This document shows, piece by piece, positions 1 through 64,000 of a stretch of DNA of 64,000 nt. The notes under the pieces were generated by a model, which saw only the letters and a program-made list of their open reading frames with translations, made no database searches and was not told the DNA's origin. The stretch spans positions 1,798,001 to 1,862,000 of the forward strand of contig NZ_CP124616.1 of assembly GCF_029958925.1 (NCBI RefSeq), written 5' to 3'. The DNA is from Tropicibacter oceani. Lineage in GTDB: Bacteria; Pseudomonadota; Alphaproteobacteria; Rhodobacterales; Rhodobacteraceae. Both the position numbers and the translations under genes were made by a program. How positions within the stretch are numbered: the first letter of the stretch is position 1; the number at the start of each line of letters is the position of its first letter.

Positions 1-1
1 G

Positions 2-2710
2 CCGGGCGTGCTGCGCGGCGAGATCGTGCAGGCCGAAATCGCATGGTTGCCGCAGCTTGGGCTGTCTGCCTCGTTCTTTCTGGACGGGCTGGGCCTGCTG
101 TTCGCAGGGATGATCCTGGGCGTTGGCCTGCTGATCACGCTTTACGCACGGTTTTACCTGTCGGGCGACGATCCGATGGGGCAGTTCTATACTTATCTTC
201 TGCTGTTCCAGGGCGCGATGCTGGGCATTGTCCTGTCGGACAACATCCTGCTTTTGTTGATTTTCTGGGAACTGACTTCGCTGTCCTCCTTCCTGCTGAT
301 CGGCTATTGGAAACACCTGCCCGAGGGGCGTCAGGGCGCGCGCATGGCGCTGGCGGTGACCGGGGCAGGCGGGCTTGCCATGATTGGCGGCATGCTGATC
401 CTGGGCAACATCGTGGGCAGCTACAACCTGACCGACATCCTGCAGGCGGGTGATCTGATCCGCGCGTCCGAATGGTATCTGCCGGCGCTGATCCTGATCC
501 TGCTGGGGGCCTTCACCAAGTCGGCGCAGTTCCCGTTCCATTTCTGGCTGCCGCATGCCATGGCCGCGCCGACACCGGTTTCGGCCTATCTGCATTCGGC
601 GACCATGGTGAAGGCCGGGGTGTTCCTGATGGCGCGGATGTGGCCGGCGCTGGCCGGCACCGACGCCTGGTTCTACATCGTCGCGACCACCGGGCTGGTG
701 ACCATGGTGCTGGGCGCCTGCATCGCGCTGTTCAAGGATGACCTCAAGGCGCTGCTGGCCTTTTCGACGGTCAGCCACCTGGGACTTTTGACGATGCTTC
801 TGGGCTTTGGCACCCAGGCCGCTGCCGTGGCGGCGGTGTTTCACATCATCAACCACCTGACCTTCAAGGCGGCGCTGTTCATGACCGCCGGGATCGTGGA
901 TCACGAAACCCATACCCGCGACATCAAGCGGCTGGGCGGGCTTCGCCACCTGATGCCGATCACCTTCCTGATCGGCACGGTCGCGGCCTTGTCGATGGCG
1001 GGTATTCCGCTGTTCAACGGTTTCCTGTCCAAGGAAATGATGCTTGAGGAAGCGTCGCACACCAACTGGATCAACAGCCCCTATGCGGTGCCGGTGCTGG
1101 CAACCATCGGCGCGCTGCTGTCGGTGGCCTATTCGCTGCGCTTCATCTTTCATGTCTTCCTTGGTCCGGTGCGCGACGATTACCCGAGCAAGCCGCATGA
1201 TCCGCCCTTTGGCATGTGGGCCGCGCCTGCCTTGCTTGCGGTGCTGGTGGTGGTCATCGGGGTTGCGCCCTTCCTCGCCGAAGGCGTGGTGACGGCGGCG
1301 GCCAATGCCGTGACCGGGGCTGACCTGCACCCGCATCTGAAAATCTGGCACGGGGTCACACCGGCGCTGTGGATGTCGATCGTCGCGGTGATCGGCGGGG
1401 CAATCCTGCTGTCGCAGCACCGCCTGTTCGAGCGGCTGTGGAACGCCGCACCAAGGCCCGAGGCCAAGGCCATCTTTGACCGGCTGGTCGCGGCCATCGT
1501 CGCCGCGACCCGTGCCATCACCGAGCTGAGCCACAATGGCGCGATCAGCCGCTACCTGGCCATCTTTACGGTGACCTCGGTGGGTGCGGGCTGGATCGCC
1601 TATTCCTCCAGCGGGCTGTCCGCCCCGACCCGCGGGTTGCTGCCTGTGGCGCCGATCGTGGTGGTGGGCTGGATCATGTTGATCGTTGCCACCCTGTCGG
1701 TCGTGACCATGCATCACCACCGGTTCCGCGCGCTGGTCCTGATCGGGATCATCGGGCTGTCGATTTCCGCCGGCTTTGCCTTTTTGTCGGCGCCTGACCT
1801 GGCGCTGACGCAGATCTCGGTCGAGACGGTCACCATCATGCTGCTGCTGCTGGCGCTGCATTTCATGCCCAAGGTCACCCCGCACGAAAGCCCCATGGGG
1901 CTGAAGCTGCGGGACGGCGCCATTGCGCTGGGGGCCGGGGGCGGGGTGGCCGCGCTGGCCTATGCCTTCATGATGCGCGATATCGAGACAATTTCCGACT
2001 ACCACCTTGCCAACAGCTATGAGGGCGGCGGCGGGACCAACGTGGTCAACGTCATCCTGGTGGATTTCCGGGGGTACGATACCTTTGGCGAGATCATCGT
2101 TCTGGGGATCGCCGGCCTGGTGATCTATGCGATGATGCATGCCTTGCTGGAAGGTCCGGCGGGGCGGCGTCTGAAGAACACGGATTATTCGCAGGACCGG
2201 TCGCGCGACCGTCACCCGCTGATGATGGTTGTCGTCACCCGCGTGCTGATGCCCATCGCCATCATGGTGGGGCTCTACTTCTTCCTGCGCGGTCATAACC
2301 AGCCGGGCGGCGGGTTTGTTGCGGGCCTGGTGATCGCGATCGCGCTGCTGATGCAGTACATGGCATCGGGCTTTGCCTGGACGCAGGAACGCCAGCGGAT
2401 CGAATACCACACCCTGATCGGTCTTGGCGTCGTGGTTGCGGCCCTGACCGGGGTGGGGTCCTGGCTGGCGGGCCGGCCGTTCCTGACCAGCGCCTATACC
2501 TATGTGTCCCTGCCGCCGATCGAGAAATTCGAACTGGCCACGGCCATGCTGTTCGACCTTGGCGTGTTCCTGACGGTTCTGGGCGCGGTCATGTTGATGC
2601 TTTACAGCCTCAGCCGCATCGCCCGCTTTGCCGGCGAGACGGTGAATGTCGAAGCGATGGACTATGACCCGGGCGAAAGGGCCCAAGAACAAGCAGAGGC
2701 GGAGCGCTGA
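2..2710 (+). CDS. mnhA: Mrp cation/proton antiporter subunit A fused to subunit B (5' truncated)
   Basis: Main membrane subunit of a Mrp/Pha-type monovalent cation:proton antiporter in the cytoplasmic membrane. The frame is open to the left edge, so the true start lies outside the window; the GTG at 8 is only the first in-window start codon. The NuoL/ND5-like portion shows the conserved LHSATMVKAG and NHLTFKAALFMTAG channel helices. From about visible residue 740 the MnhB portion follows, with the typical RGHNQPGGGFVAG segment. An A+B fusion is the usual alphaproteobacterial arrangement (PhaAB). It is followed one base later by subunit C and heads a complete set C to G. The transported ion (Na+ or K+) cannot be told from sequence. 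Confidence 0.95.
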   Translation, partial: PGVLRGEIVQAEIAWLPQLGLSASFFLDGLGLLFAGMILGVGLLITLYARFYLSGDDPMGQFYTYLLLFQGAMLGIVLSDNILLLLIFWELTSLSSFLLIGYWKHLPEGRQGARMALAVTGAGGLAMIGGMLILGNIVGSYNLTDILQAGDLIRASEWYLPALILILLGAFTKSAQFPFHFWLPHAMAAPTPVSAYLHSATMVKAGVFLMARMWPALAGTDAWFYIVATTGLVTMVLGACIALFKDDLKALLAFSTVSHLGLLTMLLGFGTQAAAVAAVFHIINHLTFKAALFMTAGIVDHETHTRDIKRLGGLRHLMPITFLIGTVAALSMAGIPLFNGFLSKEMMLEEASHTNWINSPYAVPVLATIGALLSVAYSLRFIFHVFLGPVRDDYPSKPHDPPFGMWAAPALLAVLVVVIGVAPFLAEGVVTAAANAVTGADLHPHLKIWHGVTPALWMSIVAVIGGAILLSQHRLFERLWNAAPRPEAKAIFDRLVAAIVAATRAITELSHNGAISRYLAIFTVTSVGAGWIAYSSSGLSAPTRGLLPVAPIVVVGWIMLIVATLSVVTMHHHRFRALVLIGIIGLSISAGFAFLSAPDLALTQISVETVTIMLLLLALHFMPKVTPHESPMGLKLRDGAIALGAGGGVAALAYAFMMRDIETISDYHLANSYEGGGGTNVVNVILVDFRGYDTFGEIIVLGIAGLVIYAMMHALLEGPAGRRLKNTDYSQDRSRDRHPLMMVVVTRVLMPIAIMVGLYFFLRGHNQPGGGFVAGLVIAIALLMQYMASGFAWTQERQRIEYHTLIGLGVVVAALTGVGSWLAGRPFLTSAYTYVSLPPIEKFELATAMLFDLGVFLTVLGAVMLMLYSLSRIARFAGETVNVEAMDYDPGERAQEQAEAER

Positions 2711-2711
2711 G

Positions 2712-3077
2712 ATGGAGATCATCGTTGCAAGCAGCATCGGCGTTTTGACCGCGGGCGGGGTCTACCTGCTTTTGCGGCTCAGGACCTTCCCTGTCATCCT
2801 TGGCCTGGCGCTGTTGTCCTATGCGGTGAACGTGTTCCTGTTCGCCAGCGGCGGGCTGGCCATCGACCAGCCGCCCATCCTGTCGAAATACGGCGATGCA
2901 AGCTATACCGACCCGCTGCCGCAGGCCCTGGTTCTGACGGCGATCGTCATTTCCTTCGGGATGACGGCCGTGCTGGTGATGATCGGGCTTGGCGCCTATC
3001 TCGAGGCGGACAGTGACCGGATCGACATCGCCCAAGACGATGACGACGCCCAAGCCGAAAATGAAAGGCCCGCATGA
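2712..3077 (+). CDS. mnhC: Mrp antiporter subunit C (NuoK-like)
   Basis: Small membrane subunit of the Mrp antiporter, homologous to NuoK/ND4L. The ATG at 2712 starts one base after the TGA of subunit A/B, and the protein begins MEIIVASSIGVLTAGGVYLL. It is 121 residues with three hydrophobic segments (about 4-22, 28-48 and 74-97). The acidic C-terminal tail is not membrane embedded. An in-frame upstream start exists but would extend into the mnhA coding region, so it was rejected. It overlaps the start of subunit D by four bases (ATGA), which indicates translational coupling. Confidence 0.93.
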   Translation: MEIIVASSIGVLTAGGVYLLLRLRTFPVILGLALLSYAVNVFLFASGGLAIDQPPILSKYGDASYTDPLPQALVLTAIVISFGMTAVLVMIGLGAYLEADSDRIDIAQDDDDAQAENERPA

Positions 3078-4621
3078 TGCACTGGATCATTCTACCGGTC
3101 GTTCTGCCGGCGCTGCTGGCTCCGATCATCGGCTTTGTCATGCGCCACGACATCACGCTGGCGCGCATCGCGTCGGTGTTCGGCACCGGTTTGCTGCTGG
3201 CGATTGCGCTGGGCCTTGCGGTCATGGCGGCGGATGGGTCGACCCATGTCTACCGTCTGGGCGACTGGCCCGCGCCCTTTGGCATCGTGCTTGTGCTGGA
3301 CCGTTTGTCGGCGCTGATGGTGCTGTTGACCGCATTGCTGGCGCTGATCGTCCTGGTCCATGCCATCGCCACGGGCTGGGATGCGCGCGGGCGGCACTTC
3401 CATGCGCTGTTCCAGTTCCAGCTGATGGGGATCTGCGGCGCCTTCCTGACCGGCGACATCTTCAACCTGTTCGTGTTCTTCGAAATCCTGCTGATCGCCT
3501 CTTATGGTCTGATGATCCATTCCGGTGGCAAGGAGCGGATCCGCGCAGGCCTGCAATACGTGGTGATGAACTTGGCGGGATCGACGCTGTTCCTGTTTGC
3601 GCTGGGCACGCTTTATACCTCGACCGGGACGCTGAACATCGCGGACCTGGCGGCGCGCCTGCCTGAAATCCCGGCCGAGGAATCGTCGCTGGTGCGTGTC
3701 GCGGTGATCCTGCTGATGATCGTCTTTGCGGTAAAGGCGGCGCTGTTCCCGGTGCATTTCTGGCTGCCCGCGTCCTATGCCAACGCGCCTGCGCCAGTGG
3801 CGGCGCTGTTCGCGATCATGACCAAGGTCGGCGCCTATGCGATCTTGCGGGTCCATACCACGGTATTCGGCCCCGGCAGCCCGGGAACCGAGGACCTGGC
3901 CGGGACATGGCTGTTTCCGGCGGCCATCGTCACCATAGCCATCGGCGCCTTTGGCGTCCTGGGCGCACGCCGCCTGATGCCGCTGATCGCCTATTCGGTC
4001 ATCGGGTCCATGGGCACCTTGCTGGTGGCGGTCGCGGTGTTTTCGGCCCCTGCGACCTCGGCCGCGCTGTACTACATGGTCCATTCGACCTTTGCCGCGG
4101 CCTGCCTGTTCCTGATCGCCGATCTTGTCGTCACGCGGCGATCCTCTGACGCGCTGAGCCCGCAACCCGCGACGGTGCAGAACGGGCTTTTCGCGGCACT
4201 GTTCTTTGGCGCGGCCATTGCGATGGCCGGGATGCCGCCGCTTAGCGGGTTCCTGGGCAAGCTGCTGGTGCTGGATGCGATCCGGCAGCCCGGCCAGATG
4301 GGCTGGGCCTGGTCCGCGATCCTGATCGGCTCGCTTTTGACCATCGTCGGGTTCGCCCGCGCCGGGACGGTCCTGTTCTGGAAATCCACCGCGACCGCCG
4401 GTCCGGTCCTGGACGAAACCGCCGAGCTTGACGCCGCGCAGGACCTGCCGGCCCCGGCAACGGTGGCACAGGTGGCGCCGGTGATGCTGGCGCTTGCGAT
4501 CCTGGGGGGGCTGGCGATCTTTGCCGGGCCCGTGTCTGCCTATCTGCAGGACACCTCGGCCCAGCTGTTCGATCGCCAGGGATATGTCGATGCCGTTCTG
4601 GCCCCGGTTGAGGAGCGCTGA
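3074..4621 (+). CDS. mnhD: Mrp antiporter subunit D (NuoM/N-like)
   Basis: Proton-channel-type subunit of the Mrp antiporter, related to NuoM/NuoN of complex I. It has 515 residues and about 14 membrane helices. The sequence shows the VFFEILLIASYG glutamate helix and FPVHFWLPASYANAPAPVAALFA, the segment typical of antiporter-like subunits. Its ATG overlaps the stop of mnhC by four bases. Subunit E begins three bases after its stop. Length and order match the family. Confidence 0.95.
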   Translation: MMHWIILPVVLPALLAPIIGFVMRHDITLARIASVFGTGLLLAIALGLAVMAADGSTHVYRLGDWPAPFGIVLVLDRLSALMVLLTALLALIVLVHAIATGWDARGRHFHALFQFQLMGICGAFLTGDIFNLFVFFEILLIASYGLMIHSGGKERIRAGLQYVVMNLAGSTLFLFALGTLYTSTGTLNIADLAARLPEIPAEESSLVRVAVILLMIVFAVKAALFPVHFWLPASYANAPAPVAALFAIMTKVGAYAILRVHTTVFGPGSPGTEDLAGTWLFPAAIVTIAIGAFGVLGARRLMPLIAYSVIGSMGTLLVAVAVFSAPATSAALYYMVHSTFAAACLFLIADLVVTRRSSDALSPQPATVQNGLFAALFFGAAIAMAGMPPLSGFLGKLLVLDAIRQPGQMGWAWSAILIGSLLTIVGFARAGTVLFWKSTATAGPVLDETAELDAAQDLPAPATVAQVAPVMLALAILGGLAIFAGPVSAYLQDTSAQLFDRQGYVDAVLAPVEER

Positions 4622-4624
4622 TCC

Positions 4625-5116
4625 ATGCTGACCCGTCTTATCCCGCATCCGCTGCTTAGCCTGACGCTGGTCCTGGTCTGGCTGGGCCTGGTGAACACCT
4701 TTTCGCTGGGCAACCTGATCCTGGGCGCGGTCTTTGGCCTGATCATCCCGATCTTCACGGCGGCCTATTGGCCGGACCGCCCGGCCATCGCCCGCCCTCT
4801 GAAGGTTGCGGAATACATCCTGGTGGTGATGTGGGACATCGTCGTGGCGAACGTGCAGGTGGCCATGATCATCCTGTTCAAGCGCGAAAAGGACATCCAT
4901 TCGCAGTGGATCCCGGTGCCGCTGGAGCTGACCTCGGCCGAGGCGATCACCGTCCTTGCCGGGACCATCACGATGACGCCGGGAACGGTGTCGGCGATGC
5001 TGGCGGTCGATGGCAGCGCGATCCTTGTGCACTGCCTGCACACCGATGATCCGGACGCCGTGCGCGACGAGATCAAGGCCCGCTATGAACGCCGCCTTCT
5101 GGAGATCTTCCCATGA
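4625..5116 (+). CDS. mnhE: Mrp antiporter subunit E
   Basis: MnhE family membrane subunit of the Mrp antiporter, 163 residues. It has N-terminal hydrophobic helices, then a cytoplasmic part with the characteristic sequence ITVLAGTITMTPGTVS, shared by MrpE proteins. It lies three bases after mnhD and overlaps mnhF by four bases (ATGA), so it belongs to the same transcript. It has no known homologue in complex I; its role is structural within the antiporter. Confidence 0.94.
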   Translation: MLTRLIPHPLLSLTLVLVWLGLVNTFSLGNLILGAVFGLIIPIFTAAYWPDRPAIARPLKVAEYILVVMWDIVVANVQVAMIILFKREKDIHSQWIPVPLELTSAEAITVLAGTITMTPGTVSAMLAVDGSAILVHCLHTDDPDAVRDEIKARYERRLLEIFP

Positions 5117-5382
5117 TCGAATACGCCCTTTATTTCACGGTCGGCTGCTATGGCGTCGCGCTTTTGCTGAACCTTTGGCGCATCGCCGTCGGCCCCGACG
5201 CGGCCGACCGCATCCTGGCGCTGGACACCATGGTGATCAACGTGATCGCCCTGCTGGTGCTGCACGGGATCTGGCGCGGTACCGCGATGTATTTCGAGGC
5301 CGCGATGCTGATCGCCATGGTCGGGTTCGTCTCGACGGTTGCCTACTGCCGCTTTCTTCTGCGCGGCGACATCATCGAATAG
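5113..5382 (+). CDS. mnhF: Mrp antiporter subunit F
   Basis: Small (89 residue) membrane subunit with three helices, family MnhF/PhaF. The segment RIAVGPDAADRILALDTM is the usual family signature. Its start overlaps the mnhE stop (ATGA) and it ends ten bases before mnhG. It is required for assembly of the Mrp complex in characterised systems. Confidence 0.94.
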   Translation: MIEYALYFTVGCYGVALLLNLWRIAVGPDAADRILALDTMVINVIALLVLHGIWRGTAMYFEAAMLIAMVGFVSTVAYCRFLLRGDIIE

Positions 5383-5392
5383 GGCTGGAAAC

Positions 5393-5770
5393 ATGAGCTT
5401 TGTTGCGGAACTCCTCATCTCGATCGCGCTTGTCGTCAGCGGCATCTTTGGCTTTGTCGGCTCTTACGGGTTGGTCAAACTGAAACATTCGCTGCAACGG
5501 CTGCATGCCCCGACCAAGGCCACGACCCTTGGGGTGGGCGGCGTGCTGATCGCGTCGATGATCTTTTTCTACGCCAAGACCGGGCACGTTTCGGTGCACG
5601 AGCTTTTGATCACGCTGTTCCTGTTCCTGTCGGCGCCGATCACCGCCAATTTCATCGCCAAGGCCTATATGGCGCGCAACCTGAGCGAAAAGGAACTGCC
5701 CGAAAGCCAGGGGGCATTTGGCTGGTCTGTCTATGACGACCCGCCAGAGGCGGGCCCGGAGCGCAAGTAA
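5393..5770 (+). CDS. mnhG: Mrp antiporter subunit G
   Basis: MnhG/PhaG family subunit, 125 residues with three hydrophobic helices. It carries the conserved core LHAPTKATTLGVGGVLIASM. The ATG at 5393 follows mnhF; a longer in-frame start at 5339 would overlap mnhF and was rejected. This is the last antiporter gene. The next gene (5865) is a regulator of a different system, so the operon probably ends here, although no strong terminator hairpin is visible. Confidence 0.93.
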   Translation: MSFVAELLISIALVVSGIFGFVGSYGLVKLKHSLQRLHAPTKATTLGVGGVLIASMIFFYAKTGHVSVHELLITLFLFLSAPITANFIAKAYMARNLSEKELPESQGAFGWSVYDDPPEAGPERK

Positions 5771-5864
5771 ACCGGCCTGCGAAACGCGCGTCGGCGTTTG
5801 ACCTGACGTGCCTGACGCGACATGGCTTCTGGCGCGGCGATGGCAGATGTGTCAGGAAAACCCC

Positions 5865-6581
5865 ATGGGAATGGACGCGCCAAAACCGACTCTGCCGCGG
5901 CTTGATGAAAGCCTGCTGACGCATCTTCCGCCGTTTTCCCGGCTGGAGCGGCGGCAAATCCGTACGGTTCTGGATCAGGCCAGCGTCCGCCGCTATGACG
6001 CCGGGGCGCATATCTTTGAAGAAGGCGCGCCCGCCGACCGGTTTTACATGCTTCTGGATGGCTATGTGCGCGTGGTGCGGATCACTGCCACCGGTGAACA
6101 GGTGACCGCGCTGCATATCCCGGCGGGGCAATTGCTGGGCATCGCAAAGGCCATCGGGCGCGAAACCTATCCGGCCACCGCCATGACCGCGACCGAGGCG
6201 CTGGCGCTAAGCTGGCCGACCCGGTTGTGGGATGATTTCGTTGCGACCTACGATGGCTTTGCCACCGAAACCTACAAGACCGTGGGCCAGCGCGTTGGCG
6301 AAATGAACACCCGTGTGGTGGAAATGGCCACGCAGCAGGTCGAACAGCGCGTCGCCAATGCCCTGTTGCGGCTGGTCAACCAGACCGGGCGCAAGGTCGA
6401 GGACGGGATCGAGATCGACTTTCCCATCACCCGTCAGGACCTGTCGGAATTGACGGCGACCACGCTGCACACGGTCAGCCGCCTGCTCAGCGCCTGGGAA
6501 AAGCTGGGGCTGGTGGAAAGCCGGCGCAAACGGATCAAGGTCCGCGACCCTCATGCGCTGGTGGTGCTGGCGCAGCCCTGA
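5865..6581 (+). CDS. Crp/Fnr-family regulator of the Dnr/NnrR type
   Basis: Transcription factor with an N-terminal cyclic-nucleotide-binding-like sensor domain (about residues 20-140) and a C-terminal winged helix (ITRQDLSELTATTLHTVSRL, about 190-210). It lacks the N-terminal cysteine cluster of oxygen-sensing Fnr, which places it with the Dnr/NnrR group that responds to nitric oxide. It stands beside the nor genes and a TTGT-N6-ACAA box. The ATG at 5865 is preceded by a short CAGGA; an ATG at 5871 is also possible and a start at 5808 seems too far upstream. Its 3' end overlaps the convergent DUF1858 gene by 31 bases. NO sensing is inferred from family and context. Confidence 0.85.
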   Translation: MGMDAPKPTLPRLDESLLTHLPPFSRLERRQIRTVLDQASVRRYDAGAHIFEEGAPADRFYMLLDGYVRVVRITATGEQVTALHIPAGQLLGIAKAIGRETYPATAMTATEALALSWPTRLWDDFVATYDGFATETYKTVGQRVGEMNTRVVEMATQQVEQRVANALLRLVNQTGRKVEDGIEIDFPITRQDLSELTATTLHTVSRLLSAWEKLGLVESRRKRIKVRDPHALVVLAQP

Positions 6582-6796
6582 TCGGGCGCCGCGGCGATGG
6601 CCTGCCGCAGGCTGTCACGAAAGCTGTCTTCGTCCAGGTCATATTCCAGGCAGGCATCGGTGATGGTGTGAAACGGCGTCACCATGCAGCCCACGCACAG
6701 CATCCTGTGCCGGACAAAGACCGCGACGGTCTGCGGCCAAGACGCCATCACCTGCGACAGTGAAAGCCCGGGATCGTCAATGCAGGGGCGGTTCAT
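6551..6796 (-). CDS. DUF1858 small redox-disulfide protein
   Basis: An 81-residue protein matching the DUF1858 family (hybrid-cluster-protein-associated disulfide domain, also found at the N-terminus of ScdA/Ric proteins). The diagnostic CxxC appears as MLCVGC near residue 35. The stretch LSLSQVMASWPQTVAVFVRH matches the family's first helices. Such proteins often lie beside Dnr and nor genes, and a role in NO or nitrosative stress is inferred. The ATG at 6796 lies about 54 bases from the centre of the Dnr-type box shared with norC. The last 31 bases overlap the end of the convergent regulator gene. Confidence 0.8.
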   Translation of the reverse strand: MNRPCIDDPGLSLSQVMASWPQTVAVFVRHRMLCVGCMVTPFHTITDACLEYDLDEDSFRDSLRQAIAAAPDQGCASTTSA

Positions 6797-6843
6797 CGTG
6801 GCTCCTTTCCGGGCTGATAATGGGGATGGAACCGCGTCAAACG

Positions 6844-6857
6844 TTGTTCTGTCACAA
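6844..6857. promoter_or_regulatory. Dnr/NnrR-type (FNR-like) box between the DUF1858 gene and norC
   Basis: The palindrome TTGTTCTGTCACAA is TTGT-N6-ACAA and fits the FNR/Dnr consensus TTGAT-N4-ATCAA in spacing and outer bases. It lies midway between the divergent starts of the DUF1858 gene (6796) and norC (6917). It could therefore activate both. It is the only good match seen in this intergenic region. Confidence 0.7.
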
Positions 6858-6916
6858 ACTTGAAGGCGGGCAGGCGGGCTAGGTCTGGGCCACCCCACCC
6901 TCAAGGAGGCCGCAGA

Positions 6917-7369
6917 ATGGCTGAAATCCTCACCAAATCGCGGGCGCGGAACATCTTTTACGGAGGCTCGGTCTTTTTCGTCGTCGTCTTCGCCGTGCTC
7001 AGCGCCCAAAGCCACCGGTATGTCGTCAACACCTCGACCGCCGGCATGCCGTTGACCGAAGAGGTCGCGCTGGGAAAACGCGTCTGGGAACGACATTCCT
7101 GCATCAACTGTCACAGCCTGCATGGCGAAGGCGCCTATTTCGCGCCCGAGGTCGGCAACGTGATGACCCGCTGGGGCGTCGCCGATGACCCGCAGGGCGC
7201 CTATGAAACACTGGACGGCTGGATGAACAGCCAGCCCTCGGGGATCGAGGGCCGCCGGCAGATGCCGCACTTTGAAATGACCGAAGAAGAGATGCGCGGG
7301 CTCGCGGAATTCCTCCGCTGGGCCGATCAGACCGACACCCAGGGCTGGCCGCCCAACGATGCCGGATAA
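6917..7369 (+). CDS. norC: Nitric oxide reductase cytochrome c subunit NorC
   Basis: Membrane-anchored monohaem cytochrome c that passes electrons to NorB for reduction of NO to N2O at the periplasmic face. It has 150 residues with one N-terminal anchor helix (about 12-30). The haem c site is CINCH at residues 62-66 and a likely axial methionine sits in the MPHFEM segment. A strong AAGGAGG lies before the ATG at 6917; the longer in-frame start at 6860 has no such site. norB starts 24 bases downstream. Confidence 0.96.
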   Translation: MAEILTKSRARNIFYGGSVFFVVVFAVLSAQSHRYVVNTSTAGMPLTEEVALGKRVWERHSCINCHSLHGEGAYFAPEVGNVMTRWGVADDPQGAYETLDGWMNSQPSGIEGRRQMPHFEMTEEEMRGLAEFLRWADQTDTQGWPPNDAG

Positions 7370-7393
7370 CGGCGCGGGCCAAGGAGAAAAACC

Positions 7394-8743
7394 ATGAAAT
7401 ATCAATCTCAAAAGGTGGCGCTGGCCTATTTCGTCTGCGCAATGGCGCTGTTTGGCATCCAGGTGCTGGGCGGGCTGTTGGCGGGCTGGATCTATGTTTC
7501 GCCCAACTTTCTGTCCGAACTGCTGCCCTTCAACATCATCCGGATGATCCACACCAACGCGCTGATCGTCTGGTTGCTTCTGGGCTTTTTCGGCGCGGCC
7601 TATTTCCTGATCCCCGAGGAATCCGAGCGCGAGATCTACTCGGTCAAGCTGGCCTATATCCAGCTGGCGCTGCTGATGGTCGGCACGCTGGGCGCGGTGG
7701 GGTCCTACCTTGTGGGCATCCACGGCGGGCGCGAGTTCCTGGAACAGCCGCTTTGGGTCAAGTTCGGCATCCTTGTCGCGGCGCTGATCTTTCTTTTCAA
7801 CGTGTCGATGACCGTTCTGGCGGGCAAGAAGACGGCCATCACCAATGTGCTGCTGATGGGGCTTTGGCTGCTGTCGCTGCTGTGGATCTTTGCTTTCATC
7901 AACCCCGAAAACCTGTCGCTTGATAAAATGTACTGGTGGTTCGTCGTGCACCTGTGGGTCGAGGCGACCTGGGAACTGGTGATGGCAGCGATCTTGGCCT
8001 TCCTGCTGCTGAAACTGACCGGGGTCGACCGCGAGGTGGTGGAAAAATGGCTGTATGTCATCGTCGCCACCGCCCTGTTCAGCGGCATCCTTGGCACCGG
8101 GCACCATTTCTACTGGATCGGGCTGCCGGGCTACTGGCAGTGGGTCGGGTCGATCTTTTCGACCTTCGAGGTGATCCCCTTCTTCCTGATGATGTCCTTT
8201 GCCTTTGTCATGGTCTGGAAGGGCCGCAAGAACCACCCCAACAAGGCCGCGCTGCTGTGGTCGCTGGGGTCCAGCACCGTCGCCTTTTTCGGGGCGGGTG
8301 TCTGGGGCTTCCTGCACACGCTGCACGGGGTCAACTTTTACAGCCACGGCACGCAGATCACCGCCGCGCATGGCCACCTGGCCTTTTACGGCGCCTACGT
8401 GGCGCTGAACCTGGCGATCTTTACCTATGCGATGCCGATGCTGCGGGGGCGCGCGCCCTACAACCAGGTGCTGAACATGGCCAGTTTCTGGCTCATGACC
8501 GGCGGCATGGCCTTCATGACCTTCGTGTTGACCTTTGCCGGCACCATCCAGACCCACATGCAGCGCGTGGTGGGTGACTACTACATGGAGGTGCAGGACA
8601 GCCTGTCGGTGTTCTACCTGATGCGCTTTGGCGCGGGGGCCGCCGTGGTGATCGGCGCGCTGCTGTTCATCTATTCGCTGCTGGTCGTGCGCAAGGACGA
8701 GATCATCGCCCCCGGATCCAGCGCAACCGTCCCCGGAGAGTGA
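7394..8743 (+). CDS. norB: Nitric oxide reductase catalytic subunit NorB
   Basis: Haem-copper-oxidase-family catalytic subunit of cytochrome-c-dependent NO reductase (2 NO to N2O), 449 residues with 12 membrane helices. Visible metal-binding motifs include the low-spin haem histidine in RMIHTNALIVW, the binuclear-centre helix VVHLWVEATWELVM with the Glu typical of NorB, the HH pair in GTGHHFYW, and the haem histidines in ITAAHGHLAFYG. It has no N-terminal quinol oxidase extension, so it is the cNOR type that needs NorC. norQ follows three bases later. Confidence 0.97.
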   Translation: MKYQSQKVALAYFVCAMALFGIQVLGGLLAGWIYVSPNFLSELLPFNIIRMIHTNALIVWLLLGFFGAAYFLIPEESEREIYSVKLAYIQLALLMVGTLGAVGSYLVGIHGGREFLEQPLWVKFGILVAALIFLFNVSMTVLAGKKTAITNVLLMGLWLLSLLWIFAFINPENLSLDKMYWWFVVHLWVEATWELVMAAILAFLLLKLTGVDREVVEKWLYVIVATALFSGILGTGHHFYWIGLPGYWQWVGSIFSTFEVIPFFLMMSFAFVMVWKGRKNHPNKAALLWSLGSSTVAFFGAGVWGFLHTLHGVNFYSHGTQITAAHGHLAFYGAYVALNLAIFTYAMPMLRGRAPYNQVLNMASFWLMTGGMAFMTFVLTFAGTIQTHMQRVVGDYYMEVQDSLSVFYLMRFGAGAAVVIGALLFIYSLLVVRKDEIIAPGSSATVPGE

Positions 8744-8746
8744 GCC

Positions 8747-9541
8747 ATGAACATGCAATCAACACCAAAACTGCCGTTCTATCAGCCCATCGCCCGCGAA
8801 TGCGAACTGTTCGAGACGGCCCATGAAAACGGTTTGCCCCTTCTTTTGAAGGGGCCGACCGGCTGCGGCAAGACGCGCTTTGTCGAACACATGGCCGCAA
8901 GGCTGGGCAAGCCGCTGTATACGGTGGCCTGCCACGATGATCTGTCCGCCGCCGACCTGATCGGGCGCTACCTGCTGAAGGGGGGCGAAACCGTCTGGGT
9001 CGATGGTCCCTTGACCCGCGCGGTGCGCGAGGGCGGCATCTGCTATCTCGACGAGGTGGTCGAGGCGCGCAAGGACGTCACGGTTGTCCTGCATCCGCTG
9101 ACCGACACCCGCCGCACCCTGATGATCGACCGCACCGGAGAAGAGCTGGTGGCGCCCGCGGGCTTCATGCTGGTGGCATCGTACAACCCTGGCTACCAGA
9201 ACGTGCTGAAACGCCTGAAACCGTCGACCCGGCAGCGGTTCCTGTCCATCGCCTTTGATTTCCCCGACGCGATGACCGAAATCGCCGTGGTGGCGCAGGA
9301 AAGCGGGCTGGAGCCGGGGCGCGTTGCGCCGCTGGTCCGGCTTGCGGGGCATATCCGCAGCCTGTCCGGAATGGATCTGGAAGAAGGGGTATCGACCCGG
9401 CTGGTGATCTATGCCGCGACGCTGATGGCCGGGGGCATGGGCGTCGATCAGGCGCTTGAGGCGGCGATTGTCCAGCCGCTCAGCGACGAAGCCGATGTCG
9501 CCGTCGCCCTGCGCGACCTGATCGCCACGATCTACGGATAA
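8747..9541 (+). CDS. norQ: NorQ, MoxR-type AAA+ ATPase for NO reductase maturation
   Basis: AAA+ ATPase of the CbbQ/NorQ/NirQ family, 264 residues. Walker A is GPTGCGKTR (about 36-44) and Walker B is the ICYLDEVVEARKD segment. Together with the VWA protein NorD, NorQ is thought to insert or activate the non-haem iron centre of NorB. It lies three bases after norB and five bases before norD, in the standard norCBQD order. It is a cytoplasmic protein. Confidence 0.95.
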   Translation: MNMQSTPKLPFYQPIARECELFETAHENGLPLLLKGPTGCGKTRFVEHMAARLGKPLYTVACHDDLSAADLIGRYLLKGGETVWVDGPLTRAVREGGICYLDEVVEARKDVTVVLHPLTDTRRTLMIDRTGEELVAPAGFMLVASYNPGYQNVLKRLKPSTRQRFLSIAFDFPDAMTEIAVVAQESGLEPGRVAPLVRLAGHIRSLSGMDLEEGVSTRLVIYAATLMAGGMGVDQALEAAIVQPLSDEADVAVALRDLIATIYG

Positions 9542-9546
9542 ACGCC

Positions 9547-11433
9547 ATGCACCTGCGCGACCTGATGGAACCCGAAGAAACCGTTGGCAATCTCTGGCAT
9601 GACATGGCCAGCGGCATCGGCGCCGACCCGGGATACCCGGAGGCGGGCGTGACGCTTGCATCGGTCCGGCCCAGCCTTGCACTGCTGTTCCGCGCCCTTG
9701 GCGGCGCGGCCGGGGTCGAACTGGGCGAAGCGCCCGCCACGCTGGCCCGCCACCGCCGCCCGCTGCGCCGCAAGCTGGGGGCCGAGCGCGACCGCGAATG
9801 GGTGGCGGGGTATGATGGTGAACGGCTGGCGCTGCCCCCGGTCATCGCCGTCTTTGAGGATCGCGCCCTGAACCGCGCCGCCTATTTCTGGCTGACGGCG
9901 CTGGCCGCTGTCAGCGACCTTGCCGGGGCCGATCTGCCCCCGGACGGTCCGGCACGCGACTGCGCCCAGATCCGGTTGAACGCCAAAGCCTCCGATGCGG
10001 CCTATGCCCGCTGTCCCGGGCTGCGCGGCAGTTACCAGCGCATGGCGGCGCTTTGCGCGCAGGGGCGCCCCGAAGTTGTCCGCCCCCCGCACGAGGCAGC
10101 AATGGAACGCGCCGTGCGCGACCAGCTGTGCGGGCAGGCCCCGGTGCTGGCATCGCAAACCGCGCCGCGCGGTCACATGCCCTTTGCGCCGGTGCCGATC
10201 TGGCTGCGCTTTGCCATCCCCGGTGCAGGGATGACCGCCAGCGAAGACCAAAACGCCCCCGCCGCGCCGCCGCCCAGTGCCGCGCAGACCAGCCGCAAGC
10301 TGGGCGCGCGCAAGGATCAGGACCAGCATGGCCGCAAGGACAGCTTTATCATCCACCGCTTTGAATCGATCCTGTCCTGGGTCGAATCCATGAACATCAA
10401 CCGCAGCGTCGACGATGACGACGACGAAAACGCCCAGAAGGCCGCCGACGATCAGGATCAGATCACCCTGTCGAAACACGACCGCAAGGCCGCCACGCGC
10501 CTGCGCCTGCATCTGGATCTGTCGCCCGCCGATGCCGACCACGAGGCGCTGGGCGGGGAATTCACCTATCCCGAATGGAACCACCGGGCGCGCAGCTACA
10601 TGGACGGTCACTGCCGCGTGCTCGAAGCGCCGGCGTTGCCCGATCCGGCGCATGTCTTTCAGCCCGACCCGCGCCGCATCCGCGAAGTGCGCCGCCAGTT
10701 CGAGGCCCTGCGCCCGCGCCGCATCGTGCAACCGCGCCAGGTCGACGGGACCGAACTGGACCTTGACGCGCTGCTGTGTGCGCGCGCCGACCTGCTGGCC
10801 ACCGGGCGCGGATCGGACCGCATCTGGCAAAGCGCGCGGCAGATCGAACGCGATCTGTCGGTGGCCTTCCTGATCGACACCTCGCGCTCGACCGAGGCGG
10901 CGATCGGCGATACCTCGGTCATCGAGGTCGCGCGCGAGGCGATGGCCGCGCTGGCCTGCGGGATCGACGCGGCCGGGGACCGGCTGGGCATCTGGGGCTT
11001 TTCCTCGTTGCGGCGGGACCGGGTCTTTGTGACCCGCTGCAAGGATTTCGACACCCCGATGGGCCCCGACATCACCGCCAACATCGGCGCGCTGAAACCG
11101 GGGCACTACACAAGGCTGGGCGCCGCGATCCGCCACGTCAGCGCCCACCTGTCCGACCAGCCCTCGGCCCGCAAGCTGTTGATCGTGCTGACGGATGGCA
11201 AGCCGAACGATCTGGACCACTACGAAGGCCAGCACGGCATCGAAGACAGCCACATGGCCGTCCGCGAGGCCCGCCGCGCCGGGCAAAGCCTGCACGGCGT
11301 GATCATCGACGAGGATGGGCAGGACTGGTTCGCCCGCATCTTTGGACGCGGCGGATTTAGCCTGCTGCCCAATCCCGAACGCCTGACCCGGGCCTTGCCC
11401 GACATCTATCGCAGCCTCACGCAGGAGACATGA
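9547..11433 (+). CDS. norD: NorD, VWA-domain NO reductase activation protein
   Basis: Large accessory protein (628 residues) with a C-terminal von Willebrand factor A domain. The MIDAS motif DTSRS lies near residue 444 and the later TDGKPND segment near 545. An acidic, low-complexity stretch (DDDDEN and neighbours, about 290-310) separates the N-terminal part from the VWA domain. It works with the NorQ ATPase in maturation of the NorBC complex. It ends one base before a tiny membrane-protein gene. Confidence 0.93.
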   Translation: MHLRDLMEPEETVGNLWHDMASGIGADPGYPEAGVTLASVRPSLALLFRALGGAAGVELGEAPATLARHRRPLRRKLGAERDREWVAGYDGERLALPPVIAVFEDRALNRAAYFWLTALAAVSDLAGADLPPDGPARDCAQIRLNAKASDAAYARCPGLRGSYQRMAALCAQGRPEVVRPPHEAAMERAVRDQLCGQAPVLASQTAPRGHMPFAPVPIWLRFAIPGAGMTASEDQNAPAAPPPSAAQTSRKLGARKDQDQHGRKDSFIIHRFESILSWVESMNINRSVDDDDDENAQKAADDQDQITLSKHDRKAATRLRLHLDLSPADADHEALGGEFTYPEWNHRARSYMDGHCRVLEAPALPDPAHVFQPDPRRIREVRRQFEALRPRRIVQPRQVDGTELDLDALLCARADLLATGRGSDRIWQSARQIERDLSVAFLIDTSRSTEAAIGDTSVIEVAREAMAALACGIDAAGDRLGIWGFSSLRRDRVFVTRCKDFDTPMGPDITANIGALKPGHYTRLGAAIRHVSAHLSDQPSARKLLIVLTDGKPNDLDHYEGQHGIEDSHMAVREARRAGQSLHGVIIDEDGQDWFARIFGRGGFSLLPNPERLTRALPDIYRSLTQET

Positions 11434-11434
11434 C

Positions 11435-11608
11435 ATGCGCGTCCTTGCCATCCTTTTCGCCGGCCTTGCCGCACCCGCCTTTGCCGCCGGCTTTGACCGA
11501 CCGATCCCACAGGCGCAATCGGCCACCGCCGAATTCTGGTTCGGCCTGGGCAGCCTTGCGCTGATCGTCGCGCTGGTGGTGGTGCAGCGGCTGGTGTCGC
11601 GGCGATGA
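11435..11608 (+). CDS. Tiny exported or membrane protein downstream of norD
   Basis: A 57-residue open frame starting one base after the norD stop, with an AGGAGACA-like ribosome site inside the norD end. It begins with a signal-peptide-like run (MRVLAILFAGLAAPAFA) and ends with one hydrophobic helix followed by a basic tail. I do not recognise a family. Its position suggests a NorF-like accessory role, but sequence alone does not show this. It overlaps the next small gene by four bases (ATGA), which supports translation. Confidence 0.6.
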   Translation: MRVLAILFAGLAAPAFAAGFDRPIPQAQSATAEFWFGLGSLALIVALVVVQRLVSRR

Positions 11609-11844
11609 ACGGGCAGGGCTGGTCGACCGCGCGCATCGCGCTGGCCCTGTATCCGTTCGGGGCAGGGGCCATGGCGGTCAATGTCTTCTTTGCCTCGCTG
11701 ATCTTCAGCTGGGTCGGGTTGCCGGTGCTGAACACAGCATGGTCCATTGTCCTGGGGTGCCTGATCGGCGCCCCGGCAACCTGGTATTTCGCCCGCCATA
11801 TCCGCCGCCTGATGGACCAGGCCGAACCGCGCGCCAACGACTGA
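11605..11844 (+). CDS. Small two-helix membrane protein in the nor operon
   Basis: A 79-residue protein with two hydrophobic helices (about 11-37 and 43-61) and the segment PFGAGAMAVNVFFASLIFSW. Similar small membrane proteins recur in Rhodobacteraceae nor clusters, but I cannot assign a name or function. The ATG overlaps the previous stop (ATGA). The next gene, nnrS, has its ribosome site (CAGGAG) right after this stop. NorE, the subunit-III-like protein of Paracoccus, is absent here, so this may stand in for small NorE/F accessory subunits; that is speculative. Confidence 0.7.
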   Translation: MNGQGWSTARIALALYPFGAGAMAVNVFFASLIFSWVGLPVLNTAWSIVLGCLIGAPATWYFARHIRRLMDQAEPRAND

Positions 11845-11856
11845 CAGGAGCTCGTG

Positions 11857-13050
11857 ATGCCACAAACGTCGATGCAACAAATCCGCGCCTGGCAGGGCCC
11901 GGCGCTGTTCAGCTACGGGTTTCGCCCGTTCTTTCTGTTCGGGGGGCTGTGGGTGGTGCTGGCCATGCTGCTTTGGCTGTCGGCGCTGACCGGCGCGATT
12001 GCCTTGCCGACGCGGTTCGATCCGGTGTCCTGGCACGCGCATGAATTCCTGTTCGGCTATCTTGGCGCGGTGCTGGCGGGATTTCTTTTGACGGCGGTGC
12101 CCAACTGGACCGGGCGCCTGCCGATCGTCGGCTGGCCGCTGGCGGCGCTTTTCGCGCTGTGGGGGGCCGGGCGGATCGCGGTGCTGGTTTCGGCGCTGCT
12201 GCCTGACGGGGTTGCGCCGATGCTTGACCTTGGGTTCCCGCTGGTGCTGGGCGCGGTGATCCTGCGAGAGATCGTGGCCGGCAAGAACTGGCACAACCTG
12301 ATTGTGCTTGCGCTGCTGGCGGTCTTTGCCCTGGCCAACGCCCTGTTCCACCTTGAGGCGGCCGGCTCAGGCCATGCTGCCCAGGGGCTGGGCCTGCGGT
12401 TGGGGGTGGCCACCGCGATCATGATGATAGCCGTGATCGGAGGCCGCATCATCCCTTCGTTCACCCGCAACTGGCTTGCGCGGCAAGACAGCGCGCACCG
12501 GCCGGTCCCGCCGATGCAGAGCTTTGACAAGGTCGTGCTGGTCCTTTCGGTCGCGGCGCTGCTGTTGTGGACCGCATTGCCGGAGGCCCGCGTCACGGCC
12601 GCGGCGCTGGTCGTGCTGGGGGCGCTGCATCTGGTGCGGCTGTCGCGCTGGCAAGGCCTGCGCACCGGGGCCGAGCCTTTGGTCTGGGTGTTGCACCTGT
12701 CTTATGCTTTCATACCGCTGGGGGCCATGGCCATGGGCCTGGGCATCCTGACCGGCGCCGCCTGGCTGGCCGGGGCGCAGCATTTGTGGATGACGGGGGC
12801 GGTAGGCGCGATGACACTGGCGGTCATGACACGGGCAACGCTGGGCCACACGGGCCGGGCCCTGCATGCCGGGGGCCTGACCCTGACGGTCTACCTGGCA
12901 TTGTTCGGCGCGGCGGCGGCACGGCTGGGCGCCAGCGAGGTTCCGGCCCTGACGCATGTGGCGGGCGGCCTGTGGCTGCTGGCCTTTGGCGGTTTCGTTC
13001 TGGGCTATGGCCCCTTGCTGCTGCGCCCGAAACCGGGTGCGCAGGGATGA
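11857..13050 (+). CDS. nnrS: NnrS family haem-copper membrane protein
   Basis: Polytopic membrane protein of about 397 residues and about 12 helices, family NnrS, linked to nitric-oxide metabolism and defence in denitrifiers. The N-terminal FSYGFRPFFLFGGLW and the histidine-containing SWHAHEFLFGYLGAVLAGFLL are the recognised NnrS signature. The ATG at 11857 follows CAGGAG at a good distance; an overlapping GTG three bases earlier is less likely. Its stop overlaps the start of the damaged nnrU. Confidence 0.9.
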   Translation: MPQTSMQQIRAWQGPALFSYGFRPFFLFGGLWVVLAMLLWLSALTGAIALPTRFDPVSWHAHEFLFGYLGAVLAGFLLTAVPNWTGRLPIVGWPLAALFALWGAGRIAVLVSALLPDGVAPMLDLGFPLVLGAVILREIVAGKNWHNLIVLALLAVFALANALFHLEAAGSGHAAQGLGLRLGVATAIMMIAVIGGRIIPSFTRNWLARQDSAHRPVPPMQSFDKVVLVLSVAALLLWTALPEARVTAAALVVLGALHLVRLSRWQGLRTGAEPLVWVLHLSYAFIPLGAMAMGLGILTGAAWLAGAQHLWMTGAVGAMTLAVMTRATLGHTGRALHAGGLTLTVYLALFGAAAARLGASEVPALTHVAGGLWLLAFGGFVLGYGPLLLRPKPGAQG

Positions 13051-13715
13051 GCTGACTAGGCTTCGCGGCGGTCTTTGCCGCGTTCTTCGTGACGCATTCG
13101 ATCCCGGTGCGGCCCGCGAACAAGGCCCGGATCGCTGCGCGGATCGGGACGCGCGGCTTTGCGCTGGCCTATTCGGCGCTGTCGCTGGTCATGTTGGCGC
13201 TGCTGATCGGCGCGGCCGGGCAGGCCCCGCATGTCCAGCTTTGGCCGCAATGGCCCTGGCAGCGCCATGCGGTGCACCTGGGAATGCTGGCGGTCTGCCT
13301 GTTGCTGGCGCTGACCATCGCGCGGCCCAACCCGTTTTCCTTTGGCGGAGCCCGCAACGCCCGGTTCGATCCGCAAAGCCCCGGTCTGGTGCGCTGGACC
13401 CGGCATCCGATCCTGCTGGCGCTGGCGCTCTGGGCGGGCCTGCACCTGCTGCCCAACGGCGATCTGGCGCATGTGATCCTGTTTGGCGTTCTGGGCGGCT
13501 TTGCCATCGCGGGGCGCTGGCTGGTCGATCGGCGCAAACGCCGCGACCTGGGGCCTGATCGGTGGCAGGCTCTGCACAGGGCAGTGCAGGACGCGCCGCG
13601 GCTGCATGCGCCGGCGTCCTGGGCAGGCCTTGGCCTGCGCCTGGGGCTGGGGGTGGCCGGATTTGCGGCGCTGTTGTGGGCGCACCCCTATTTTGCCGGA
13701 GTATCGGCGCTCTAG
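13047..13715 (+). pseudogene. nnrU: nnrU with an in-frame TGA at codon 3
   Basis: NnrU family membrane protein (PF07298-like) needed for nitrite/NO reductase expression or activity in Rhodobacter. The expected ATG at 13047 overlaps the nnrS stop (ATGA). The frame then reads ATG AGC TGA CTA GGC TTC, followed by an open frame of 220 codons. The residues after the TGA (LGFAAVFAAFFVTHSIPVRP) are exactly the conserved NnrU N-terminus, so the TGA most simply replaces a TGG Trp codon. The only good downstream start is GTG at 13089, which would remove most of the first membrane helix. Either the gene is disrupted, or it is rescued by that GTG, or this is a sequencing error. Confidence 0.7.
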
Positions 13716-13736
13716 CGACCGGGCAGGCCTGCCGTG

Positions 13737-15644
13737 TCAGGTCCGCAGGACCGAGATCGGCTCCAACACCAGCCCTGCAACCTCGGCGCGCTCGGGTGTA
13801 TGGTTGAACCAATAGGTATGCGTGCCGTCAAAGCGGCGGCGAACGCCTTCGGGCAGTGCCAGGGTTTGCAGCCCGGCCTTGTCGCAGGCCCATTGCACCA
13901 CCCGGTCCATGCCCTGCGCGTCCAGCCAGGCGCCCAGATAGGCCAGGTTATCCTTGGCCACCATGATGCTGTCGCCGGCTTGCGTGTTTAGCACCGGTTC
14001 GGCGCTGCCTTCGAGTTCCTCGATGTAAAGCTGCGCGTGGCCGCCGCCCGCAAGCGCGCGCGGCATGTCCGGGCGCAGGGTTTCGACCCGCGACACCGTG
14101 ACATTCAGACCGGGCAGCGCCGGGGGCAAAGGCACCGGTATGGCAAAGCTGTCGCCGCGCGCCGCGGTGCGCGGACCCAGCACCGTGACGGCCTTGCCGC
14201 TGCACAAAGCGGCCTTGCTGGCCTCGGGCAGATGCATCAGGCCGGGGGCAAAGACCGCGCTATAGCCTTCGGGGCTGGCGCCGGGGCGCAGGATGTCGAC
14301 GGACAGACCCAACCGGCGCAGCGCGCGGTAGGTCTGGAACACCAGCTCGAAATACTCCAGCCCGCGTCCCTGCGGCTGGATCGCCCACATCCAGTCGGCC
14401 TGATAGTCAAAGACCAGTGCCACCGGGGCCTGCGCGGTGCCGACCTCTGGGGCCTTTGCCAGTTCCTGCGCCACTTGCCGGGCCTCGACGATGGCCGGAG
14501 CGTCCTGGCTGTCGGGACGCAGCAGACCGGCGTGCATCTGTTCCTGGGCAAAGGGCGCCTGGCGCCAACGGAAATAGCAGACCGCCTCGGCGCCGTGGGC
14601 AAAGGCCTCCCAGCTCCAAAGCCGCACCATGCCGGGCAGCGGTGCGGGGTTGTAGGGTGCCCAGTTCACCGGGCCGGGCTGCTGTTCCATGATCCACCAG
14701 CGCCCCCTGCCGACGGCGCGGTAGAGGTCATGGTGAAAGGCCTGGAAATCCGGATCGCCCTGTTGGGCAAAGGCGCGTTTATAGGCCGGATCGGCCTGTA
14801 CCCTGTCTTCGAGAAAACCCAGCGGATAACTGTCCCACGACGCGATCTCGAGATCGTCGCCAACCGCGAAATGGTCGAAATCGGTGATCTTGCCCATGTA
14901 GTTGTGGGCAATCGGCGCCGTGGTATGGGCGCGCAGAATATCCACCTGAAGCCGGTTGAACCGGACCACCTGCTCGGAGGCAAAACGGCGAAAGTCCAGG
15001 ACATGCGCCGGGTTGGGTTCGGTCACCGTCAGGTTGGGCAGGTCGATCTGGTCGAAATCGTCATATTCCATCGACCAGAACACATTGCCCCAGGCGGCGT
15101 TCAGCGCGCCGATGTCCCCGGCATTGCCGCCGCCATATCGGGCGCGCAGCCAGGTGCGGAACCCCCTGCGTGCGGCGTCCGAATAACTCAGAATGGTGTC
15201 ATGGCAGCCGTATTCATTGTCGGTCTGCCAGGCCGCCACATGCGGGTTGCCGCCATAGCGCTGCGCCAGTTGCGTGACGATGCGGGCGCATTCCTGGTGA
15301 TAGCCTGTGTGGCTGAAACAGTAGTGCCGCCGCGATCCGAACCCGCGCGGGCGGCCCTGTTCATCCAACGCCAGCATGTCCGGATGCCGGTCCACCACCC
15401 AGCGCGGCGGCGTGGCGGTGGGGGTGCCCAGAACCACCCTGAGCCCGGCCGCGCCCAGGGTTTCGATCGCACGGTCAAGCCAGTCAAAGCGGTAGTCGCC
15501 CGGGGCCGGTTCCAGCCGCGACCAGGCGAATTCACCGATGCGGACCCAGGTCAGCCCGGCCTCGGCCATGCGCCTTGCGTCCTCGGGCCATTGGGATTCG
15601 GGCCAGTGTTCGGGGTAATAGCAGCAACCAAGGGTTCGTTTCAC
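13737..15644 (-). CDS. Beta-galactosidase, GH42 family
   Basis: Cytoplasmic glycoside hydrolase of family 42, 635 residues, cleaving terminal beta-galactosides. The N-terminal GCCYYPEHWPESQW and the TIM barrel are typical. The acid/base glutamate is expected in AWQTDNEYGCHDT (near residue 142) and the nucleophile in WIMEQQPGPVNWAP (near 315). The C-terminal part contains the trimerisation and small beta domains. Its start overlaps the aldolase stop (ATGA), so it is the last gene of the galactoside operon. No signal peptide is seen, so oligosaccharides are taken up whole. Confidence 0.93.
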   Translation of the reverse strand: MKRTLGCCYYPEHWPESQWPEDARRMAEAGLTWVRIGEFAWSRLEPAPGDYRFDWLDRAIETLGAAGLRVVLGTPTATPPRWVVDRHPDMLALDEQGRPRGFGSRRHYCFSHTGYHQECARIVTQLAQRYGGNPHVAAWQTDNEYGCHDTILSYSDAARRGFRTWLRARYGGGNAGDIGALNAAWGNVFWSMEYDDFDQIDLPNLTVTEPNPAHVLDFRRFASEQVVRFNRLQVDILRAHTTAPIAHNYMGKITDFDHFAVGDDLEIASWDSYPLGFLEDRVQADPAYKRAFAQQGDPDFQAFHHDLYRAVGRGRWWIMEQQPGPVNWAPYNPAPLPGMVRLWSWEAFAHGAEAVCYFRWRQAPFAQEQMHAGLLRPDSQDAPAIVEARQVAQELAKAPEVGTAQAPVALVFDYQADWMWAIQPQGRGLEYFELVFQTYRALRRLGLSVDILRPGASPEGYSAVFAPGLMHLPEASKAALCSGKAVTVLGPRTAARGDSFAIPVPLPPALPGLNVTVSRVETLRPDMPRALAGGGHAQLYIEELEGSAEPVLNTQAGDSIMVAKDNLAYLGAWLDAQGMDRVVQWACDKAGLQTLALPEGVRRRFDGTHTYWFNHTPERAEVAGLVLEPISVLRT

Positions 15645-16246
15645 GGATGGGCCTCGTCATAGGCGGCGACGATCCGGGCGGCGCTTTGGGCGACCTGCTG
15701 TGTCGTCATGCCGGGTTTGTACAGGGCCGAACCGATGCCAAAACCGGTCACGCCCACCGCGAACCAATCGGCAAAGTTCGACGGCCCGGCGCCGCCGACC
15801 GCATAGGTCCGGGTGCCGGCGGGCAGCACGGCCTTGATTGCCTTCAACCCGTCGGGGCCGATCAGCGAGCCGGGAAAGAACTTGAGCCCGTCAGCCCCGT
15901 GTCGCAGCGCCGCAAAGCATTCTGTCGGGGTCATGACACCGGGAAAGGACAGCATTCCCAGCGCCTTGCTGCGGGTGATGACCGCCGGGTTGCAATCGGG
16001 CGAAACCACCAGGGTGCCGCCCGCCGCATGCAGGTTGGTCACGTCTTCGGGCGTCAGGACGGTGCCTGCGCCGATGGTCGCGTGATCGCCATACAGGTTG
16101 GCCAGCGTTTCGATTGACCGCAGCGGGTCGGGCGAATTCAGCGGCACCTCGATCGAGGTGATCCCGGCGTCGATTAGGGCCTGGCCGATGTCCGCGGCCT
16201 CGGGCGGGGTCAGCCCGCGCAGGATTGCGATGATGTTACGGCTCAC
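15641..16246 (-). CDS. dgoA: 2-dehydro-3-deoxy-6-phosphogalactonate aldolase
   Basis: Class I aldolase of the KDPG/KDPGal family (201 residues), splitting KDPGal into pyruvate and glyceraldehyde 3-phosphate in the De Ley-Doudoroff galactose route. The Schiff-base lysine lies in GLKFFPGSLIG, and SIEVPLNSP and GAGTVLT are family motifs. The GTG start at 16246 is chosen because AAGGAG precedes it; the longer ATG frame at 16297 lies deep inside the alpha-galactosidase gene. It overlaps that gene by 11 bases. The dehydrogenase, dehydratase and kinase of the pathway are not in the window. Confidence 0.9.
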   Translation of the reverse strand: MSRNIIAILRGLTPPEAADIGQALIDAGITSIEVPLNSPDPLRSIETLANLYGDHATIGAGTVLTPEDVTNLHAAGGTLVVSPDCNPAVITRSKALGMLSFPGVMTPTECFAALRHGADGLKFFPGSLIGPDGLKAIKAVLPAGTRTYAVGGAGPSNFADWFAVGVTGFGIGSALYKPGMTTQQVAQSAARIVAAYDEAHP

Positions 16247-18296
16247 GTCTGTCTCCTTCCAGGCGGTGACCTTCGAGAACCCACATGGTTTGCGCAAAGC
16301 GCCATGGCAAGGTCAGGCCAAGGGTCATCAGGGCGGCGCCGCTCAGGGTCAGGGGCGCCGATTTCAGCGCGGGGGCGCCACGGGAAAGGCGGTGTGCCTC
16401 GTCCTTGTTCAAAAGGCTGACGCGGTATGTCGCCTGCGGGTCCAGCCCGGTCAGGCGCAGCGGCCGGGGCAGGATCTGGGCCGAGGTCTGCGACTGCCCG
16501 GCGAACAGGACAAAACGGGATTTGTCCTGCGCCAGCTGCATTTCGGCGGTGACGGCGGGGTCAAAGCTGTCGAGCCGCAGGATATCGGCGGACATGGTCC
16601 AATGGCGGTTCTCCTTCCACCAGGTCGTGACCTGTTTCAGGGTTTCCGCTTCGTCCTCGGTCAGCTCGCGCGGGTCCATCTCAAAGCCCATGTGCCGCTG
16701 CGCCGCGACCCAGGCGCGGAATGCCATCGGGATGATCCGCCCCGAGGTGTGGCACTGGCGCGGCCCGACATGAGAGCCGGTGACCGCGGCGGGCAGCAGA
16801 AGTGCGGCGTCATGCTGGATGCACAGGCGTTCGATGGCATCGTTGCTGTCGGACAGCCAGACGCGGTGCGTGTGGCGCAGGATGCCCGCGTCGATGCGCC
16901 CGCCGCCAGAGGCGCAGGATTCGATTTCCGTTTGCGGGTGGGCGGCGCGCAGGCGCCAGAGAAGGTCAAGGATGCCATCCGCTTGCGCCGCATCCGGGAT
17001 CGGCAGCAGGCGGTTGTGATCCCATTTGAGATAGTCGATGTCATGCGATGACAGGATCGCGTCGAGGGCGTCGAAAAGGTATTCGCGGACTTCGGGCAGG
17101 GAAAGGTCAAGGACGCGCTGCTGGCGGCCTTCGATCTGGTCCTTGGGGCCGAGAATCCAATCGGGATGCGCGCGGGCAAGATCGCTGTTCAGGTTGACCA
17201 TTTCCGGCTCGACCCAGAGGCCGAATGTCATGCCTTCGCTTTGCACATGCTCGATCAGCGGGGTCAGCCCGTCGGGCCATTTGCGCGGATCGATCTGCCA
17301 ATCGCCAAGGGACGACGTGTCGTCATCGCGCCTGCCAAACCAGCCATCGTCCAGCACGAACCGCTCCGCCCCAAGGGCGGCGGCGCGGGTGGCGATGTCC
17401 TTCAGCGTGGGCAGGTCATGGTCGAAATAGACCGCCTCCCAGCAGTTGTAATGCACGGGGCGGGGGCGGTCCGGGTCTGGCCAAGTCACGACCGCGTCGC
17501 GGATATGGCGCTGGAAGGCGGTGGCGCAGCCGTTCAGGCCTTTGTCGGAGAGGGTCAGCAGGAGGTCGGCAGAGTGGAACTCTGTGCCCGTCGTCTGCGT
17601 GCCCGTGGCTTTGCCCCATTGGATCTGGCGGCGACCATCGGGAAGTTCCTCGGCGATCATCACATGGCCGCCGGGATAGGCGAGGTGCATGCCAAAGGCG
17701 GTGCCCGCCGTGTTTGTCGCGCTGTCCTCAAGGAAGAAGGCCAGCGGCGGATGTTCATGGCCAGAGCGGCCCGTGCGGGCCTCGCGCTTGAGCATTCCGG
17801 GTTGCCACGGGGCGCGCTGCGGTAGAAATTCGCCGATCCAGCGGCCGGAAAAATGTAGGATCTCGCCGGATTGCGGTCCGGGCAGGACCGGGGCGGCAAG
17901 GTGGTGCAGGGTGATGGGCGTGTCGGCTTCAAGACGGTGCGCAAGGGTGACGACGCCGTTTTCGGCTTTGATCTCAAGGAACAGGGTCAGGCCGGTGGCG
18001 TCGCAGCGATAGCGGCGCTCGCCCGCGGCTTTGAACCCGGGGTAAAGCGGCAGGCCGTCGCGATAGGCGATCAGCCCGGGCTGGCCGGGAAAGCTGCGCG
18101 AGGCTTCGGGCAGGATCGACAGGGGCGGCAGGGCGTCGAGCATGCCGCCGGTGATGTCGTTGCCCGCCGCCTGTGCGAGGGCGCCCAGGTCTTCGCTTTC
18201 CGGCAGCGTCGGCCCCCAGTAAAGGCAGCAGGGCAGGCCGCCGTCCTCGGCGAAAACAAGGGTCTGGCCGGTCGTGTCGATGCGGTAGGTGGTCAC
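16236..18296 (-). CDS. Alpha-galactosidase, GH36 family
   Basis: Cytoplasmic GH36 enzyme of 686 residues releasing alpha-linked galactose (melibiose or raffinose type substrates). Visible motifs are FVLDDGWFGRRDD, the nucleophile segment YLKWDHNR, CASGGGRIDAG, and the acid/base aspartate in WLSDSNDAIERL. The GTG start at 18296 overlaps the permease stop as GTGA; a start at 18416 would run far into the permease. It is coupled to the importer upstream and the aldolase downstream. Confidence 0.93.
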   Translation of the reverse strand: MTTYRIDTTGQTLVFAEDGGLPCCLYWGPTLPESEDLGALAQAAGNDITGGMLDALPPLSILPEASRSFPGQPGLIAYRDGLPLYPGFKAAGERRYRCDATGLTLFLEIKAENGVVTLAHRLEADTPITLHHLAAPVLPGPQSGEILHFSGRWIGEFLPQRAPWQPGMLKREARTGRSGHEHPPLAFFLEDSATNTAGTAFGMHLAYPGGHVMIAEELPDGRRQIQWGKATGTQTTGTEFHSADLLLTLSDKGLNGCATAFQRHIRDAVVTWPDPDRPRPVHYNCWEAVYFDHDLPTLKDIATRAAALGAERFVLDDGWFGRRDDDTSSLGDWQIDPRKWPDGLTPLIEHVQSEGMTFGLWVEPEMVNLNSDLARAHPDWILGPKDQIEGRQQRVLDLSLPEVREYLFDALDAILSSHDIDYLKWDHNRLLPIPDAAQADGILDLLWRLRAAHPQTEIESCASGGGRIDAGILRHTHRVWLSDSNDAIERLCIQHDAALLLPAAVTGSHVGPRQCHTSGRIIPMAFRAWVAAQRHMGFEMDPRELTEDEAETLKQVTTWWKENRHWTMSADILRLDSFDPAVTAEMQLAQDKSRFVLFAGQSQTSAQILPRPLRLTGLDPQATYRVSLLNKDEAHRLSRGAPALKSAPLTLSGAALMTLGLTLPWRFAQTMWVLEGHRLEGDRREP

Positions 18297-19141
18297 TTTA
18301 CAGCTCCGAGGGTGAGGCCCGCGATGAAATGGCGCTGCATGAGGAAGAACATCAGGACGGGCGGCAATGCGGCGACGATGGAGCCTGCGGAGACGAGATG
18401 CCATGCCGCGACCCACTGGCCGTTAAGCGAATAGAGCCCGGCGGTGATCGGCTGGTTTTCCGCGCCCTGTGTCAGGACGGTCGCCCAGAAATAATCGTTC
18501 CAGATAAAGGTGAAGATCAGCACGGACAGCGCTGCGATGGCGGGTTTCATCAGGGGCAGCACCACGAACCAGAAGATGCGGATTTCGCTGACGCCTTCGA
18601 CCCGGGCGGCCTCGATCAGCTCGAACGGCATGGCGCGGATGAAGTTGCGCATGAAAAGGGTGCAGAACCCCGCCTGAAAGGCGATGTGGAACAGCGCCAG
18701 CCCGTACCAGGTGTTGTACATGCCAAGGTCCAGCGTCAGGTCGCGCACGGGTACCATCAGGATCTGGAAGGGCACGAAGTTGCCCGCCACGAACATGAAG
18801 AAGATCAGCAGGTTGCCCTTGAACTTGTAGACCGCCAGCGCAAAGCCGGTCATGCAGGAAATCGCCACCGCGCCGATCACCGTGGGGATCGTGACCTTGA
18901 AACTGTTCAGGATGTATTGGCCGATGGGCGTTGCCTCGAAGATGCCCGAATAGTTGGCCCAGAAGTTGAAGCTGGTCGGCCAGCCCCAGTAGTTGCCTGC
19001 CGTGATGTCCCCCGCCGAGCGGACCGAGGTCATCGCCACGGCGATCAGGGGCAGCAGCCAGATCACCAGCGCGATGGGCAGGGCGATCTTGTACAGCCAT
19101 TGCGCGGTGGTCGAGGTTTGTTCGATGGGTTTGGGGAACAT
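18293..19141 (-). CDS. Sugar ABC transporter permease, MalG-like
   Basis: Inner-membrane permease of a carbohydrate (CUT1) ABC importer, 282 residues with six helices. The EAA loop that contacts the ATPase is visible as ELIEAARVEGVSEIRIFWFVVLP. It starts four bases after the stop of the MalF-like gene and overlaps the alpha-galactosidase start. Galactoside specificity is inferred from the two galactosidases in the same operon. Confidence 0.92.
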   Translation of the reverse strand: MFPKPIEQTSTTAQWLYKIALPIALVIWLLPLIAVAMTSVRSAGDITAGNYWGWPTSFNFWANYSGIFEATPIGQYILNSFKVTIPTVIGAVAISCMTGFALAVYKFKGNLLIFFMFVAGNFVPFQILMVPVRDLTLDLGMYNTWYGLALFHIAFQAGFCTLFMRNFIRAMPFELIEAARVEGVSEIRIFWFVVLPLMKPAIAALSVLIFTFIWNDYFWATVLTQGAENQPITAGLYSLNGQWVAAWHLVSAGSIVAALPPVLMFFLMQRHFIAGLTLGAVK

Positions 19142-19145
19142 GGGC

Positions 19146-20069
19146 TTATCTCCCTGTCTCGTCGCGGTACATCTTCCACAGGAAGCCGGTGATGTAGATC
19201 ATCATGATCAGGAACAGCACCACGGCGATGGCGGCGCCATACCCCATGCGGAACCCGTATTCGGAAAACGCCTGTTCATACATGTAAAAGGCCAGCACGC
19301 GCGAGCTGCCCCAGGGGCCGCCGTCAGTCATGATGGAAATCAGGTCAAAGCTGCGCAGCGCGCCGATCACGGTGACGACCACGGCAATGAAGGTGGCAGG
19401 GCGAAGCTGGGGCAGGATGACGTACCACAGCAGTTTTGCGCCCTTTGCGTTGTCCAGCCGGGCGGCCTCGATCTGTTCGGGGTCGACGGCGTTCAGGCCG
19501 GTCAGGTACAGGATCATGCAATAGGCGGTCTGCGGCCACAGGCCTGCGGCGATGATGCCGTAGGTCACGTAATCCTCGTCGGCCAGCACCGCGATGGGGC
19601 CCGCGCCGAACCAGCCCAGAATGATGTTCATCAGCCCGTTGGTCGGGTCATAGAACCAGGCAAAGACCAGGCCGACGACGACCTGAGAGATCACGAAGGG
19701 AAAGAAGAACAGCGACTTGTAGATGCGGATGCCGCGTACGGTCTGGTTCAGGAACAGCGCCACGAACAGCCCCGCCGGGATCGCCAGCATATAAAGCACC
19801 AGCCACAGCACGTTGTTCTTGAGCGAGGTGTAAAAGGCGTCGTCGTCCATCAGTTCGACGTAGTTGGCCGCGCCGACCCATTCCTTGGTGCCCAGCCCGT
19901 CCCAGGCATAGAAGGACAGGGAAATCGACTGAAAGATCGGGATGATCACGTAGACCGCGAACATGAAGATGCCGGGGGCAAGGAACAGCCAGGGCGCAAG
20001 CCGTTGCTGGTTCTTCTTCCACCAGGATTTGGAGGTCGGGGGCGTGTCGGAAAGGGCGGGGGCGGTCAT
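19146..20069 (-). CDS. Sugar ABC transporter permease, MalF-like
   Basis: CUT1-type permease of about 307 residues with six helices, partner of the MalG-like gene. The EAA loop reads EQIEAARLDNAKGAKLLWYVILP. I take the ATG at 20069 (MTAPALSD), which has AGGGA upstream; the longer frame from 20132 would add 21 atypical residues. A short loop between the first helices means it lacks the large MalF P2 domain, unlike the second importer in this window. Confidence 0.9.
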   Translation of the reverse strand: MTAPALSDTPPTSKSWWKKNQQRLAPWLFLAPGIFMFAVYVIIPIFQSISLSFYAWDGLGTKEWVGAANYVELMDDDAFYTSLKNNVLWLVLYMLAIPAGLFVALFLNQTVRGIRIYKSLFFFPFVISQVVVGLVFAWFYDPTNGLMNIILGWFGAGPIAVLADEDYVTYGIIAAGLWPQTAYCMILYLTGLNAVDPEQIEAARLDNAKGAKLLWYVILPQLRPATFIAVVVTVIGALRSFDLISIMTDGGPWGSSRVLAFYMYEQAFSEYGFRMGYGAAIAVVLFLIMMIYITGFLWKMYRDETGR

Positions 20070-20272
20070 GTGGAAAGTCCCTGCTTGTGCCAATGGGCCG
20101 AAAATGCGCCAAGCCCGGTCTTGGCGGGCCAAGAACCCGGCGCTGCGGTTGTGCCAGAAACAGCGTTGCCGCTGTTGAATGGAAAATCCCGCCCGGGCGG
20201 CTTTGCCTTGATGCCGTCACGCGCAGCGCGCGTTGGTGGGCATAGGCCAGTCTGCTTTCGGGTGGGGGAAAA

Positions 20273-20295
20273 GGCCCCGGCGCAAGGCCGGGGCC
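20273..20295 (-). terminator. Intercistronic hairpin between binding protein and permease genes
   Basis: Perfect 9-base inverted repeat GGCCCCGGC / GCCGGGGCC with a five-base loop. On the minus strand it is followed by a short T/C run (TTTTCCCC). It sits 14 bases after the binding-protein stop. This is a plausible partial terminator or RNA stabiliser giving more binding protein than permease, as is common for importers. The rest of 20070-20308 shows no gene. Confidence 0.5.
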
Positions 20296-20308
20296 CGGTC
20301 TGCGCGGG

Positions 20309-21538
20309 TCAGTAAGCCTTGGCGCGGACTTTTTCGAGACGCTCGAGGATGTCCATCATGCGCTCGGGCTTGACCATGAACTCCTGAAAGCCTTCCATGC
20401 CGGCCTTGGCCATTTCGGCGGGCGCGTCACGGTCAAAGAACTGCGCGATGCCGCCATCGGTGTTCGACAGCATCTGATAACCGGCCTGCAGGAACTTGTC
20501 GTCACCGACGGTGCTGTCCTTGTTGATCGGCAGCTGGCCCAGCGTTTCGTTGATCTGGGACTGCACGTCGGCACGCGCCAGGTAGGCCAGGAACTTCTTG
20601 GCGTCTTCCTTGTTCTTGGCGTTCGCCGGAATGTGGATGGTGTCGGTCGGGGCCTCTTCGGCCATGGCCACATCGGGGTTGATCATCGGGAACTGGAAAA
20701 AGCCCAGCTGATCGTCCGTCAGGCCCGCTTCGCGCAGCGGCGCCACGGCAAAGTTGCCCATCACGTACATCGCCGCGTCACCCTGAACCATCGGCGCCAG
20801 CGCTTCTTGCCAGGAATAGGCCGCGTGGTTTTCCAGGAAGAAGCCGGCGTCCAGCAACTCTTTCCAGTTGTTCATGGTGGCGATCACGCGTTCGTCGGTC
20901 CAGGGAATTTCGCCCTTGGTCAGCGCCATGTGGAAATCATAGCCGTTGGTGCGCAGGTTCAGATAGTCGAAGACGCCGCCGGTGGTCCACAGGTACTTGG
21001 TGCCGATGGTGATCGGGGTGATGCCTGCCTCTTTCAGCTTGGCGCCAGCGGCCTTGAAGGCCTCCCAGTCGGTGGGGACGTCGATGCCGTTGGCCTCGAA
21101 GATGTCCTTACGATAGTAAACGCCCCACTGGTAATAGGTATAGGGCACGCCCCAGATCTTGCCGTCGATGGTCATCGAGCCCTTGGCCGAGGCCAGCGAT
21201 TCGTTCAGGCCGTTTGCTTCCCAGACGTCATCGACCGGTTCGAACAGGCCCGCGTTGACGTAGGGCAGCATGCGGTTGCCGGCGTACCAGTTGGCCAGGT
21301 CCGGTGCATCCGCAGTCAGGAAGTTGCGGATCGAGGTCTTGTAGCCCTCGTGATCGAACAGGTTCCATTTGACGGTCACATCGGGGTTTTCAGCTTCGAA
21401 ACCCTTGATAAGTGCCTCGAACGCGGCCTTGGGGGCGGGGTCCGAAGTGTCCGTGTTGATGACCAGTTCGCCGGCCCAGGCGGCGGCGGTCAGCATGGTG
21501 GACGCCAGTACAGCGCCCATGAACGTGCGTTGGAACAT
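20309..21538 (-). CDS. Extracellular sugar-binding protein of ABC importer
   Basis: Periplasmic solute-binding protein, 409 residues, family 1 (MalE-like). It has a clear signal peptide (FMGAVLASTMLTAAAWA, cleavage near residue 22). The mature part contains WGVPYTYYQWGVYYRKDIFE, a typical CUT1 binding-protein segment. It is the first gene of the galactoside operon and diverges from the IclR regulator across a palindrome-rich region. The ligand is probably an alpha- or beta-galactoside, inferred from neighbours. Confidence 0.93.
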   Translation of the reverse strand: MFQRTFMGAVLASTMLTAAAWAGELVINTDTSDPAPKAAFEALIKGFEAENPDVTVKWNLFDHEGYKTSIRNFLTADAPDLANWYAGNRMLPYVNAGLFEPVDDVWEANGLNESLASAKGSMTIDGKIWGVPYTYYQWGVYYRKDIFEANGIDVPTDWEAFKAAGAKLKEAGITPITIGTKYLWTTGGVFDYLNLRTNGYDFHMALTKGEIPWTDERVIATMNNWKELLDAGFFLENHAAYSWQEALAPMVQGDAAMYVMGNFAVAPLREAGLTDDQLGFFQFPMINPDVAMAEEAPTDTIHIPANAKNKEDAKKFLAYLARADVQSQINETLGQLPINKDSTVGDDKFLQAGYQMLSNTDGGIAQFFDRDAPAEMAKAGMEGFQEFMVKPERMMDILERLEKVRAKAY

Positions 21539-21573
21539 GGTGTTCCTCCTCCCAGAAATGTCTCTCTCCCGAG

Positions 21574-21617
21574 AAATCTGATTGCTTTGCGTGTTCCATT
21601 ATTTGGAACTCAGATTT
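21574..21617. promoter_or_regulatory. Nested palindromic operator between sugar importer and iclR-type gene
   Basis: Two perfect inverted repeats share one centre. The inner one is GTTCCA-TTATT-TGGAAC (21593-21609). The outer arms are AAATCTGA (21574-21581) and TCAGATTT (21610-21617). The region separates divergent starts at 21538 and 21696. It is a strong candidate binding site for the adjacent IclR regulator, probably overlapping both promoters. Confidence 0.7.
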
Positions 21618-21695
21618 CACATGTTGATTTGGTAGTCCCAACTTGCTATCCGAGTCAACATCAAAGGCGGAAAAAGCGGCGACAGGATCCGGGGA

Positions 21696-22481
21696 ATGAA
21701 CAAGCAGACGGTCACGGACGGAACGGTGGGCAAGGCACTGGATGTGCTGGACACCGTTGTCGCGTTCGGACGGGCCGTCCGCTTTACCGAAATCCTGGAT
21801 GTCTGCCCCTATCCCAAGGCGACGCTGCACAGAATCCTGCAGACCCTGACCAGCCAGGGCATGCTGGCCTATGACGAGGACCGGCAGCTTTACGTGCCGG
21901 GGCTGCGGCTGGTGCGGATCGGGCGGCACGCCTGGAATCAGTCCTCGCTGGCGCCGCTGGCCATGCCCTTTGTCGAATCGCTGGCGGCGGATGTGAACGA
22001 AACCGTTCACCTGGCGCAGATGGAAAAGGGGCGGGTGATCTTTATCACCAAGGTCACACCCGAGGGCGGCTTTCACACCATGGCGCGGCCCGGCCGCCGG
22101 TCGCCCGCCCATTGCACCGGCGTCGGCAAGGTGATGCTGGCCTTCATGGACGAAACCCGCCTGCAAGCGGCGCTGAACGTCCAGACCTGGGAGGCTTTTA
22201 CCCCTTCGACCCATGTCAGCGCCGCCTCTCTGCTGCCCGAGCTTGAGCAGATCCGCACCGAGGGCATCGGGTACGACCGCGAAGAACATGAACAGGGCAT
22301 CATCAGCATCGCCGCCCCGATCAAGGGCGGGGCAGGGCGGGTGATCGGGGCGCTGTCGATCGTGACTTCGACCAATCGTCTTGGGCCGGACGGGCTGGAC
22401 GCTTTTCGCCCTGCGCTGATGCGCACGGCTGCACAAATTGGACGCGAAGGGGCGGTATGGCCCTATCCAGTCGCGTCCTAG
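21696..22481 (+). CDS. IclR-family transcriptional regulator
   Basis: IclR-type regulator of 261 residues. The N-terminal winged helix is about residues 8-70 (VGKALDVLDTVVAF, ATLHRILQTLTSQGML). The effector domain (about 85-255) has CTGVGKVMLAFM and GIISIAAPIKGGAGRVIGALS. It diverges from the galactoside importer and lies 22 bases before the importer ATPase gene. It probably controls both transcripts, with a galactose-pathway intermediate as likely effector (inference). Confidence 0.92.
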   Translation: MNKQTVTDGTVGKALDVLDTVVAFGRAVRFTEILDVCPYPKATLHRILQTLTSQGMLAYDEDRQLYVPGLRLVRIGRHAWNQSSLAPLAMPFVESLAADVNETVHLAQMEKGRVIFITKVTPEGGFHTMARPGRRSPAHCTGVGKVMLAFMDETRLQAALNVQTWEAFTPSTHVSAASLLPELEQIRTEGIGYDREEHEQGIISIAAPIKGGAGRVIGALSIVTSTNRLGPDGLDAFRPALMRTAAQIGREGAVWPYPVAS

Positions 22482-22503
22482 GGAACCACCGGGAGGAATT
22501 GAA

Positions 22504-23568
22504 ATGTCAGGCGTTGCCTTGAAGGGCGCAGTAAAGCGATACGGCGAAGTGCAGGTGATCCACGGCGTGGACCTTGAGATCGACCACGGCGAATTTTGCG
22601 TGTTCGTCGGGCCTTCGGGCTGTGGCAAGTCGACCTTGCTGCGGATGATCGCCGGGCTCGAGGAAACCAGCGGCGGCCAGATCAGCATCGGCGGGCGCGA
22701 TGTGACGCGCATCGAACCGGCCGAACGCGGCGTGGCGATGGTGTTCCAGACCTACGCCCTGTACCCGCACATGACGGTGGCCGAAAACATGGGCTTTGGC
22801 CTGAAGATGAACGGCGTGCCCAAGGCCGAGATCACCTCCAAGGTCGCCGAGGCCAGCCGCATCCTCAAGCTGGACGATTACCTTGAGCGCAAGCCCAAGG
22901 CCCTGTCCGGCGGCCAGCGCCAGCGCGTCGCCATCGGACGCGCCATCGTGCGCGGCCCCGAAGTGTTCCTGTTCGACGAACCGCTGTCCAACCTCGATGC
23001 CGAATTGCGCGTCGACATGCGGGTGGAAATCGCCCGTCTGCACAAGGAAATCGGCGCGACGATGATCTACGTCACCCACGACCAGGTCGAGGCGATGACC
23101 CTGGCCGACAAGATCGTGGTGCTGCGCGCGGGCCATATCGAACAGGTCGGCACGCCGATGCAGCTGTACAAGGACCCCGACAACCGGTTCGTTGCCGGGT
23201 TCATCGGATCGCCTTCGATGAACTTCCTGACGGGGCGGGTGACCGGGGGCGCGGTCGTGGTGCCGGCGCTTGGCGATGCACGGATCACCACCGACGTGGC
23301 GCTGCCCGCCGATGGCGCCGAGGTCATTGTCGGTCTGCGCCCGCAAGCCTTGCAGGTGGTCGCGGCCGCCGATGGCCCCCTGACCATCGACCTGCGCGAA
23401 AGGCTGGGCGGTGTCGCCTATGACTATCTGACCTGCGCCTCGGGCGAACGGCTGGTGGTCGAAACCCGCGGCGACGAGGACATCGACGAAGGCGCGCAGG
23501 TCCGGGTGAGCTTTGAGCCGCAGGACGCCATGTTCTTTGACGCGGCCACGGAAAAGCGCCTGCGCTGA
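22504..23568 (+). CDS. Sugar ABC transporter ATPase, UgpC/MsmK/MalK type
   Basis: ATP-binding subunit of a CUT1 importer, 354 residues. Walker A is GPSGCGKST (36-44), the signature is LSGGQRQR, Walker B is [14 protein letters not shown], and the switch histidine is in [17 protein letters not shown]-terminal TOBE/OB domain follows. The ATG at 22504 has GGGAGGAATT just upstream. It is separated from the permeases and co-transcribed with the regulator. It probably energises the galactoside importer at 18293-21538. Confidence 0.92.
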   Translation: MSGVALKGAVKRYGEVQVIHGVDLEIDHGEFCVFVGPSGCGKSTLLRMIAGLEETSGGQISIGGRDVTRIEPAERGVAMVFQTYALYPHMTVAENMGFGLKMNGVPKAEITSKVAEASRILKLDDYLERKPKALSGGQRQRVAIGRAIVRGPEVFLFDEPLSNLDAELRVDMRVEIARLHKEIGATMIYVTHDQVEAMTLADKIVVLRAGHIEQVGTPMQLYKDPDNRFVAGFIGSPSMNFLTGRVTGGAVVVPALGDARITTDVALPADGAEVIVGLRPQALQVVAAADGPLTIDLRERLGGVAYDYLTCASGERLVVETRGDEDIDEGAQVRVSFEPQDAMFFDAATEKRLR

Positions 23569-23592
23569 GCGGGTTTCACGAAACCCATGGCG

Positions 23593-23623
23593 CCCGGGCC
23601 AGCGTTCAGGACGATGGCCCGGG
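23593..23623. terminator. Terminator hairpin between convergent genes
   Basis: Inverted repeat CCCGGGCCA / TGGCCCGGG with a 13-base loop, followed on the plus strand by TTT. It lies between the convergent ends at 23568 and 23636. The T run is short, so termination efficiency is uncertain. Confidence 0.5.
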
Positions 23624-23635
23624 TTTGCCGCAGGA

Positions 23636-25672
23636 TCAGAGCGATCCCATCAACCGCAGCGCGTCATAGATCGCTGCGTGAGTGTTGCGCGCCGCCACGG
23701 CATCGCCGATGCGGAACAGCTGATACCGGCCCTCGGGGTTGCGGGTGACGGTTTGCGGGGCGCGGGCAACCAGCGCCTCGTAATCGACTTCACCAAGGTT
23801 GCGTGACCCGTCCCGCAGGTCGAAATACAGATCGTCCAGGGGCAGCGTGCCATGGTTGACCACCACCTGGTCGACCCGGCGTTCCTGCCGGAAACCGCCA
23901 TAGTCCGACCCGATCCCGGCCAGCAGTTCATTTCCGTCCCTGGTCACGCTGTCCAGCTTCCACAGCACGGTAAAGGTCACGTCGCGGTTTTGCAGCTCGC
24001 GCAGCGAGGGGGTCAGCGACATGGCCATGACCTCGGGGGCGAAATTGCGGTCGCGGGTCATGATCTCGACCCGGGCGCCGGTGGCGGCGATCCTTTCCGC
24101 TGCCTGAAGCGCGGCGTAGTCCCCGGCATCGTCGTAGATCAGCACGTTGCTGCCCGGGCGGGCATCGCCTGACAGGATGTCCCAGGCCGACACCACAAGG
24201 TCATTGCCGCTGCTCAGCACCTCGGTGTGGGGCAGCCCGCCGGTGGCGACGATGACCACGTCGGGCTGATGCGCGGTGACGGTATCGGCATCGGCGACGC
24301 TGTCGAAAAGAAAGGTCACGCCCAGCCGCTGGCATTGCTCGTACCGCCACTGGATCAGCTGGATCATCTCGGCCCGGCGCGGGGTCAGCGCGGTCAGGCG
24401 CACCTGCCCGCCGGGCTGGCCCGCGGCCTCGTGCACGGTGACCTGATGACCGCGCTCGGCGGCGACGCGCGCCGCCTCGAGCCCGGCGGGACCGGCGCCG
24501 ACGATCACCACGCGGCGCGGTTCGGTGGCGGGGGCGATGGCGTGGGGCATTTCCAGTTCGCGCCCGGTCGAGGGGTTGTGCAGGCACAGCGCCATGCCCC
24601 CCTGATAGATCCGGTCAAGGCAATAGTTGGCGCCGACACAGGGGCGAATGCGGTCCTCTTCGCCGCGCATGATCTTGGCGACGATATGCGGATCGGCCAT
24701 ATGGGCGCGGGTCATCCCGACCATGTCCAGCTTGCCCGAGGCGATGGCATGGCGCGCCGTCGCCACGTCCTGGATCTTGGCGGCGTGAAAGGTGGGAAAG
24801 CGGGTCGCGGCGCGGATGTCCCCGGCAAAGTCCAGATGCGGTGCGCTGCGCATGCCCTGCACCGGGATCACGTCGGTAAGGGCGGCATCGGTGTCGATAT
24901 GGCCGCGGATCACGTTGAGGAAATCGACCATCCCGCTGTCCTTCAACCGGTGCGAGATTTCCAGACCCTCGGCGCGGGTGATGCCGCCCGTCATGTCTTC
25001 GTCGCCGGTATAGCGGACCCCGATGATGAAGTCGTCGCCGACCCGGGCGCGGATCGCGCGCAGCGTGTCAAAGGTGAACCGCAGCCGGTTGTCCAGGCTG
25101 CCGCCATAGGGGCCGTCCAGGTCATTGGTCAGCGGCGACCAGAACTGATCCATCAGGTGGCCATAGGCCTGCAGCTCGATCCCGTCCAGACCGGCGGCCT
25201 GCATGCGTTCTGCCGCGTCGGCGTAATCCTCGATGATGCGGGCGATGTCCCAATCCTCGGCCCTTTTGGGAAAGGCCTTGTGCGACGGTTCGCGTTCGTG
25301 ACCCGGCGAGACGACCGGCAGCCAGTCGGCCTTGTCCCAGCGGGTGCGGCGGCCCAGGTGGGTCAGCTGGATCATCACCGCGCAGCCATGGTCGTGGCAT
25401 TCGTCGCTCAGCGCCTTCATCCAGCCGACCACCTCGTCCTTCCAGGCCAGGATGTTGTTGAACACTGGCGGGCTGTCGCGCGCCACCGAAGCCGAGCCCG
25501 CCGTCATGGTCAGCGCCACGCCCGCCTTGGCCCGTTCGACGTGGTAGGCGCGATAGCGGTCCTTGGGCATGCCGTCTTCGGGGTAGGCCGGTTCGTGGCT
25601 GGTGATCATCAGCCGGTTCTTCAGCGTCAGATGTTTCAACTGGTAGGGCTGAAGAAGGGGATCGCTGGACAT
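23636..25672 (-). CDS. DgcA/stachydrine-demethylase-like flavoprotein
   Basis: Flavoprotein of 678 residues in the old-yellow-enzyme/trimethylamine dehydrogenase superfamily. An FMN TIM barrel (about 1-370) is followed by an FAD/NAD(P)-binding part starting at VVIVGAGPAGLEAARVAAERG. Length and context match N-methyl demethylases such as dimethylglycine dehydrogenase DgcA or N-methylproline demethylase. The Fe-S motif reads CVGANYC with a later C, where FadH/TMADH have CxxCxxxC; the second cysteine is Ala. The ATG at 25672 follows the reductase gene by 28 bases. Exact substrate is unknown. Confidence 0.82.
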   Translation of the reverse strand: MSSDPLLQPYQLKHLTLKNRLMITSHEPAYPEDGMPKDRYRAYHVERAKAGVALTMTAGSASVARDSPPVFNNILAWKDEVVGWMKALSDECHDHGCAVMIQLTHLGRRTRWDKADWLPVVSPGHEREPSHKAFPKRAEDWDIARIIEDYADAAERMQAAGLDGIELQAYGHLMDQFWSPLTNDLDGPYGGSLDNRLRFTFDTLRAIRARVGDDFIIGVRYTGDEDMTGGITRAEGLEISHRLKDSGMVDFLNVIRGHIDTDAALTDVIPVQGMRSAPHLDFAGDIRAATRFPTFHAAKIQDVATARHAIASGKLDMVGMTRAHMADPHIVAKIMRGEEDRIRPCVGANYCLDRIYQGGMALCLHNPSTGRELEMPHAIAPATEPRRVVIVGAGPAGLEAARVAAERGHQVTVHEAAGQPGGQVRLTALTPRRAEMIQLIQWRYEQCQRLGVTFLFDSVADADTVTAHQPDVVIVATGGLPHTEVLSSGNDLVVSAWDILSGDARPGSNVLIYDDAGDYAALQAAERIAATGARVEIMTRDRNFAPEVMAMSLTPSLRELQNRDVTFTVLWKLDSVTRDGNELLAGIGSDYGGFRQERRVDQVVVNHGTLPLDDLYFDLRDGSRNLGEVDYEALVARAPQTVTRNPEGRYQLFRIGDAVAARNTHAAIYDALRLMGSL

Positions 25673-25700
25673 TTGGGGCCTCTTGGTCTGGGGGTGCGCG

Positions 25701-26768
25701 TCACGCTTCGAGCGTGACATTCCCGATCGGGTGCGAACAGCAGGCCAGGATATAGCCTGCGGCGATGTCGTCGTCGGTGATGCCGCCGTTGTGGACCATG
25801 TGCACCTGGCCTTCGGTCTTGCGCAGCTTGCAGGTGCCGCAGACCCCAAAGGTGCAACCCGATGGCACTGCCACACCCGCCGCCCTTGCCGCCGCCAGAA
25901 GGGTTTCGGTTTCCGCAACCTTGGTGCGCTTGCCCGATCTGGTAAAGCTGATTTCGACGGCGCTGTCTTCGTCGGGCACCACGTCGTCGGGCACCTGTTC
26001 GGCCTGGGCCGCCGGCGCGTGAAAGCTTTCCTGGTGGTAGCGCGCCATGTCATAGCCAAGGCCGGCCAGCGCCTCGCGCACCGCGCGCATGAAGGGTTCG
26101 GGGCCGCAGCAGAATACCTCTCGGTCCAGGTAGTCGGGCGCGACAAGGCCAAGGATCAGCTGGTTGAACTGCCCCTTGATGCCGGTCCAGGGGCTGTAGG
26201 GGTCGGGTTCTTCGACCACCCAGGTCAGGGAAATCCCCGGGCTTCGTGACGCCATGTGTTCAAGCCGCTGCCGAAAGATGATGTCCGAAGGGCGGCGCGC
26301 GCAATTGATGAACACGATGTCCATGTCGCGCCCGGCGTCGTACATCCGGGTCGTCATCGACATCATCGGGGTGATCCCCGAACCGGCCGAGATGAACAGG
26401 TACTTGGCCGCGGCATGGCGGGCGTTGCTGAACTCTCCGGCGGGGCCGATGGCCTTGACGCGCATGCCGGGCCGCAGGCTGTCCAGCATCCAGCGCGTGC
26501 CGATGGAGCCCGGCTGCGCCTTGACGGTGACGGTCAGCGATATCGGCCGCGAAGGCGAGGACGAGATCGTATAGGTCCGGTGCAGCGGGCCGCCCGGCAC
26601 CGGCAGTTCGAGCGTGATGAACTGCCCCGGATCAAACCGGAACAGCGCGCCCGACGGCGCCTGAAAGGTAAAGGTTGCCGTCTGGGGCGTTTCGGGCAGG
26701 TAGCTGACGCATTCCAGCGCCTCGCTGTCGGTCCAGAAGGCCAGCGCCGGCTGCGGGGTGGCGGCCAT
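25701..26768 (-). CDS. GbcB-like ferredoxin reductase for a betaine Rieske oxygenase
   Basis: Reductase component of about 355 residues. An FAD domain (HRTYTISSSP flavin motif, about residues 65-75) and an NAD domain (SAGSGITPMMSM, CCGPEPFM) precede a C-terminal plant-type [2Fe-2S] ferredoxin domain (SGCTFGVCGTCKLRKTEG and a later C). It supplies electrons from NADH to the oxygenase. The ATG at 26768 lies four bases after the oxygenase stop. Organisation equals that of GbcA-GbcB. Confidence 0.86.
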   Translation of the reverse strand: MAATPQPALAFWTDSEALECVSYLPETPQTATFTFQAPSGALFRFDPGQFITLELPVPGGPLHRTYTISSSPSRPISLTVTVKAQPGSIGTRWMLDSLRPGMRVKAIGPAGEFSNARHAAAKYLFISAGSGITPMMSMTTRMYDAGRDMDIVFINCARRPSDIIFRQRLEHMASRSPGISLTWVVEEPDPYSPWTGIKGQFNQLILGLVAPDYLDREVFCCGPEPFMRAVREALAGLGYDMARYHQESFHAPAAQAEQVPDDVVPDEDSAVEISFTRSGKRTKVAETETLLAAARAAGVAVPSGCTFGVCGTCKLRKTEGQVHMVHNGGITDDDIAAGYILACCSHPIGNVTLEA

Positions 26769-26772
26769 CGGT

Positions 26773-28038
<1,266 letters not shown>

Positions 28039-28082
28039 TCATTCAAAAATCACTTTTGTTATGGGCTTCAAGGGCGTAAAAA

Positions 28083-28108
28083 TTCATCCAGGATGAACTG
28101 AATTCATC
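28083..28108. promoter_or_regulatory. LysR-type operator between the betaine cluster and its regulator
   Basis: Perfect palindrome TTCATCCAGGATGAA (28083-28097), containing the T-N11-A pattern of LysR boxes. A third half-site TTCATC follows at 28103-28108. It sits between divergent starts at 28002 and 28149. Confidence 0.65.
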
Positions 28109-28148
28109 TGTGCGGATTATCGACACGGACAGGTCAGAAAACGACACC

Positions 28149-29033
28149 ATGCGCAGGCCCTATGATCTTCCGTCGCTGACAGCACTGAATTGTTTCGAGG
28201 CAGCTGCCCGAAAACTGAGCTTCAAGGCCGCCGCCAAGGAGCTGAACGTGACCCCGACCGCCGTCAGCCACCAGATTCGCGCGCTGGAGGCCGAGCTGCG
28301 GCAACAGCTGTTCCGCCGTCAGCATCGCGGGGTCGAACTGACCGAGGCCGGGGCCTATCTGTTCAACGCGGTGCAACGCGGGTTCGAGGTGATTTCGGAC
28401 GTTGTGCGCGACATGCGCAGCCCCGGCGCCGAGGATGACGTGGTTGTGCTGGCCTCGACCGCGATCAGCGCGCTGTGGCTGACGCCGCGCCTGTCGGGGT
28501 TCTGGCGGCACAACCCCGATATCACCATCTCGCAGATCGTCAGCGATGCCCCGGACATCGACGCGGCGGTGGATTTAAGCCTGCATTACGGCACGCTGCC
28601 GCCGGGCGATGACCGCTGCGCGCTGCTGTTCCACGACAGGATCTGCGCCGTCGGATCGCCGGATTTCGCGGCCCGGCACGCGATCACGGGTCTGCCCGAT
28701 CTGCAGCGTGCGCCGCTGATCCACATCACCGGGGCAAATCATCGCTGGACCGAATGGGCTGACTGGCTGGCGGAACTGGGCTGCCCGCCGCCCGCCGGGC
28801 AGAAGATCGCGGTCAACAACTACATGATCGCGCTGCAACTGGCCAAGGACGGGATCGGGGCGGTTCTGGGCTGGGATGGGCTGGTTGGCGGGCTGCTGGA
28901 GGCGGGCGAGCTGACGCAGCTGACGCCCGAAAGGGTGGTGTCGCCGCAGTGCTTTTACCTGCGGGCGCATCGCCGGGCCTCGGCCAAGGCGCTCAGGTTT
29001 CGCGACTGGCTGGTTGCCCCGGCCCTGCACTGA
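28149..29033 (+). CDS. LysR-family regulator, GcvA-like
   Basis: LysR-type regulator of about 294 residues. The N-terminal helix-turn-helix is RKLSFKAAAKELNVTPTAVS followed by HQIRALEAEL; the effector domain follows from about residue 95. The opening LPSLTALNCFEAAARKLSF resembles GcvA-type members. The ATG at 28149 gives the normal family N-terminus; a GTG at 28110 would add 13 residues. It diverges from the betaine demethylation genes and probably regulates them. Confidence 0.88.
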   Translation: MRRPYDLPSLTALNCFEAAARKLSFKAAAKELNVTPTAVSHQIRALEAELRQQLFRRQHRGVELTEAGAYLFNAVQRGFEVISDVVRDMRSPGAEDDVVVLASTAISALWLTPRLSGFWRHNPDITISQIVSDAPDIDAAVDLSLHYGTLPPGDDRCALLFHDRICAVGSPDFAARHAITGLPDLQRAPLIHITGANHRWTEWADWLAELGCPPPAGQKIAVNNYMIALQLAKDGIGAVLGWDGLVGGLLEAGELTQLTPERVVSPQCFYLRAHRRASAKALRFRDWLVAPALH

Positions 29034-29063
29034 CATGACGGGCCGCGCACACGGGGCAAGACC

Positions 29064-29080
29064 TGCCCAAAAAATGGGCA
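29064..29080. promoter_or_regulatory. Palindrome TGCCCA-N5-TGGGCA upstream of nasT
   Basis: TGCCCAAAAAATGGGCA is a 6-5-6 palindrome with TGC-N11-GCA spacing, which is the geometry of NtrC sites (consensus TGCACY-N5-RGTGCA), though the inner bases differ. It could equally be a weak terminator for the LysR gene that ends at 29033, since flanking bases extend the stem (29062-29082). There is no T run. Confidence 0.35.
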
Positions 29081-29126
29081 GGGCGTTCGAATTCAGGGCC
29101 GCGCCGCGCAATTCCTCTTTACCTTG

Positions 29127-29144
29127 ATGCTGCGTGTGCAGCAT
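29127..29144. repeat. Perfect hairpin at the 5' end of nasT
   Basis: ATGCTGC-GTGT-GCAGCAT is a seven-base perfect inverted repeat with a four-base loop. It covers the first possible ATG of nasT. It may be an operator or an mRNA structure limiting initiation; the loop does not match the ANTAR hexaloop pattern. Confidence 0.45.
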
Positions 29145-29738
29145 TTCTCGGGCGTGCCAGACATCATTTCCATAATCGTCGTCGAAGCCGACAAGGACCG
29201 CGCCACGCAAATCGTGGACAGCCTGCGTGCGGCCGGCGAATGCGAGATCCGCATCATCGCAGAACCGACGGCGCTGGCGCGGCAGATCCAGGACATGCAG
29301 CCCGATGTGGTGCTGATCGACATCGAAAACCCGTCGCGCGACACGCTCGAAGAGCTGGCCCTGGCCTCGGGCCCGATGGAGCGCCCGGTGGCCATGTTCG
29401 TCGACCGCTCCGAGGCGGGGCTGTCGACCGCCGCGATCGAGGCAGGCGTGTCGGCCTATGTGGTCGACGGGCTGCGCCCCGACCGGTTGAAACCCATTCT
29501 GGATGCGGCGATTGCCCGGTTCCGCATGTTCCAGCGGATGCGCAAGGAACTGTCCGAAACAAAGCGCGCGCTTGAGGAACGCAAGGTCATCGACCGCGCC
29601 AAGGGCATGATCATGAAGGCGCGCGGCGTGGGCGAGGACGAAGCCTATGCCATCCTGCGCAAGGCGGCGATGGATCAGGGCAAGCGGCTGGCCGACGTGG
29701 CGCAGGCGCTGGTGACGGCGGCGGGGCTGCTGTTGTGA
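29127..29738 (+). CDS. nasT: NasT, ANTAR-domain antiterminator of nitrate assimilation
   Basis: Response-regulator-like receiver domain (about residues 12-125) followed by a C-terminal ANTAR RNA-binding domain (KVIDRAKGMIMKARGVGEDE, AYAILRKAAMDQGKRLADVA). NasT binds a leader RNA and prevents termination before the nitrate genes unless held by NasS. The matching leader lies at 31025-31139. The start is uncertain: ATG at 29127 lies inside a perfect hairpin, while GTG at 29154 would give the more usual short N-terminus; neither has a strong ribosome site. It overlaps nasS. Confidence 0.9.
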   Translation: MLRVQHFSGVPDIISIIVVEADKDRATQIVDSLRAAGECEIRIIAEPTALARQIQDMQPDVVLIDIENPSRDTLEELALASGPMERPVAMFVDRSEAGLSTAAIEAGVSAYVVDGLRPDRLKPILDAAIARFRMFQRMRKELSETKRALEERKVIDRAKGMIMKARGVGEDEAYAILRKAAMDQGKRLADVAQALVTAAGLLL

Positions 29739-30910
29739 AGGGCGCGACGCTTTCGGTGGGCTTCATGCCCCTTGTGGACGCCGCGCCGCTGATCGTGGCG
29801 CAGGACATGGGCTTTGCCGCCGAAGAAGGCATCGCGCTGGAACTGCGCCGCGCGCCCAGCTGGTCATCGCTGCGCGACATGCTGAGTTTCGGACAGGTGG
29901 ACGCAGCGCATATGCTGTCGCCGGTGCCCATCGCGGCGGCGCTGGGTCTGGGTGGGGCAGGGGCGCCGCTGTCGGCGGTGTCGGTCCTGTCGGTCAATGG
30001 CAATGTGATCGGCGTCAGCCGGGCGCTGGAACAGCGCCTGCGTGACGCCGGGCACGGGTTCGATTTCGCCGATGCCGGTGCCGCCGGACGCGCGCTGATC
30101 GCGGTAGCCGGGGACCGGTTGCGCATCGGGGTGCCGTTTCCATTTTCCATGCATGCGGAACTGGTGGTCTATTGGCTGTCGGCGCTGGGCTATGCGGTGC
30201 CGACCCGTGTGGACATCCGCACCATGCCGCCCCCCCTGATGGCCGAGGCCATCGCCGCAGGCGAGATCGACGCCTTTTGCGTCGGCGAACCCTGGGGATC
30301 GAAGGCGGTGGAAAACGGTGTTGGCGCGCTGTTGTTGCCGGTTTCGGCGATCTGGGCCTTTTCGCCGGAAAAGGTGCTGGCGGTGCGCAGCGACTGGGCC
30401 GAAACCGAAGCCTCTCTGACCGGGCGGCTGATCCGCGCGGTCTGGCGGGCGGGGCGCTGGCTGGCCGATCCGGACAGCCGTGTGCTGGCGGCGGAACTGC
30501 TGTCGCGGCCCGAGCATCTGGATTTGGCCCCCGACATCCTGGACCGTGCCCTGTCGGGGCGGCTGGTGATTTCCAGCCGCGGCGAAGAACGCGCGGTGCC
30601 GGGCTTTGTCGAATTCCACAAGGGCGCGGCGGGCTTTCCCTGGCGCAGCCAGGCGGAATGGATCGGCCGGCACATGGCAACGCGCCTTGGCCGCGATCCC
30701 GAGGCGGCGGCGCGGGCGGCGCGGTCCGTGTTCCGCAGCGATCTGTACCGCGCGGCGCTGGCCGGAACCGCCGCCGATCTGCCCGGCGCTTCGTCCAAGG
30801 TCGAAGGCGCGCTGATGGCCGATTCCCCGGTGTCCTCGCCGCGCGGATCGTTGATTCTGGGCCGGGACCAGTTCTTTGATGGGCGCGTTTTTGAGCCGCT
30901 CGCCGAGTGA
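29735..30910 (+). CDS. nasS: NasS, nitrate sensor protein
   Basis: Cytoplasmic NrtA-like nitrate/nitrite-binding protein of 391 residues without signal peptide. It shares with NrtA the segments VGFMPLVDAAPLIVAQDMGF and DAFCVGEPWGSKAV. In the NasS-NasT system NasS sequesters NasT until nitrate binds. The GTG start overlaps the nasT stop (GTGA), consistent with equimolar production. The NtrC-like palindrome begins immediately after its stop. Confidence 0.9.
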   Translation: MKGATLSVGFMPLVDAAPLIVAQDMGFAAEEGIALELRRAPSWSSLRDMLSFGQVDAAHMLSPVPIAAALGLGGAGAPLSAVSVLSVNGNVIGVSRALEQRLRDAGHGFDFADAGAAGRALIAVAGDRLRIGVPFPFSMHAELVVYWLSALGYAVPTRVDIRTMPPPLMAEAIAAGEIDAFCVGEPWGSKAVENGVGALLLPVSAIWAFSPEKVLAVRSDWAETEASLTGRLIRAVWRAGRWLADPDSRVLAAELLSRPEHLDLAPDILDRALSGRLVISSRGEERAVPGFVEFHKGAAGFPWRSQAEWIGRHMATRLGRDPEAAARAARSVFRSDLYRAALAGTAADLPGASSKVEGALMADSPVSSPRGSLILGRDQFFDGRVFEPLAE

Positions 30911-30927
30911 TGCACAAACTTTGTGCA
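30911..30927. promoter_or_regulatory. NtrC-type binding site before nrtA
   Basis: TGCACAAACTTTGTGCA is a perfect palindrome and matches the NtrC consensus TGCAC-N7-GTGCA. It starts at the base after the nasS stop and lies about 100 bases upstream of the likely nrtA transcription start. It indicates general nitrogen control in addition to nitrate induction. Confidence 0.75.
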
Positions 30928-30985
30928 GTCGCGGCGGAATCCATGCCGCGCCGCAGCAAATTTGGCGAAAATCCGGCGAAACCCT

Positions 30986-31015
30986 TTGATCGCTGCGCTG
31001 CGGCAGGGGCATAAA
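30986..31015 (+). promoter_or_regulatory. Candidate promoter of the nrtA operon
   Basis: TTGATC (30986-30991), an 18-base spacer and CATAAA (31010-31015) form a weak sigma-70-like promoter. It would start transcription just before the first leader hairpin at 31025. A GG-N10-GC pattern at 30964-30977 is a poor sigma-54 alternative. Confidence 0.35.
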
Positions 31016-31024
31016 GGGATCACC

Positions 31025-31139
31025 GAAAGGCAACGACGCCCTTCGACGGAATTCTCCCTACGACAGGGAAATCATGAGCAAAGCCGCTCGACCCTCCGCC
31101 ATCCTCCCGGCGGTGCGTGTCGGCGGCTTTTTTGTTTTT
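31025..31139 (+). promoter_or_regulatory. NasT-responsive leader: two small hairpins and an intrinsic terminator
   Basis: Hairpin 1 (31025-31044) has stem GAAAGGC/GCCCTTC with one mismatch and the hexaloop AACGAC, which has the A1 and G4 required for ANTAR binding. Hairpin 2 (31055-31069) has stem TCCCT/AGGGA and loop ACGAC. A long terminator follows: AAAGCCGC (31080-31087) pairs with GCGGCTTT (31123-31130) around an inner CCGCC/GGCGG stem (31096-31113). It ends in TTTTTTGTTTTT (31128-31139). The two-hairpin-plus-terminator order is that of known ANTAR leaders. nasST lies directly upstream. Confidence 0.8.
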
Positions 31140-31181
31140 GCGCCCGGACCCCGGGCAAACGATGCACGAAAGGGACTTCCC

Positions 31182-32546
31182 ATGAAGCGACTTCTTCTGA
31201 GCCTTGCCGCGACCACGGCGCTTGTCAGCCCGGCCATGGCCGAGCTGGAGCTGGAAAAGGACGAACTGACCTTTGGCTTTATCAAGCTGACCGACATGGC
31301 GCCGCTGGCCGTCGCCTATGAGCAGGGCTATTTCCTGGACGAAGGCCTGTTCGTGACACTCGAGGCGCAGGCCAACTGGAAGGTGCTGCTGGACGGGGTG
31401 ATCGGCGGGCAGCTGGACGGCGCGCATATGCTGGCAGGCCAGCCGCTGGCCGCGACCATCGGTTTCGGCACCGAGGCGCATATCATCACGCCCTTTTCGA
31501 TGGACCTGAACGGCAACGGCATCACCGTGTCGAACGAAGTCTGGGAAAAGATGCTGCCGCATATCCCCAAGATGGACGACGGCCGCCCGCAGCACCCGAT
31601 TTCCGCCACGGCGCTGGCCCCGGTGGTCGAAGAGTTCAAATCCGAAGGCAAGCCCTTTAACATGGGCATGGTTTTCCCGGTTTCGACCCACAACTATGAA
31701 CTGCGCTACTGGCTGGCGGCGGGCGGTTTGCACCCCGGCTATTACAGCCCCGAAAACGTCAGCGGCCAGATTGGCGCCGATGTGTTCCTGAGCGTGACGC
31801 CCCCGCCGCAGATGCCCGCGACCCTGGAGGCCGGCACGATCAACGGCTATTGCGTGGGTGAGCCCTGGAACCAGCAGGCGGTGTTCAAGGGGATCGGCGT
31901 GCCGGTCATCACCGATTACCAGCTGTGGAAGAACAACCCCGAAAAGGTGTTCGGCATCACCGCCGAATTCGCCGAGGAATACCCCAACACCACGCTGGCC
32001 GTGACCAAGGCACTGATCCGCGCCGCCATCTGGCTGGATGAAAACGACAACGCCAACCGCGCCGAGGCGGTGGAAATCCTGTCGCGCCCCGAATACGTGG
32101 GCGCCGACGCCGAGGTGATCGCCAACTCGATGACCGGGTTCTTTGAATTCGAAAAGGGCGACAAGCGGGACATCCCCGATTTCAACGTCTTCTTCCGCCA
32201 CAACGCGACCTATCCCTTCTACTCGGACGCCATCTGGTACCTGACGCAGATGCGCCGCTGGGGCCAGATCGCCGAGCCGAAGTCGGATGACTGGTACGAC
32301 GAGGTCGCCAAATCGGTCTACAAGCCCGGCATCTACCTTGAGGCCGCGCGCCTGCTGGTCGACGAAGGTCTGGCCAACGAGGCCGATTTCCCCTGGGACA
32401 GCGATGGCTACAAGGCGCCGACCCCGGCGGCCGATATCATCGACGGCATCCCCTATGACGGCAAGGCGCCCAACGCCTATCTGGACAGCCTGCCGATCGG
32501 CCTGAAGGGCGCGCAGATCGTCGAAGGCACCGAGGTGAAGGGCTGA
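31182..32546 (+). CDS. nrtA: Nitrate ABC transporter substrate-binding protein NrtA
   Basis: Periplasmic nitrate/nitrite-binding protein of 454 residues with a signal peptide ([17 protein letters not shown]). Family segments include [20 protein letters not shown] and [13 protein letters not shown], paralogous to NasS. The ATG at 31182 has AAAGGGA upstream. An in-frame ATG at 31074 would read through the leader terminator and was rejected. It is the first structural gene behind the attenuator. Confidence 0.94.
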
Positions 32547-32552
32547 GGCTGC

Positions 32553-32601
32553 GGACGGCGGGACGGCGCTCTTTCTGCGAAAGACGCCCCGCCCGCCGTC
32601 C
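32553..32601 (+). terminator. Strong intercistronic hairpin between nrtA and nrtB
   Basis: GGACGGCGGG (32553-32562) pairs with CCCGCCGTCC (32592-32601), and an inner CTTTC/GAAAG stem closes on a three-base loop. There is no T run, so it is more likely a 3' stabiliser or partial attenuator. That would favour nrtA over the membrane genes. Confidence 0.55.
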
Positions 32602-32664
32602 CATCCCCCCCGCCAGGACCACAAGCGCGGGTTTTGCCGCGCCGCACAAATCCAAGGACAGATC

Positions 32665-33747
32665 ATGACAACCGTCGATCCGAACTTTACCGCCGAGGCC
32701 GACCGCGAAGCGCGCCGCGCCCGCCTGTTCACCCGCATCAACGCTGCTGACAAATGGTTCCAGGTGCTGGGACTGGCCTGGCTGACCCCGATCCTGAAGG
32801 CCGCCGCCGGGGACAACCCGCGCGCCCAGATGAAGGACGTCTGGCGCCTGCTGGTGGTGCCGCTTTTGGCGATCTTCGGCTTTTTGCTGCTTTGGGGCAC
32901 GCTTGCGCCCAAGGTGCAGACCAGCCTTGGTGCCGTGCCCGGCCCGGCGCAAGTCTGGGAAGAGGCGGTGAACCTGCACGAGGACGCGCAGGCCAAGGCC
33001 GCCAAGCAGGCCAAGTTCGAAACCATGGTCGACAAGCGCAACCAAAAGCTGATCGACGCGGGCCGCGCCGATGAGGTCAAGACAGTCGCCTACACCGGCG
33101 CGCCGACCTATTACCAGCAGATCTGGACCAGCATCAAAACGGTGTTCTTCGGCTTTCTGATCGCCACGGCCGTCGCCGTGCCCTTGGGCATCGCCGCCGG
33201 TCTGTCGCCCACCGCCAATGCCGCGATCAACCCGCTTGTGCAGATATTCAAGCCGGTCAGCCCGCTGGCCTGGCTGCCCATCGTCACGATGATCGTCAGC
33301 GCCGTCTACGCGACCAATGACGGGATGTTTTCGAAATCCTTCCTGATCTCGGCCATCACGGTGACGCTGTGTTCGCTCTGGCCGACACTGATCAACACCG
33401 CGCTGGGTGTGGCCAGCATCGACAAGGATCTGGTCAACGTATCGAAGGTGTTGAAAATGAACACCTATACCAAGATCACCAAGCTGGTCCTGCCCTCGGC
33501 CCTGCCGCTAATCTTTACCGGCTTGCGGCTGTCCCTGGGCGTTGGCTGGATGGTGCTGATCGCCGCCGAGATGCTGGCGCAGAACCCGGGCCTGGGCAAA
33601 TTCGTCTGGGATGAATTCCAGAACGGGTCGTCCAGCAGCCTCGCCAAGATCATGGTTGCGGTCTTTACCATCGGCATCATCGGTTTCCTGCTGGACCGGG
33701 TGATGTACGCGCTGCAATCGCTTTTCACCTTCTCGAACAACCGGTGA
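32665..33747 (+). CDS. nrtB: Nitrate ABC transporter permease NrtB
   Basis: Inner-membrane permease of 360 residues for nitrate/nitrite uptake. An N-terminal cytoplasmic stretch (about 1-65) precedes the first helix near residues 67-85. A charged segment rich in Ala, Lys and Glu (about 95-140) separates it from the core permease with the segment PLAWLPIVTMIVSA. AAGGACA lies before the ATG. Its stop overlaps the start of the ATPase gene as GTGA. Confidence 0.92.
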   Translation: MTTVDPNFTAEADREARRARLFTRINAADKWFQVLGLAWLTPILKAAAGDNPRAQMKDVWRLLVVPLLAIFGFLLLWGTLAPKVQTSLGAVPGPAQVWEEAVNLHEDAQAKAAKQAKFETMVDKRNQKLIDAGRADEVKTVAYTGAPTYYQQIWTSIKTVFFGFLIATAVAVPLGIAAGLSPTANAAINPLVQIFKPVSPLAWLPIVTMIVSAVYATNDGMFSKSFLISAITVTLCSLWPTLINTALGVASIDKDLVNVSKVLKMNTYTKITKLVLPSALPLIFTGLRLSLGVGWMVLIAAEMLAQNPGLGKFVWDEFQNGSSSSLAKIMVAVFTIGIIGFLLDRVMYALQSLFTFSNNR

Positions 33748-33752
33748 GCGTC

Positions 33753-35441
33753 ATGAGCATTCTTAGGTTCGACAACGTCTGCAAGGGGTTCGGCGAAGGT
33801 GTGCACCGCACCGAAGTCCTGAAAAATATCAACCTTGACGTGCAAGAGGGCGAGTTCCTTGTGCTGCTGGGCTTTTCCGGCACCGGCAAGACGACGCTGA
33901 TCAACCTGATGGCGGGGCTTGATGCTCCGTCGCAGGGCAGCGTGACCTTCAAGGGCAATCCGATCACCGGGCCGGGGCCGGAACGCGGCGTGATCTTTCA
34001 AAGCTATTCGCTGATGCCCTGGCTGACGGTCGAGGGCAACGTACGGCTGGCGCTGGACTCGGTCTTTCCGTCCATGCCCAAGGCGGAAAAGGTGGCAACC
34101 GTTGCCAAATACGTGAACATGGTCGGCCTGTCCCACGCCGCGCATCGCCGCCCGGCGGAACTGTCGGGCGGGATGCGCCAGCGGGTCAACGTGGCCCGCG
34201 CGCTGGCGATGTCGCCCGAGGTGCTGTTGTTGGATGAACCGCTGTCGGCGCTGGATGCGCTAACCCGCGCCAATCTGGCCGACGAGATCGAACAGATCTG
34301 GGAGCAGGACAAAAAGACCTGCGTGCTGATCACCAACGACGTGGACGAGGCGATCATCCTGGCCGACCGGATCGTCGCGCTGAACCCCGACGGCACGCTG
34401 GGCGACGAATTCAAGGTCACAATCCCGCGCCCGCGCGAACGCAGCGCGATGAACAACGACGATACCTTCAAGGCGCTGCGCGCCAAGGTGACCAAATACC
34501 TGATGGATGTCGGCATCGAAGGCCGCGTCGAAGGCACGCGGCTGTTGCCCAATGTCACGCCGATCCATTCGGTGCCGGCCGTGGTGGCCGAGGCATCCGG
34601 GTCAACCCGGACCGACAAGTTCCTTGAATTCAGCCAGTTGCACAAGATTTACCCGACGCCCAAGGGCCCGCTGACCGTGGTCGAGGACTTCGATCTCAAG
34701 GTCGACAAGGGCGAATTTATCAGCCTGATCGGCCATTCCGGCTGTGGCAAATCCACGGTTTTGACCATGGCCGCCGGGCTGAATGATGTCTCAAAGGGGG
34801 TCATCAACCTGGATGGCCGTGGCGTGCTGGGTGCCGATCCTGAACGCGCCGTGGTGTTCCAGTCGCCCAACCTGTTCCCCTGGCTGACCGCCAAGGAAAA
34901 CGTGGCGATCGGTGTCGACAAGGTCTATCCGCGCGCCAGTCAGGCCGAGCGCCAGGACGTGGTGGAATACTATCTGGAACGGGTCGGTCTGGCCGATGCG
35001 ATGGACCGCGGCGCCGCCGACATGTCGAACGGCATGAAGCAGCGCGTCGGCATTGCCCGCGCCTTTGCCCTGTCGCCGAAACTGCTGCTGCTGGACGAAC
35101 CCTTTGGCATGCTTGACAGCCTGACCCGGTGGGAGCTGCAAGAGGTCCTGATGGAGGTCTGGTCGCGCACCAAGGTCACCGCCATCTGCGTCACCCATGA
35201 CGTCGACGAGGCGATCCTGCTGGCCGACCGCGTGGTGATGATGACCAACGGCCCGCAGGCCACAATCGGCAAGATCACAAAGGTCGACCTGCCACGCCCG
35301 CGCACCCGCAAGGCGCTGCTGGAACACCCCGATTACTATGCCTACCGGCAAGAAGTGCTCGATTTCCTTGAGGAATATGAACACGGGGCCAAGCCAAAGC
35401 CGAAAGCAGACCAATCCCCCAAACCCATAGCGGCGGAGTGA
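33753..35441 (+). CDS. Nitrate ABC transporter, two fused ATPase domains (NrtC/NrtD-like)
   Basis: A single 562-residue chain holding two complete ABC ATPases. Domain 1 (about 1-260) has Walker A GFSGTGKTT and signature LSGGMRQR. Domain 2 (about 285-535) has Walker A GHSGCGKST and the altered signature MSNGMKQR. Cyanobacterial NrtC instead carries an NrtA-like C-terminal regulatory domain, which is missing here; a cytoplasmic NrtC/NrtD heterodimer is replaced by one polypeptide. The start is ATG 33753 or the GTG at 33744 that overlaps nrtB. nirB follows six bases after its stop. Confidence 0.9.
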   Translation: MSILRFDNVCKGFGEGVHRTEVLKNINLDVQEGEFLVLLGFSGTGKTTLINLMAGLDAPSQGSVTFKGNPITGPGPERGVIFQSYSLMPWLTVEGNVRLALDSVFPSMPKAEKVATVAKYVNMVGLSHAAHRRPAELSGGMRQRVNVARALAMSPEVLLLDEPLSALDALTRANLADEIEQIWEQDKKTCVLITNDVDEAIILADRIVALNPDGTLGDEFKVTIPRPRERSAMNNDDTFKALRAKVTKYLMDVGIEGRVEGTRLLPNVTPIHSVPAVVAEASGSTRTDKFLEFSQLHKIYPTPKGPLTVVEDFDLKVDKGEFISLIGHSGCGKSTVLTMAAGLNDVSKGVINLDGRGVLGADPERAVVFQSPNLFPWLTAKENVAIGVDKVYPRASQAERQDVVEYYLERVGLADAMDRGAADMSNGMKQRVGIARAFALSPKLLLLDEPFGMLDSLTRWELQEVLMEVWSRTKVTAICVTHDVDEAILLADRVVMMTNGPQATIGKITKVDLPRPRTRKALLEHPDYYAYRQEVLDFLEEYEHGAKPKPKADQSPKPIAAE

Positions 35442-35446
35442 AAGCG

Positions 35447-37873
35447 ATGAAGAAATTGATTGTCATCGGTGCTGGCATGGCCTCGGGCCGGATGCTGGAG
35501 CACCTGTTGGAGCAAGGCGGCGACTGGGACGTGACCCTGTTCAACGCCGAGCCGCGCGGCTGCTACAACCGCATCATGCTGTCCCCCGTCCTGTCGGGTG
35601 AAAAGACCTATGATGAAATCGTGACCCACGACGCCGACTGGTACGAGGCGCAGGGCATCACCTGCCGCTTTGGCGAAAAGGTGGCGCAGATCGACCGTAC
35701 AGCACAGACGGTGACGGCGGAAAACGGCGATGTTCTGGGCTATGACAAGCTGGTGATCGCCACCGGGTCCGCCCCCTTCATCATCCCCATGCCGGGGCAC
35801 GATCTGGAAGGGGTGATCGCCTACCGCGATCTGGAAGACACTCAGCGCATGATGTCGCTGGGCAAGGGCAACAAGGCGGTGGTCATCGGCGGCGGCCTGC
35901 TGGGCCTTGAGGCGGCGGCCGGGATGCAGGCGCGCGGCGTCGATGTGACCGTCGTGCACCTGATGGGCCACCTGATGGAACGTCAGCTGGACGAGGCGGC
36001 CGGTTACCTGCTGCGCAAGGAACTGGTGGGGCGCGGGATCAACGTGCTTGTCTCGACCAACTCCAAGGAAATCGTCGGGCAGGATGGCCACGTCAAAGCC
36101 CTGCGGCTTGAGAACGGCACCGAACTGCCCTGCGATCTGCTGGTCATGGCGGTCGGCATCCGCCCCAGCATTGCACTGGGCAAGGACGCCGGTCTGGCGG
36201 TGGGGCGTGGCATCCATGTAGATGACCAGATGCTGACCTCGGACGCCAACATTCTGGCCGTGGGCGAATGCATCGAACATGACGGCGCTGTGTTCGGGCT
36301 GGTCGCGCCTTTGTACGATCAGGCCAAGGTGGCGGCGAAAACCCTGATGGGCGAAGACGCCCAATTCGTGCAGCGCGACGTGTCGACCAAGCTGAAGGTC
36401 ACCGGCTGCGATCTGTTCAGCGCCGGCGATTTCGCGGAAGGCGAGGACCGCGAGGATATCGTATTCCGCGACCCGGCGCGCGGCGTCTACAAGCGCTTGG
36501 TCTTGCAGGACAACAAGCTGATCGGCGCGGTCATGTACGGCGATACCGCCGATGGCAACTGGTTCTTCGGGCTGATCAAGGATGGCACCGACGTCAGCGA
36601 CATGCGCGACACGCTGATCTTTGGACCGGCCTACCAGGGGGGGGCCGCAGCGGACCCTCTCTCAGCCGTTGCAGCCTTGCCGGATGATGCGGAAATCTGT
36701 GGCTGTAACGGCGTTTGCAAAGGAACCATCGTTCAGGCGATCAATGGCGGGGCGCAGGATCTGCCCAGCCTCAAGGCCTGCACCAAGGCCAGCGCATCCT
36801 GCGGGACCTGCACGGGGCTGGTGGAACAACTGCTCGAGGTGACCTTGGGCGATGCCTATGCCGCGCCTGCTGCGCAATCGGTCTGCGGCTGCACCGACCT
36901 CACGCACGAGGACGTGCGCCGCCTGATCAAATCGCAGGAGCTGAAATCCCAACCCGCCGTCTGGCAGGAACTGGGCTGGAACACCCCCAACGGCTGCCAT
37001 GTCTGCCGTCCGGCGGTCAACTTTTACCTGCTGGCCGATTGGCCGCTGGAGTATCAGGACGACCCGCAATCGCGTTTCGTTAACGAACGCAAGCACGCCA
37101 ATATCCAGAAGGACGGCACCTTCAGCGTGGTGCCGCGCATGTGGGGCGGGATCACCAACCCGGCAGAACTGCGCGCCATCGCGGACGCGGCGGACAAATA
37201 CAACGTGCCCACCGTCAAGGTGACCGGTGGCCAGCGCATCGACTTGCTGGGCGTCAAGGGCGAAGACCTGCCCTATATCTGGGCCGATCTGAACCGCGCC
37301 GGGCTGGTGTCGGGCCATGCCTATTCCAAGGGGCTGCGCACGGTGAAAACCTGCGTCGGCACCGATCACTGCCGCTTTGGCACGCAGGACAGCACTGGCC
37401 TTGGCATCAAGCTGGAGCAGGCGCTGTGGGGGTCTTGGACGCCCCACAAGGTCAAGCTGGCCGTGTCCGGCTGCCCGCGCAACTGCGCCGAGGCAACCTG
37501 CAAGGACGTCGGCGTGATCTGCGTCGACAGCGGCTATCAGGTCAGCGTCGGCGGCGCCGCGGGCATGGACCTGAAGGAAACCGAACGGCTGGTCGACGTG
37601 GCAACCGAACAAGAGGCGATCGACGTCACCGTGGCCTTTGTCCAACTGTACCGCGAGAACGCCAAGTATCTGGACCGCCCCTATAAATGGCTGGCCAAGG
37701 TGGGGCTGGACTGGGTCAAGGAGCGCATCGCCGATGTTGACGAACGCGCCCGCCTGATCGCCGCCTTCGAGCTGTCGCAAACCATCTATCGCAAGGACCC
37801 CTGGGCCGAAGGTGCCGCGAAACCGCGCGCCTTTGCAGCCCTGGCCGATCTGACACTGGAGGCAGCGGAATGA
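35447..37873 (+). CDS. nirB: Assimilatory nitrite reductase large subunit
   Basis: NAD(P)H-dependent nitrite reductase (nitrite to ammonium), 808 residues, cytoplasmic; also called NasB. Order of parts: FAD domain (VIGAGMASGRML), NAD domain (VVIGGGLLGLEAA, about 145), BFD-like [2Fe-2S] segment (CGCNGVCKG near 417, CGTC), then nitrite/sulfite reductase repeats. The siroheme-[4Fe-4S] cysteines are in TCVGTDHC (about 635) and SGCPRNCAE (about 674). A GGAG lies nine bases before the ATG at 35447. It overlaps nirD by four bases. Confidence 0.95.
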   Translation: MKKLIVIGAGMASGRMLEHLLEQGGDWDVTLFNAEPRGCYNRIMLSPVLSGEKTYDEIVTHDADWYEAQGITCRFGEKVAQIDRTAQTVTAENGDVLGYDKLVIATGSAPFIIPMPGHDLEGVIAYRDLEDTQRMMSLGKGNKAVVIGGGLLGLEAAAGMQARGVDVTVVHLMGHLMERQLDEAAGYLLRKELVGRGINVLVSTNSKEIVGQDGHVKALRLENGTELPCDLLVMAVGIRPSIALGKDAGLAVGRGIHVDDQMLTSDANILAVGECIEHDGAVFGLVAPLYDQAKVAAKTLMGEDAQFVQRDVSTKLKVTGCDLFSAGDFAEGEDREDIVFRDPARGVYKRLVLQDNKLIGAVMYGDTADGNWFFGLIKDGTDVSDMRDTLIFGPAYQGGAAADPLSAVAALPDDAEICGCNGVCKGTIVQAINGGAQDLPSLKACTKASASCGTCTGLVEQLLEVTLGDAYAAPAAQSVCGCTDLTHEDVRRLIKSQELKSQPAVWQELGWNTPNGCHVCRPAVNFYLLADWPLEYQDDPQSRFVNERKHANIQKDGTFSVVPRMWGGITNPAELRAIADAADKYNVPTVKVTGGQRIDLLGVKGEDLPYIWADLNRAGLVSGHAYSKGLRTVKTCVGTDHCRFGTQDSTGLGIKLEQALWGSWTPHKVKLAVSGCPRNCAEATCKDVGVICVDSGYQVSVGGAAGMDLKETERLVDVATEQEAIDVTVAFVQLYRENAKYLDRPYKWLAKVGLDWVKERIADVDERARLIAAFELSQTIYRKDPWAEGAAKPRAFAALADLTLEAAE

Positions 37874-38202
37874 GCTGGATCGATATCGCCGCAATCACCG
37901 ACATCCCCCTGCGCGGCGCGCGGGTTGTGAAAACCCCGCTGGGCTGCGTGGGCCTGTTCCGCACCGCCGAGGCCGAGGTCTTTGCCGCCTCGAACACCTG
38001 CCCGCACAAGGGCGGCCCGCTGTCCGAAGGCATCGTGCACGGCCAAAGCGTCACCTGCCCGCTGCACAACTGGGTGTTCGATCTGAACACCGGGCAGGCG
38101 CAGGGCGCCGACACCGGTCAAATCCAGACCTACCCGGTGCGCCTTGAAGGTGGGCGTATCCTGCTGGACGGCGCGGCCTTTGCCAAAAGGAGTGCCGCGT
38201 GA
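37870..38202 (+). CDS. nirD: Assimilatory nitrite reductase small subunit
   Basis: Rieske-like NirD protein of 110 residues, small subunit of the NADH nitrite reductase. Unusually for NirD compared with E. coli, the cluster ligands are intact: CPHKGG and CPLHNW, so it probably binds a [2Fe-2S] centre. Its ATG overlaps the nirB stop and its stop overlaps the nasA start, showing coupling. Confidence 0.92.
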   Translation: MSWIDIAAITDIPLRGARVVKTPLGCVGLFRTAEAEVFAASNTCPHKGGPLSEGIVHGQSVTCPLHNWVFDLNTGQAQGADTGQIQTYPVRLEGGRILLDGAAFAKRSAA

Positions 38203-40817
38203 TGTCCGAGGTTCGCTCAACCTGTCCCTATTGCGGTGTCGGCTGCGGCGTTCTGCTGAAGGCGGACGGGCAGGGCGGGTTGGCCGTCCGGGGCGACCCG
38301 GATCACCCGGCCAACTTCGGGCGGCTCTGCTCAAAGGGTTCGGCACTGGGCGAAACCGTCGGGCTGGAAGGGCGGCTTTTGACCCCGCGCGTGCAGGGGC
38401 AGGAGGCCAGCTGGGACGACGCGCTGCAACTGGTTGCGGACCGCTTTCAGCAGACCATCGCCGAGCACGGCCCCGACAGCGTGGCCTTCTACGTCTCGGG
38501 CCAGCTCCTGACCGAAGATTACTATGTCGCCAACAAGCTGATGAAAGGTTTTATCGGTTCGGCGAATATCGACACGAATTCAAGGCTTTGCATGGCCTCC
38601 AGCGTGGCGGGGCACAAACGTGCCTTTGGCACTGACACTGTCCCCGGCACCTACGAGGACCTGGACGAGGCCGACCTGATCGTGCTGGTTGGCTCGAACC
38701 TTGCCTGGTGCCATCCGGTGTTGTACCAGCGCGTTCTGGCGGCCCGCAAGGCGCGCGGCACCCGGATCGTCGTGATCGACCCGCGCCGCACCGCCAGTTG
38801 CGATGCCGCCGACCTGCACCTGCCGCTTGCCCCGGGCAGCGACGTCGCCCTGTTCAACGCCCTCTTGTCGCAAATCCAGCAACGCGGCGCCGCCGACGCC
38901 GATTTCCTGACCCATGTCGAAGGCGCCGATCAGGCCTTTGCCGCCGCCCACGAATCCCGCCTTGATCCTACCGGGCTGGACGAAACCCTTGTTCAGCAGT
39001 TCATCGACCTGTGGATCGGCACGCAAAAGGTTGTCACCGTCTACAGCCAGGGCGTGAACCAATCCTCCTCCGGCTCCGACAAGGTAAACGCGATCCTCAA
39101 CTGCCACCTTGCGACGGGCCGCATCGGCAAACCGGGCTGCGGGCCGCTGTCCGTCACCGGCCAGCCCAACGCCATGGGCGGCCGCGAGGTGGGCGGCTTG
39201 GCCAACATGCTGGCCTGCCATCTGGATATCGAAAACGCCCAGCACCGCAGCGTGGTGCGCGAATTCTGGTCCTCGCCGACGATGCCCGAAGCCCCGGGAC
39301 TGAAGGCGGTGGACATGTTCCGCGCCGTCGGAAGCGGCAAGATCAAGGCACTGTGGGTCATCCACACCAACCCCGCCGTGTCGATGCCCGACGCCGATGC
39401 GGTCAGCGCGGCCATCGCGGGTTGCGATTTCACCGTCGTCAGCGACATCACCGCCCAGACCGACACTGCGCGGCTGGCCGATGTGCTGCTGCCCGCCAGC
39501 GCATGGGGCGAAAAGGACGGCACCGTCACCAATTCGGACCGCACCATCAGCCGCCAGCGCGCCGCGCTGCCCGCCCCCGGACAGGCCCGCCCCGACTGGG
39601 CCATCCTGGCCGAGGTCGGCCGCCGCATGGGGTGGACCGCCGGTTTTGACTATGAAACCCCGGCCGAGATCTTTCGCGAATACGCGGCGCTTTCAGGCAT
39701 CGCGGGCCGCTTTGGCCGCGACTTCGACATCTCGGGGCTTGGCGATCTGGACGACGCCGGGTTCGACGCGCTGCAACCGACCCGCTGGCCGGTCAGCGCG
39801 GCCCGTCAGGGCGGGCGCTTTTTCGCGGATGGGCAGTTCTTTCACGATGGTGGCAAGGCCCGGATGCTGGCGCTGCACCACAAGGTGCCCGAGGCGAAGA
39901 CCGGCCCGCGCTATCCTTTCCGCCTGAACACCGGGCGCATTCGCGACCAGTGGCACACCATGACCCGCACGGCCCTGTCGCCGCGCCTTTCGGCGCATCT
40001 GGCTGAACCCTTCGTGGAAATCCACCCGCAGGACGCCGCCGATCAGGGCATTGCCCCCGCAGACCTGGTGCAGCTGCGCAGCCCGCAAGGCAGCGCCATC
40101 CTGCGCGCCCGGATCACCGACGCGGTGCAGCCGGGGCAGGTCTTTGCCCCGATGCACTGGACCGGCGAAACCGCCCCTTGCGCGCGCATCGACGCCGTTG
40201 TTGCCGCCGTGACCGACCCGGTGTCGGGCCAGCCCGAAAGCAAGGCCTCTGTCGTGGCGGTCGACCGCTTTGCCGCCAAATGGTACGGCTTTGCCGTGTG
40301 TCAGGGCGACATTGACCCGCGCGCCGAATACTGGGCCCGCGCGCGCACCCGGCAGGGTTGGCGCGTGGAAATGGCGGGTCTAAGCGAGATCACGGATTGG
40401 GAGGCCGAGGCCTGCAGGCTGTTCGCCCTGTCCGATGCCCAGGTGCAATCGCTGATCGACGTCAAACGCGGCCTCGCACGGATCGCCTTTCATGCCGATG
40501 GGCGGCTGTTGGCCGCGCTGTTCGTTGCGCCCCAGCCGGTGGCCGTGATGCGCGATTACCTTGCGAACTTGCCGGGTCAGGACAGCAGCGACGCGCTGAC
40601 CGGTCGCCCACCCGCCGACCGCCCCGATCCCGGACCAACCCTGTGTTCGTGTTTTGACGTTGGGGTGAACACCATTCTGACCGCCGTCGAAACCCAAGGG
40701 TTGATGAGTGTCGAGCAGGTCGGCGCAGCCTTGCAGGCGGGCACCAACTGCGGGTCGTGTCGACCGGAAATCGCCGCGCTTCTGGCGCAGGTGCACCAGC
40801 GCGAGGCGGCGGAATGA
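38202..40817 (+). CDS. nasA: Assimilatory nitrate reductase catalytic subunit
   Basis: Cytoplasmic molybdopterin-dependent nitrate reductase, about 871 residues. The N-terminal [4Fe-4S] ligands are C8, C11 and C15 (CPYCGVGCGV) plus C in NFGRLCSKG. The bis-MGD domains follow, with the molydopterin-dinucleotide domain near 560-690. A C-terminal BFD-like [2Fe-2S] domain (LCSCFDVG near 813, TNCGSCRPE near 848) is typical of NasA forms that take electrons from NADH through a partner. AGGAG precedes ATG 38202, which overlaps the nirD stop. No Tat signal is present. Confidence 0.95.
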   Translation: MSEVRSTCPYCGVGCGVLLKADGQGGLAVRGDPDHPANFGRLCSKGSALGETVGLEGRLLTPRVQGQEASWDDALQLVADRFQQTIAEHGPDSVAFYVSGQLLTEDYYVANKLMKGFIGSANIDTNSRLCMASSVAGHKRAFGTDTVPGTYEDLDEADLIVLVGSNLAWCHPVLYQRVLAARKARGTRIVVIDPRRTASCDAADLHLPLAPGSDVALFNALLSQIQQRGAADADFLTHVEGADQAFAAAHESRLDPTGLDETLVQQFIDLWIGTQKVVTVYSQGVNQSSSGSDKVNAILNCHLATGRIGKPGCGPLSVTGQPNAMGGREVGGLANMLACHLDIENAQHRSVVREFWSSPTMPEAPGLKAVDMFRAVGSGKIKALWVIHTNPAVSMPDADAVSAAIAGCDFTVVSDITAQTDTARLADVLLPASAWGEKDGTVTNSDRTISRQRAALPAPGQARPDWAILAEVGRRMGWTAGFDYETPAEIFREYAALSGIAGRFGRDFDISGLGDLDDAGFDALQPTRWPVSAARQGGRFFADGQFFHDGGKARMLALHHKVPEAKTGPRYPFRLNTGRIRDQWHTMTRTALSPRLSAHLAEPFVEIHPQDAADQGIAPADLVQLRSPQGSAILRARITDAVQPGQVFAPMHWTGETAPCARIDAVVAAVTDPVSGQPESKASVVAVDRFAAKWYGFAVCQGDIDPRAEYWARARTRQGWRVEMAGLSEITDWEAEACRLFALSDAQVQSLIDVKRGLARIAFHADGRLLAALFVAPQPVAVMRDYLANLPGQDSSDALTGRPPADRPDPGPTLCSCFDVGVNTILTAVETQGLMSVEQVGAALQAGTNCGSCRPEIAALLAQVHQREAAE

Positions 40818-41770
40818 CCCTGTCCGAACATGTGCGCACGCTGGGCCGCGGCCCGGGCCGCGCCCGGTCGCTGACACAGGACGAGGCGCGCGAGGCGATG
40901 CGCCTGATGCTGCGCCCCGACGCCGCCCCCGAGGCCGTGGGCGCCCTGCTGATGCTGCTGCGGATGAAGGGCGAGGTGGCCGAGGAGATCGCAGGCTTTA
41001 CCCAGGGCGTGCAGGCCAGCCTGCTGCCCCTGCCGCAGGTCGATCTGGATTGGCCCAGCTATGCCGCCGGGCGCACGCGCGGGCTGCCGTGGTTCCTGCT
41101 GTCGGCGCGCCTTTTGGCCAGCGCCGGGCATCGGGTGCTGCTGCACGGCTGGAATGGCGACGATGGCGCGGTGCGCGGCGGTCTGGCGGCGGCGGGCATT
41201 GCCGTCGCGGATACCCCGGATCAGGCCGCGCGGCTGCTGGACCAACACGGCATCGCCTATCTGCCGCTTGAAATCCTGTCGCCCGCGCTGTTCCACCTGC
41301 TGTCCCTGCGTCAGCAACTGGGCCTGCGGTCCTGCATCAACACGGTCTGCCGAATGCTCAACCCGGCGCGGGCCAAGGCCAGCGTGCAGGGGGTCTTTCA
41401 CCCCTCGTACCGGTTGTTGCAGGCCGATGCGGCGGCGCTGATGGGCTGGCGCGCGCTGAGCGTGATCAAGGGCGGCGGCGGCGAATTCGAACGCCACCCC
41501 GCCAAGGAGATCGCCGGGTTCGGCCTGCGCGGCGGCCAGCCGTGGGAGGGCACCTTGCCCAGCCTGATCGACGACACCCGCCGCCTTGACGATGGCGCGC
41601 GCGACCCGGCGGCGCTGGCCGCGCTTTGGTCGGGCGAACTGGATGATCCTTTTGCCAGGCAGGTCGTTCTGGGAACGGCCGCGCTGGCTCTTGATACCCT
41701 GGGCGATGCCCAGTCCGACACCACCGCGCGCAGCCTCTGGGCCGCGCGCCGCACCGCGCAGGCCGCCTGA
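40814..41770 (+). CDS. TrpD-like (YbiB-type) glycosyltransferase-family protein
   Basis: A 318-residue protein with the anthranilate-phosphoribosyltransferase fold. The N-terminal helical domain shows LTQDEAREAMRLMLRPDAAPEAVGALLMLLRMKG and the body has VFHPSYRLLQADAAALMGW. It belongs to the TrpD2/YbiB group that lacks the catalytic glycine-rich GTGGD motif and is reported to bind nucleic acid. Its ATG overlaps the nasA stop (ATGA), so it is part of the nitrate operon. Its job there is not known. Confidence 0.8.
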   Translation: MTLSEHVRTLGRGPGRARSLTQDEAREAMRLMLRPDAAPEAVGALLMLLRMKGEVAEEIAGFTQGVQASLLPLPQVDLDWPSYAAGRTRGLPWFLLSARLLASAGHRVLLHGWNGDDGAVRGGLAAAGIAVADTPDQAARLLDQHGIAYLPLEILSPALFHLLSLRQQLGLRSCINTVCRMLNPARAKASVQGVFHPSYRLLQADAAALMGWRALSVIKGGGGEFERHPAKEIAGFGLRGGQPWEGTLPSLIDDTRRLDDGARDPAALAALWSGELDDPFARQVVLGTAALALDTLGDAQSDTTARSLWAARRTAQAA

Positions 41771-41796
41771 GGGCGCGCGCAATGAAAGGGAATGCC

Positions 41797-42681
41797 ATGT
41801 CCGATCTGTCCGCACTGCCTGCGCCGTCCGGCCTGTTGTCCAATGTCCTGCGCTTTGTCTGGGGCGCGGCGCGCAGCACCCGGCAACCTGCGGCTCCGGC
41901 CCGCGACCGGGCCGATCAACGGCAGGGCCATATCGCCCTGGTCGGCGCTGGCCCCGGCGCGCGCGACCTGCTGACCCTGCGCGCGGTCAAACGCCTGCAA
42001 GAGGCCGACATGGTGTTCCATGACCGCCTGGTCGACCCCGAGGTGCTGGGCTTTGCCCGCCCGGGGGCCGAACTGGTCTTTGTCGGCAAGGAGGTCGGCG
42101 CCCATGCCTGGCCGCAAGAGCGCATCAACCAGGTGATCGTGGCCGAGGCCGCCCGGGGCCGCCGCGTCGTGCGCTTGAAATCCGGCGATCCGGGGGTCTT
42201 TGGCCGCGCCGGCGAGGAAATCGCCGCCGCCAACGCCCGCGCCATCCCGGTCGAGATCATCCCCGGTGTCACTGCCGTCTGCGCCGCCGCCGCCAGCATG
42301 GGGCAAAGCCTGACCGAACGCGGCGTTGCCGACACTCTGGTGCTGGCCACGGGCATGGGGCAAAAGGGCGATCCCTTGCCCGACTGCACCCGGCTTTCGG
42401 GGCCGGGAACCACCACGGGGTTCTACATGTCCGTCCGTCAGGCACAGCGCATTTCCGATGCCTTGATGGCGCGCGGTCTGCCCGGTGACGCGCCGGTCTG
42501 CGTCGCGGTCGAAGTGTCGAAACCCGGCGAACGGTCGCTGCGTGGCACGGTTTCGGGCTTGGCGCAGCTGATCCGTGACAACGACGTGCGCGGCTGTGCG
42601 ATCCTGCTGGTGACCTGGCCGCGCGAGGCGGGCGCCACAGTGACCCGCGCCGCGCCGGTCGCGGCCGACCTGCCGGCCTGA
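41797..42681 (+). CDS. cobA: Uroporphyrinogen-III C-methyltransferase
   Basis: SAM-dependent methyltransferase (294 residues) making precorrin-2 from uroporphyrinogen III, the branch-point step to siroheme. The catalytic domain begins at GHIALVGAGPGARDLLTLRA after an unusual N-terminal extension of about 45 residues. VRLKSGDPGVFGRAGEE is the SUMT signature. AAAGGG precedes the ATG at 41797. Its place at the end of the operon supplies siroheme precursor for NirB. Confidence 0.93.
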   Translation: MSDLSALPAPSGLLSNVLRFVWGAARSTRQPAAPARDRADQRQGHIALVGAGPGARDLLTLRAVKRLQEADMVFHDRLVDPEVLGFARPGAELVFVGKEVGAHAWPQERINQVIVAEAARGRRVVRLKSGDPGVFGRAGEEIAAANARAIPVEIIPGVTAVCAAAASMGQSLTERGVADTLVLATGMGQKGDPLPDCTRLSGPGTTTGFYMSVRQAQRISDALMARGLPGDAPVCVAVEVSKPGERSLRGTVSGLAQLIRDNDVRGCAILLVTWPREAGATVTRAAPVAADLPA

Positions 42682-42702
42682 TCCACGCCCTTTGCCACAA
42701 CG

Positions 42703-42733
42703 AAAAACGGCGCCCCATGACGGGGCGCCGTTT
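42703..42733. terminator. Bidirectional terminator between cobA and the NCS2 permease
   Basis: Perfect 12-base stem AAACGGCGCCCC / GGGGCGCCGTTT with a five-base loop. An A run lies on the left (T run on the minus strand) and TTT on the right. It separates convergent genes ending at 42681 and 42759 and should stop both. Confidence 0.85.
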
Positions 42734-42758
42734 CGGTGTCACATGCGCGGTTGCGCTG

Positions 42759-44120
42759 TCATTCGTCGTCCGACTGCTCGGGCAGGGCCAGGTTCAGCAC
42801 GATGGACAGCAGTGCCGCAGGCAACAGGCCCGAGGTCAGCAGGATCTGCATGGTTTGCGGCAGGTGCTGCAGCGCGCCCGGTTCCAGTTGCAGACCCAGG
42901 CCAACCGACAGGGAAATCGCAAAGATCACCATGTTGCGGCGGTTCCAGTTGACGTCCGACAGCATGTTGACACCCGCGGCGGCGACCATGCCGAACATCA
43001 CGACAACGCCGCCGCCAAGGACGTTGATCGGAACCGTGCGGATCACCGCGCCCACCACCGGCATCAGCCCGCAGATGATCAGGAAGATCGCGCCGATGGT
43101 CACGACGTGGCGGCTCATGATGCCGGTCATCGAGATCAGGCCGACGTTCTGGCTGAACGAGGTGTTCGGCAGCCCGCCAAAGATCCCGGCGATCGCGGTG
43201 CCCAGACCGTCGGCATAGGTCGCGCCCTGGATTTCCTTGTCGGTGGCCTCGCGGCCTGCGCCGCCCTTGGTGATGCCGCTGGTGTCGCCCACGGTTTCGA
43301 TGGCCGAGATCACGGCCATGAAGCACATGCCGATGATGATCGCCCCGTTGAATTCAAAGCCCCATTTGAACGGCATGGGCACCTCGAAGATGGCCGCCTT
43401 GGACACGTTGCCAAGGTTCACCTGGCCCATCATGTAGGCCACGACATAGCCGACGATGATGCCGACCAGCACGGCGGCGACGCTCAGCATCCCCTTGGTA
43501 AAGAACTTCAGCGCCAGGGTGACGACGATCACCACCAGCGCCGGGAACCACATGGCCATCGACCCATATTCAGGCTTGCCGATCAGCGGCACGCCGCCTG
43601 CGGAATACTGGATGCCGACCCGCACCAGCGCCAGACCGATCATCAGGACGATCAGACCGGTGACCAGCGGCGGCAGGGCAAAGCGGATCTTGCCAATGAC
43701 AGTGCCCAGCATGAAGTGAAAGATGCCGCCGATGACAACGCCGGTCATCAGCCCCGCCATGCCTGCGGTGCCTTGCCCGACCACGGCCGGGATCATCACC
43801 GGGATGAAGGCAAAGGATGTGCCCTGCACGATCGGCAGACGCGCGCCCACCGGGCCCATGCCGATGGTCTGGAACAGCGTCGCGATGCCCGCGAACAGCA
43901 TCGACATCTGGATCATGTAGGTCATGTCCGGGAAACCCAGCGCGCCCTGATCCGAGCCAAAGCCAAAGCCCGCGGCCCCCGCGATGATGATCGCGGGCGT
44001 CACGTTGGACACGAACATCGCCAGAACGTGCTGGATGCCCAGCGGCACCGCCTTGGCCAGTGGGGGTGTATAGTTTGGATCGCGCAGTTGCTCTGCGGTC
44101 CCGATCGAAGTGTCAGCCAT
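42759..44120 (-). CDS. NCS2 nucleobase permease, xanthine/urate type
   Basis: Polytopic permease (453 residues, about 14 helices) of the NAT/NCS2 family. The signature segment SFSQNVGLISMTGIMSRHV has the QN-x-G pattern of xanthine/urate carriers; uracil carriers have EN there. The first helix contains QHVLAMFVSNVTPAII. The second of two adjacent ATGs (44120) is best spaced from GGAGGG. It stands alone between the nas operon and a sugar operon; import of xanthine or urate as nitrogen source would fit its neighbours. Confidence 0.88.
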   Translation of the reverse strand: MADTSIGTAEQLRDPNYTPPLAKAVPLGIQHVLAMFVSNVTPAIIIAGAAGFGFGSDQGALGFPDMTYMIQMSMLFAGIATLFQTIGMGPVGARLPIVQGTSFAFIPVMIPAVVGQGTAGMAGLMTGVVIGGIFHFMLGTVIGKIRFALPPLVTGLIVLMIGLALVRVGIQYSAGGVPLIGKPEYGSMAMWFPALVVIVVTLALKFFTKGMLSVAAVLVGIIVGYVVAYMMGQVNLGNVSKAAIFEVPMPFKWGFEFNGAIIIGMCFMAVISAIETVGDTSGITKGGAGREATDKEIQGATYADGLGTAIAGIFGGLPNTSFSQNVGLISMTGIMSRHVVTIGAIFLIICGLMPVVGAVIRTVPINVLGGGVVVMFGMVAAAGVNMLSDVNWNRRNMVIFAISLSVGLGLQLEPGALQHLPQTMQILLTSGLLPAALLSIVLNLALPEQSDDE

Positions 44121-44123
44121 CAT

Positions 44124-44761
44124 GTCCCTCCGTGTTGACTGGTGTCGGGCCCGCCTCTTGATCGGGCTGGGTCCCTTTGTGGGGTGGCGCAGCGATGAGG
44201 ACATCGCCAGGCCGGGGGTGGTGCAGAGCGGCGCACAGGCCGATCCGACGCATGGTGTTGAATGTCCGCTGCGCTGCAGCGACGGCAAGGGGCGCGCGCC
44301 GGGATGGGGCGTGCGGTTTGTCGCAGGCTGGCCCAGGGGCGCGAGGTTGCCGTTGTTTCAAGCGGTTTGCACGATTTTCGGTCGCCGCTGGCAAGTGTCG
44401 GTATCAGGCTGCCAACAGGGGGATGACCCATCCGGCCCGGCGCGCTTTGGAAAGGCGCAGCAGCAGGGCGATCGGACGGGGCGCAGGTCATGCCGACGTG
44501 TCCATGCGGAACAGCGGGCAAGGCCGGGCCGCCGTACCGCCCGCCGGCGCAGCAGCGCCCCGCCCATGCATGTCCCTTGGATACCGGTTCACCGCGGCCC
44601 TCCATTCCCCGCTTTCTTATAGGGCATGGAAATCATCAGGACTTTATAGATATTTTTGAAACAGCTTTGCGCAGTTGCCGACAAATGTGGCAGATGGCGC
44701 CTGTCTGCCGAAAGAAAGGGCAGGCGGCGCGGGGGCCAGGGCCGCCCGCGCCGGTTCCGTG
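44124..44761. other. 638-base stretch without a recognisable gene
   Basis: This lies upstream of the NCS2 permease and downstream of the minus-strand ABC ATPase gene. No open frame here has a convincing start or a recognisable product. The part nearest 44600-44680 is clearly more AT-rich than its surroundings and may hold a promoter. I could not identify a riboswitch by eye. Confidence 0.5.
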
Positions 44762-45808
44762 TCAGACCCGCAGGCCGTCGCCGTCAAAGAACGACAGGCG
44801 GTCAGGATCGAATTTCAACCCGACGGTGTCGCCTTCGCGGTGGGTCACATCGCCAAAGCTGCGCTGGGTGATCTTGCCCAGCGGCCCGCAATCGATCACC
44901 AGAAAGCTGTCGGCGCCAAGGTATTCGATCACGTCAATCACCCCGTCGCACTGGCCTTGGCCCTGGGCGACGACCTCGATGTGTTCGGGCCGGATGCCGA
45001 TGTGCTGCGCCGCGCGATCACCCGCAAAGGCGCCGCCACGCCCGCCTTGCAGGGCATAGCTGCCTTGCCCGGTCTCACAGGGCAGGATGTTCATCTTGGG
45101 GCTGCCGATGAACTGCGCCACGAACAGGTTGGCGGGGCGTTCATACAATTCGCGCGGTGTGCCGACCTGCGCGATCTTGCCGAACTCCAGCACCACGATG
45201 CGGTCCGCCAGGGTCATCGCCTCGACCTGGTCATGGGTGACGTAGATCATCGTCGATTTCAGCGACTGGTGCAGCTTGGCGATTTCATAGCGCATTTCCA
45301 CCCGCAGGGCGGCGTCCAGGTTCGACAGCGGTTCGTCAAACAGGAACGCCGTGGGGTCGCGCACGATGCAGCGCCCGATGGCCACGCGCTGGCGCTGCCC
45401 GCCCGACAGGTCCTTTGGGCGGCGGTCCAGATAGGGGCCCAGCTTCAGAACTTCGGCGGCGTGATCGACCTTGCGGGCGATTTCATCCTTGGGCGCGCCC
45501 GAGGTTTTCAGGCTGAAGCCGACGTTCTCGCGCACCGTCATGTGCGGGTACAGCGCATAGCTCTGGAACACCATGGCCAGCCCGCGCTTGCTGGGCGGCT
45601 CGGCGGTGACATCGCGCCCGTCGATGTCCAGCGACCCGCGGCTGATATCCTCAAGCCCCCCGATCATCCGCAACAGCGTGCTTTTCCCACAGCCCGAAGG
45701 CCCGACGAAAACCACGAATTCCCCGTCGTTGATCTGCAGGTCGACACCCTTGATCACCTGCACATTGCCGTACCACTTTTCGACGGCCTTCAGCGTGATT
45801 GCCCCCAT
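44762..45808 (-). CDS. Sugar ABC transporter ATPase, UgpC/MalK type
   Basis: ATP-binding subunit of 348 residues. Walker [10 protein letters not shown] (36-44), signature LSGGQRQR, Walker [15 protein letters not shown] and switch region [15 protein letters not shown] are all present, followed by a TOBE domain. The ATG overlaps the hydrolase stop by one base (TGATG). It is the last gene of the LacI-controlled operon and energises the importer at 47076-51077. Confidence 0.92.
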
Positions 45809-47079
45809 CAGCTTGCCTCCGCACTGGGCGACGCCCAGGCCAGCCAGACCGCCGCCGTCCAGGTGAATGTGCCACCCCCGGCCGGATCGCCGTTCAGCGG
45901 GTTGAAATATTCGGCAAAGCCATGCCGCGCGATCAGTTCGCGGGTCAGCAGGCGCAGCTTTTCGGCCTCGGGCTTGTGTCCCATTTCGGCCAGGCCGCGC
46001 CCGATCAGCGCGTTGATGATCGCCCAGGTCGGCCCGCGCCAATAACGTTTCGGGTTGAAGATTTCGGTGCCGACCTTGTGGCTCGGGATGGGGTAGGGGC
46101 TGGCGTCAAAGGCCTGGCGCAGCTCGTCCAGCATCACATCGCTTTCAAGCCCGGCGTACCAGCACAGGAAAGACGCGCAGGACACGTTGCCGGTATGGTG
46201 CCCGGTGGTCAGGTTGATCGCGTCGAAAACGCCGTCCTCCCCCTTCAGGCGCGCGGCGCCGGCCTCCAGCCGTGCGGTCCAGCTGTCGATTTCGCCGCGG
46301 TCCTCGCCCAGCAGATCGGCCAGGGCGGCCAGGTCGCGGTTGGCGCGCAGCAGGATAAAGGTCATCGTCGGGTCGGCCACCATGAAGGGGCGGTCCTTGG
46401 CCAGGGCCGCATCGTCCCAGTCCAGCCTGCGCCCGCGCTGCACCAACCAGATGTAGCGGTCATAGTCTTCCTTGGTCGGGCGCATGGCGGGATCGACATG
46501 GCTGGTGTCTCGGCGGGTGTATTCGCCGACGCCGACAGGGTCGATCGCGGCCATGGCCTCGTCCCAGTCGGGGGCATTGTCGCGGCCCGCCTCCCAGGGG
46601 TGGGTGATGAAGATCGCGCCGCCATCGCTGCGCCAGTCCATGAACCAGCGGTGCCAGTCGACCATCCTGGTGAACAGCGCGCGCAGGCGGGGCTCGCCGG
46701 CGGCGGGGTCCTTTTCGTAAACCGCACGGGCAAAGCTGGCCGCCACGGGCGGCTGGCTGATGCCTGAACTGGGCGTCGTGCCCTTGTCCTGCGCGCCCCA
46801 GACGTCGGGGCCCGGGAAATACCCCGGATCAGGCTTGTGAAAAAGGATATGCGGCACCATCCCGCTGGGCCACTGCCCGGCGAACAGCGTCTCAAGCTCG
46901 GCCCAGGCCCGGTCGATGTCGAATTGCGCAAACCCCCAGGCGGCAAAGGCGCTGTCCCAGTTCCACTGGTAGGGATACAGGCCGGCGGTCGGCACGGTAT
47001 AGCCGCCCCGGTCGTTGCCCCGCAGGATCGCGCGGGCCTGTTCGTCGATGCTGATGTGATCTTGGCTCATGTGGGTCAT
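45808..47079 (-). CDS. GH63-like glycosidase (mannosyl/glucosylglycerate hydrolase type)
   Basis: A 423-residue (alpha/alpha)6-barrel hydrolase with no signal peptide. [32 protein letters not shown] and [20 protein letters not shown] match the GH63 branch of mannosylglycerate and glucosylglycerate hydrolases. [20 protein letters not shown] is the usual C-terminal motif. The length is close to known members of that branch and much shorter than eukaryotic GH63 glucosidases. Its ATG overlaps the permease stop. The substrate probably arrives through the same-operon importer. Confidence 0.8.
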
Positions 47080-48287
47080 CCTTTAACCGATCCGGCCGTC
47101 AGGCCCTTGGTCATGAAACGTTCCAATCCCAGGAACAGCACCATGATCGGCACGGTCGCCACGACCGAGCCCGCCATCAGGTGCTGCCTGGGAATTTCCG
47201 AGGAATTGAGGCTGGCAATTCCGCGCGTGAGGGTGAATTTGCTGGGATCGTCCAGCAGCATGAAGGCCAGCAGGAATTCGTTCCAGGCAATCATGAAGAC
47301 ATAAAGCGACACCGAGGCCATGGCCGGCAGCGACAGCGGCAGGGTGATCTTCCAGATCACCTGCAACCGGCTCAGCCCGTCCATCAACCCCGCTTCCTCG
47401 ATCTCGGCGGGCAGGCCGCGGAAATACCCCTGCAGCATGTACAGCGCCACCGGGATCGTCGTCACCGGATAGATCATCAGGATGCCGACAACCGTGTTGC
47501 GCAGCCCGGTCATGGAAAAGGCGATGTAGATCGGCAGCGCCAGAACGATGATCGGCACCATGTAGATCAACAGGATCGAGCGCGAGAAAACCGCCTGTCC
47601 CTTGAACCGCAACCGCGCCACCGCATAGGCGCCGGGAATGCTGAACAGCAGGGTGATAAAGACGGTCAGCACCGAAATGACCAGCGAATTCAGCATGTAG
47701 GTGCCAAAGTTGAAATCGCGGAACAATTCGGTATAGCTGCGCAGCACCCCCCAGCCCAGCGACCAGTCCAACGAGAAATCCAACGGGTTCTGGATCAGCT
47801 GCGACTGGTTCTTCAGGCTGGTCATCACCATCACGTAAAACGGGATGGCGACGATGGCCGTGAAAAACACATAGCCAAAGCCGGTCAGGAACCGGATCAC
47901 CGCCTCTTCGAACACATGCCGGGTCACGGCAGAGCGGCTCAGGTTCTCAAGGAAATGCAGCAGCGGCCAGCACACCGCCAGCCCCAGCGCCACCCCGGTC
48001 ACCAGCCGCAGCCCGATCCCGGTGTCCGTGCTCAGCACCGGCCCGATGCCCATCACCATGCCCAGGGCAAAGCCGATGCAACCGGCGGCGACGACAATCC
48101 GCTTGCGCCGCACCCCAAGACAGGCCACCCCCAGCGGGGCCCCCACGATCAGCGCATAGAACGCCGACGGCCGAAAGGCCGCCCCGGTGGCAAAACTCAT
48201 CGCCACCGAAACCGTCACCGCCGCCACAAAGACCCAAAGCACCCCAATCACCGGCCCGGTCACATAGCCATGCCTGAACAAAGTCAT
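47076..48287 (-). CDS. Sugar ABC permease, MalG-like, with extra N-terminal membrane domain
   Basis: CUT1 permease of 403 residues, about 120 longer than usual. The core permease (about 130-403) has the EAA loop AEIEEAGLMDGLSRLQVIWKITLP. The first 115 residues form four additional hydrophobic helices (about 12-32, 42-57, 64-83, 92-110), absent from typical MalG. AAGGAG lies nine bases before ATG 48287, so the extension is genuinely in frame with a good start. It overlaps the hydrolase gene. Confidence 0.87.
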   Translation of the reverse strand: MTLFRHGYVTGPVIGVLWVFVAAVTVSVAMSFATGAAFRPSAFYALIVGAPLGVACLGVRRKRIVVAAGCIGFALGMVMGIGPVLSTDTGIGLRLVTGVALGLAVCWPLLHFLENLSRSAVTRHVFEEAVIRFLTGFGYVFFTAIVAIPFYVMVMTSLKNQSQLIQNPLDFSLDWSLGWGVLRSYTELFRDFNFGTYMLNSLVISVLTVFITLLFSIPGAYAVARLRFKGQAVFSRSILLIYMVPIIVLALPIYIAFSMTGLRNTVVGILMIYPVTTIPVALYMLQGYFRGLPAEIEEAGLMDGLSRLQVIWKITLPLSLPAMASVSLYVFMIAWNEFLLAFMLLDDPSKFTLTRGIASLNSSEIPRQHLMAGSVVATVPIMVLFLGLERFMTKGLTAGSVKG

Positions 48288-48332
48288 GCGCCCCACTCCT
48301 TGTTTCTTTGTGCATCAAATATCCCGGGTGGT

Positions 48333-48353
48333 CCGGGGGGCAGCGCCCCCCGG
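48333..48353. repeat. GC-rich hairpin between the two permease genes
   Basis: Perfect stem CCGGGGGGC / GCCCCCCGG with a three-base loop, in the 98-base gap between the MalF-like and MalG-like genes. There is no T run. It may stabilise or pause the transcript. Confidence 0.45.
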
Positions 48354-48384
48354 CCGGTCGGCTGCCGCAGGCAGGCGAAAGTCC

Positions 48385-49614
48385 TCATAGCCCTTCCTCC
48401 CGGCTGACGTATTTGAAGAAGACGACGGAAAAACTCAGAAGGCACAGAAAGATCACCACGGCCACCGCCGCGCCGGCGCCGATGTTCGACACCGCAAAGG
48501 CCTGCTCATAGACATTCACCGTCAAGGTGCGCGTCCCGGCATTGCCGCCCGTCAAAAGGAAAATGTCGTCGAACTTGTTGAAGGTCCAGATGAAGCGCAG
48601 CAGGAACAGCACGCTCAGAATACCCAGAAGCTGAGGCAGGCTCAGATACCAGAACTGCTGGAACGGGCTGGCGCCGTCCATGTCCGCCGCCTCGTACATG
48701 TCGCTGTCGATGCTTTGCATCCGGGCAAGGATGAACAGGAAGGACAGCGGGAAATAGCGCCAGATCTCGAACACCGTGACCATGATCAGCGCCAGTGGCT
48801 TCTGCCCGAAAAAGTTGATGGCCTCTTCGGTCACACCCATCTGGATCAGCAGGGCATTGGCGCTGCCGGAAAAGGGATCGAACAGGATCAGCCAGGAAAA
48901 GGCCACCGCGATCACCGGCGCGACATAGGGAAACAGGTACAGCCCCCGCAGGATGCCCTGCCCGCGAAAGCTCTTGTCCAGCAGCAGCGCCGCGAACAGC
49001 CCGACCAGCAGCGCGCCGATGGTGCCAAAGACGGTATAGAACAACGTCACCCACAGCACCGACCAGAACTCGGCTCCGTCAAAGACCCGGGCGAAATTCT
49101 CCAGCGTAAAGGTGCCATTGGTCAGGATGCTGTCGGACCGGCCGCTGATCTCTGGGGCGCTGTCCTCGGCGCTGCGTTCGGCCGCGTCCTCATCGGCGGT
49201 CGACGCGGGCAGCAGCAGCCGTTCGTTGTACCCCGGCTCAAGGGTGCCGATGTCGCAGGCCAGCGCGCGCCCGGTCAGGGTGCACTGCGGCGGCAGTTCG
49301 CCCAGCACCAGGCCGTCGGGTATCGTGTCGCGCAGGGACACATCCGTCACCTCGGTGTCCTGGCTTGAATTGCGGATGCGGTACTCGATGCGCAGATCGT
49401 CGCCCGATCCGCGCAGGTTTTCGCGCACCACCGCGGCGGCGGGGCGCAGGTCGGACAGGCCGATCGGTTTGAAGGAAATCCAGAAGATCGCCAGCAGGGG
49501 CAGAACCACGACCAGCGCGACGCTGATCAACGTGGGGGCCAACAGGCCCCAGGCAAGGCGCGCCTCGCGCCGGGCCAGGGGCGTCGTGCCTGTCGGAGGT
49601 GTCATGTCGGTCAT
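48385..49614 (-). CDS. Sugar ABC permease, MalF-like, with DUF11-like extracytoplasmic insert
   Basis: CUT1 permease of 409 residues. Helix 1 is about 19-46. Residues about 52-165 form a large insert before the second helix (from 183). The insert resembles a DUF11/Ig-like beta domain: VSLRDTIPDGLVLGELPP, then C111 and C120 in QCTLTGRALACDIGTLEPG, followed by an acidic linker. The core has the EAA-type loop DMYEAADMDGASPFQQFWYLSLP. By topology the insert faces the periplasm, as does the Ig-like P2 loop of E. coli MalF, though its position differs. Confidence 0.87.
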   Translation of the reverse strand: MTDMTPPTGTTPLARREARLAWGLLAPTLISVALVVVLPLLAIFWISFKPIGLSDLRPAAAVVRENLRGSGDDLRIEYRIRNSSQDTEVTDVSLRDTIPDGLVLGELPPQCTLTGRALACDIGTLEPGYNERLLLPASTADEDAAERSAEDSAPEISGRSDSILTNGTFTLENFARVFDGAEFWSVLWVTLFYTVFGTIGALLVGLFAALLLDKSFRGQGILRGLYLFPYVAPVIAVAFSWLILFDPFSGSANALLIQMGVTEEAINFFGQKPLALIMVTVFEIWRYFPLSFLFILARMQSIDSDMYEAADMDGASPFQQFWYLSLPQLLGILSVLFLLRFIWTFNKFDDIFLLTGGNAGTRTLTVNVYEQAFAVSNIGAGAAVAVVIFLCLLSFSVVFFKYVSREEGL

Positions 49615-49646
49615 GGCAGGTGCCTTTGATGAAACGGGCCCTCCGC

Positions 49647-49715
49647 GCCCCGGGCTTGACCCGGGGCCTCATGGCCAACAGCGCGAAGGGAAAGGCCCCG
49701 GGACAAGCCCGGGGC
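49647..49715. repeat. Paired REP-like palindromes between binding protein and permease genes
   Basis: Two copies of a 23-base GC-rich unit (49647-49669 and 49693-49715) lie in opposite orientation and differ at one base. Each unit is itself a hairpin, CCCCGGG-CTTGA-CCCGGGG in the first copy. The pair can fold into a longer cruciform. The location 3' of the binding-protein gene is typical of REP/BIME-like elements that protect mRNA ends. Confidence 0.7.
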
Positions 49716-49730
49716 AGGCAGGGCAGGCAG

Positions 49731-51077
49731 TTACTCGATGGCGCCCAGTTCGGCGTTCATCGCCGCCACGGCGGCCGCGGCATCGACTTCACCGTCGATG
49801 TACTGGCGCACGATGCGGTTGATCGCCTGGCTGTTGATCATCTTCGAAGCCAGCGACAGCTGACCATCGGCGACACCCCAGCGCTGGGCCACGTCCAGAC
49901 CGCCGACGATCTCGTCGATCATCGCCTTGTCATACAGATCGCCCAGCGGCGCCTTGCGGTCCACGCCCACGGGCAGGGTCGCCCAGAGGTCCTTGAACTT
50001 GTTGGGCTCGTCCATGGTGCCAGCACGCACCGGGAACTTGCCCTCGGGCGCGATCGACAGCGTCTGGCCATAGCCTTCGTCCATCGAGAACTTGACGAAA
50101 TCCATCGCCGCGTCGGTGTCCGCATCGGTGGTGATGCCGAAATAGCGGATGTCGCCCCAGGCCGCGCCATCGGGGTTGGACGGTCCGGCAAAGGTCGTCA
50201 CGATCCCGGTTTTCGACGCCAGCTCCGGGCTGGTCGGATCGTCGTTGATCGTCGGCGGAGCGCTGTCACGCAGGCCGGCTAGTTCGTCCAGGATGAAGGG
50301 CGACCAGATGATCATCGCCGCGTTGCCGCTGAAATACAGGCTGCGCGACTGGTCCCAGTACAGATCCCCCGGAGGCGAGGATTCGGCCAGCTTCTTGTAG
50401 AAGTCCAGGACCTCGATGGTCTTGGCCTCGTCCAGCGGTGCAAAGCCATCCGGCCCGACCGGCGACACGCCGTTGGCAAGGAAGACATGCTCCAGCACCT
50501 GGCTCATGAAGTTTTCGTCGACCTTGGTCGCGGCGACGAAACCGTACATTTCCGGCGGGTTGTGCAGCGCTTCCAGCGCGGCCTCGACCGCGGCAAAGCT
50601 GGTCGGCGCGGCAAGCCCTGCGGCATCGAACAGATCCTTGCGATAGACGATCATCTGCGTCCAGCCATCCACGGGCACCGAGGCGGTTTCGCCCTCGTAG
50701 GCCGCCATCGCCAGCGCGCCGGGGGCAAAGCTGTCGGCGCCAAGCGCCTCGATCACCTCGGACGCGGCCTCGGTGTCCAGGATGCCGGCTTCGGCCCAGG
50801 GCAGGGCGTATTGCAGCGTGTGATAGATCACGTCCGGCAGATCGCCGGCGGCAAAGGCGGCGGTGGCGCGGGTGCCCAGATCGCTTTCCGAAACCGGGAT
50901 CACCTCGACCTCGGTGCCGGTCATCTCCTTGAAGGCGGCAGCCATTTCTTCCTGTTTGGCCAGGCGCTCGGGCTGTTCCTCGGTGGTCCAGAAACGAATG
51001 GTGTCGGCAGACACGGCGCCGGCCATGAAGGCCAGTACCATCGCGCTGCTGGTCAAAAGTTTCATCTGTCTGGTCAT
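49731..51077 (-). CDS. Extracellular sugar-binding protein of ABC importer
   Basis: Periplasmic solute-binding protein of 448 residues (family 1). The signal peptide covers about residues 1-27 (KLLTSSAMVLAFMAGAVSA). The mature start DTIRFWTTEEQPERLAKQEE is typical. ATG 51077 has GGGAGA upstream; a second ATG at 51065 is possible. It follows the lacI gene by 32 bases and so shares its transcript. The ligand is inferred to be a glycosylglycerate or similar small glucoside from the linked hydrolase. Confidence 0.92.
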   Translation of the reverse strand: MTRQMKLLTSSAMVLAFMAGAVSADTIRFWTTEEQPERLAKQEEMAAAFKEMTGTEVEVIPVSESDLGTRATAAFAAGDLPDVIYHTLQYALPWAEAGILDTEAASEVIEALGADSFAPGALAMAAYEGETASVPVDGWTQMIVYRKDLFDAAGLAAPTSFAAVEAALEALHNPPEMYGFVAATKVDENFMSQVLEHVFLANGVSPVGPDGFAPLDEAKTIEVLDFYKKLAESSPPGDLYWDQSRSLYFSGNAAMIIWSPFILDELAGLRDSAPPTINDDPTSPELASKTGIVTTFAGPSNPDGAAWGDIRYFGITTDADTDAAMDFVKFSMDEGYGQTLSIAPEGKFPVRAGTMDEPNKFKDLWATLPVGVDRKAPLGDLYDKAMIDEIVGGLDVAQRWGVADGQLSLASKMINSQAINRIVRQYIDGEVDAAAAVAAMNAELGAIE

Positions 51078-51109
51078 TGTCTTCTCTCCCTTTTTGGTTC
51101 TGTTCTGGG

Positions 51110-52171
51110 TCATTCCGGCAGCGCCCCGTGCGAGCCCCGCTCCTGGAAACTGGCCGGGACCAATTCGCGGCAGTCCTCGACTGCGGCGCCCCGGATAAGA
51201 TGGATCAGCATTTCGGCCAGACGCGCGCCCGCCTTGCGGGTGTCGACGGCCCATGTGGTCAATTTCGGTTCGATCAGATCGCCCTCGGGGATGCCGTCAT
51301 AGGACATGATCGACAGGTCGCGCCCGATGTGCAGGCCGCGCTGGCGCGCCGCCTCGTAGGCGCCAAGCGCCGCGCGGTCGACGGAATACAAGATCGCCGT
51401 GGCCGGGCGGTCAAGCGACACCAGCCCATGCGCCGCCGCTTCGCCCGCTGCGGCGCCGACCGCCGGGTCGGCGACCAGGCCCGGGTCGAAATCCAGCCCC
51501 GCCGCGGCCAGCCCCGCGCGATAACCTTCAAGCCGCAGCTTGGAATAGGTATAGCCGGTGGCCCCGGGCACAAAGCCGATGCGCCGATGCCCCAGTGCCG
51601 CCAGCCGCTGGACCGCCTCGGCCATGGCGTCTTCGCTGGCGATGTCGAACCAGGCGCAGCCGGTCGGGTCCTCGGTGCGGCCGTACAGGATGAAGGGGAT
51701 GCCATGGCTGCGCAGATAGGCGACACGCGGATCGCGCAGTTTCGTGCGCGGCAGGATGAACCCGTCGGCCTTGCGTTCATCGGCCAGCTTTTGCATCAGG
51801 CGCAGCGTGTCGTCGTCGCTGGCGGCGGTGGCCACGGTCATGGTCCAGTCCTCGCGCGATGCGGCCTCGGACAGGCCGGCCAGGAATTCGGCCACAAAGG
51901 GGCGGTGGGCGTCGTGCTCGGTGACTTCCAGCACCAGCCCGATCGAGCGTGACCGCCCGGTGCGGATCGCCTGGGCCTGGGACAGCGGGCGATACCCCAG
52001 CTTGTCCGCTGCCTTGCGCACCCGCAGGCAGGTGGCCTCGGAAATGTCGGAATAGCCGTTCAGCGCCCGGCTGACCGTGCCCTTGGTCAGGTCAAGATGC
52101 CGTGCCAGATCCGAGATGGTGACCCGTTTCCCGGACGTTGGTCGTGGCTGTGCAATGGCGCTGTCTTGCAT
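51110..52171 (-). CDS. LacI-family transcriptional regulator
   Basis: LacI/GalR-type repressor of 353 residues. The N-terminal helix-turn-helix and hinge are VTISDLARHLDLTKGTVSRALNGYSDIS; a periplasmic-binding-protein-like sugar domain follows. ATG 52171 (MQDSAIA) is preceded by GGGAGG; an upstream ATG at 52249 would place the operator inside the gene. It is the first gene of the importer operon rather than divergent from it, so it should repress itself together with the transport genes. Confidence 0.9.
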   Translation of the reverse strand: MQDSAIAQPRPTSGKRVTISDLARHLDLTKGTVSRALNGYSDISEATCLRVRKAADKLGYRPLSQAQAIRTGRSRSIGLVLEVTEHDAHRPFVAEFLAGLSEAASREDWTMTVATAASDDDTLRLMQKLADERKADGFILPRTKLRDPRVAYLRSHGIPFILYGRTEDPTGCAWFDIASEDAMAEAVQRLAALGHRRIGFVPGATGYTYSKLRLEGYRAGLAAAGLDFDPGLVADPAVGAAAGEAAAHGLVSLDRPATAILYSVDRAALGAYEAARQRGLHIGRDLSIMSYDGIPEGDLIEPKLTTWAVDTRKAGARLAEMLIHLIRGAAVEDCRELVPASFQERGSHGALPE

Positions 52172-52205
52172 CTGTCGATTCGTCCTCCCGCCCTTAGGGG
52201 AACGT

Positions 52206-52221
52206 CCGAAACCGGTTTCGG
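52206..52221. promoter_or_regulatory. LacI-type operator
   Basis: CCGAAACCGGTTTCGG is a perfect 16-base palindrome with the central CG typical of LacI/GalR operators. It lies 35 bases upstream of the lacI-type ATG at 52171. It is the only such site seen in the operon, which supports autoregulation. Confidence 0.8.
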
Positions 52222-52274
52222 CAAGAAATAAGCGCATGTTGCGGCGCAAAATCGTTGCTGCAACTGCAAAGGGA

Positions 52275-53219
52275 TCAGCGCGCGGCGAGGGCCCGCGCGG
52301 TGTCGGCGTCGGTCACCAGCCCGTTCAGCAGATCGCCCGCAAGGGCGGCGCGGATGGCGGCCAGTTTGTCCGGCCCGTGGGCGGCGGCAATGGTCGGGCC
52401 GTCCGGGGCAGGGCGCAGCGCGGCGCTGCTGACGCGGTCGTTGATCTCGTCGGAAATCAGCTGGCCATCGCGGTCAAAGACAAAGCCGACGATTTCGCCC
52501 ACCGCGCCCTTGTCGACCAGCCGTTTCTGGTCTTCGGCGGTGATGAAGCCATCGACCACCAGCGGCGGGGTTTCCAGCATCGGCCCGACCCCGACAAAGC
52601 GCACGTCGGTGCGTTCGGCCAGGGCGCGGGTATTGGCCAGCGTCGCCTGCCCCAGCAGGGCCAACCGTTCCTCGGCCGAGGCGGCGATGACGGGCAGCGG
52701 CATGGGATAGGTCTGGGCCGACACCTTTTCGGTGATGGTGAACAGAACGTTGTAATAGGCGGTGGACCCGTCGGGCGCGATATTGCCGGTCAGCGACACG
52801 ATCTTGTGTTGCGCGCAGCTGAGATGCGGCATGTGTTCGATCGCCGAGCGCAGCGTGCGCCCAGTCCCCAGCCCGATCACCTGCGGCGCTTCGAGGCCCA
52901 GCCAGTTTTCGATCATCACGCCGGTGGCCAGCGCCACGGCCTGCCCCGAGGCCTGCACCGATCCCAGCGAGGGGACGACTTCACAATGGCTCAGCCCATA
53001 GCGGTCCTTCAGGGCATGGGTCAGTTCCATGCATTCGGCGATGGGGTGGTCGATCCGGGTCTTGACCAATCCGGCGCTCATTGCCTGGGCGACAAGACGT
53101 TGGGCAGACTGGCGCGAAATCCCCATCAGAATGGCGATTTCGTCCTGCTTCATGCCCGCGACATAGGCCAGCCAGGCCGCGCGTGCCGCGTCATCCAGTT
53201 TTCTGTCCGCAGATTTCAT
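52275..53219 (-). CDS. SorC-family sugar-binding transcriptional regulator
   Basis: Regulator of 314 residues with an N-terminal helix-turn-helix (KQDEIAILMGISRQSAQRLV) and a C-terminal sugar-phosphate-binding domain of the SorC/DeoR-C type (IGLGTGRTLRSAIEHM). It stands alone, between the LacI operon and the fatty-acid genes, and its targets are not visible in the window. Homologues usually control polyol or pentose operons. Confidence 0.88.
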   Translation of the reverse strand: MKSADRKLDDAARAAWLAYVAGMKQDEIAILMGISRQSAQRLVAQAMSAGLVKTRIDHPIAECMELTHALKDRYGLSHCEVVPSLGSVQASGQAVALATGVMIENWLGLEAPQVIGLGTGRTLRSAIEHMPHLSCAQHKIVSLTGNIAPDGSTAYYNVLFTITEKVSAQTYPMPLPVIAASAEERLALLGQATLANTRALAERTDVRFVGVGPMLETPPLVVDGFITAEDQKRLVDKGAVGEIVGFVFDRDGQLISDEINDRVSSAALRPAPDGPTIAAAHGPDKLAAIRAALAGDLLNGLVTDADTARALAAR

Positions 53220-53437
53220 GGGTCTTTTCCGGTTCGAGCTGGCCGCATCGTGTTGCCTTGTGACCGGAATGGCAAGGGGGCGCGTGACAGTCGGATCATC
53301 GTCGCAACGACCTGATCCGGGACAAATGCACCAGGCGGGCTAGTTGTTAACCAATATTCGCTAAGCTCGTCGCATGTACGAAAGCGAGGGGGCGCACCGC
53401 AGCCAGGGATCTGGCCCATCGAAAGGATGAACGTCAC

Positions 53438-53620
53438 ATGTGTATTTCAGCCGAGGCACTGGCCGTCTTTCTGAACCTTCTGGCCGCCTCTTTGGTCACC
53501 ACCGAACCGGGGCGTATCGTCATCGCCGCCACATCGGGGGATGTCCATTGGGTCGCGGTCGAGGAAAAGTGGTGCACCATGGCGCCGCAGTTCGACCAGC
53601 AAAGACGCCGCGATCTGTAA
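53438..53620 (+). CDS. Possible small protein of unknown function
   Basis: A 60-codon frame starting at ATG 53438 with AAAGGA ten bases upstream. The predicted protein starts with a hydrophobic stretch (ALAVFLNLLAASLVTT) and has no recognisable family. It lies alone between divergently oriented neighbours, with an AT-richer promoter-like area near 53340-53370. It may be real or chance. Confidence 0.35.
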   Translation: MCISAEALAVFLNLLAASLVTTEPGRIVIAATSGDVHWVAVEEKWCTMAPQFDQQRRRDL

Positions 53621-53631
53621 CGCGGCGGGTC

Positions 53632-53655
53632 GGGCAGGGGCCTTGGCCCCCGCCC
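53632..53655. terminator. Hairpin downstream of fadJ
   Basis: GGGCAGGGGCC / GGCCCCCGCCC form an 11-base stem with one mismatch and a two-base spacer (the fold would open the central pairs). It lies between the convergent ends at 53620 and 53663. There is no T run, so it is a weak candidate. Confidence 0.35.
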
Positions 53656-53662
53656 GGGATCG

Positions 53663-55870
53663 TCAGGCCGCTTTCGTGGCCGTGCCGCCGAAGCGGCCGT
53701 AAAAGCTTTGGTCCTTGTTGGCCATCTCGCGCAGCAACTCGGGGCAGTGGAAACGCGGCCCATGCGCGGCCTCCAGCTGGTCACAGCGTTCGGCGGCATA
53801 GGGGCTGCCGATCATGTCCAGCCAGGACAGCGGACCGCCCGACCAGGGCGCAAAGCCCCAACCCAGGATCGCGCCGACGTCGCCCTCGCGGATATCCTCA
53901 AGCACACCTTCCTCCAATGCGCGCACGGCTTCGAGCGATTGCACGAACAGCAGGCGGTGCTGCACTTCGATCAGGTCGGGCTGGTCTTCGGCCTGCGGGT
54001 ACTGCGCCTTGACGACCTCGGACAGGCCGGTGCGCTTGCCCGCGTCGTCATAGTCGTAGAACCCGGCCTTGGCCTTGCGGCCCAGACGCCCCTGTTCCTC
54101 CATCCAGAAGATCACTTCGTCGACCTCGCCGTCGGGATAGGCATCGCCCATGCCGGCGCGGGTGGCGCGGGCAATCTTGGCCCCCAGATCAATCGAGGTT
54201 TCATCGACCAGTTGCAGCGGCCCCAGCGGCATGCCCACCATCTTGGCGGCGTTCTCGATCAGCGCGGGCGCAATGCCCTCTTTGACCATGCGAATGCCTT
54301 CGTTGATGTAGGGGATGATGCAGCGGTTGGCATAGAAGAACCGCGCGTCGTTGACCACGATGGGCGTCTTGCGGATCTGGCGCACGAAATCCAGCGCCTT
54401 GGCCACGGCGCGGGCGCCGGTCTGCTTGCCCTTGATGATCTCGACCAGCAGCATCTTTTCGACCGGCGAAAAGAAGTGGATGCCGATGAAGTTCTCGGCG
54501 TTCTTGGACGCCTTCGCCAGATCCGAGATCGGCAGGGTGCTGGTGTTGGTGGCAAAGATGCAATCATCGCCGGTCACCGCATCGACGGCCTTTGTCACCT
54601 CGGCCTTGATCCTGGGGTCTTCGAACACCGCTTCGATGATCAGGTCGCAATCGGCCAGCGCATTGTAATCGGTGGTTGCGGTGATGCGGTCGACCATGGC
54701 CTTGGCCTTGTCCTCGGTGACCTTCTTGCGCTGCACGCCCTTGGCGGCATAGCTTTCGGTATAGGCCTTGCCCTTGTCGGCGGCGGCCTGTTCGCGGTCC
54801 AGCAGGACCACTTCGATCCCGGCCTGGGCGCTGACCAGCGCGATGCCCGCGCCCATCATGCCCGCCCCCAGGATGCCAACCTTGGACACCTTTTGATCGG
54901 GCACGTCCTTGGGACGCACCGCGCCTTTTTCCAGCGCTTCCTTGTTGATGAACAGCGACCGGATCATCGCGCCGCTGCTGGGGTTCATCAGCACGTTGAC
55001 GAACCAGCGCGCCTCGATCTTCAGGGCGGTGTCAAAGGGCACCATCGCGCCTTCGTAGACGGCGCTCAGCAGAGCCTTGGCGGCGGGGTAGACGCCCTTG
55101 GTCTTGCCGTTGACCATGGCGCTGGCGCCGACAAAAGTCATGAAGCCCGCCGGGTGATAGGGCGCGCCGCCGGGCATCTTGTAGCCCTTTTGATCCCAGG
55201 GCTTGACGATATCGGCATCCTTGGCGTTCAGAACCCATTCCTTGGCCTTGGCCAGCAGGTCCTCGGGGGCCACCACTTCGTCGACGACGCCTGCGCGCAT
55301 CGCGCCCTTGGGGTCGTTCAGCTTGCCCTCAAGCAGCAAGGGAGAGGCCGCCATCGCCCCCATCTTGCGCACCAGCCGCGTGGTGCCGCCCATGCCGGGG
55401 AAAATCCCGACCATGATTTCCGGCAGGCCGATCTTGGCCTTGGGGTTGTCGGCGGCAAAGATGCGGTGGCAGGCCAGCGGGATTTCCAGCCCGATGCCCA
55501 GCGCGGTGCCGGGCAGGGCGGCGGCGATCGGCTTGCCGCCCTTGTTGGTCTTGGGGTCCATGCCTGCGCGCTCGATCTTGCGCAGGATGCCGTGGGCGTT
55601 CATCGTGCCGTCGAACAGCCCGCGCGCGGGGTCGTCCCCGGCGCTTTCCTTCATCTTGGCGATCACGTTCAGGTCCATGCCCCCGGCAAAGCTGTCCTTG
55701 CCCGAGGTCAGCACGATGCCCTTGACGCTGTCATCGGACAGCGCATCGTCGAACAGGGCGTCGAGAAGGGGCCAGGCCTCCATCGACATCACGTTCATGG
55801 ATTTGCCCTGCACATCCCATGTGATGACAGCGACGCCGTCGTCGCCCTTGACCATGGTGAAATCGTTCAT
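53663..55870 (-). CDS. fadJ: Fatty-acid oxidation multifunctional enzyme (enoyl-CoA hydratase / 3-hydroxyacyl-CoA dehydrogenase)
   Basis: A 735-residue FadB/FadJ-type protein. The crotonase domain (about 1-190) has DSFAGGMDLN and the oxyanion-hole region GTALGIGLEIPLACH. The NAD-binding 3-hydroxyacyl-CoA dehydrogenase domain begins near 325 (KVGILGAGMMGAGIALVSAQ), with the catalytic His in IGIHFFSPVEKM. The C-terminal dehydrogenase domain follows. It is the last gene of the fatty-acid cluster, 53 bases after the cupin/NTF2 gene. It forms the beta-oxidation core with the thiolase at 58197. Confidence 0.94.
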   Translation of the reverse strand: MNDFTMVKGDDGVAVITWDVQGKSMNVMSMEAWPLLDALFDDALSDDSVKGIVLTSGKDSFAGGMDLNVIAKMKESAGDDPARGLFDGTMNAHGILRKIERAGMDPKTNKGGKPIAAALPGTALGIGLEIPLACHRIFAADNPKAKIGLPEIMVGIFPGMGGTTRLVRKMGAMAASPLLLEGKLNDPKGAMRAGVVDEVVAPEDLLAKAKEWVLNAKDADIVKPWDQKGYKMPGGAPYHPAGFMTFVGASAMVNGKTKGVYPAAKALLSAVYEGAMVPFDTALKIEARWFVNVLMNPSSGAMIRSLFINKEALEKGAVRPKDVPDQKVSKVGILGAGMMGAGIALVSAQAGIEVVLLDREQAAADKGKAYTESYAAKGVQRKKVTEDKAKAMVDRITATTDYNALADCDLIIEAVFEDPRIKAEVTKAVDAVTGDDCIFATNTSTLPISDLAKASKNAENFIGIHFFSPVEKMLLVEIIKGKQTGARAVAKALDFVRQIRKTPIVVNDARFFYANRCIIPYINEGIRMVKEGIAPALIENAAKMVGMPLGPLQLVDETSIDLGAKIARATRAGMGDAYPDGEVDEVIFWMEEQGRLGRKAKAGFYDYDDAGKRTGLSEVVKAQYPQAEDQPDLIEVQHRLLFVQSLEAVRALEEGVLEDIREGDVGAILGWGFAPWSGGPLSWLDMIGSPYAAERCDQLEAAHGPRFHCPELLREMANKDQSFYGRFGGTATKAA

Positions 55871-55923
55871 GTCTTGCTCCGTCTGTCGTGTTTCGCGGCC
55901 TGCCTGCGGCGTGGGCCGATGTT

Positions 55924-56829
55924 CTATTCGGTTTCGGGGGATGCCTGCGGCGTGGTTTGGTCCAGGCCAAGCGTCCAGTTGATGTGATCACGCGAACTTT
56001 CGATGCTGGTGATGCGCCAGCCGTCGGGCCCGTCATGCAGCCAGAAATGCGACAGCACCGGGTCCATCACCAGTTGCGCGCCGCTCAGAAGGTGCACCTT
56101 GGCGGTGACGCGTTTGCGTGTGCCGCCGTCCAGGAATTCGCGGCTTTGGATGTCGCGCACGATGTCGGTCAGGCTGTGCATCCGGATCATGTGCCGATAC
56201 AGCGCGAAATCCTTTTCCAGCGCCGCGCGGTCCCTGATGACATAGCTGGTGCCATCGCGCCCGGTGATGGTGGTGGGCAGCTCGAACAGGGTTTCGTACA
56301 GCGCAAAATCGCCCGAGATCAAAGCCCGCGTCAGGTTTTCGCCGATCGGCTCGAAGATCTCGGCCATCGGCTTTAACGCGCCGCCATCCTTGCGGGTAAA
56401 GTGGAAATTGCCGCCCTGGCTTTCGACCTTCATGTCGATGTCCGAATACCAGCCGGTTTCGGTCGGGGTATGGGTGCCGACCACCAGAAAGGCGCCGATG
56501 CTGTCCGAGCGGTTGACCATGTGGTGCCCGTTGGGATCGCCCGCCGGAAAGGCGGCGCAATCGCCGGGGCGCATTTCGGTGTCGCCCTTGTCATCGACCA
56601 GCGTCAGCACGCCTTCGGTCACCATCAGGAATTCATCCTGCTGTTCGTGCCAATGCCGCAACGATGACATGGCCCCCGGCGCCAGCCGCACCAGGTTGGC
56701 ACCAAACTGCGTGAGCCCCGAAGCCTGCCCCAGCCGCAGCTGCCGGCGTCCCGCGAACATCTGGTCGTATGGCTTGGGATAGCTGGACCCGGTGGTGACG
56801 GGAACTTCGTTCAGATCGATCTTGGGCAT
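55924..56829 (-). CDS. Cupin fused to NTF2-like domain, unknown function
   Basis: A 301-residue two-domain protein. The cupin (about 40-125) has the metal-type motif H59-W-H61 with E66 and the second histidine pair H102-H103. The C-terminal part (about 160-290) is an NTF2/SnoaL-fold domain, closely similar to the second domain of the 57315-58190 protein (shared pattern DF-x-LY, R-x-HS-x-TDI, DG-x-WR, H-x-NW). It starts four bases after the neighbouring NTF2 gene. No enzyme is recognised. The start at 56829 is the only good ATG. Confidence 0.85.
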   Translation of the reverse strand: MPKIDLNEVPVTTGSSYPKPYDQMFAGRRQLRLGQASGLTQFGANLVRLAPGAMSSLRHWHEQQDEFLMVTEGVLTLVDDKGDTEMRPGDCAAFPAGDPNGHHMVNRSDSIGAFLVVGTHTPTETGWYSDIDMKVESQGGNFHFTRKDGGALKPMAEIFEPIGENLTRALISGDFALYETLFELPTTITGRDGTSYVIRDRAALEKDFALYRHMIRMHSLTDIVRDIQSREFLDGGTRKRVTAKVHLLSGAQLVMDPVLSHFWLHDGPDGWRITSIESSRDHINWTLGLDQTTPQASPETE

Positions 56830-56832
56830 CGC

Positions 56833-57318
56833 TCAGGTCCCGTTCGCCGTATCGGGCCGGGCAGGCGGGCGGGGCGCCAGCCGGCGCGCGGTTGCCGGGT
56901 TGATGACCGTCAGGGTCGAGTTCCGGACACCGGCGCGCATGTTCCAGCCTTTCCAGACCCCGTTTTCCAGTTTCAGGGTCTGCGTGCTTTCGAACGGCGG
57001 CAAGGCATAGTAGCCGCCAGTCATGATATAAGTCGTGTGCCGCCCCTCGATCCGCGTCATCAGCGCATCCGAGAATTCGGCATGCCGGGCCACCCGGAAA
57101 TAGGCCGTGGCACCCATCGTCACCATGCTGGCGCGCACTTCCTTGATGGCATCGAACAGATCGTCCATCGTTTCGACCGCCAGTTCGGTATCTTGCGACC
57201 GCAGGACCGTGGGAACCGCCAGGTTCTGTTTGACCACGTCCCAATTGCGCTCCCAGACCGCTGTCGTCACCAGGTCCAGATGCTTGCGATAGATCTCCAG
57301 TGCGGTGGTTTCGTTCAT
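56833..57318 (-). CDS. Single-domain NTF2-like protein
   Basis: A 161-residue protein resembling an NTF2/SnoaL-fold domain (LEIYRKHLDLVTTAVWERNW, TYIMTGGYYALPPFESTQTL). It has no signal peptide. ATG 57318 overlaps the upstream gene (ATGA); a longer frame from 57384 would intrude into that gene. The C-terminal RRLAPRPPARPDTANGT is likely disordered. Function is unknown; it is translated between two other NTF2-fold genes. Confidence 0.8.
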   Translation of the reverse strand: MNETTALEIYRKHLDLVTTAVWERNWDVVKQNLAVPTVLRSQDTELAVETMDDLFDAIKEVRASMVTMGATAYFRVARHAEFSDALMTRIEGRHTTYIMTGGYYALPPFESTQTLKLENGVWKGWNMRAGVRNSTLTVINPATARRLAPRPPARPDTANGT

Positions 57319-58190
57319 TGAGTGACCTCCTCGCGCCGCCAGTTCAGATGTCCCAGGCTGTGGTGAACCGCCTTCATCCGCCACGTGCCGTCCGGCATCA
57401 GTGCCAGTGTCATCTCGCTTTCGTAGGGGTCCACGACAAAGCGTTCCTTGTTCAGGATATAGGTCTTGTATTGACCACGGATTTCGGTGTCGCTGACAAA
57501 CCGGGCATTGCGCACGATGCGCAGGATGTCGGTGACCGAGTGAATGCGGAATTCGTCCAGGTACAGCTGGAAATCGGCCCTGAGCTCGGCAAAGTTGCGA
57601 ATGACGGTGTCGCCATGCCGGCCTTGCATTTCCAGCGGGTAGGCGACGCAGCTGTGCAGCCCCTCGACATTGCCGGTCAGGTAATGCTGGGTGACGACGT
57701 TCAAAAGCGCCTGGAACAGGCCAAAGGCCTTCATGTCGTCGCCCTCGAACCCTTGGGGCGGTTGCTGGTGGGCATGGTCCGGCAGGATCGGCCAGCTTTC
57801 GTTGGCCAACCCGGATTCGGACCGAAAGTTCTTCCAGCCTCCGCCGGCGCCGCGGCGGAATTTCAGCCGCGTGGTAAAGGGCTCGATCGCCAGATCAGCG
57901 CCCTTGAACAGGCTGGTCTGGTGATAGCCGTCCAGCACCCCCAGGTCATCGACCCGGGCCGAAATGCAGATCCGTTTCAACTGGTCAACGCCGCGGCTGT
58001 CCAATTCGTTCATGTAGCGATCGAACGAAGCGGTGACCTGGTCGGGATCGTCATAGGTGATGGTCCCGTCCACCGTGGTCATGATCATAGGAAGCTGGAT
58101 ATGCGGCAGAAAGGCAGCAGCATTCCGGTCGCGCATGGCATCGGTCATCGCGTCCAGAATGTCTTGATACTGCTGCCTTGCCTGCTCCAT
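57315..58190 (-). CDS. Tandem NTF2-like domain protein
   Basis: A 291-residue protein with two NTF2-fold domains: about 1-135 (YQDILDAMTDAMRDRNAAAF) and 150-288 (NFAELRADFQLYLDEFRIHS). The second domain is homologous to the C-terminal domain of the cupin protein at 55924. A proline/glutamine-rich linker (HAHQQPPQGFEGDD) separates the two. It begins six bases after the thiolase stop. Not recognised as a known enzyme. Confidence 0.82.
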   Translation of the reverse strand: MEQARQQYQDILDAMTDAMRDRNAAAFLPHIQLPMIMTTVDGTITYDDPDQVTASFDRYMNELDSRGVDQLKRICISARVDDLGVLDGYHQTSLFKGADLAIEPFTTRLKFRRGAGGGWKNFRSESGLANESWPILPDHAHQQPPQGFEGDDMKAFGLFQALLNVVTQHYLTGNVEGLHSCVAYPLEMQGRHGDTVIRNFAELRADFQLYLDEFRIHSVTDILRIVRNARFVSDTEIRGQYKTYILNKERFVVDPYESEMTLALMPDGTWRMKAVHHSLGHLNWRREEVTQ

Positions 58191-58196
58191 CCGGCC

Positions 58197-59408
58197 TTAT
58201 ACCCTTTCGATGATCGTGGCGGCGCCCATGCCCGAGGCGATGCAAAGCGTCGCCAGGCCCGTGCCTTTGCCGGTGCGCTCCAGCTCATCCAGCAAGGTGC
58301 CGATGATGATCGCGCCGGTGGCGCCCAGCGGGTGCCCCATCGCAATGGACCCACCATTGACGTTGACCCGGTCTGCGTCAACGTCAAAGGCCTGCATGAA
58401 GCGAAGAACCACCGATGCAAAGGCCTCGTTGACCTCGAACAGGTCGATGTCGCTGATCGACATGCCGCTGTCCTTGAGGATCTTTTCGGTCACGGGAACC
58501 GGGCCGGTCAGCATGATGGTCGGATCGGTGCCGATCTTGGCGGTGGCCCGGATCCGCGCGCGCGGCTTCAGCCCCCATTTTTCGCCAAATTCCTTGTTGC
58601 CGATCAAGACACCCGCCGCGCCATCCACGATCCCCGAAGAGTTGCCCGCATGGTGAATATGGTTGATCCGCTCAAGATGCGGGTATTTCATCAGGGCGAT
58701 CTTGTCGAAACCGGGCATGACCTCGCCCATGTCCTTGAAGGCCGGCTTCAGCCCGCCCAGGCTTTGCATGTCGGTGCCGGGGCGCATGTATTCGTCGCGC
58801 TCCAGAATGGGCAACCCGTTGATGTCGCGCACGGTGATGACCGATTTGGCAAAGCGGTTGTCGTCCCATGCGGCGGCGGCGCGGCGCTGGGATTCCATCG
58901 CCAACGCGTCAGCGTCATCGCGGCTGAACCCGTATTCGGTGGCGATGATGTCGGCGCTGATGCCCTGCGGCACGAAATAGGTCTCCATGGCCAGGCTGGG
59001 ATCGACGGCAATCGCCGCGCCGTCACTGCCCATGGCCACGCGGCCCATCATCTCGACTCCGCCGGCGATATAGGCCTCGCCCGCGCCGCCCTTGACCTGG
59101 TTGGCGGCCAGGTTCACCGCTTCCATGCCCGAGGCACAGAACCGGTTGATCGCCAGGCCCGGGATCGACTGATCCAGATCAGAGGCCAGAACCGCCGAGC
59201 GCGCAAGACAGCCGCCCTGCTCGCCAACCTGGGTGACATTGCCCCAGATCACGTCCTCGACAGCATGGCCCTCAAGGCCGTTGCGTTCCTTGACGGCGTT
59301 CAGCACCTGCGCGCTCAGCCGCAGGCTGGTCACCTCGTGCAGGCTTCCGTCACTGCGGCCCTTGCCGCGCGGCGTGCGCAGGGCGTCATAGATATAGGCT
59401 TCGGTCAT
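58197..59408 (-). CDS. fadA: Acetyl-CoA C-acyltransferase (thiolase)
   Basis: Beta-ketothiolase of 403 residues that cleaves 3-ketoacyl-CoA. The nucleophilic cysteine is in NRFCASGMEAVN, the NEAFAS motif and GGSIAMGHPLGATGA follow, and the second active-site Cys is in TLCIASGMGAA. ATG 59408 has AAGGA upstream. It heads the group thiolase, three NTF2 genes and fadJ. It lies 21 bases after the GST-like gene. Confidence 0.93.
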   Translation of the reverse strand: MTEAYIYDALRTPRGKGRSDGSLHEVTSLRLSAQVLNAVKERNGLEGHAVEDVIWGNVTQVGEQGGCLARSAVLASDLDQSIPGLAINRFCASGMEAVNLAANQVKGGAGEAYIAGGVEMMGRVAMGSDGAAIAVDPSLAMETYFVPQGISADIIATEYGFSRDDADALAMESQRRAAAAWDDNRFAKSVITVRDINGLPILERDEYMRPGTDMQSLGGLKPAFKDMGEVMPGFDKIALMKYPHLERINHIHHAGNSSGIVDGAAGVLIGNKEFGEKWGLKPRARIRATAKIGTDPTIMLTGPVPVTEKILKDSGMSISDIDLFEVNEAFASVVLRFMQAFDVDADRVNVNGGSIAMGHPLGATGAIIIGTLLDELERTGKGTGLATLCIASGMGAATIIERV

Positions 59409-59429
59409 GCTCGTGTCCTTCATTCGTCG

Positions 59430-60068
59430 TCAGGCGCGGTCCGCGGGGGAACCGGGCATAAGGTCATAGGGGTGCTTCCAGCCAGGAAGGGCCTGGATGT
59501 TGGAAAGCCAGCGGTCGATCTCCGGCCAGTCGGCGCGGTCAAAGCCATAAGGCTCGGGGTAGAAGAGATACCCGCAACAGCTGAAATCGGCATTCGTCGG
59601 TCCATCGCCCACGATCCAGTCACGCCCCTTGAGATGAGCATTCAGCACAGTATGGGCGCCTTTCAGGCGACCCTGCATGAACTGGATCACAGGTGCGGGG
59701 CGTTTTTCCTCGGGCAGGAAATTCATCAGGAACCGGGTCATGCCGGCCTGGCTGGACATCTTGTGGTTGTCCCAGAACATCCAGCGCATGACTTCGCGCG
59801 CCTCTTCGGGGGTGGCCCCGCCGAATTTGCCGCTTTTCTCGGTGACATACATCTGGATCACGGCTGATTGGGTCAGCGTGGTGTCGCCATCGACAAGAAC
59901 CGGGACCTCGCCCATCTCGTTGACCTCGGCCAGATACTCGGGCGTGCGGGTCGCGCCGCCGAAAAAGTCGACATAGACCGGACCCCAGTCCAGGCCGGAC
60001 AGTTCAAGCGGCAGCGCCGCCTTGTAGGCATTGCCGGATTCCCCGAAGCAGTGAAGTTTGATGGTCAT
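59430..60068 (-). CDS. Glutathione S-transferase family protein
   Basis: A 212-residue GST-fold protein. The thioredoxin-like N-terminal part includes HCFGESGNAYKAALPLELSG with the TQSAVIQMYV segment, and the helical domain has GRDWIVGDGPTNADFSCCGY. GGGAGG precedes ATG 60068. It sits before the thiolase. The substrate is unknown; it could act on reactive acyl or enone compounds of this pathway. Confidence 0.9.
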   Translation of the reverse strand: MTIKLHCFGESGNAYKAALPLELSGLDWGPVYVDFFGGATRTPEYLAEVNEMGEVPVLVDGDTTLTQSAVIQMYVTEKSGKFGGATPEEAREVMRWMFWDNHKMSSQAGMTRFLMNFLPEEKRPAPVIQFMQGRLKGAHTVLNAHLKGRDWIVGDGPTNADFSCCGYLFYPEPYGFDRADWPEIDRWLSNIQALPGWKHPYDLMPGSPADRA

Positions 60069-60435
60069 GGCACGAGGCCTCCCGTTGCATGTGATGTCGA
60101 GGGCAGAAGCGGGGGCTTCGCGCCCCTGCACCCCCGCGGAGTATTTTCACCAAGAAGAAGCCATAGGTACCTTCGGTAACCGCGAATTAACGTTAATGGC
60201 ATTTGATCCACCCTGCGGTACAGGCTGGAGAGCCGATGACCGCCCAAGGAGAAGCCCCGCCTCGTTCCTGATGCCAGTCGGCCGGTGTCCGTGGCGGGGT
60301 GGACCGACTGCTGCCCGCGCTGCCAACAGGGTTCGATGTTCGGTCCATCTTCTTCTTGGGAAAAATACTCCACGGGGGTCTGGGGGTGTGAAACCCCCAG
60401 CGCTGCCCTGCCTGCACACCCTGCGGTCAGACCGG
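60069..60435. other. Intergenic region with an inverted pair of repeats
   Basis: No gene. It holds the imperfect inverted repeats described separately (60131-60160 and 60349-60378), which together could fold the whole gap. No T-run terminator of the usual type was found. Confidence 0.5.
60131..60378. repeat. Inverted pair of intergenic repeats
   Basis: Copies at 60131-60160 (plus) and 60349-60378 (minus) share a roughly 30-base core: CCCCCGYGGAGTATTTT, then CAAGAAGAAG. They differ at a few positions. Each copy has a GC-rich hairpin before the core (GGGGG..CCCC type). Such elements recur in Rhodobacteraceae intergenic DNA. They might act as bidirectional terminators or protein-binding sites. 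Confidence 0.6.
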
Positions 60436-61569
60436 TCAAAGCGCCCTCGCAATCAGCTCTTTCATGATCTCGTTGGTGCCGCCGTAAATGCGCTGCACCC
60501 TTGCATCCGTCCACATCTCCGCCACAGCGTATTCCTGCATGAAGCCATAGCCGCCGTGCAGTTGCAGGCAGTCGTCCAGCACCTCGCCCTGCGTATCCGT
60601 CAGCCAGTATTTCGCCATCGCGGCCTTTTCCACGCTCAGCGCGCCGCGCAGGTGTTCCTCCATGCAGGCGTCCAGAAAGGCGCGGGCCACGGTTGTCCTT
60701 GTCTGGCATTCGGCCAGTTTGAAGCGGGTGTTCTGGAACTGGGTCAGCGGGCCGCCAAAGGCTTCGCGTTCCTTGCAATAGGCGATGGTGCGTTCGACCG
60801 CCCCTTCCATCGCGCCCACGGCGCCGCAGCCGATGATCAGCCGTTCCTGCGGAAGCTGCTTCATCATCTGGTAAAAGCCCTGGCCCTCGTCGTCGCCCAG
60901 AAGGTTTTCCGGCGCGATCTCGACGTTGTCGAAGAACAATTCCGAGGTATCCGCCGCGTGGCAGCCGATCTTTTCCAGGTTGCGGCCGCGTGAAAAGCCG
61001 GTCGCGCCTTCGGTTTCGACCACCACAAGCGAGACGCCCTTGGACCCCAGCGCGGGGTCGGTCTTGGCCGCTACGATGATCAGGTTGGCGTGCTGACCGT
61101 TGGTGATAAAGGTCTTTTGCCCCGAAAGCCGGTAGGCATTGCCATCCTTGATCGCGCGGGTCTTGATCCGCTGCACGTCCGATCCGCCCGAGGGTTCTGT
61201 CATTGCCAAGGCGCCGACCAGTTCGCCGGTCACCATCTTGGGCAGCCAGCGCTGTTTTTGTTCTTCTGTGCCGTAGGCCAGGATGTAATGCGCCACGATG
61301 CCCGAATGGATGCCGTGGCCCCAGGACGCCAGATTGGCGCGCGAGGCTTCGATCAGGATCACCGCCTCGTGGCCGAAATCGCCGCCCGCGCCGCCGTATT
61401 CTTCGGGGATCGAGGGGCACAGCAGCCCCAATTCCCCGGCCTGCCGCCAGGTTTCCGGGTCCATCTGACCCTGCTTGCGCCATTTGTCATACAGCGGTTG
61501 CCACTCGGTTTCGATGAACTTGCGCGTCATCTCGCCCAACATGGCATGCTCTTGTGTCATCCAACCCAT
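60436..61569 (-). CDS. Acyl-CoA dehydrogenase
   Basis: FAD-dependent acyl-CoA dehydrogenase of 377 residues. FAD/substrate motifs [18 protein letters not shown] and the C-terminal [20 protein letters not shown] are clear. GGGAGG lies before ATG 61569. Electrons should go to ETF. It follows the RHH-like small gene and precedes the repeat-bearing gap. The chain-length specificity is not visible. Confidence 0.93.
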
Positions 61570-61589
61570 GACCGCTCCTCCCTCATGTC

Positions 61590-61802
61590 CTATCGTTTCC
61601 GATCCTCCAGATCGGCATTGAACAGCTGCAATCGGTGCGCCAGCGCGTCGCTGTCCGTCACGCTGGCGAAGTTTTCAAAGAGGAAAGACAGGGCCTCACC
61701 TTCGTCCAACCCGGCCGCAGCGGCAAAGTTCCGAAGGCCACGATAGCCGTCTTCGGTCATCGCAACAGGGAAACGCCGCGTCAGACGAAACCGTTTTGGC
61801 AT
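61590..61802 (-). CDS. Small ribbon-helix-helix-like protein
   Basis: A 70-residue basic-then-acidic protein: [20 protein letters not shown] could be the DNA-contacting beta strand and first helix, and [20 protein letters not shown] the second helix. This is the pattern of ribbon-helix-helix regulators. It lies 20 bases before the acyl-CoA dehydrogenase gene and 45 after the larger dehydrogenase, in the same direction. A role as a local regulator is inferred only. Confidence 0.6.
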
Positions 61803-61847
61803 CTTTCCTCCGGTTGGCAGGGCGGGGTCATGCCCCGCACCCTTCCA

Positions 61848-63629
61848 TCAGAAACTTGCGGCGTCCAGCGCCATGACCGTGTCCGCGCCGCTTTGGATGC
61901 GGGCCAGATGCGTTGCGGTCATCGGCAGTTGCCGCGCCATGTAATAGCGCCCGGTCGCCAGCTTGGCCTCGTAGAAGGCGGCATCGCCCGTGCCCGAGGC
62001 CAGTTTCTGCTGTGCCGCCAGCCCCATGCGGGCCCACATCAGGCCCAGGCAGACATGGCCGAACAGGTGCATGAAGTCATACGACCCGGCCAGCGCGTTG
62101 TTCGGGTTCTTCATGCCGTTCTGCATGAAATACATGCCCGCTGCCTGCAGATCCTTGCTGGCGGCCTTCAGCGGCTCAAGGAACTGCGCGTCAAAGGCGT
62201 CGTCCTGGCCCTTGGCCTCGGCGGCGAAGGTCTTGACCATGTCGAAGAAGGCCATGACGTGCTTGCCGCCGTCCTGTCCCAGCTTGCGGCCGACAAGATC
62301 CAGCGCCTGAACGCCGTTCGCGCCTTCGTAGATCATGGCGATCCGGGCGTCGCGGGCGAACTGGGACATGCCCCATTCCTCGATATAGCCGTGCCCGCCA
62401 TAGACCTGCTGCGCATTGGTCGCGCAGTCAAAGCCCTTGTCGGTCAGGAAGCCCTTGATCACCGGGGTCAGCAGCGAAATCAGGCCGTCGGCGGCCTTGT
62501 CGTCGCATTTATGCGCGCGGTCGATCATCGCGGCGCCCCAAAGGGTAAAGGCCCGCGCCCCTTCGACAAAGCTTTTCTGGTCCATCAGGTTGCGGCGGAT
62601 GTCGGGGTGCACGATCAGCGGATCGGCCGGGCCGTCCGGGTTCTTGGCGCCGGTCACGTCGCGGCCCTGCAGGCGGTCCTTGGCGTATTCCAGGGCGTTC
62701 TGATAGGCGACCTCGGCCTGGGCATAGCCCTGCAGGCCAACGCCGATGCGCGCTTCGTTCATCATGGTGAACATGGCGCGCATGCCCTTGTGTTCCTCGC
62801 CCAGCAGGTAGCCGGTTGCCTCGTCATAGTTCATAACGCAGGTCGAGTTGCCGTGGATGCCCATCTTTTCCTCGATCTTGCCGACCGAGACGGGGTTGCG
62901 GTCCCCGACCGTGCCATCGTCGTTCACGATGAATTTCGGGACGATGAACAGCGACACGCCCTTGATGCCCTCGGGGCCGCCGGGGATCTTGGCCAGAACC
63001 AGATGGATCACGTTTTCCGAAAGGTCGTGGTCACCGGCCGAGATGAAGATCTTTTGCCCGGTCACCTTGTAGGTGCCATCGCCCTGCGGCACCGCCTTGG
63101 TGCGCATCAGGCCCAGGTCCGTACCGCAATGCGGTTCGGTCAGGTTCATCGTGCCGGTCCATTCGCAGGTCACCATCTTGGGCAGATAGGTCGCCTTTTG
63201 CGCGTCGGTGCCATGGGCATGGATCGCCGAATAGGCCCCGTGCGTCAGGCCCTGGTACATGTTGAAGGCCATGTTGGCCGCCGAAAACTGTTCGCCCACC
63301 GCGGTCGCCACCACGTAAGGCAGGCCCTGGCCGCCATACTCGGGGTCGCAGTCCAGCGCGGTCCAGCCACCGGCGCGGACCTCGTCAAAGGCGGCCTTGA
63401 ACCCCTCGGGGGTGCGCACGATGCCGTTTTCCAGCCTGCAGCCCTGTTGATCGCCCACCGCGTTCAGCGGCGCCATGACGTTTTCCGCCAGTTTGGCCGC
63501 CTCGCCCAGGATCGCCTCGGTTGTTTCGGCGTCCAGTTCATCGTAGCCCGGAACATCCTGTTCCGAAATCTTCAGCACATCATGCAAGACAAAAAGCTGG
63601 TCTTTGACCGGGGCGGTATAGGTGGGCAT
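61848..63629 (-). CDS. Long acyl-CoA dehydrogenase (FadE/DmdC-like)
   Basis: A 593-residue acyl-CoA dehydrogenase with a C-terminal extension (about 460-593), as in DmdC and related proteins. FAD motifs [19 protein letters not shown] and the catalytic Glu in [19 protein letters not shown] are intact. The N-terminus ([19 protein letters not shown]) is that of the family which includes 3-methylmercaptopropionyl-CoA dehydrogenase. Substrate is uncertain; the other dmd genes are absent, so general fatty acids are more likely. Confidence 0.9.
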
Positions 63630-63664
63630 TCAGGTCCTCCGTTTGGTATTTTCGGCCGGGTCGT

Positions 63665-64000
63665 CTATCCGGCCGCGCGGTTTTGTTGTCCGACCGTCGC
63701 GATCATGCGCTCGGCCCATTTCATCTGGTCCTGCAGATCCTGTATGGCTGCATTCATGTCGTCGCGCTGGCGGACCAGGTCGGTCAGCCGTTCCTGCGCC
63801 ACTTCGTAGGATCGCTGCAGCTGGGTCTGCTGCTGGTCACCCACGTGGTACAGATCCAGAAGCTGGCGGATTTCCTCCAGGCTGAAGCCAAAGCGCTTGC
63901 CGCGCAGGATCAGTTTCAGCCGGGCGCGGTCGCGCCGGGTAAACAGGCGCTTCTGGCCTTCGCGGATGGGAAACAGCAATTCCTTCTGCTCGTAAAAGCG
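63665..64000 (-). CDS. MerR-family regulator (5' truncated)
   Basis: The visible frame (112 codons, open at the right edge) has the MerR DNA-binding domain end (RFYEQKELLFPIREGQKRLF, TRRDRARLKLILRGKRFGFS) and a C-terminal coiled coil rich in Gln, Glu and Arg (about QTQLQRSYEVAQERLTDL). It lies 35 bases upstream of the fadE-like gene and is transcribed toward it. It probably controls this fatty-acid cluster, like other MerR regulators of acyl-CoA catabolism. Confidence 0.85.
   Translation of the reverse strand, partial: RFYEQKELLFPIREGQKRLFTRRDRARLKLILRGKRFGFSLEEIRQLLDLYHVGDQQQTQLQRSYEVAQERLTDLVRQRDDMNAAIQDLQDQMKWAERMIATVGQQNRAAG

Follow-up and report, generated by a model that had tools for sequence, protein, structure and literature searches.

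The thiolase-fadJ gap of a Rhodobacteraceae beta-oxidation operon holds almost only metal-site-type cupin and NTF2-like domains, in arrangements that turn over between genera

Beta-oxidation is usually regarded as a fixed core pathway, and the operon described here is like known FadJ-thiolase beta-oxidation operons in pairing a thiolase of the PRK08242 equivalog with a FadJ-like protein. For the small proteins encoded between these two, the closest described systems are of three kinds. Lsd19 and MonBI-MonBII are NTF2-fold epoxide hydrolases of polyether biosynthesis, a setting unlike the present one, and we take them to be tandem NTF2 proteins working as cooperating NTF2 pairs. PDB entry 3i7d is a single cupin chain named 'sugar phosphate isomerase' by its depositors, a label for which we saw no demonstrated activity, and it has no visible tie to beta-oxidation. 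The Pfam families SnoaL-like, DUF4440 and DUF6841, finally, share a fold with the NTF2-like domains discussed below and match a few of them in sequence.

The operon lies on the minus strand of a 64,000-nucleotide stretch of Tropicibacter oceani DNA (NZ_CP124616.1, positions 1,798,001 to 1,862,000; hereafter the window) and runs from a MerR regulator through acyl-CoA dehydrogenase 1, a 70-aa protein, acyl-CoA dehydrogenase 2, a GST and the thiolase to three small genes (A, B and C) and the FadJ-like protein. We call the gap between thiolase and fadJ the slot and the genes around it the frame; frame-gene frequencies below refer to 113 distinct loci, each with at least 5 kb upstream.

53663..55870, minus strand: FadJ-like enoyl-CoA hydratase/3-hydroxyacyl-CoA dehydrogenase (PF00378, PF02737, PF00725), downstream border of the slot
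55924..56829, minus strand: slot gene C, cupin-NTF2 fusion of 301 aa (PF07883 for the cupin part, fold model for the C-terminal part)
56380-56829, minus strand: cupin domain of gene C, residues 1-150, the N-terminal part
Residues 151-301 of gene C, minus strand: predicted NTF2-like domain, the C-terminal part
56833..57318, minus strand: slot gene B, single predicted NTF2-like domain, 161 aa, in ATGA overlap with gene A
57315..58190, minus strand: slot gene A, two predicted NTF2-like domains in 291 aa (ORF and gene caller, domain analysis, tandem structure model)
58197..59408, minus strand: thiolase, upstream border of the slot (PRK08242 equivalog; start set by the gene caller)
59430..60068, minus strand: GST-like frame gene (PF02798/PF00043), seen in 107/113 loci
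60436..61569, minus strand: acyl-CoA dehydrogenase 2, optional frame gene, seen in 37/113 loci
61590..61802, minus strand: frame protein of 70 aa, no Pfam match, seen in 86/113 loci
61848..63629, minus strand: acyl-CoA dehydrogenase 1 with a C-terminal PF12806, seen in 111/113 loci
63665..63979, minus strand: MerR-type regulator (PF09278), ORF-called with an uncertain start, seen in 111/113 loci

The thiolase, scored with five extra N-terminal residues, passed PRK08242 (acetyl-CoA C-acetyltransferase) at 685.6 bits against a cut-off of 514. Its partner fell below the equivalog cut-offs (471.1 vs 968.45 bits for TIGR02440, and 535.9 vs 869 bits for PRK11154, the best equivalog) but has both enzyme domains, enoyl-CoA hydratase and 3-hydroxyacyl-CoA dehydrogenase, and it is for this reason that we call it FadJ-like. 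An earlier note, made from the letters of this stretch, had described three co-oriented genes between thiolase and fadJ with gaps of 6 and 3 bases and one ATGA overlap, and the coordinates bear this out: 6 bases separate the thiolase from gene A, genes A and B overlap at ATGA, and 3 bases lie between genes B and C, with a further 53 between gene C and fadJ. The architectures that it read from the translations (NTF2-NTF2, NTF2 and cupin-NTF2) are correct as well, the cupin by its Pfam cut-off and the NTF2 fold by structure prediction and PDB comparison of the C-terminal domain of gene C, and the second domain of gene A and the C-terminal domain of gene C are indeed paralogues (33% identity, E 4e-14) carrying the motifs it quoted.

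The NTF2-like domains (N in what follows) are recognizable by predicted structure. The AF2 model of the C-terminal domain of gene C (pLDDT 88.4, pTM 0.81) was matched in a VIA-align comparison with the PDB by 6p7l (Z 14.6, rmsd 2.8, 129 aligned) and by scytalone dehydratase 1idp (Z 14.2, rmsd 3.1, 128 aligned), and the structural neighbours included epoxide hydrolases, scytalone dehydratase and the CaMKII hub; by this model the domain has an NTF2-like superfamily fold, a cone-shaped alpha+beta structure with N-terminal helices on a curved sheet. The tandem model of gene A (pLDDT 86.8, pTM 0.62) was confident inside each domain and not between domains. Its top full-length matches by Foldseek were Lsd19 and MonBI-MonBII, with both domains aligned (E 1.7e-9) at 8-10% identity; the TM of 0.31-0.36 and the rmsd of about 14 A were poor, and the two domains would therefore be set differently in gene A.

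Sequence comparison set these domains apart from the named NTF2 families: the three window proteins all scored under the cut-offs of the Pfam NTF2 families, the best being DUF6841 (14.2 bits, cut-off 27) and SnoaL_3 (12.1 bits, cut-off 22). Among 73 slot N domains compared with Pfam at E≤0.1, six matched DUF4440 (best 3e-6), six SnoaL_3 (best 0.0043) and three DUF6841 (best 8e-4), and most had no match to SnoaL-like, DUF4440 or DUF6841. A search of PDB sequences with the N profile gave no convincing relative, the best rows being other folds at E ~0.02. Only a proline (150/155), a tryptophan (144/154) and an arginine (129/156) of possible pocket relevance are widely kept, so that no common catalytic set is visible; we saw no conserved acid/base set in the N-domain alignment, and identity to ketosteroid isomerase, scytalone dehydratase and the epoxide hydrolases was too low for residue mapping.

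The cupin domain (C in what follows) passed PF07883 (Cupin_2) with 59.4 bits against a cut-off of 27.2. Its residues H59, H61, E66 and H102 fit the pattern HxH(x)4E ... H, the ligand motif of metal-site cupins, and among 101 distinct slot cupins these positions are kept in 101, 97, 101 and 101 cases, respectively. Judged by this ligand set the slot cupin is a metal-site cupin, with metal binding predicted. The window domain is matched over its full length by 3i7d (E 2.6e-59), which shows the same histidine/glutamate pattern in the alignment; in the open-licence literature, as far as its text was accessible, we found no paper that names 3I7D. The earlier note had also allowed for an enzyme already characterised behind these genes, and domain and structure searches found none for any part. 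Within the family, related cupins also occupy other neighbourhoods, and these paralogues outside the slot gave no functional hint.

We then turn from the window to the family. A thiolase search of 198 Rhodobacteraceae genomes, one per genus, matched 188 at 1e-150, and the slot was read in the best-scoring 150, the other 38 being uncounted. Early evidence that the content changes had come from 40 stretches (mostly cupin-NTF2 matches), 80 named loci found via the thiolase and further stretches. After removal of duplicate slot sequences we had 231 distinct slots; since this set includes loci picked via N or C matches, frequencies are taken from the 150 genera only. Among these, 56 gaps were empty and 91 contained N and/or C modules, arranged in 18 ways; the remaining three had, respectively, a 98-aa ORF, a 101-aa ORF, and 266 bases with no ORF. 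With a hyphen marking fusion, the arrangements were N (32), C (27), N-N (8), N C (4) and C C (3), then N-N N, N C N, N C C and N N twice each, and nine further N/C arrangements once each; three of the 91 occupied slots carry one extra unlabelled ORF that is left out of the arrangement name. Over all 231 distinct slots there were 26 N/C arrangements, and the exact set of the window was found in one. Cupins with an N domain fused behind were found at four loci (the window, L032, L074 and L079). Leaving fusions aside, the fused N domain of the window is closest (41-47%) to free-standing N genes at loci L052-L055, which lie alone or beside cupins, and the same parts thus exist both fused and separate.

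The earlier note had further suggested that the three genes act together as one hetero-oligomer, and this was not supported. A single N or C domain makes up 59 of the 91 occupied slots (two of the N slots also with an unlabelled ORF), and over the 150 genera N and C are distributed independently (both in 17, N only in 44, C only in 30, neither in 59; Fisher p 0.48), which makes a need for one another unlikely. With single-domain slots dominant and N and C independent, we rejected an obligate three-gene complex. Neither domain co-occurred significantly with the optional acyl-CoA dehydrogenase 2 (N p 0.07, C p 0.16). Some residues of thiolase and FadJ do vary with what the slot contains (z reaching 5.6, with the permutation limit near 3.7), in a statistic that ignores relatedness, and for want of that control we set this association aside.

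The slot is highly selective in what it accepts. Counting co-directional ORFs of at least 60 aa and leaving out the opposite strand, 219 of the 226 ORFs in the 231 slots contain at least one of the two domains. Seven do not: one is a fragment of the thiolase gene, two are of 60 and 62 aa, two look alike (98 and 107 aa, L218 and L146), and the last two measure 165 and 101 aa. At two neighbouring positions neither domain was found in any of 387 ORFs: 0/25 from acyl-CoA dehydrogenase 1 to the thiolase, recognised frame genes set aside (117 loci), and 0/362 in the 2.5 kb after fadJ (189 loci). The best control ORFs scored 8.1 bits for N and 6.0 bits for C, while 157 of 158 slot N domains scored at least 30.6 bits (one doubtful label, at L281, scored 13.3) and all 101 slot cupins at least 159.8; because slot domains were the source of the profiles, this comparison tests place and not the breadth of the families. 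Almost all that the thiolase-fadJ slot takes thus belongs to two folds, a cupin of the metal-site type and an NTF2-like domain of a distinct kind, which come alone, in repeats or as fusions. Given that homologues share this place in many genera and that none of the 387 neighbouring ORFs is alike, the window genes are not there by chance.

Slot ORFs are closely packed against their neighbours. Over 159 occupied loci (duplicates kept), the median distance is 4 nt from thiolase to first ORF, -1 between slot ORFs and 3 nt from the last ORF to fadJ; 25 of 82 slot ORF junctions are 4-base overlaps, and in two Ruegeria examples TGATG combines the stop of the thiolase gene with the start of the cupin gene.

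What fills the slot turns over between related genera. On a FastTree phylogeny of thiolase plus FadJ from 150 loci, the arrangement needed 80 changes, where 300 label shuffles averaged 84.3 and went no lower than 77; being empty or not needed 43 against 45.1, and having N 44 against 47.6. For having C the count was 34 against 39.8 (minimum 33), so that the cupin keeps a little history and its turnover is incomplete. Sister pairs of genera have a like slot in 15 of 52 cases and a different one in 37, and the window's own sister on the tree (G002) has an empty slot. Turnover does not mean decay: in nine pairs of close relatives with the same set (four of Ruegeria, one each of Mameliella, Roseobacter, Celeribacter and Tateyamaria, and one other), omega was 0.05-0.50 for slot genes compared with 0.01-0.05 for thiolase and 0.03-0.11 for FadJ. 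The slot genes are fast-evolving and mostly under purifying selection, though relaxed relative to thiolase and FadJ. Four more distant pairs gave omega of 0.27-0.45 for matched slot genes, with dS often near or above 1. Between the window and L074, which also has a fused cupin-NTF2 gene, the first slot gene is 52% and the third 57% identical, as against 94% for thiolase and 90% for FadJ. In Ruegeria the cupin dS (0.25-0.30) is lower than that of the thiolase (0.55-0.68), suggesting that the slot can move independently of the genes flanking it; in the other close pairs the drop was less clear. Under the name Ruegeria arenilitoris there is one strain with an empty slot and another with C.

Outside the slot and outside the family the two domains behave differently. 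The N profile matched 18 of 71 family genomes (E≤1e-4), with 25 of the 32 matches in the slot and seven elsewhere; one of those outside the slot lies inside a ribosomal-protein operon. This search misses diverged members, as four of 18 of the 71 genomes with a slot N domain by the survey (G001, G007, G032 and G061) gave no match. In 289 genomes of the class, four of them shown as family members, a strong match was found only in two family members; outside the family there were weak matches in seven genomes (8e-9 to 1.8e-4), the scan scoring no more than 13 candidates in each genome. Among 80 non-family genomes there were four weak matches, none adjoining a thiolase (nearest about 8 kb). The N domain is thus likely to be restricted to the family, and no more than likely because of the diverged members that the search misses. 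Relatives of the tandem protein of gene A were found neither in the genome contigs searched nor, by tblastn, in plasmids.

In 30 non-family loci that we read, a FadJ match adjoins the thiolase in 29 (weakly, at 26%, in L339) and there was none in the stretch of L344. Their gaps contain only three ORFs, at L318, L327 and L337, all cupins of the slot family and from three taxonomic families (f57, f126 and f137) of the same class. A related cupin (1e-15) was present in 24 of the 80 non-family thiolase-carrying genomes, adjoining the thiolase in these three and lying elsewhere in 21. The tie to beta-oxidation drawn in the earlier note consequently fares unevenly: it stands for N, whose homologues are mostly inside such clusters (25/32), and for the cupin it extends to the slot of three genomes beyond the family but fails in the majority of non-family genomes carrying that domain.

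The window's three genes are thus one of many fillings of a slot for exchangeable modules, within a beta-oxidation operon widespread in the family. We propose, at what we judge to be about even chances, that the modules are optional accessory proteins of the FadJ-thiolase step. The slot genes would be translated together with the thiolase, each module being an optional accessory made alongside thiolase and FadJ, and the modules may act on, or hold, an acyl-CoA intermediate or by-product at that step. The cupin would work as a metal-dependent enzyme; the NTF2 domains would perhaps use a cone-shaped pocket that can change, pairing up as homodimers or, where two stand in one protein, with each other. 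As the acyl substrates of a lineage change, modules might be gained, lost and swapped. As 56 of the 150 genera have no module at all, none is needed for beta-oxidation as such. More tentatively, and with some doubt, we can imagine a core catabolic operon with a dedicated hypervariable slot, whose cupin/NTF2-like toolkit is exchanged, multiplied and fused from genus to genus, its members being interchangeable adaptors or enzymes at the FadJ-thiolase step.

Should the modules instead be substrate-specific enzymes, each would carry out its own reaction (isomerisation, dehydration, epoxide opening or oxygenation) on an unusual acyl-CoA without binding to either thiolase or FadJ, and co-regulation would be all that the operon provides. 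The preserved cupin ligands, the epoxide hydrolases and scytalone dehydratase among the NTF2 neighbours, and a turnover that fits changing substrates all speak for this, but we consider it unlikely: among the operon ORFs examined the modules are confined to the thiolase-fadJ gap, a place that simple co-regulation does not need, and N lacks visible shared catalytic residues. It is less easy still to see the modules as a non-catalytic partner of a FadJ-thiolase complex, an assembly factor, oligomerisation hub or lid, a role that either small fold could fill equally well. Near-invariant metal ligands are unexpected in a mere scaffold and many genera manage without one, and so we regard this as quite improbable, even with N and C independent and each also found alone, the CaMKII hub among the NTF2 neighbours and the tight spacing to both flanking genes. 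That the slot is simply a recombination or insertion hot spot with contents of little import, its duplications and fusions being by-products, would suit the nearly random arrangements on the tree, the low cupin dS in Ruegeria and the two discordant R. arenilitoris strains, but is very improbable with almost only two folds present, purifying selection acting on them and the cupin metal site kept.

A slot that admits almost only two small folds, and that differs between most sister genera yet is under selection, points to a layer of adaptation that has gone unrecognised, in how a family abundant in the sea uses fatty acids. Two little-characterised protein families gain a concrete context, and the naturally 'empty', 'N only' and 'C only' strains are ready-made comparisons.

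Both folds, accessory genes in catabolic operons and a solved relative of the cupin (3i7d) are already known, and for the slot itself we found no prior account in the titles and abstract openings of the open-licence literature. We know of no central metabolic pathway with comparable plug-in modularity. Compared with the FadJ-thiolase beta-oxidation operons that it otherwise resembles, the operon of the window differs in having a slot for exchangeable modules between the two genes.

In a few genomes a distinct recurring protein lies within the beta-oxidation operon, between the acyl-CoA dehydrogenase 1 gene and that of the thiolase, the members having been grouped by eye:

L047, L172 (two copies), L174 and L178, upstream of the thiolase: the inserted recurring protein.

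Most of these proteins begin with a signal-peptide-like stretch and have a PP-containing motif (e.g., 'DYMPP'), and a similar inserted protein, without a signal peptide, occurs in L079; the L047 protein, the one member tested, had no Pfam match. Downstream, in the slot between the thiolase and fadJ genes, two genomes (loci L218 and L146) have similar-looking proteins of 98 and 107 residues, respectively, which are a rare third kind of slot occupant besides NTF2-like and cupin domains; a Pfam search with the 98-residue protein of L218 returned no match. The slot of another locus, L278, has a 165-residue ORF after an NTF2-like module, the ORF having cysteine pairs that by eye resemble those of GFA-type proteins.

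The same operon of the window contains, in the gap between the GST and acyl-CoA dehydrogenase 2 genes, the following feature:

60100-60160 and 60349-60409: imperfect inverted repeat, with arms of 61 nt, 79% complementarity and a spacing of 188 nt.

As the translated stretch GHRLSSLYR is common to a reading frame of the window and one near the equivalent gap of locus L037, this repeat may belong to a repeat family.

The record of L088, titled Enemella evansiae TN21-6, carries this alphaproteobacterial beta-oxidation operon; the name is an actinobacterial one, and for this locus it looks wrong.

Genes of the NTF2-like type were also seen away from the slot:

L168, 9249-10211, strand opposite to the enclosing ribosomal-protein operon: two NTF2-like genes of the kind found in the slot.
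L058, 9007-9921: a second protein of genome G047 with two fused NTF2-like domains.

The L168 pair sits far from the slot, flanked by genes that by eye are rpsC/rplP-like on one side and rpmC-like on the other. Some 4 kb downstream of the gene for the G047 protein lies another pair of FadJ-like and thiolase genes, so a second beta-oxidation cluster may likewise have the NTF2-NTF2 type as a neighbour.
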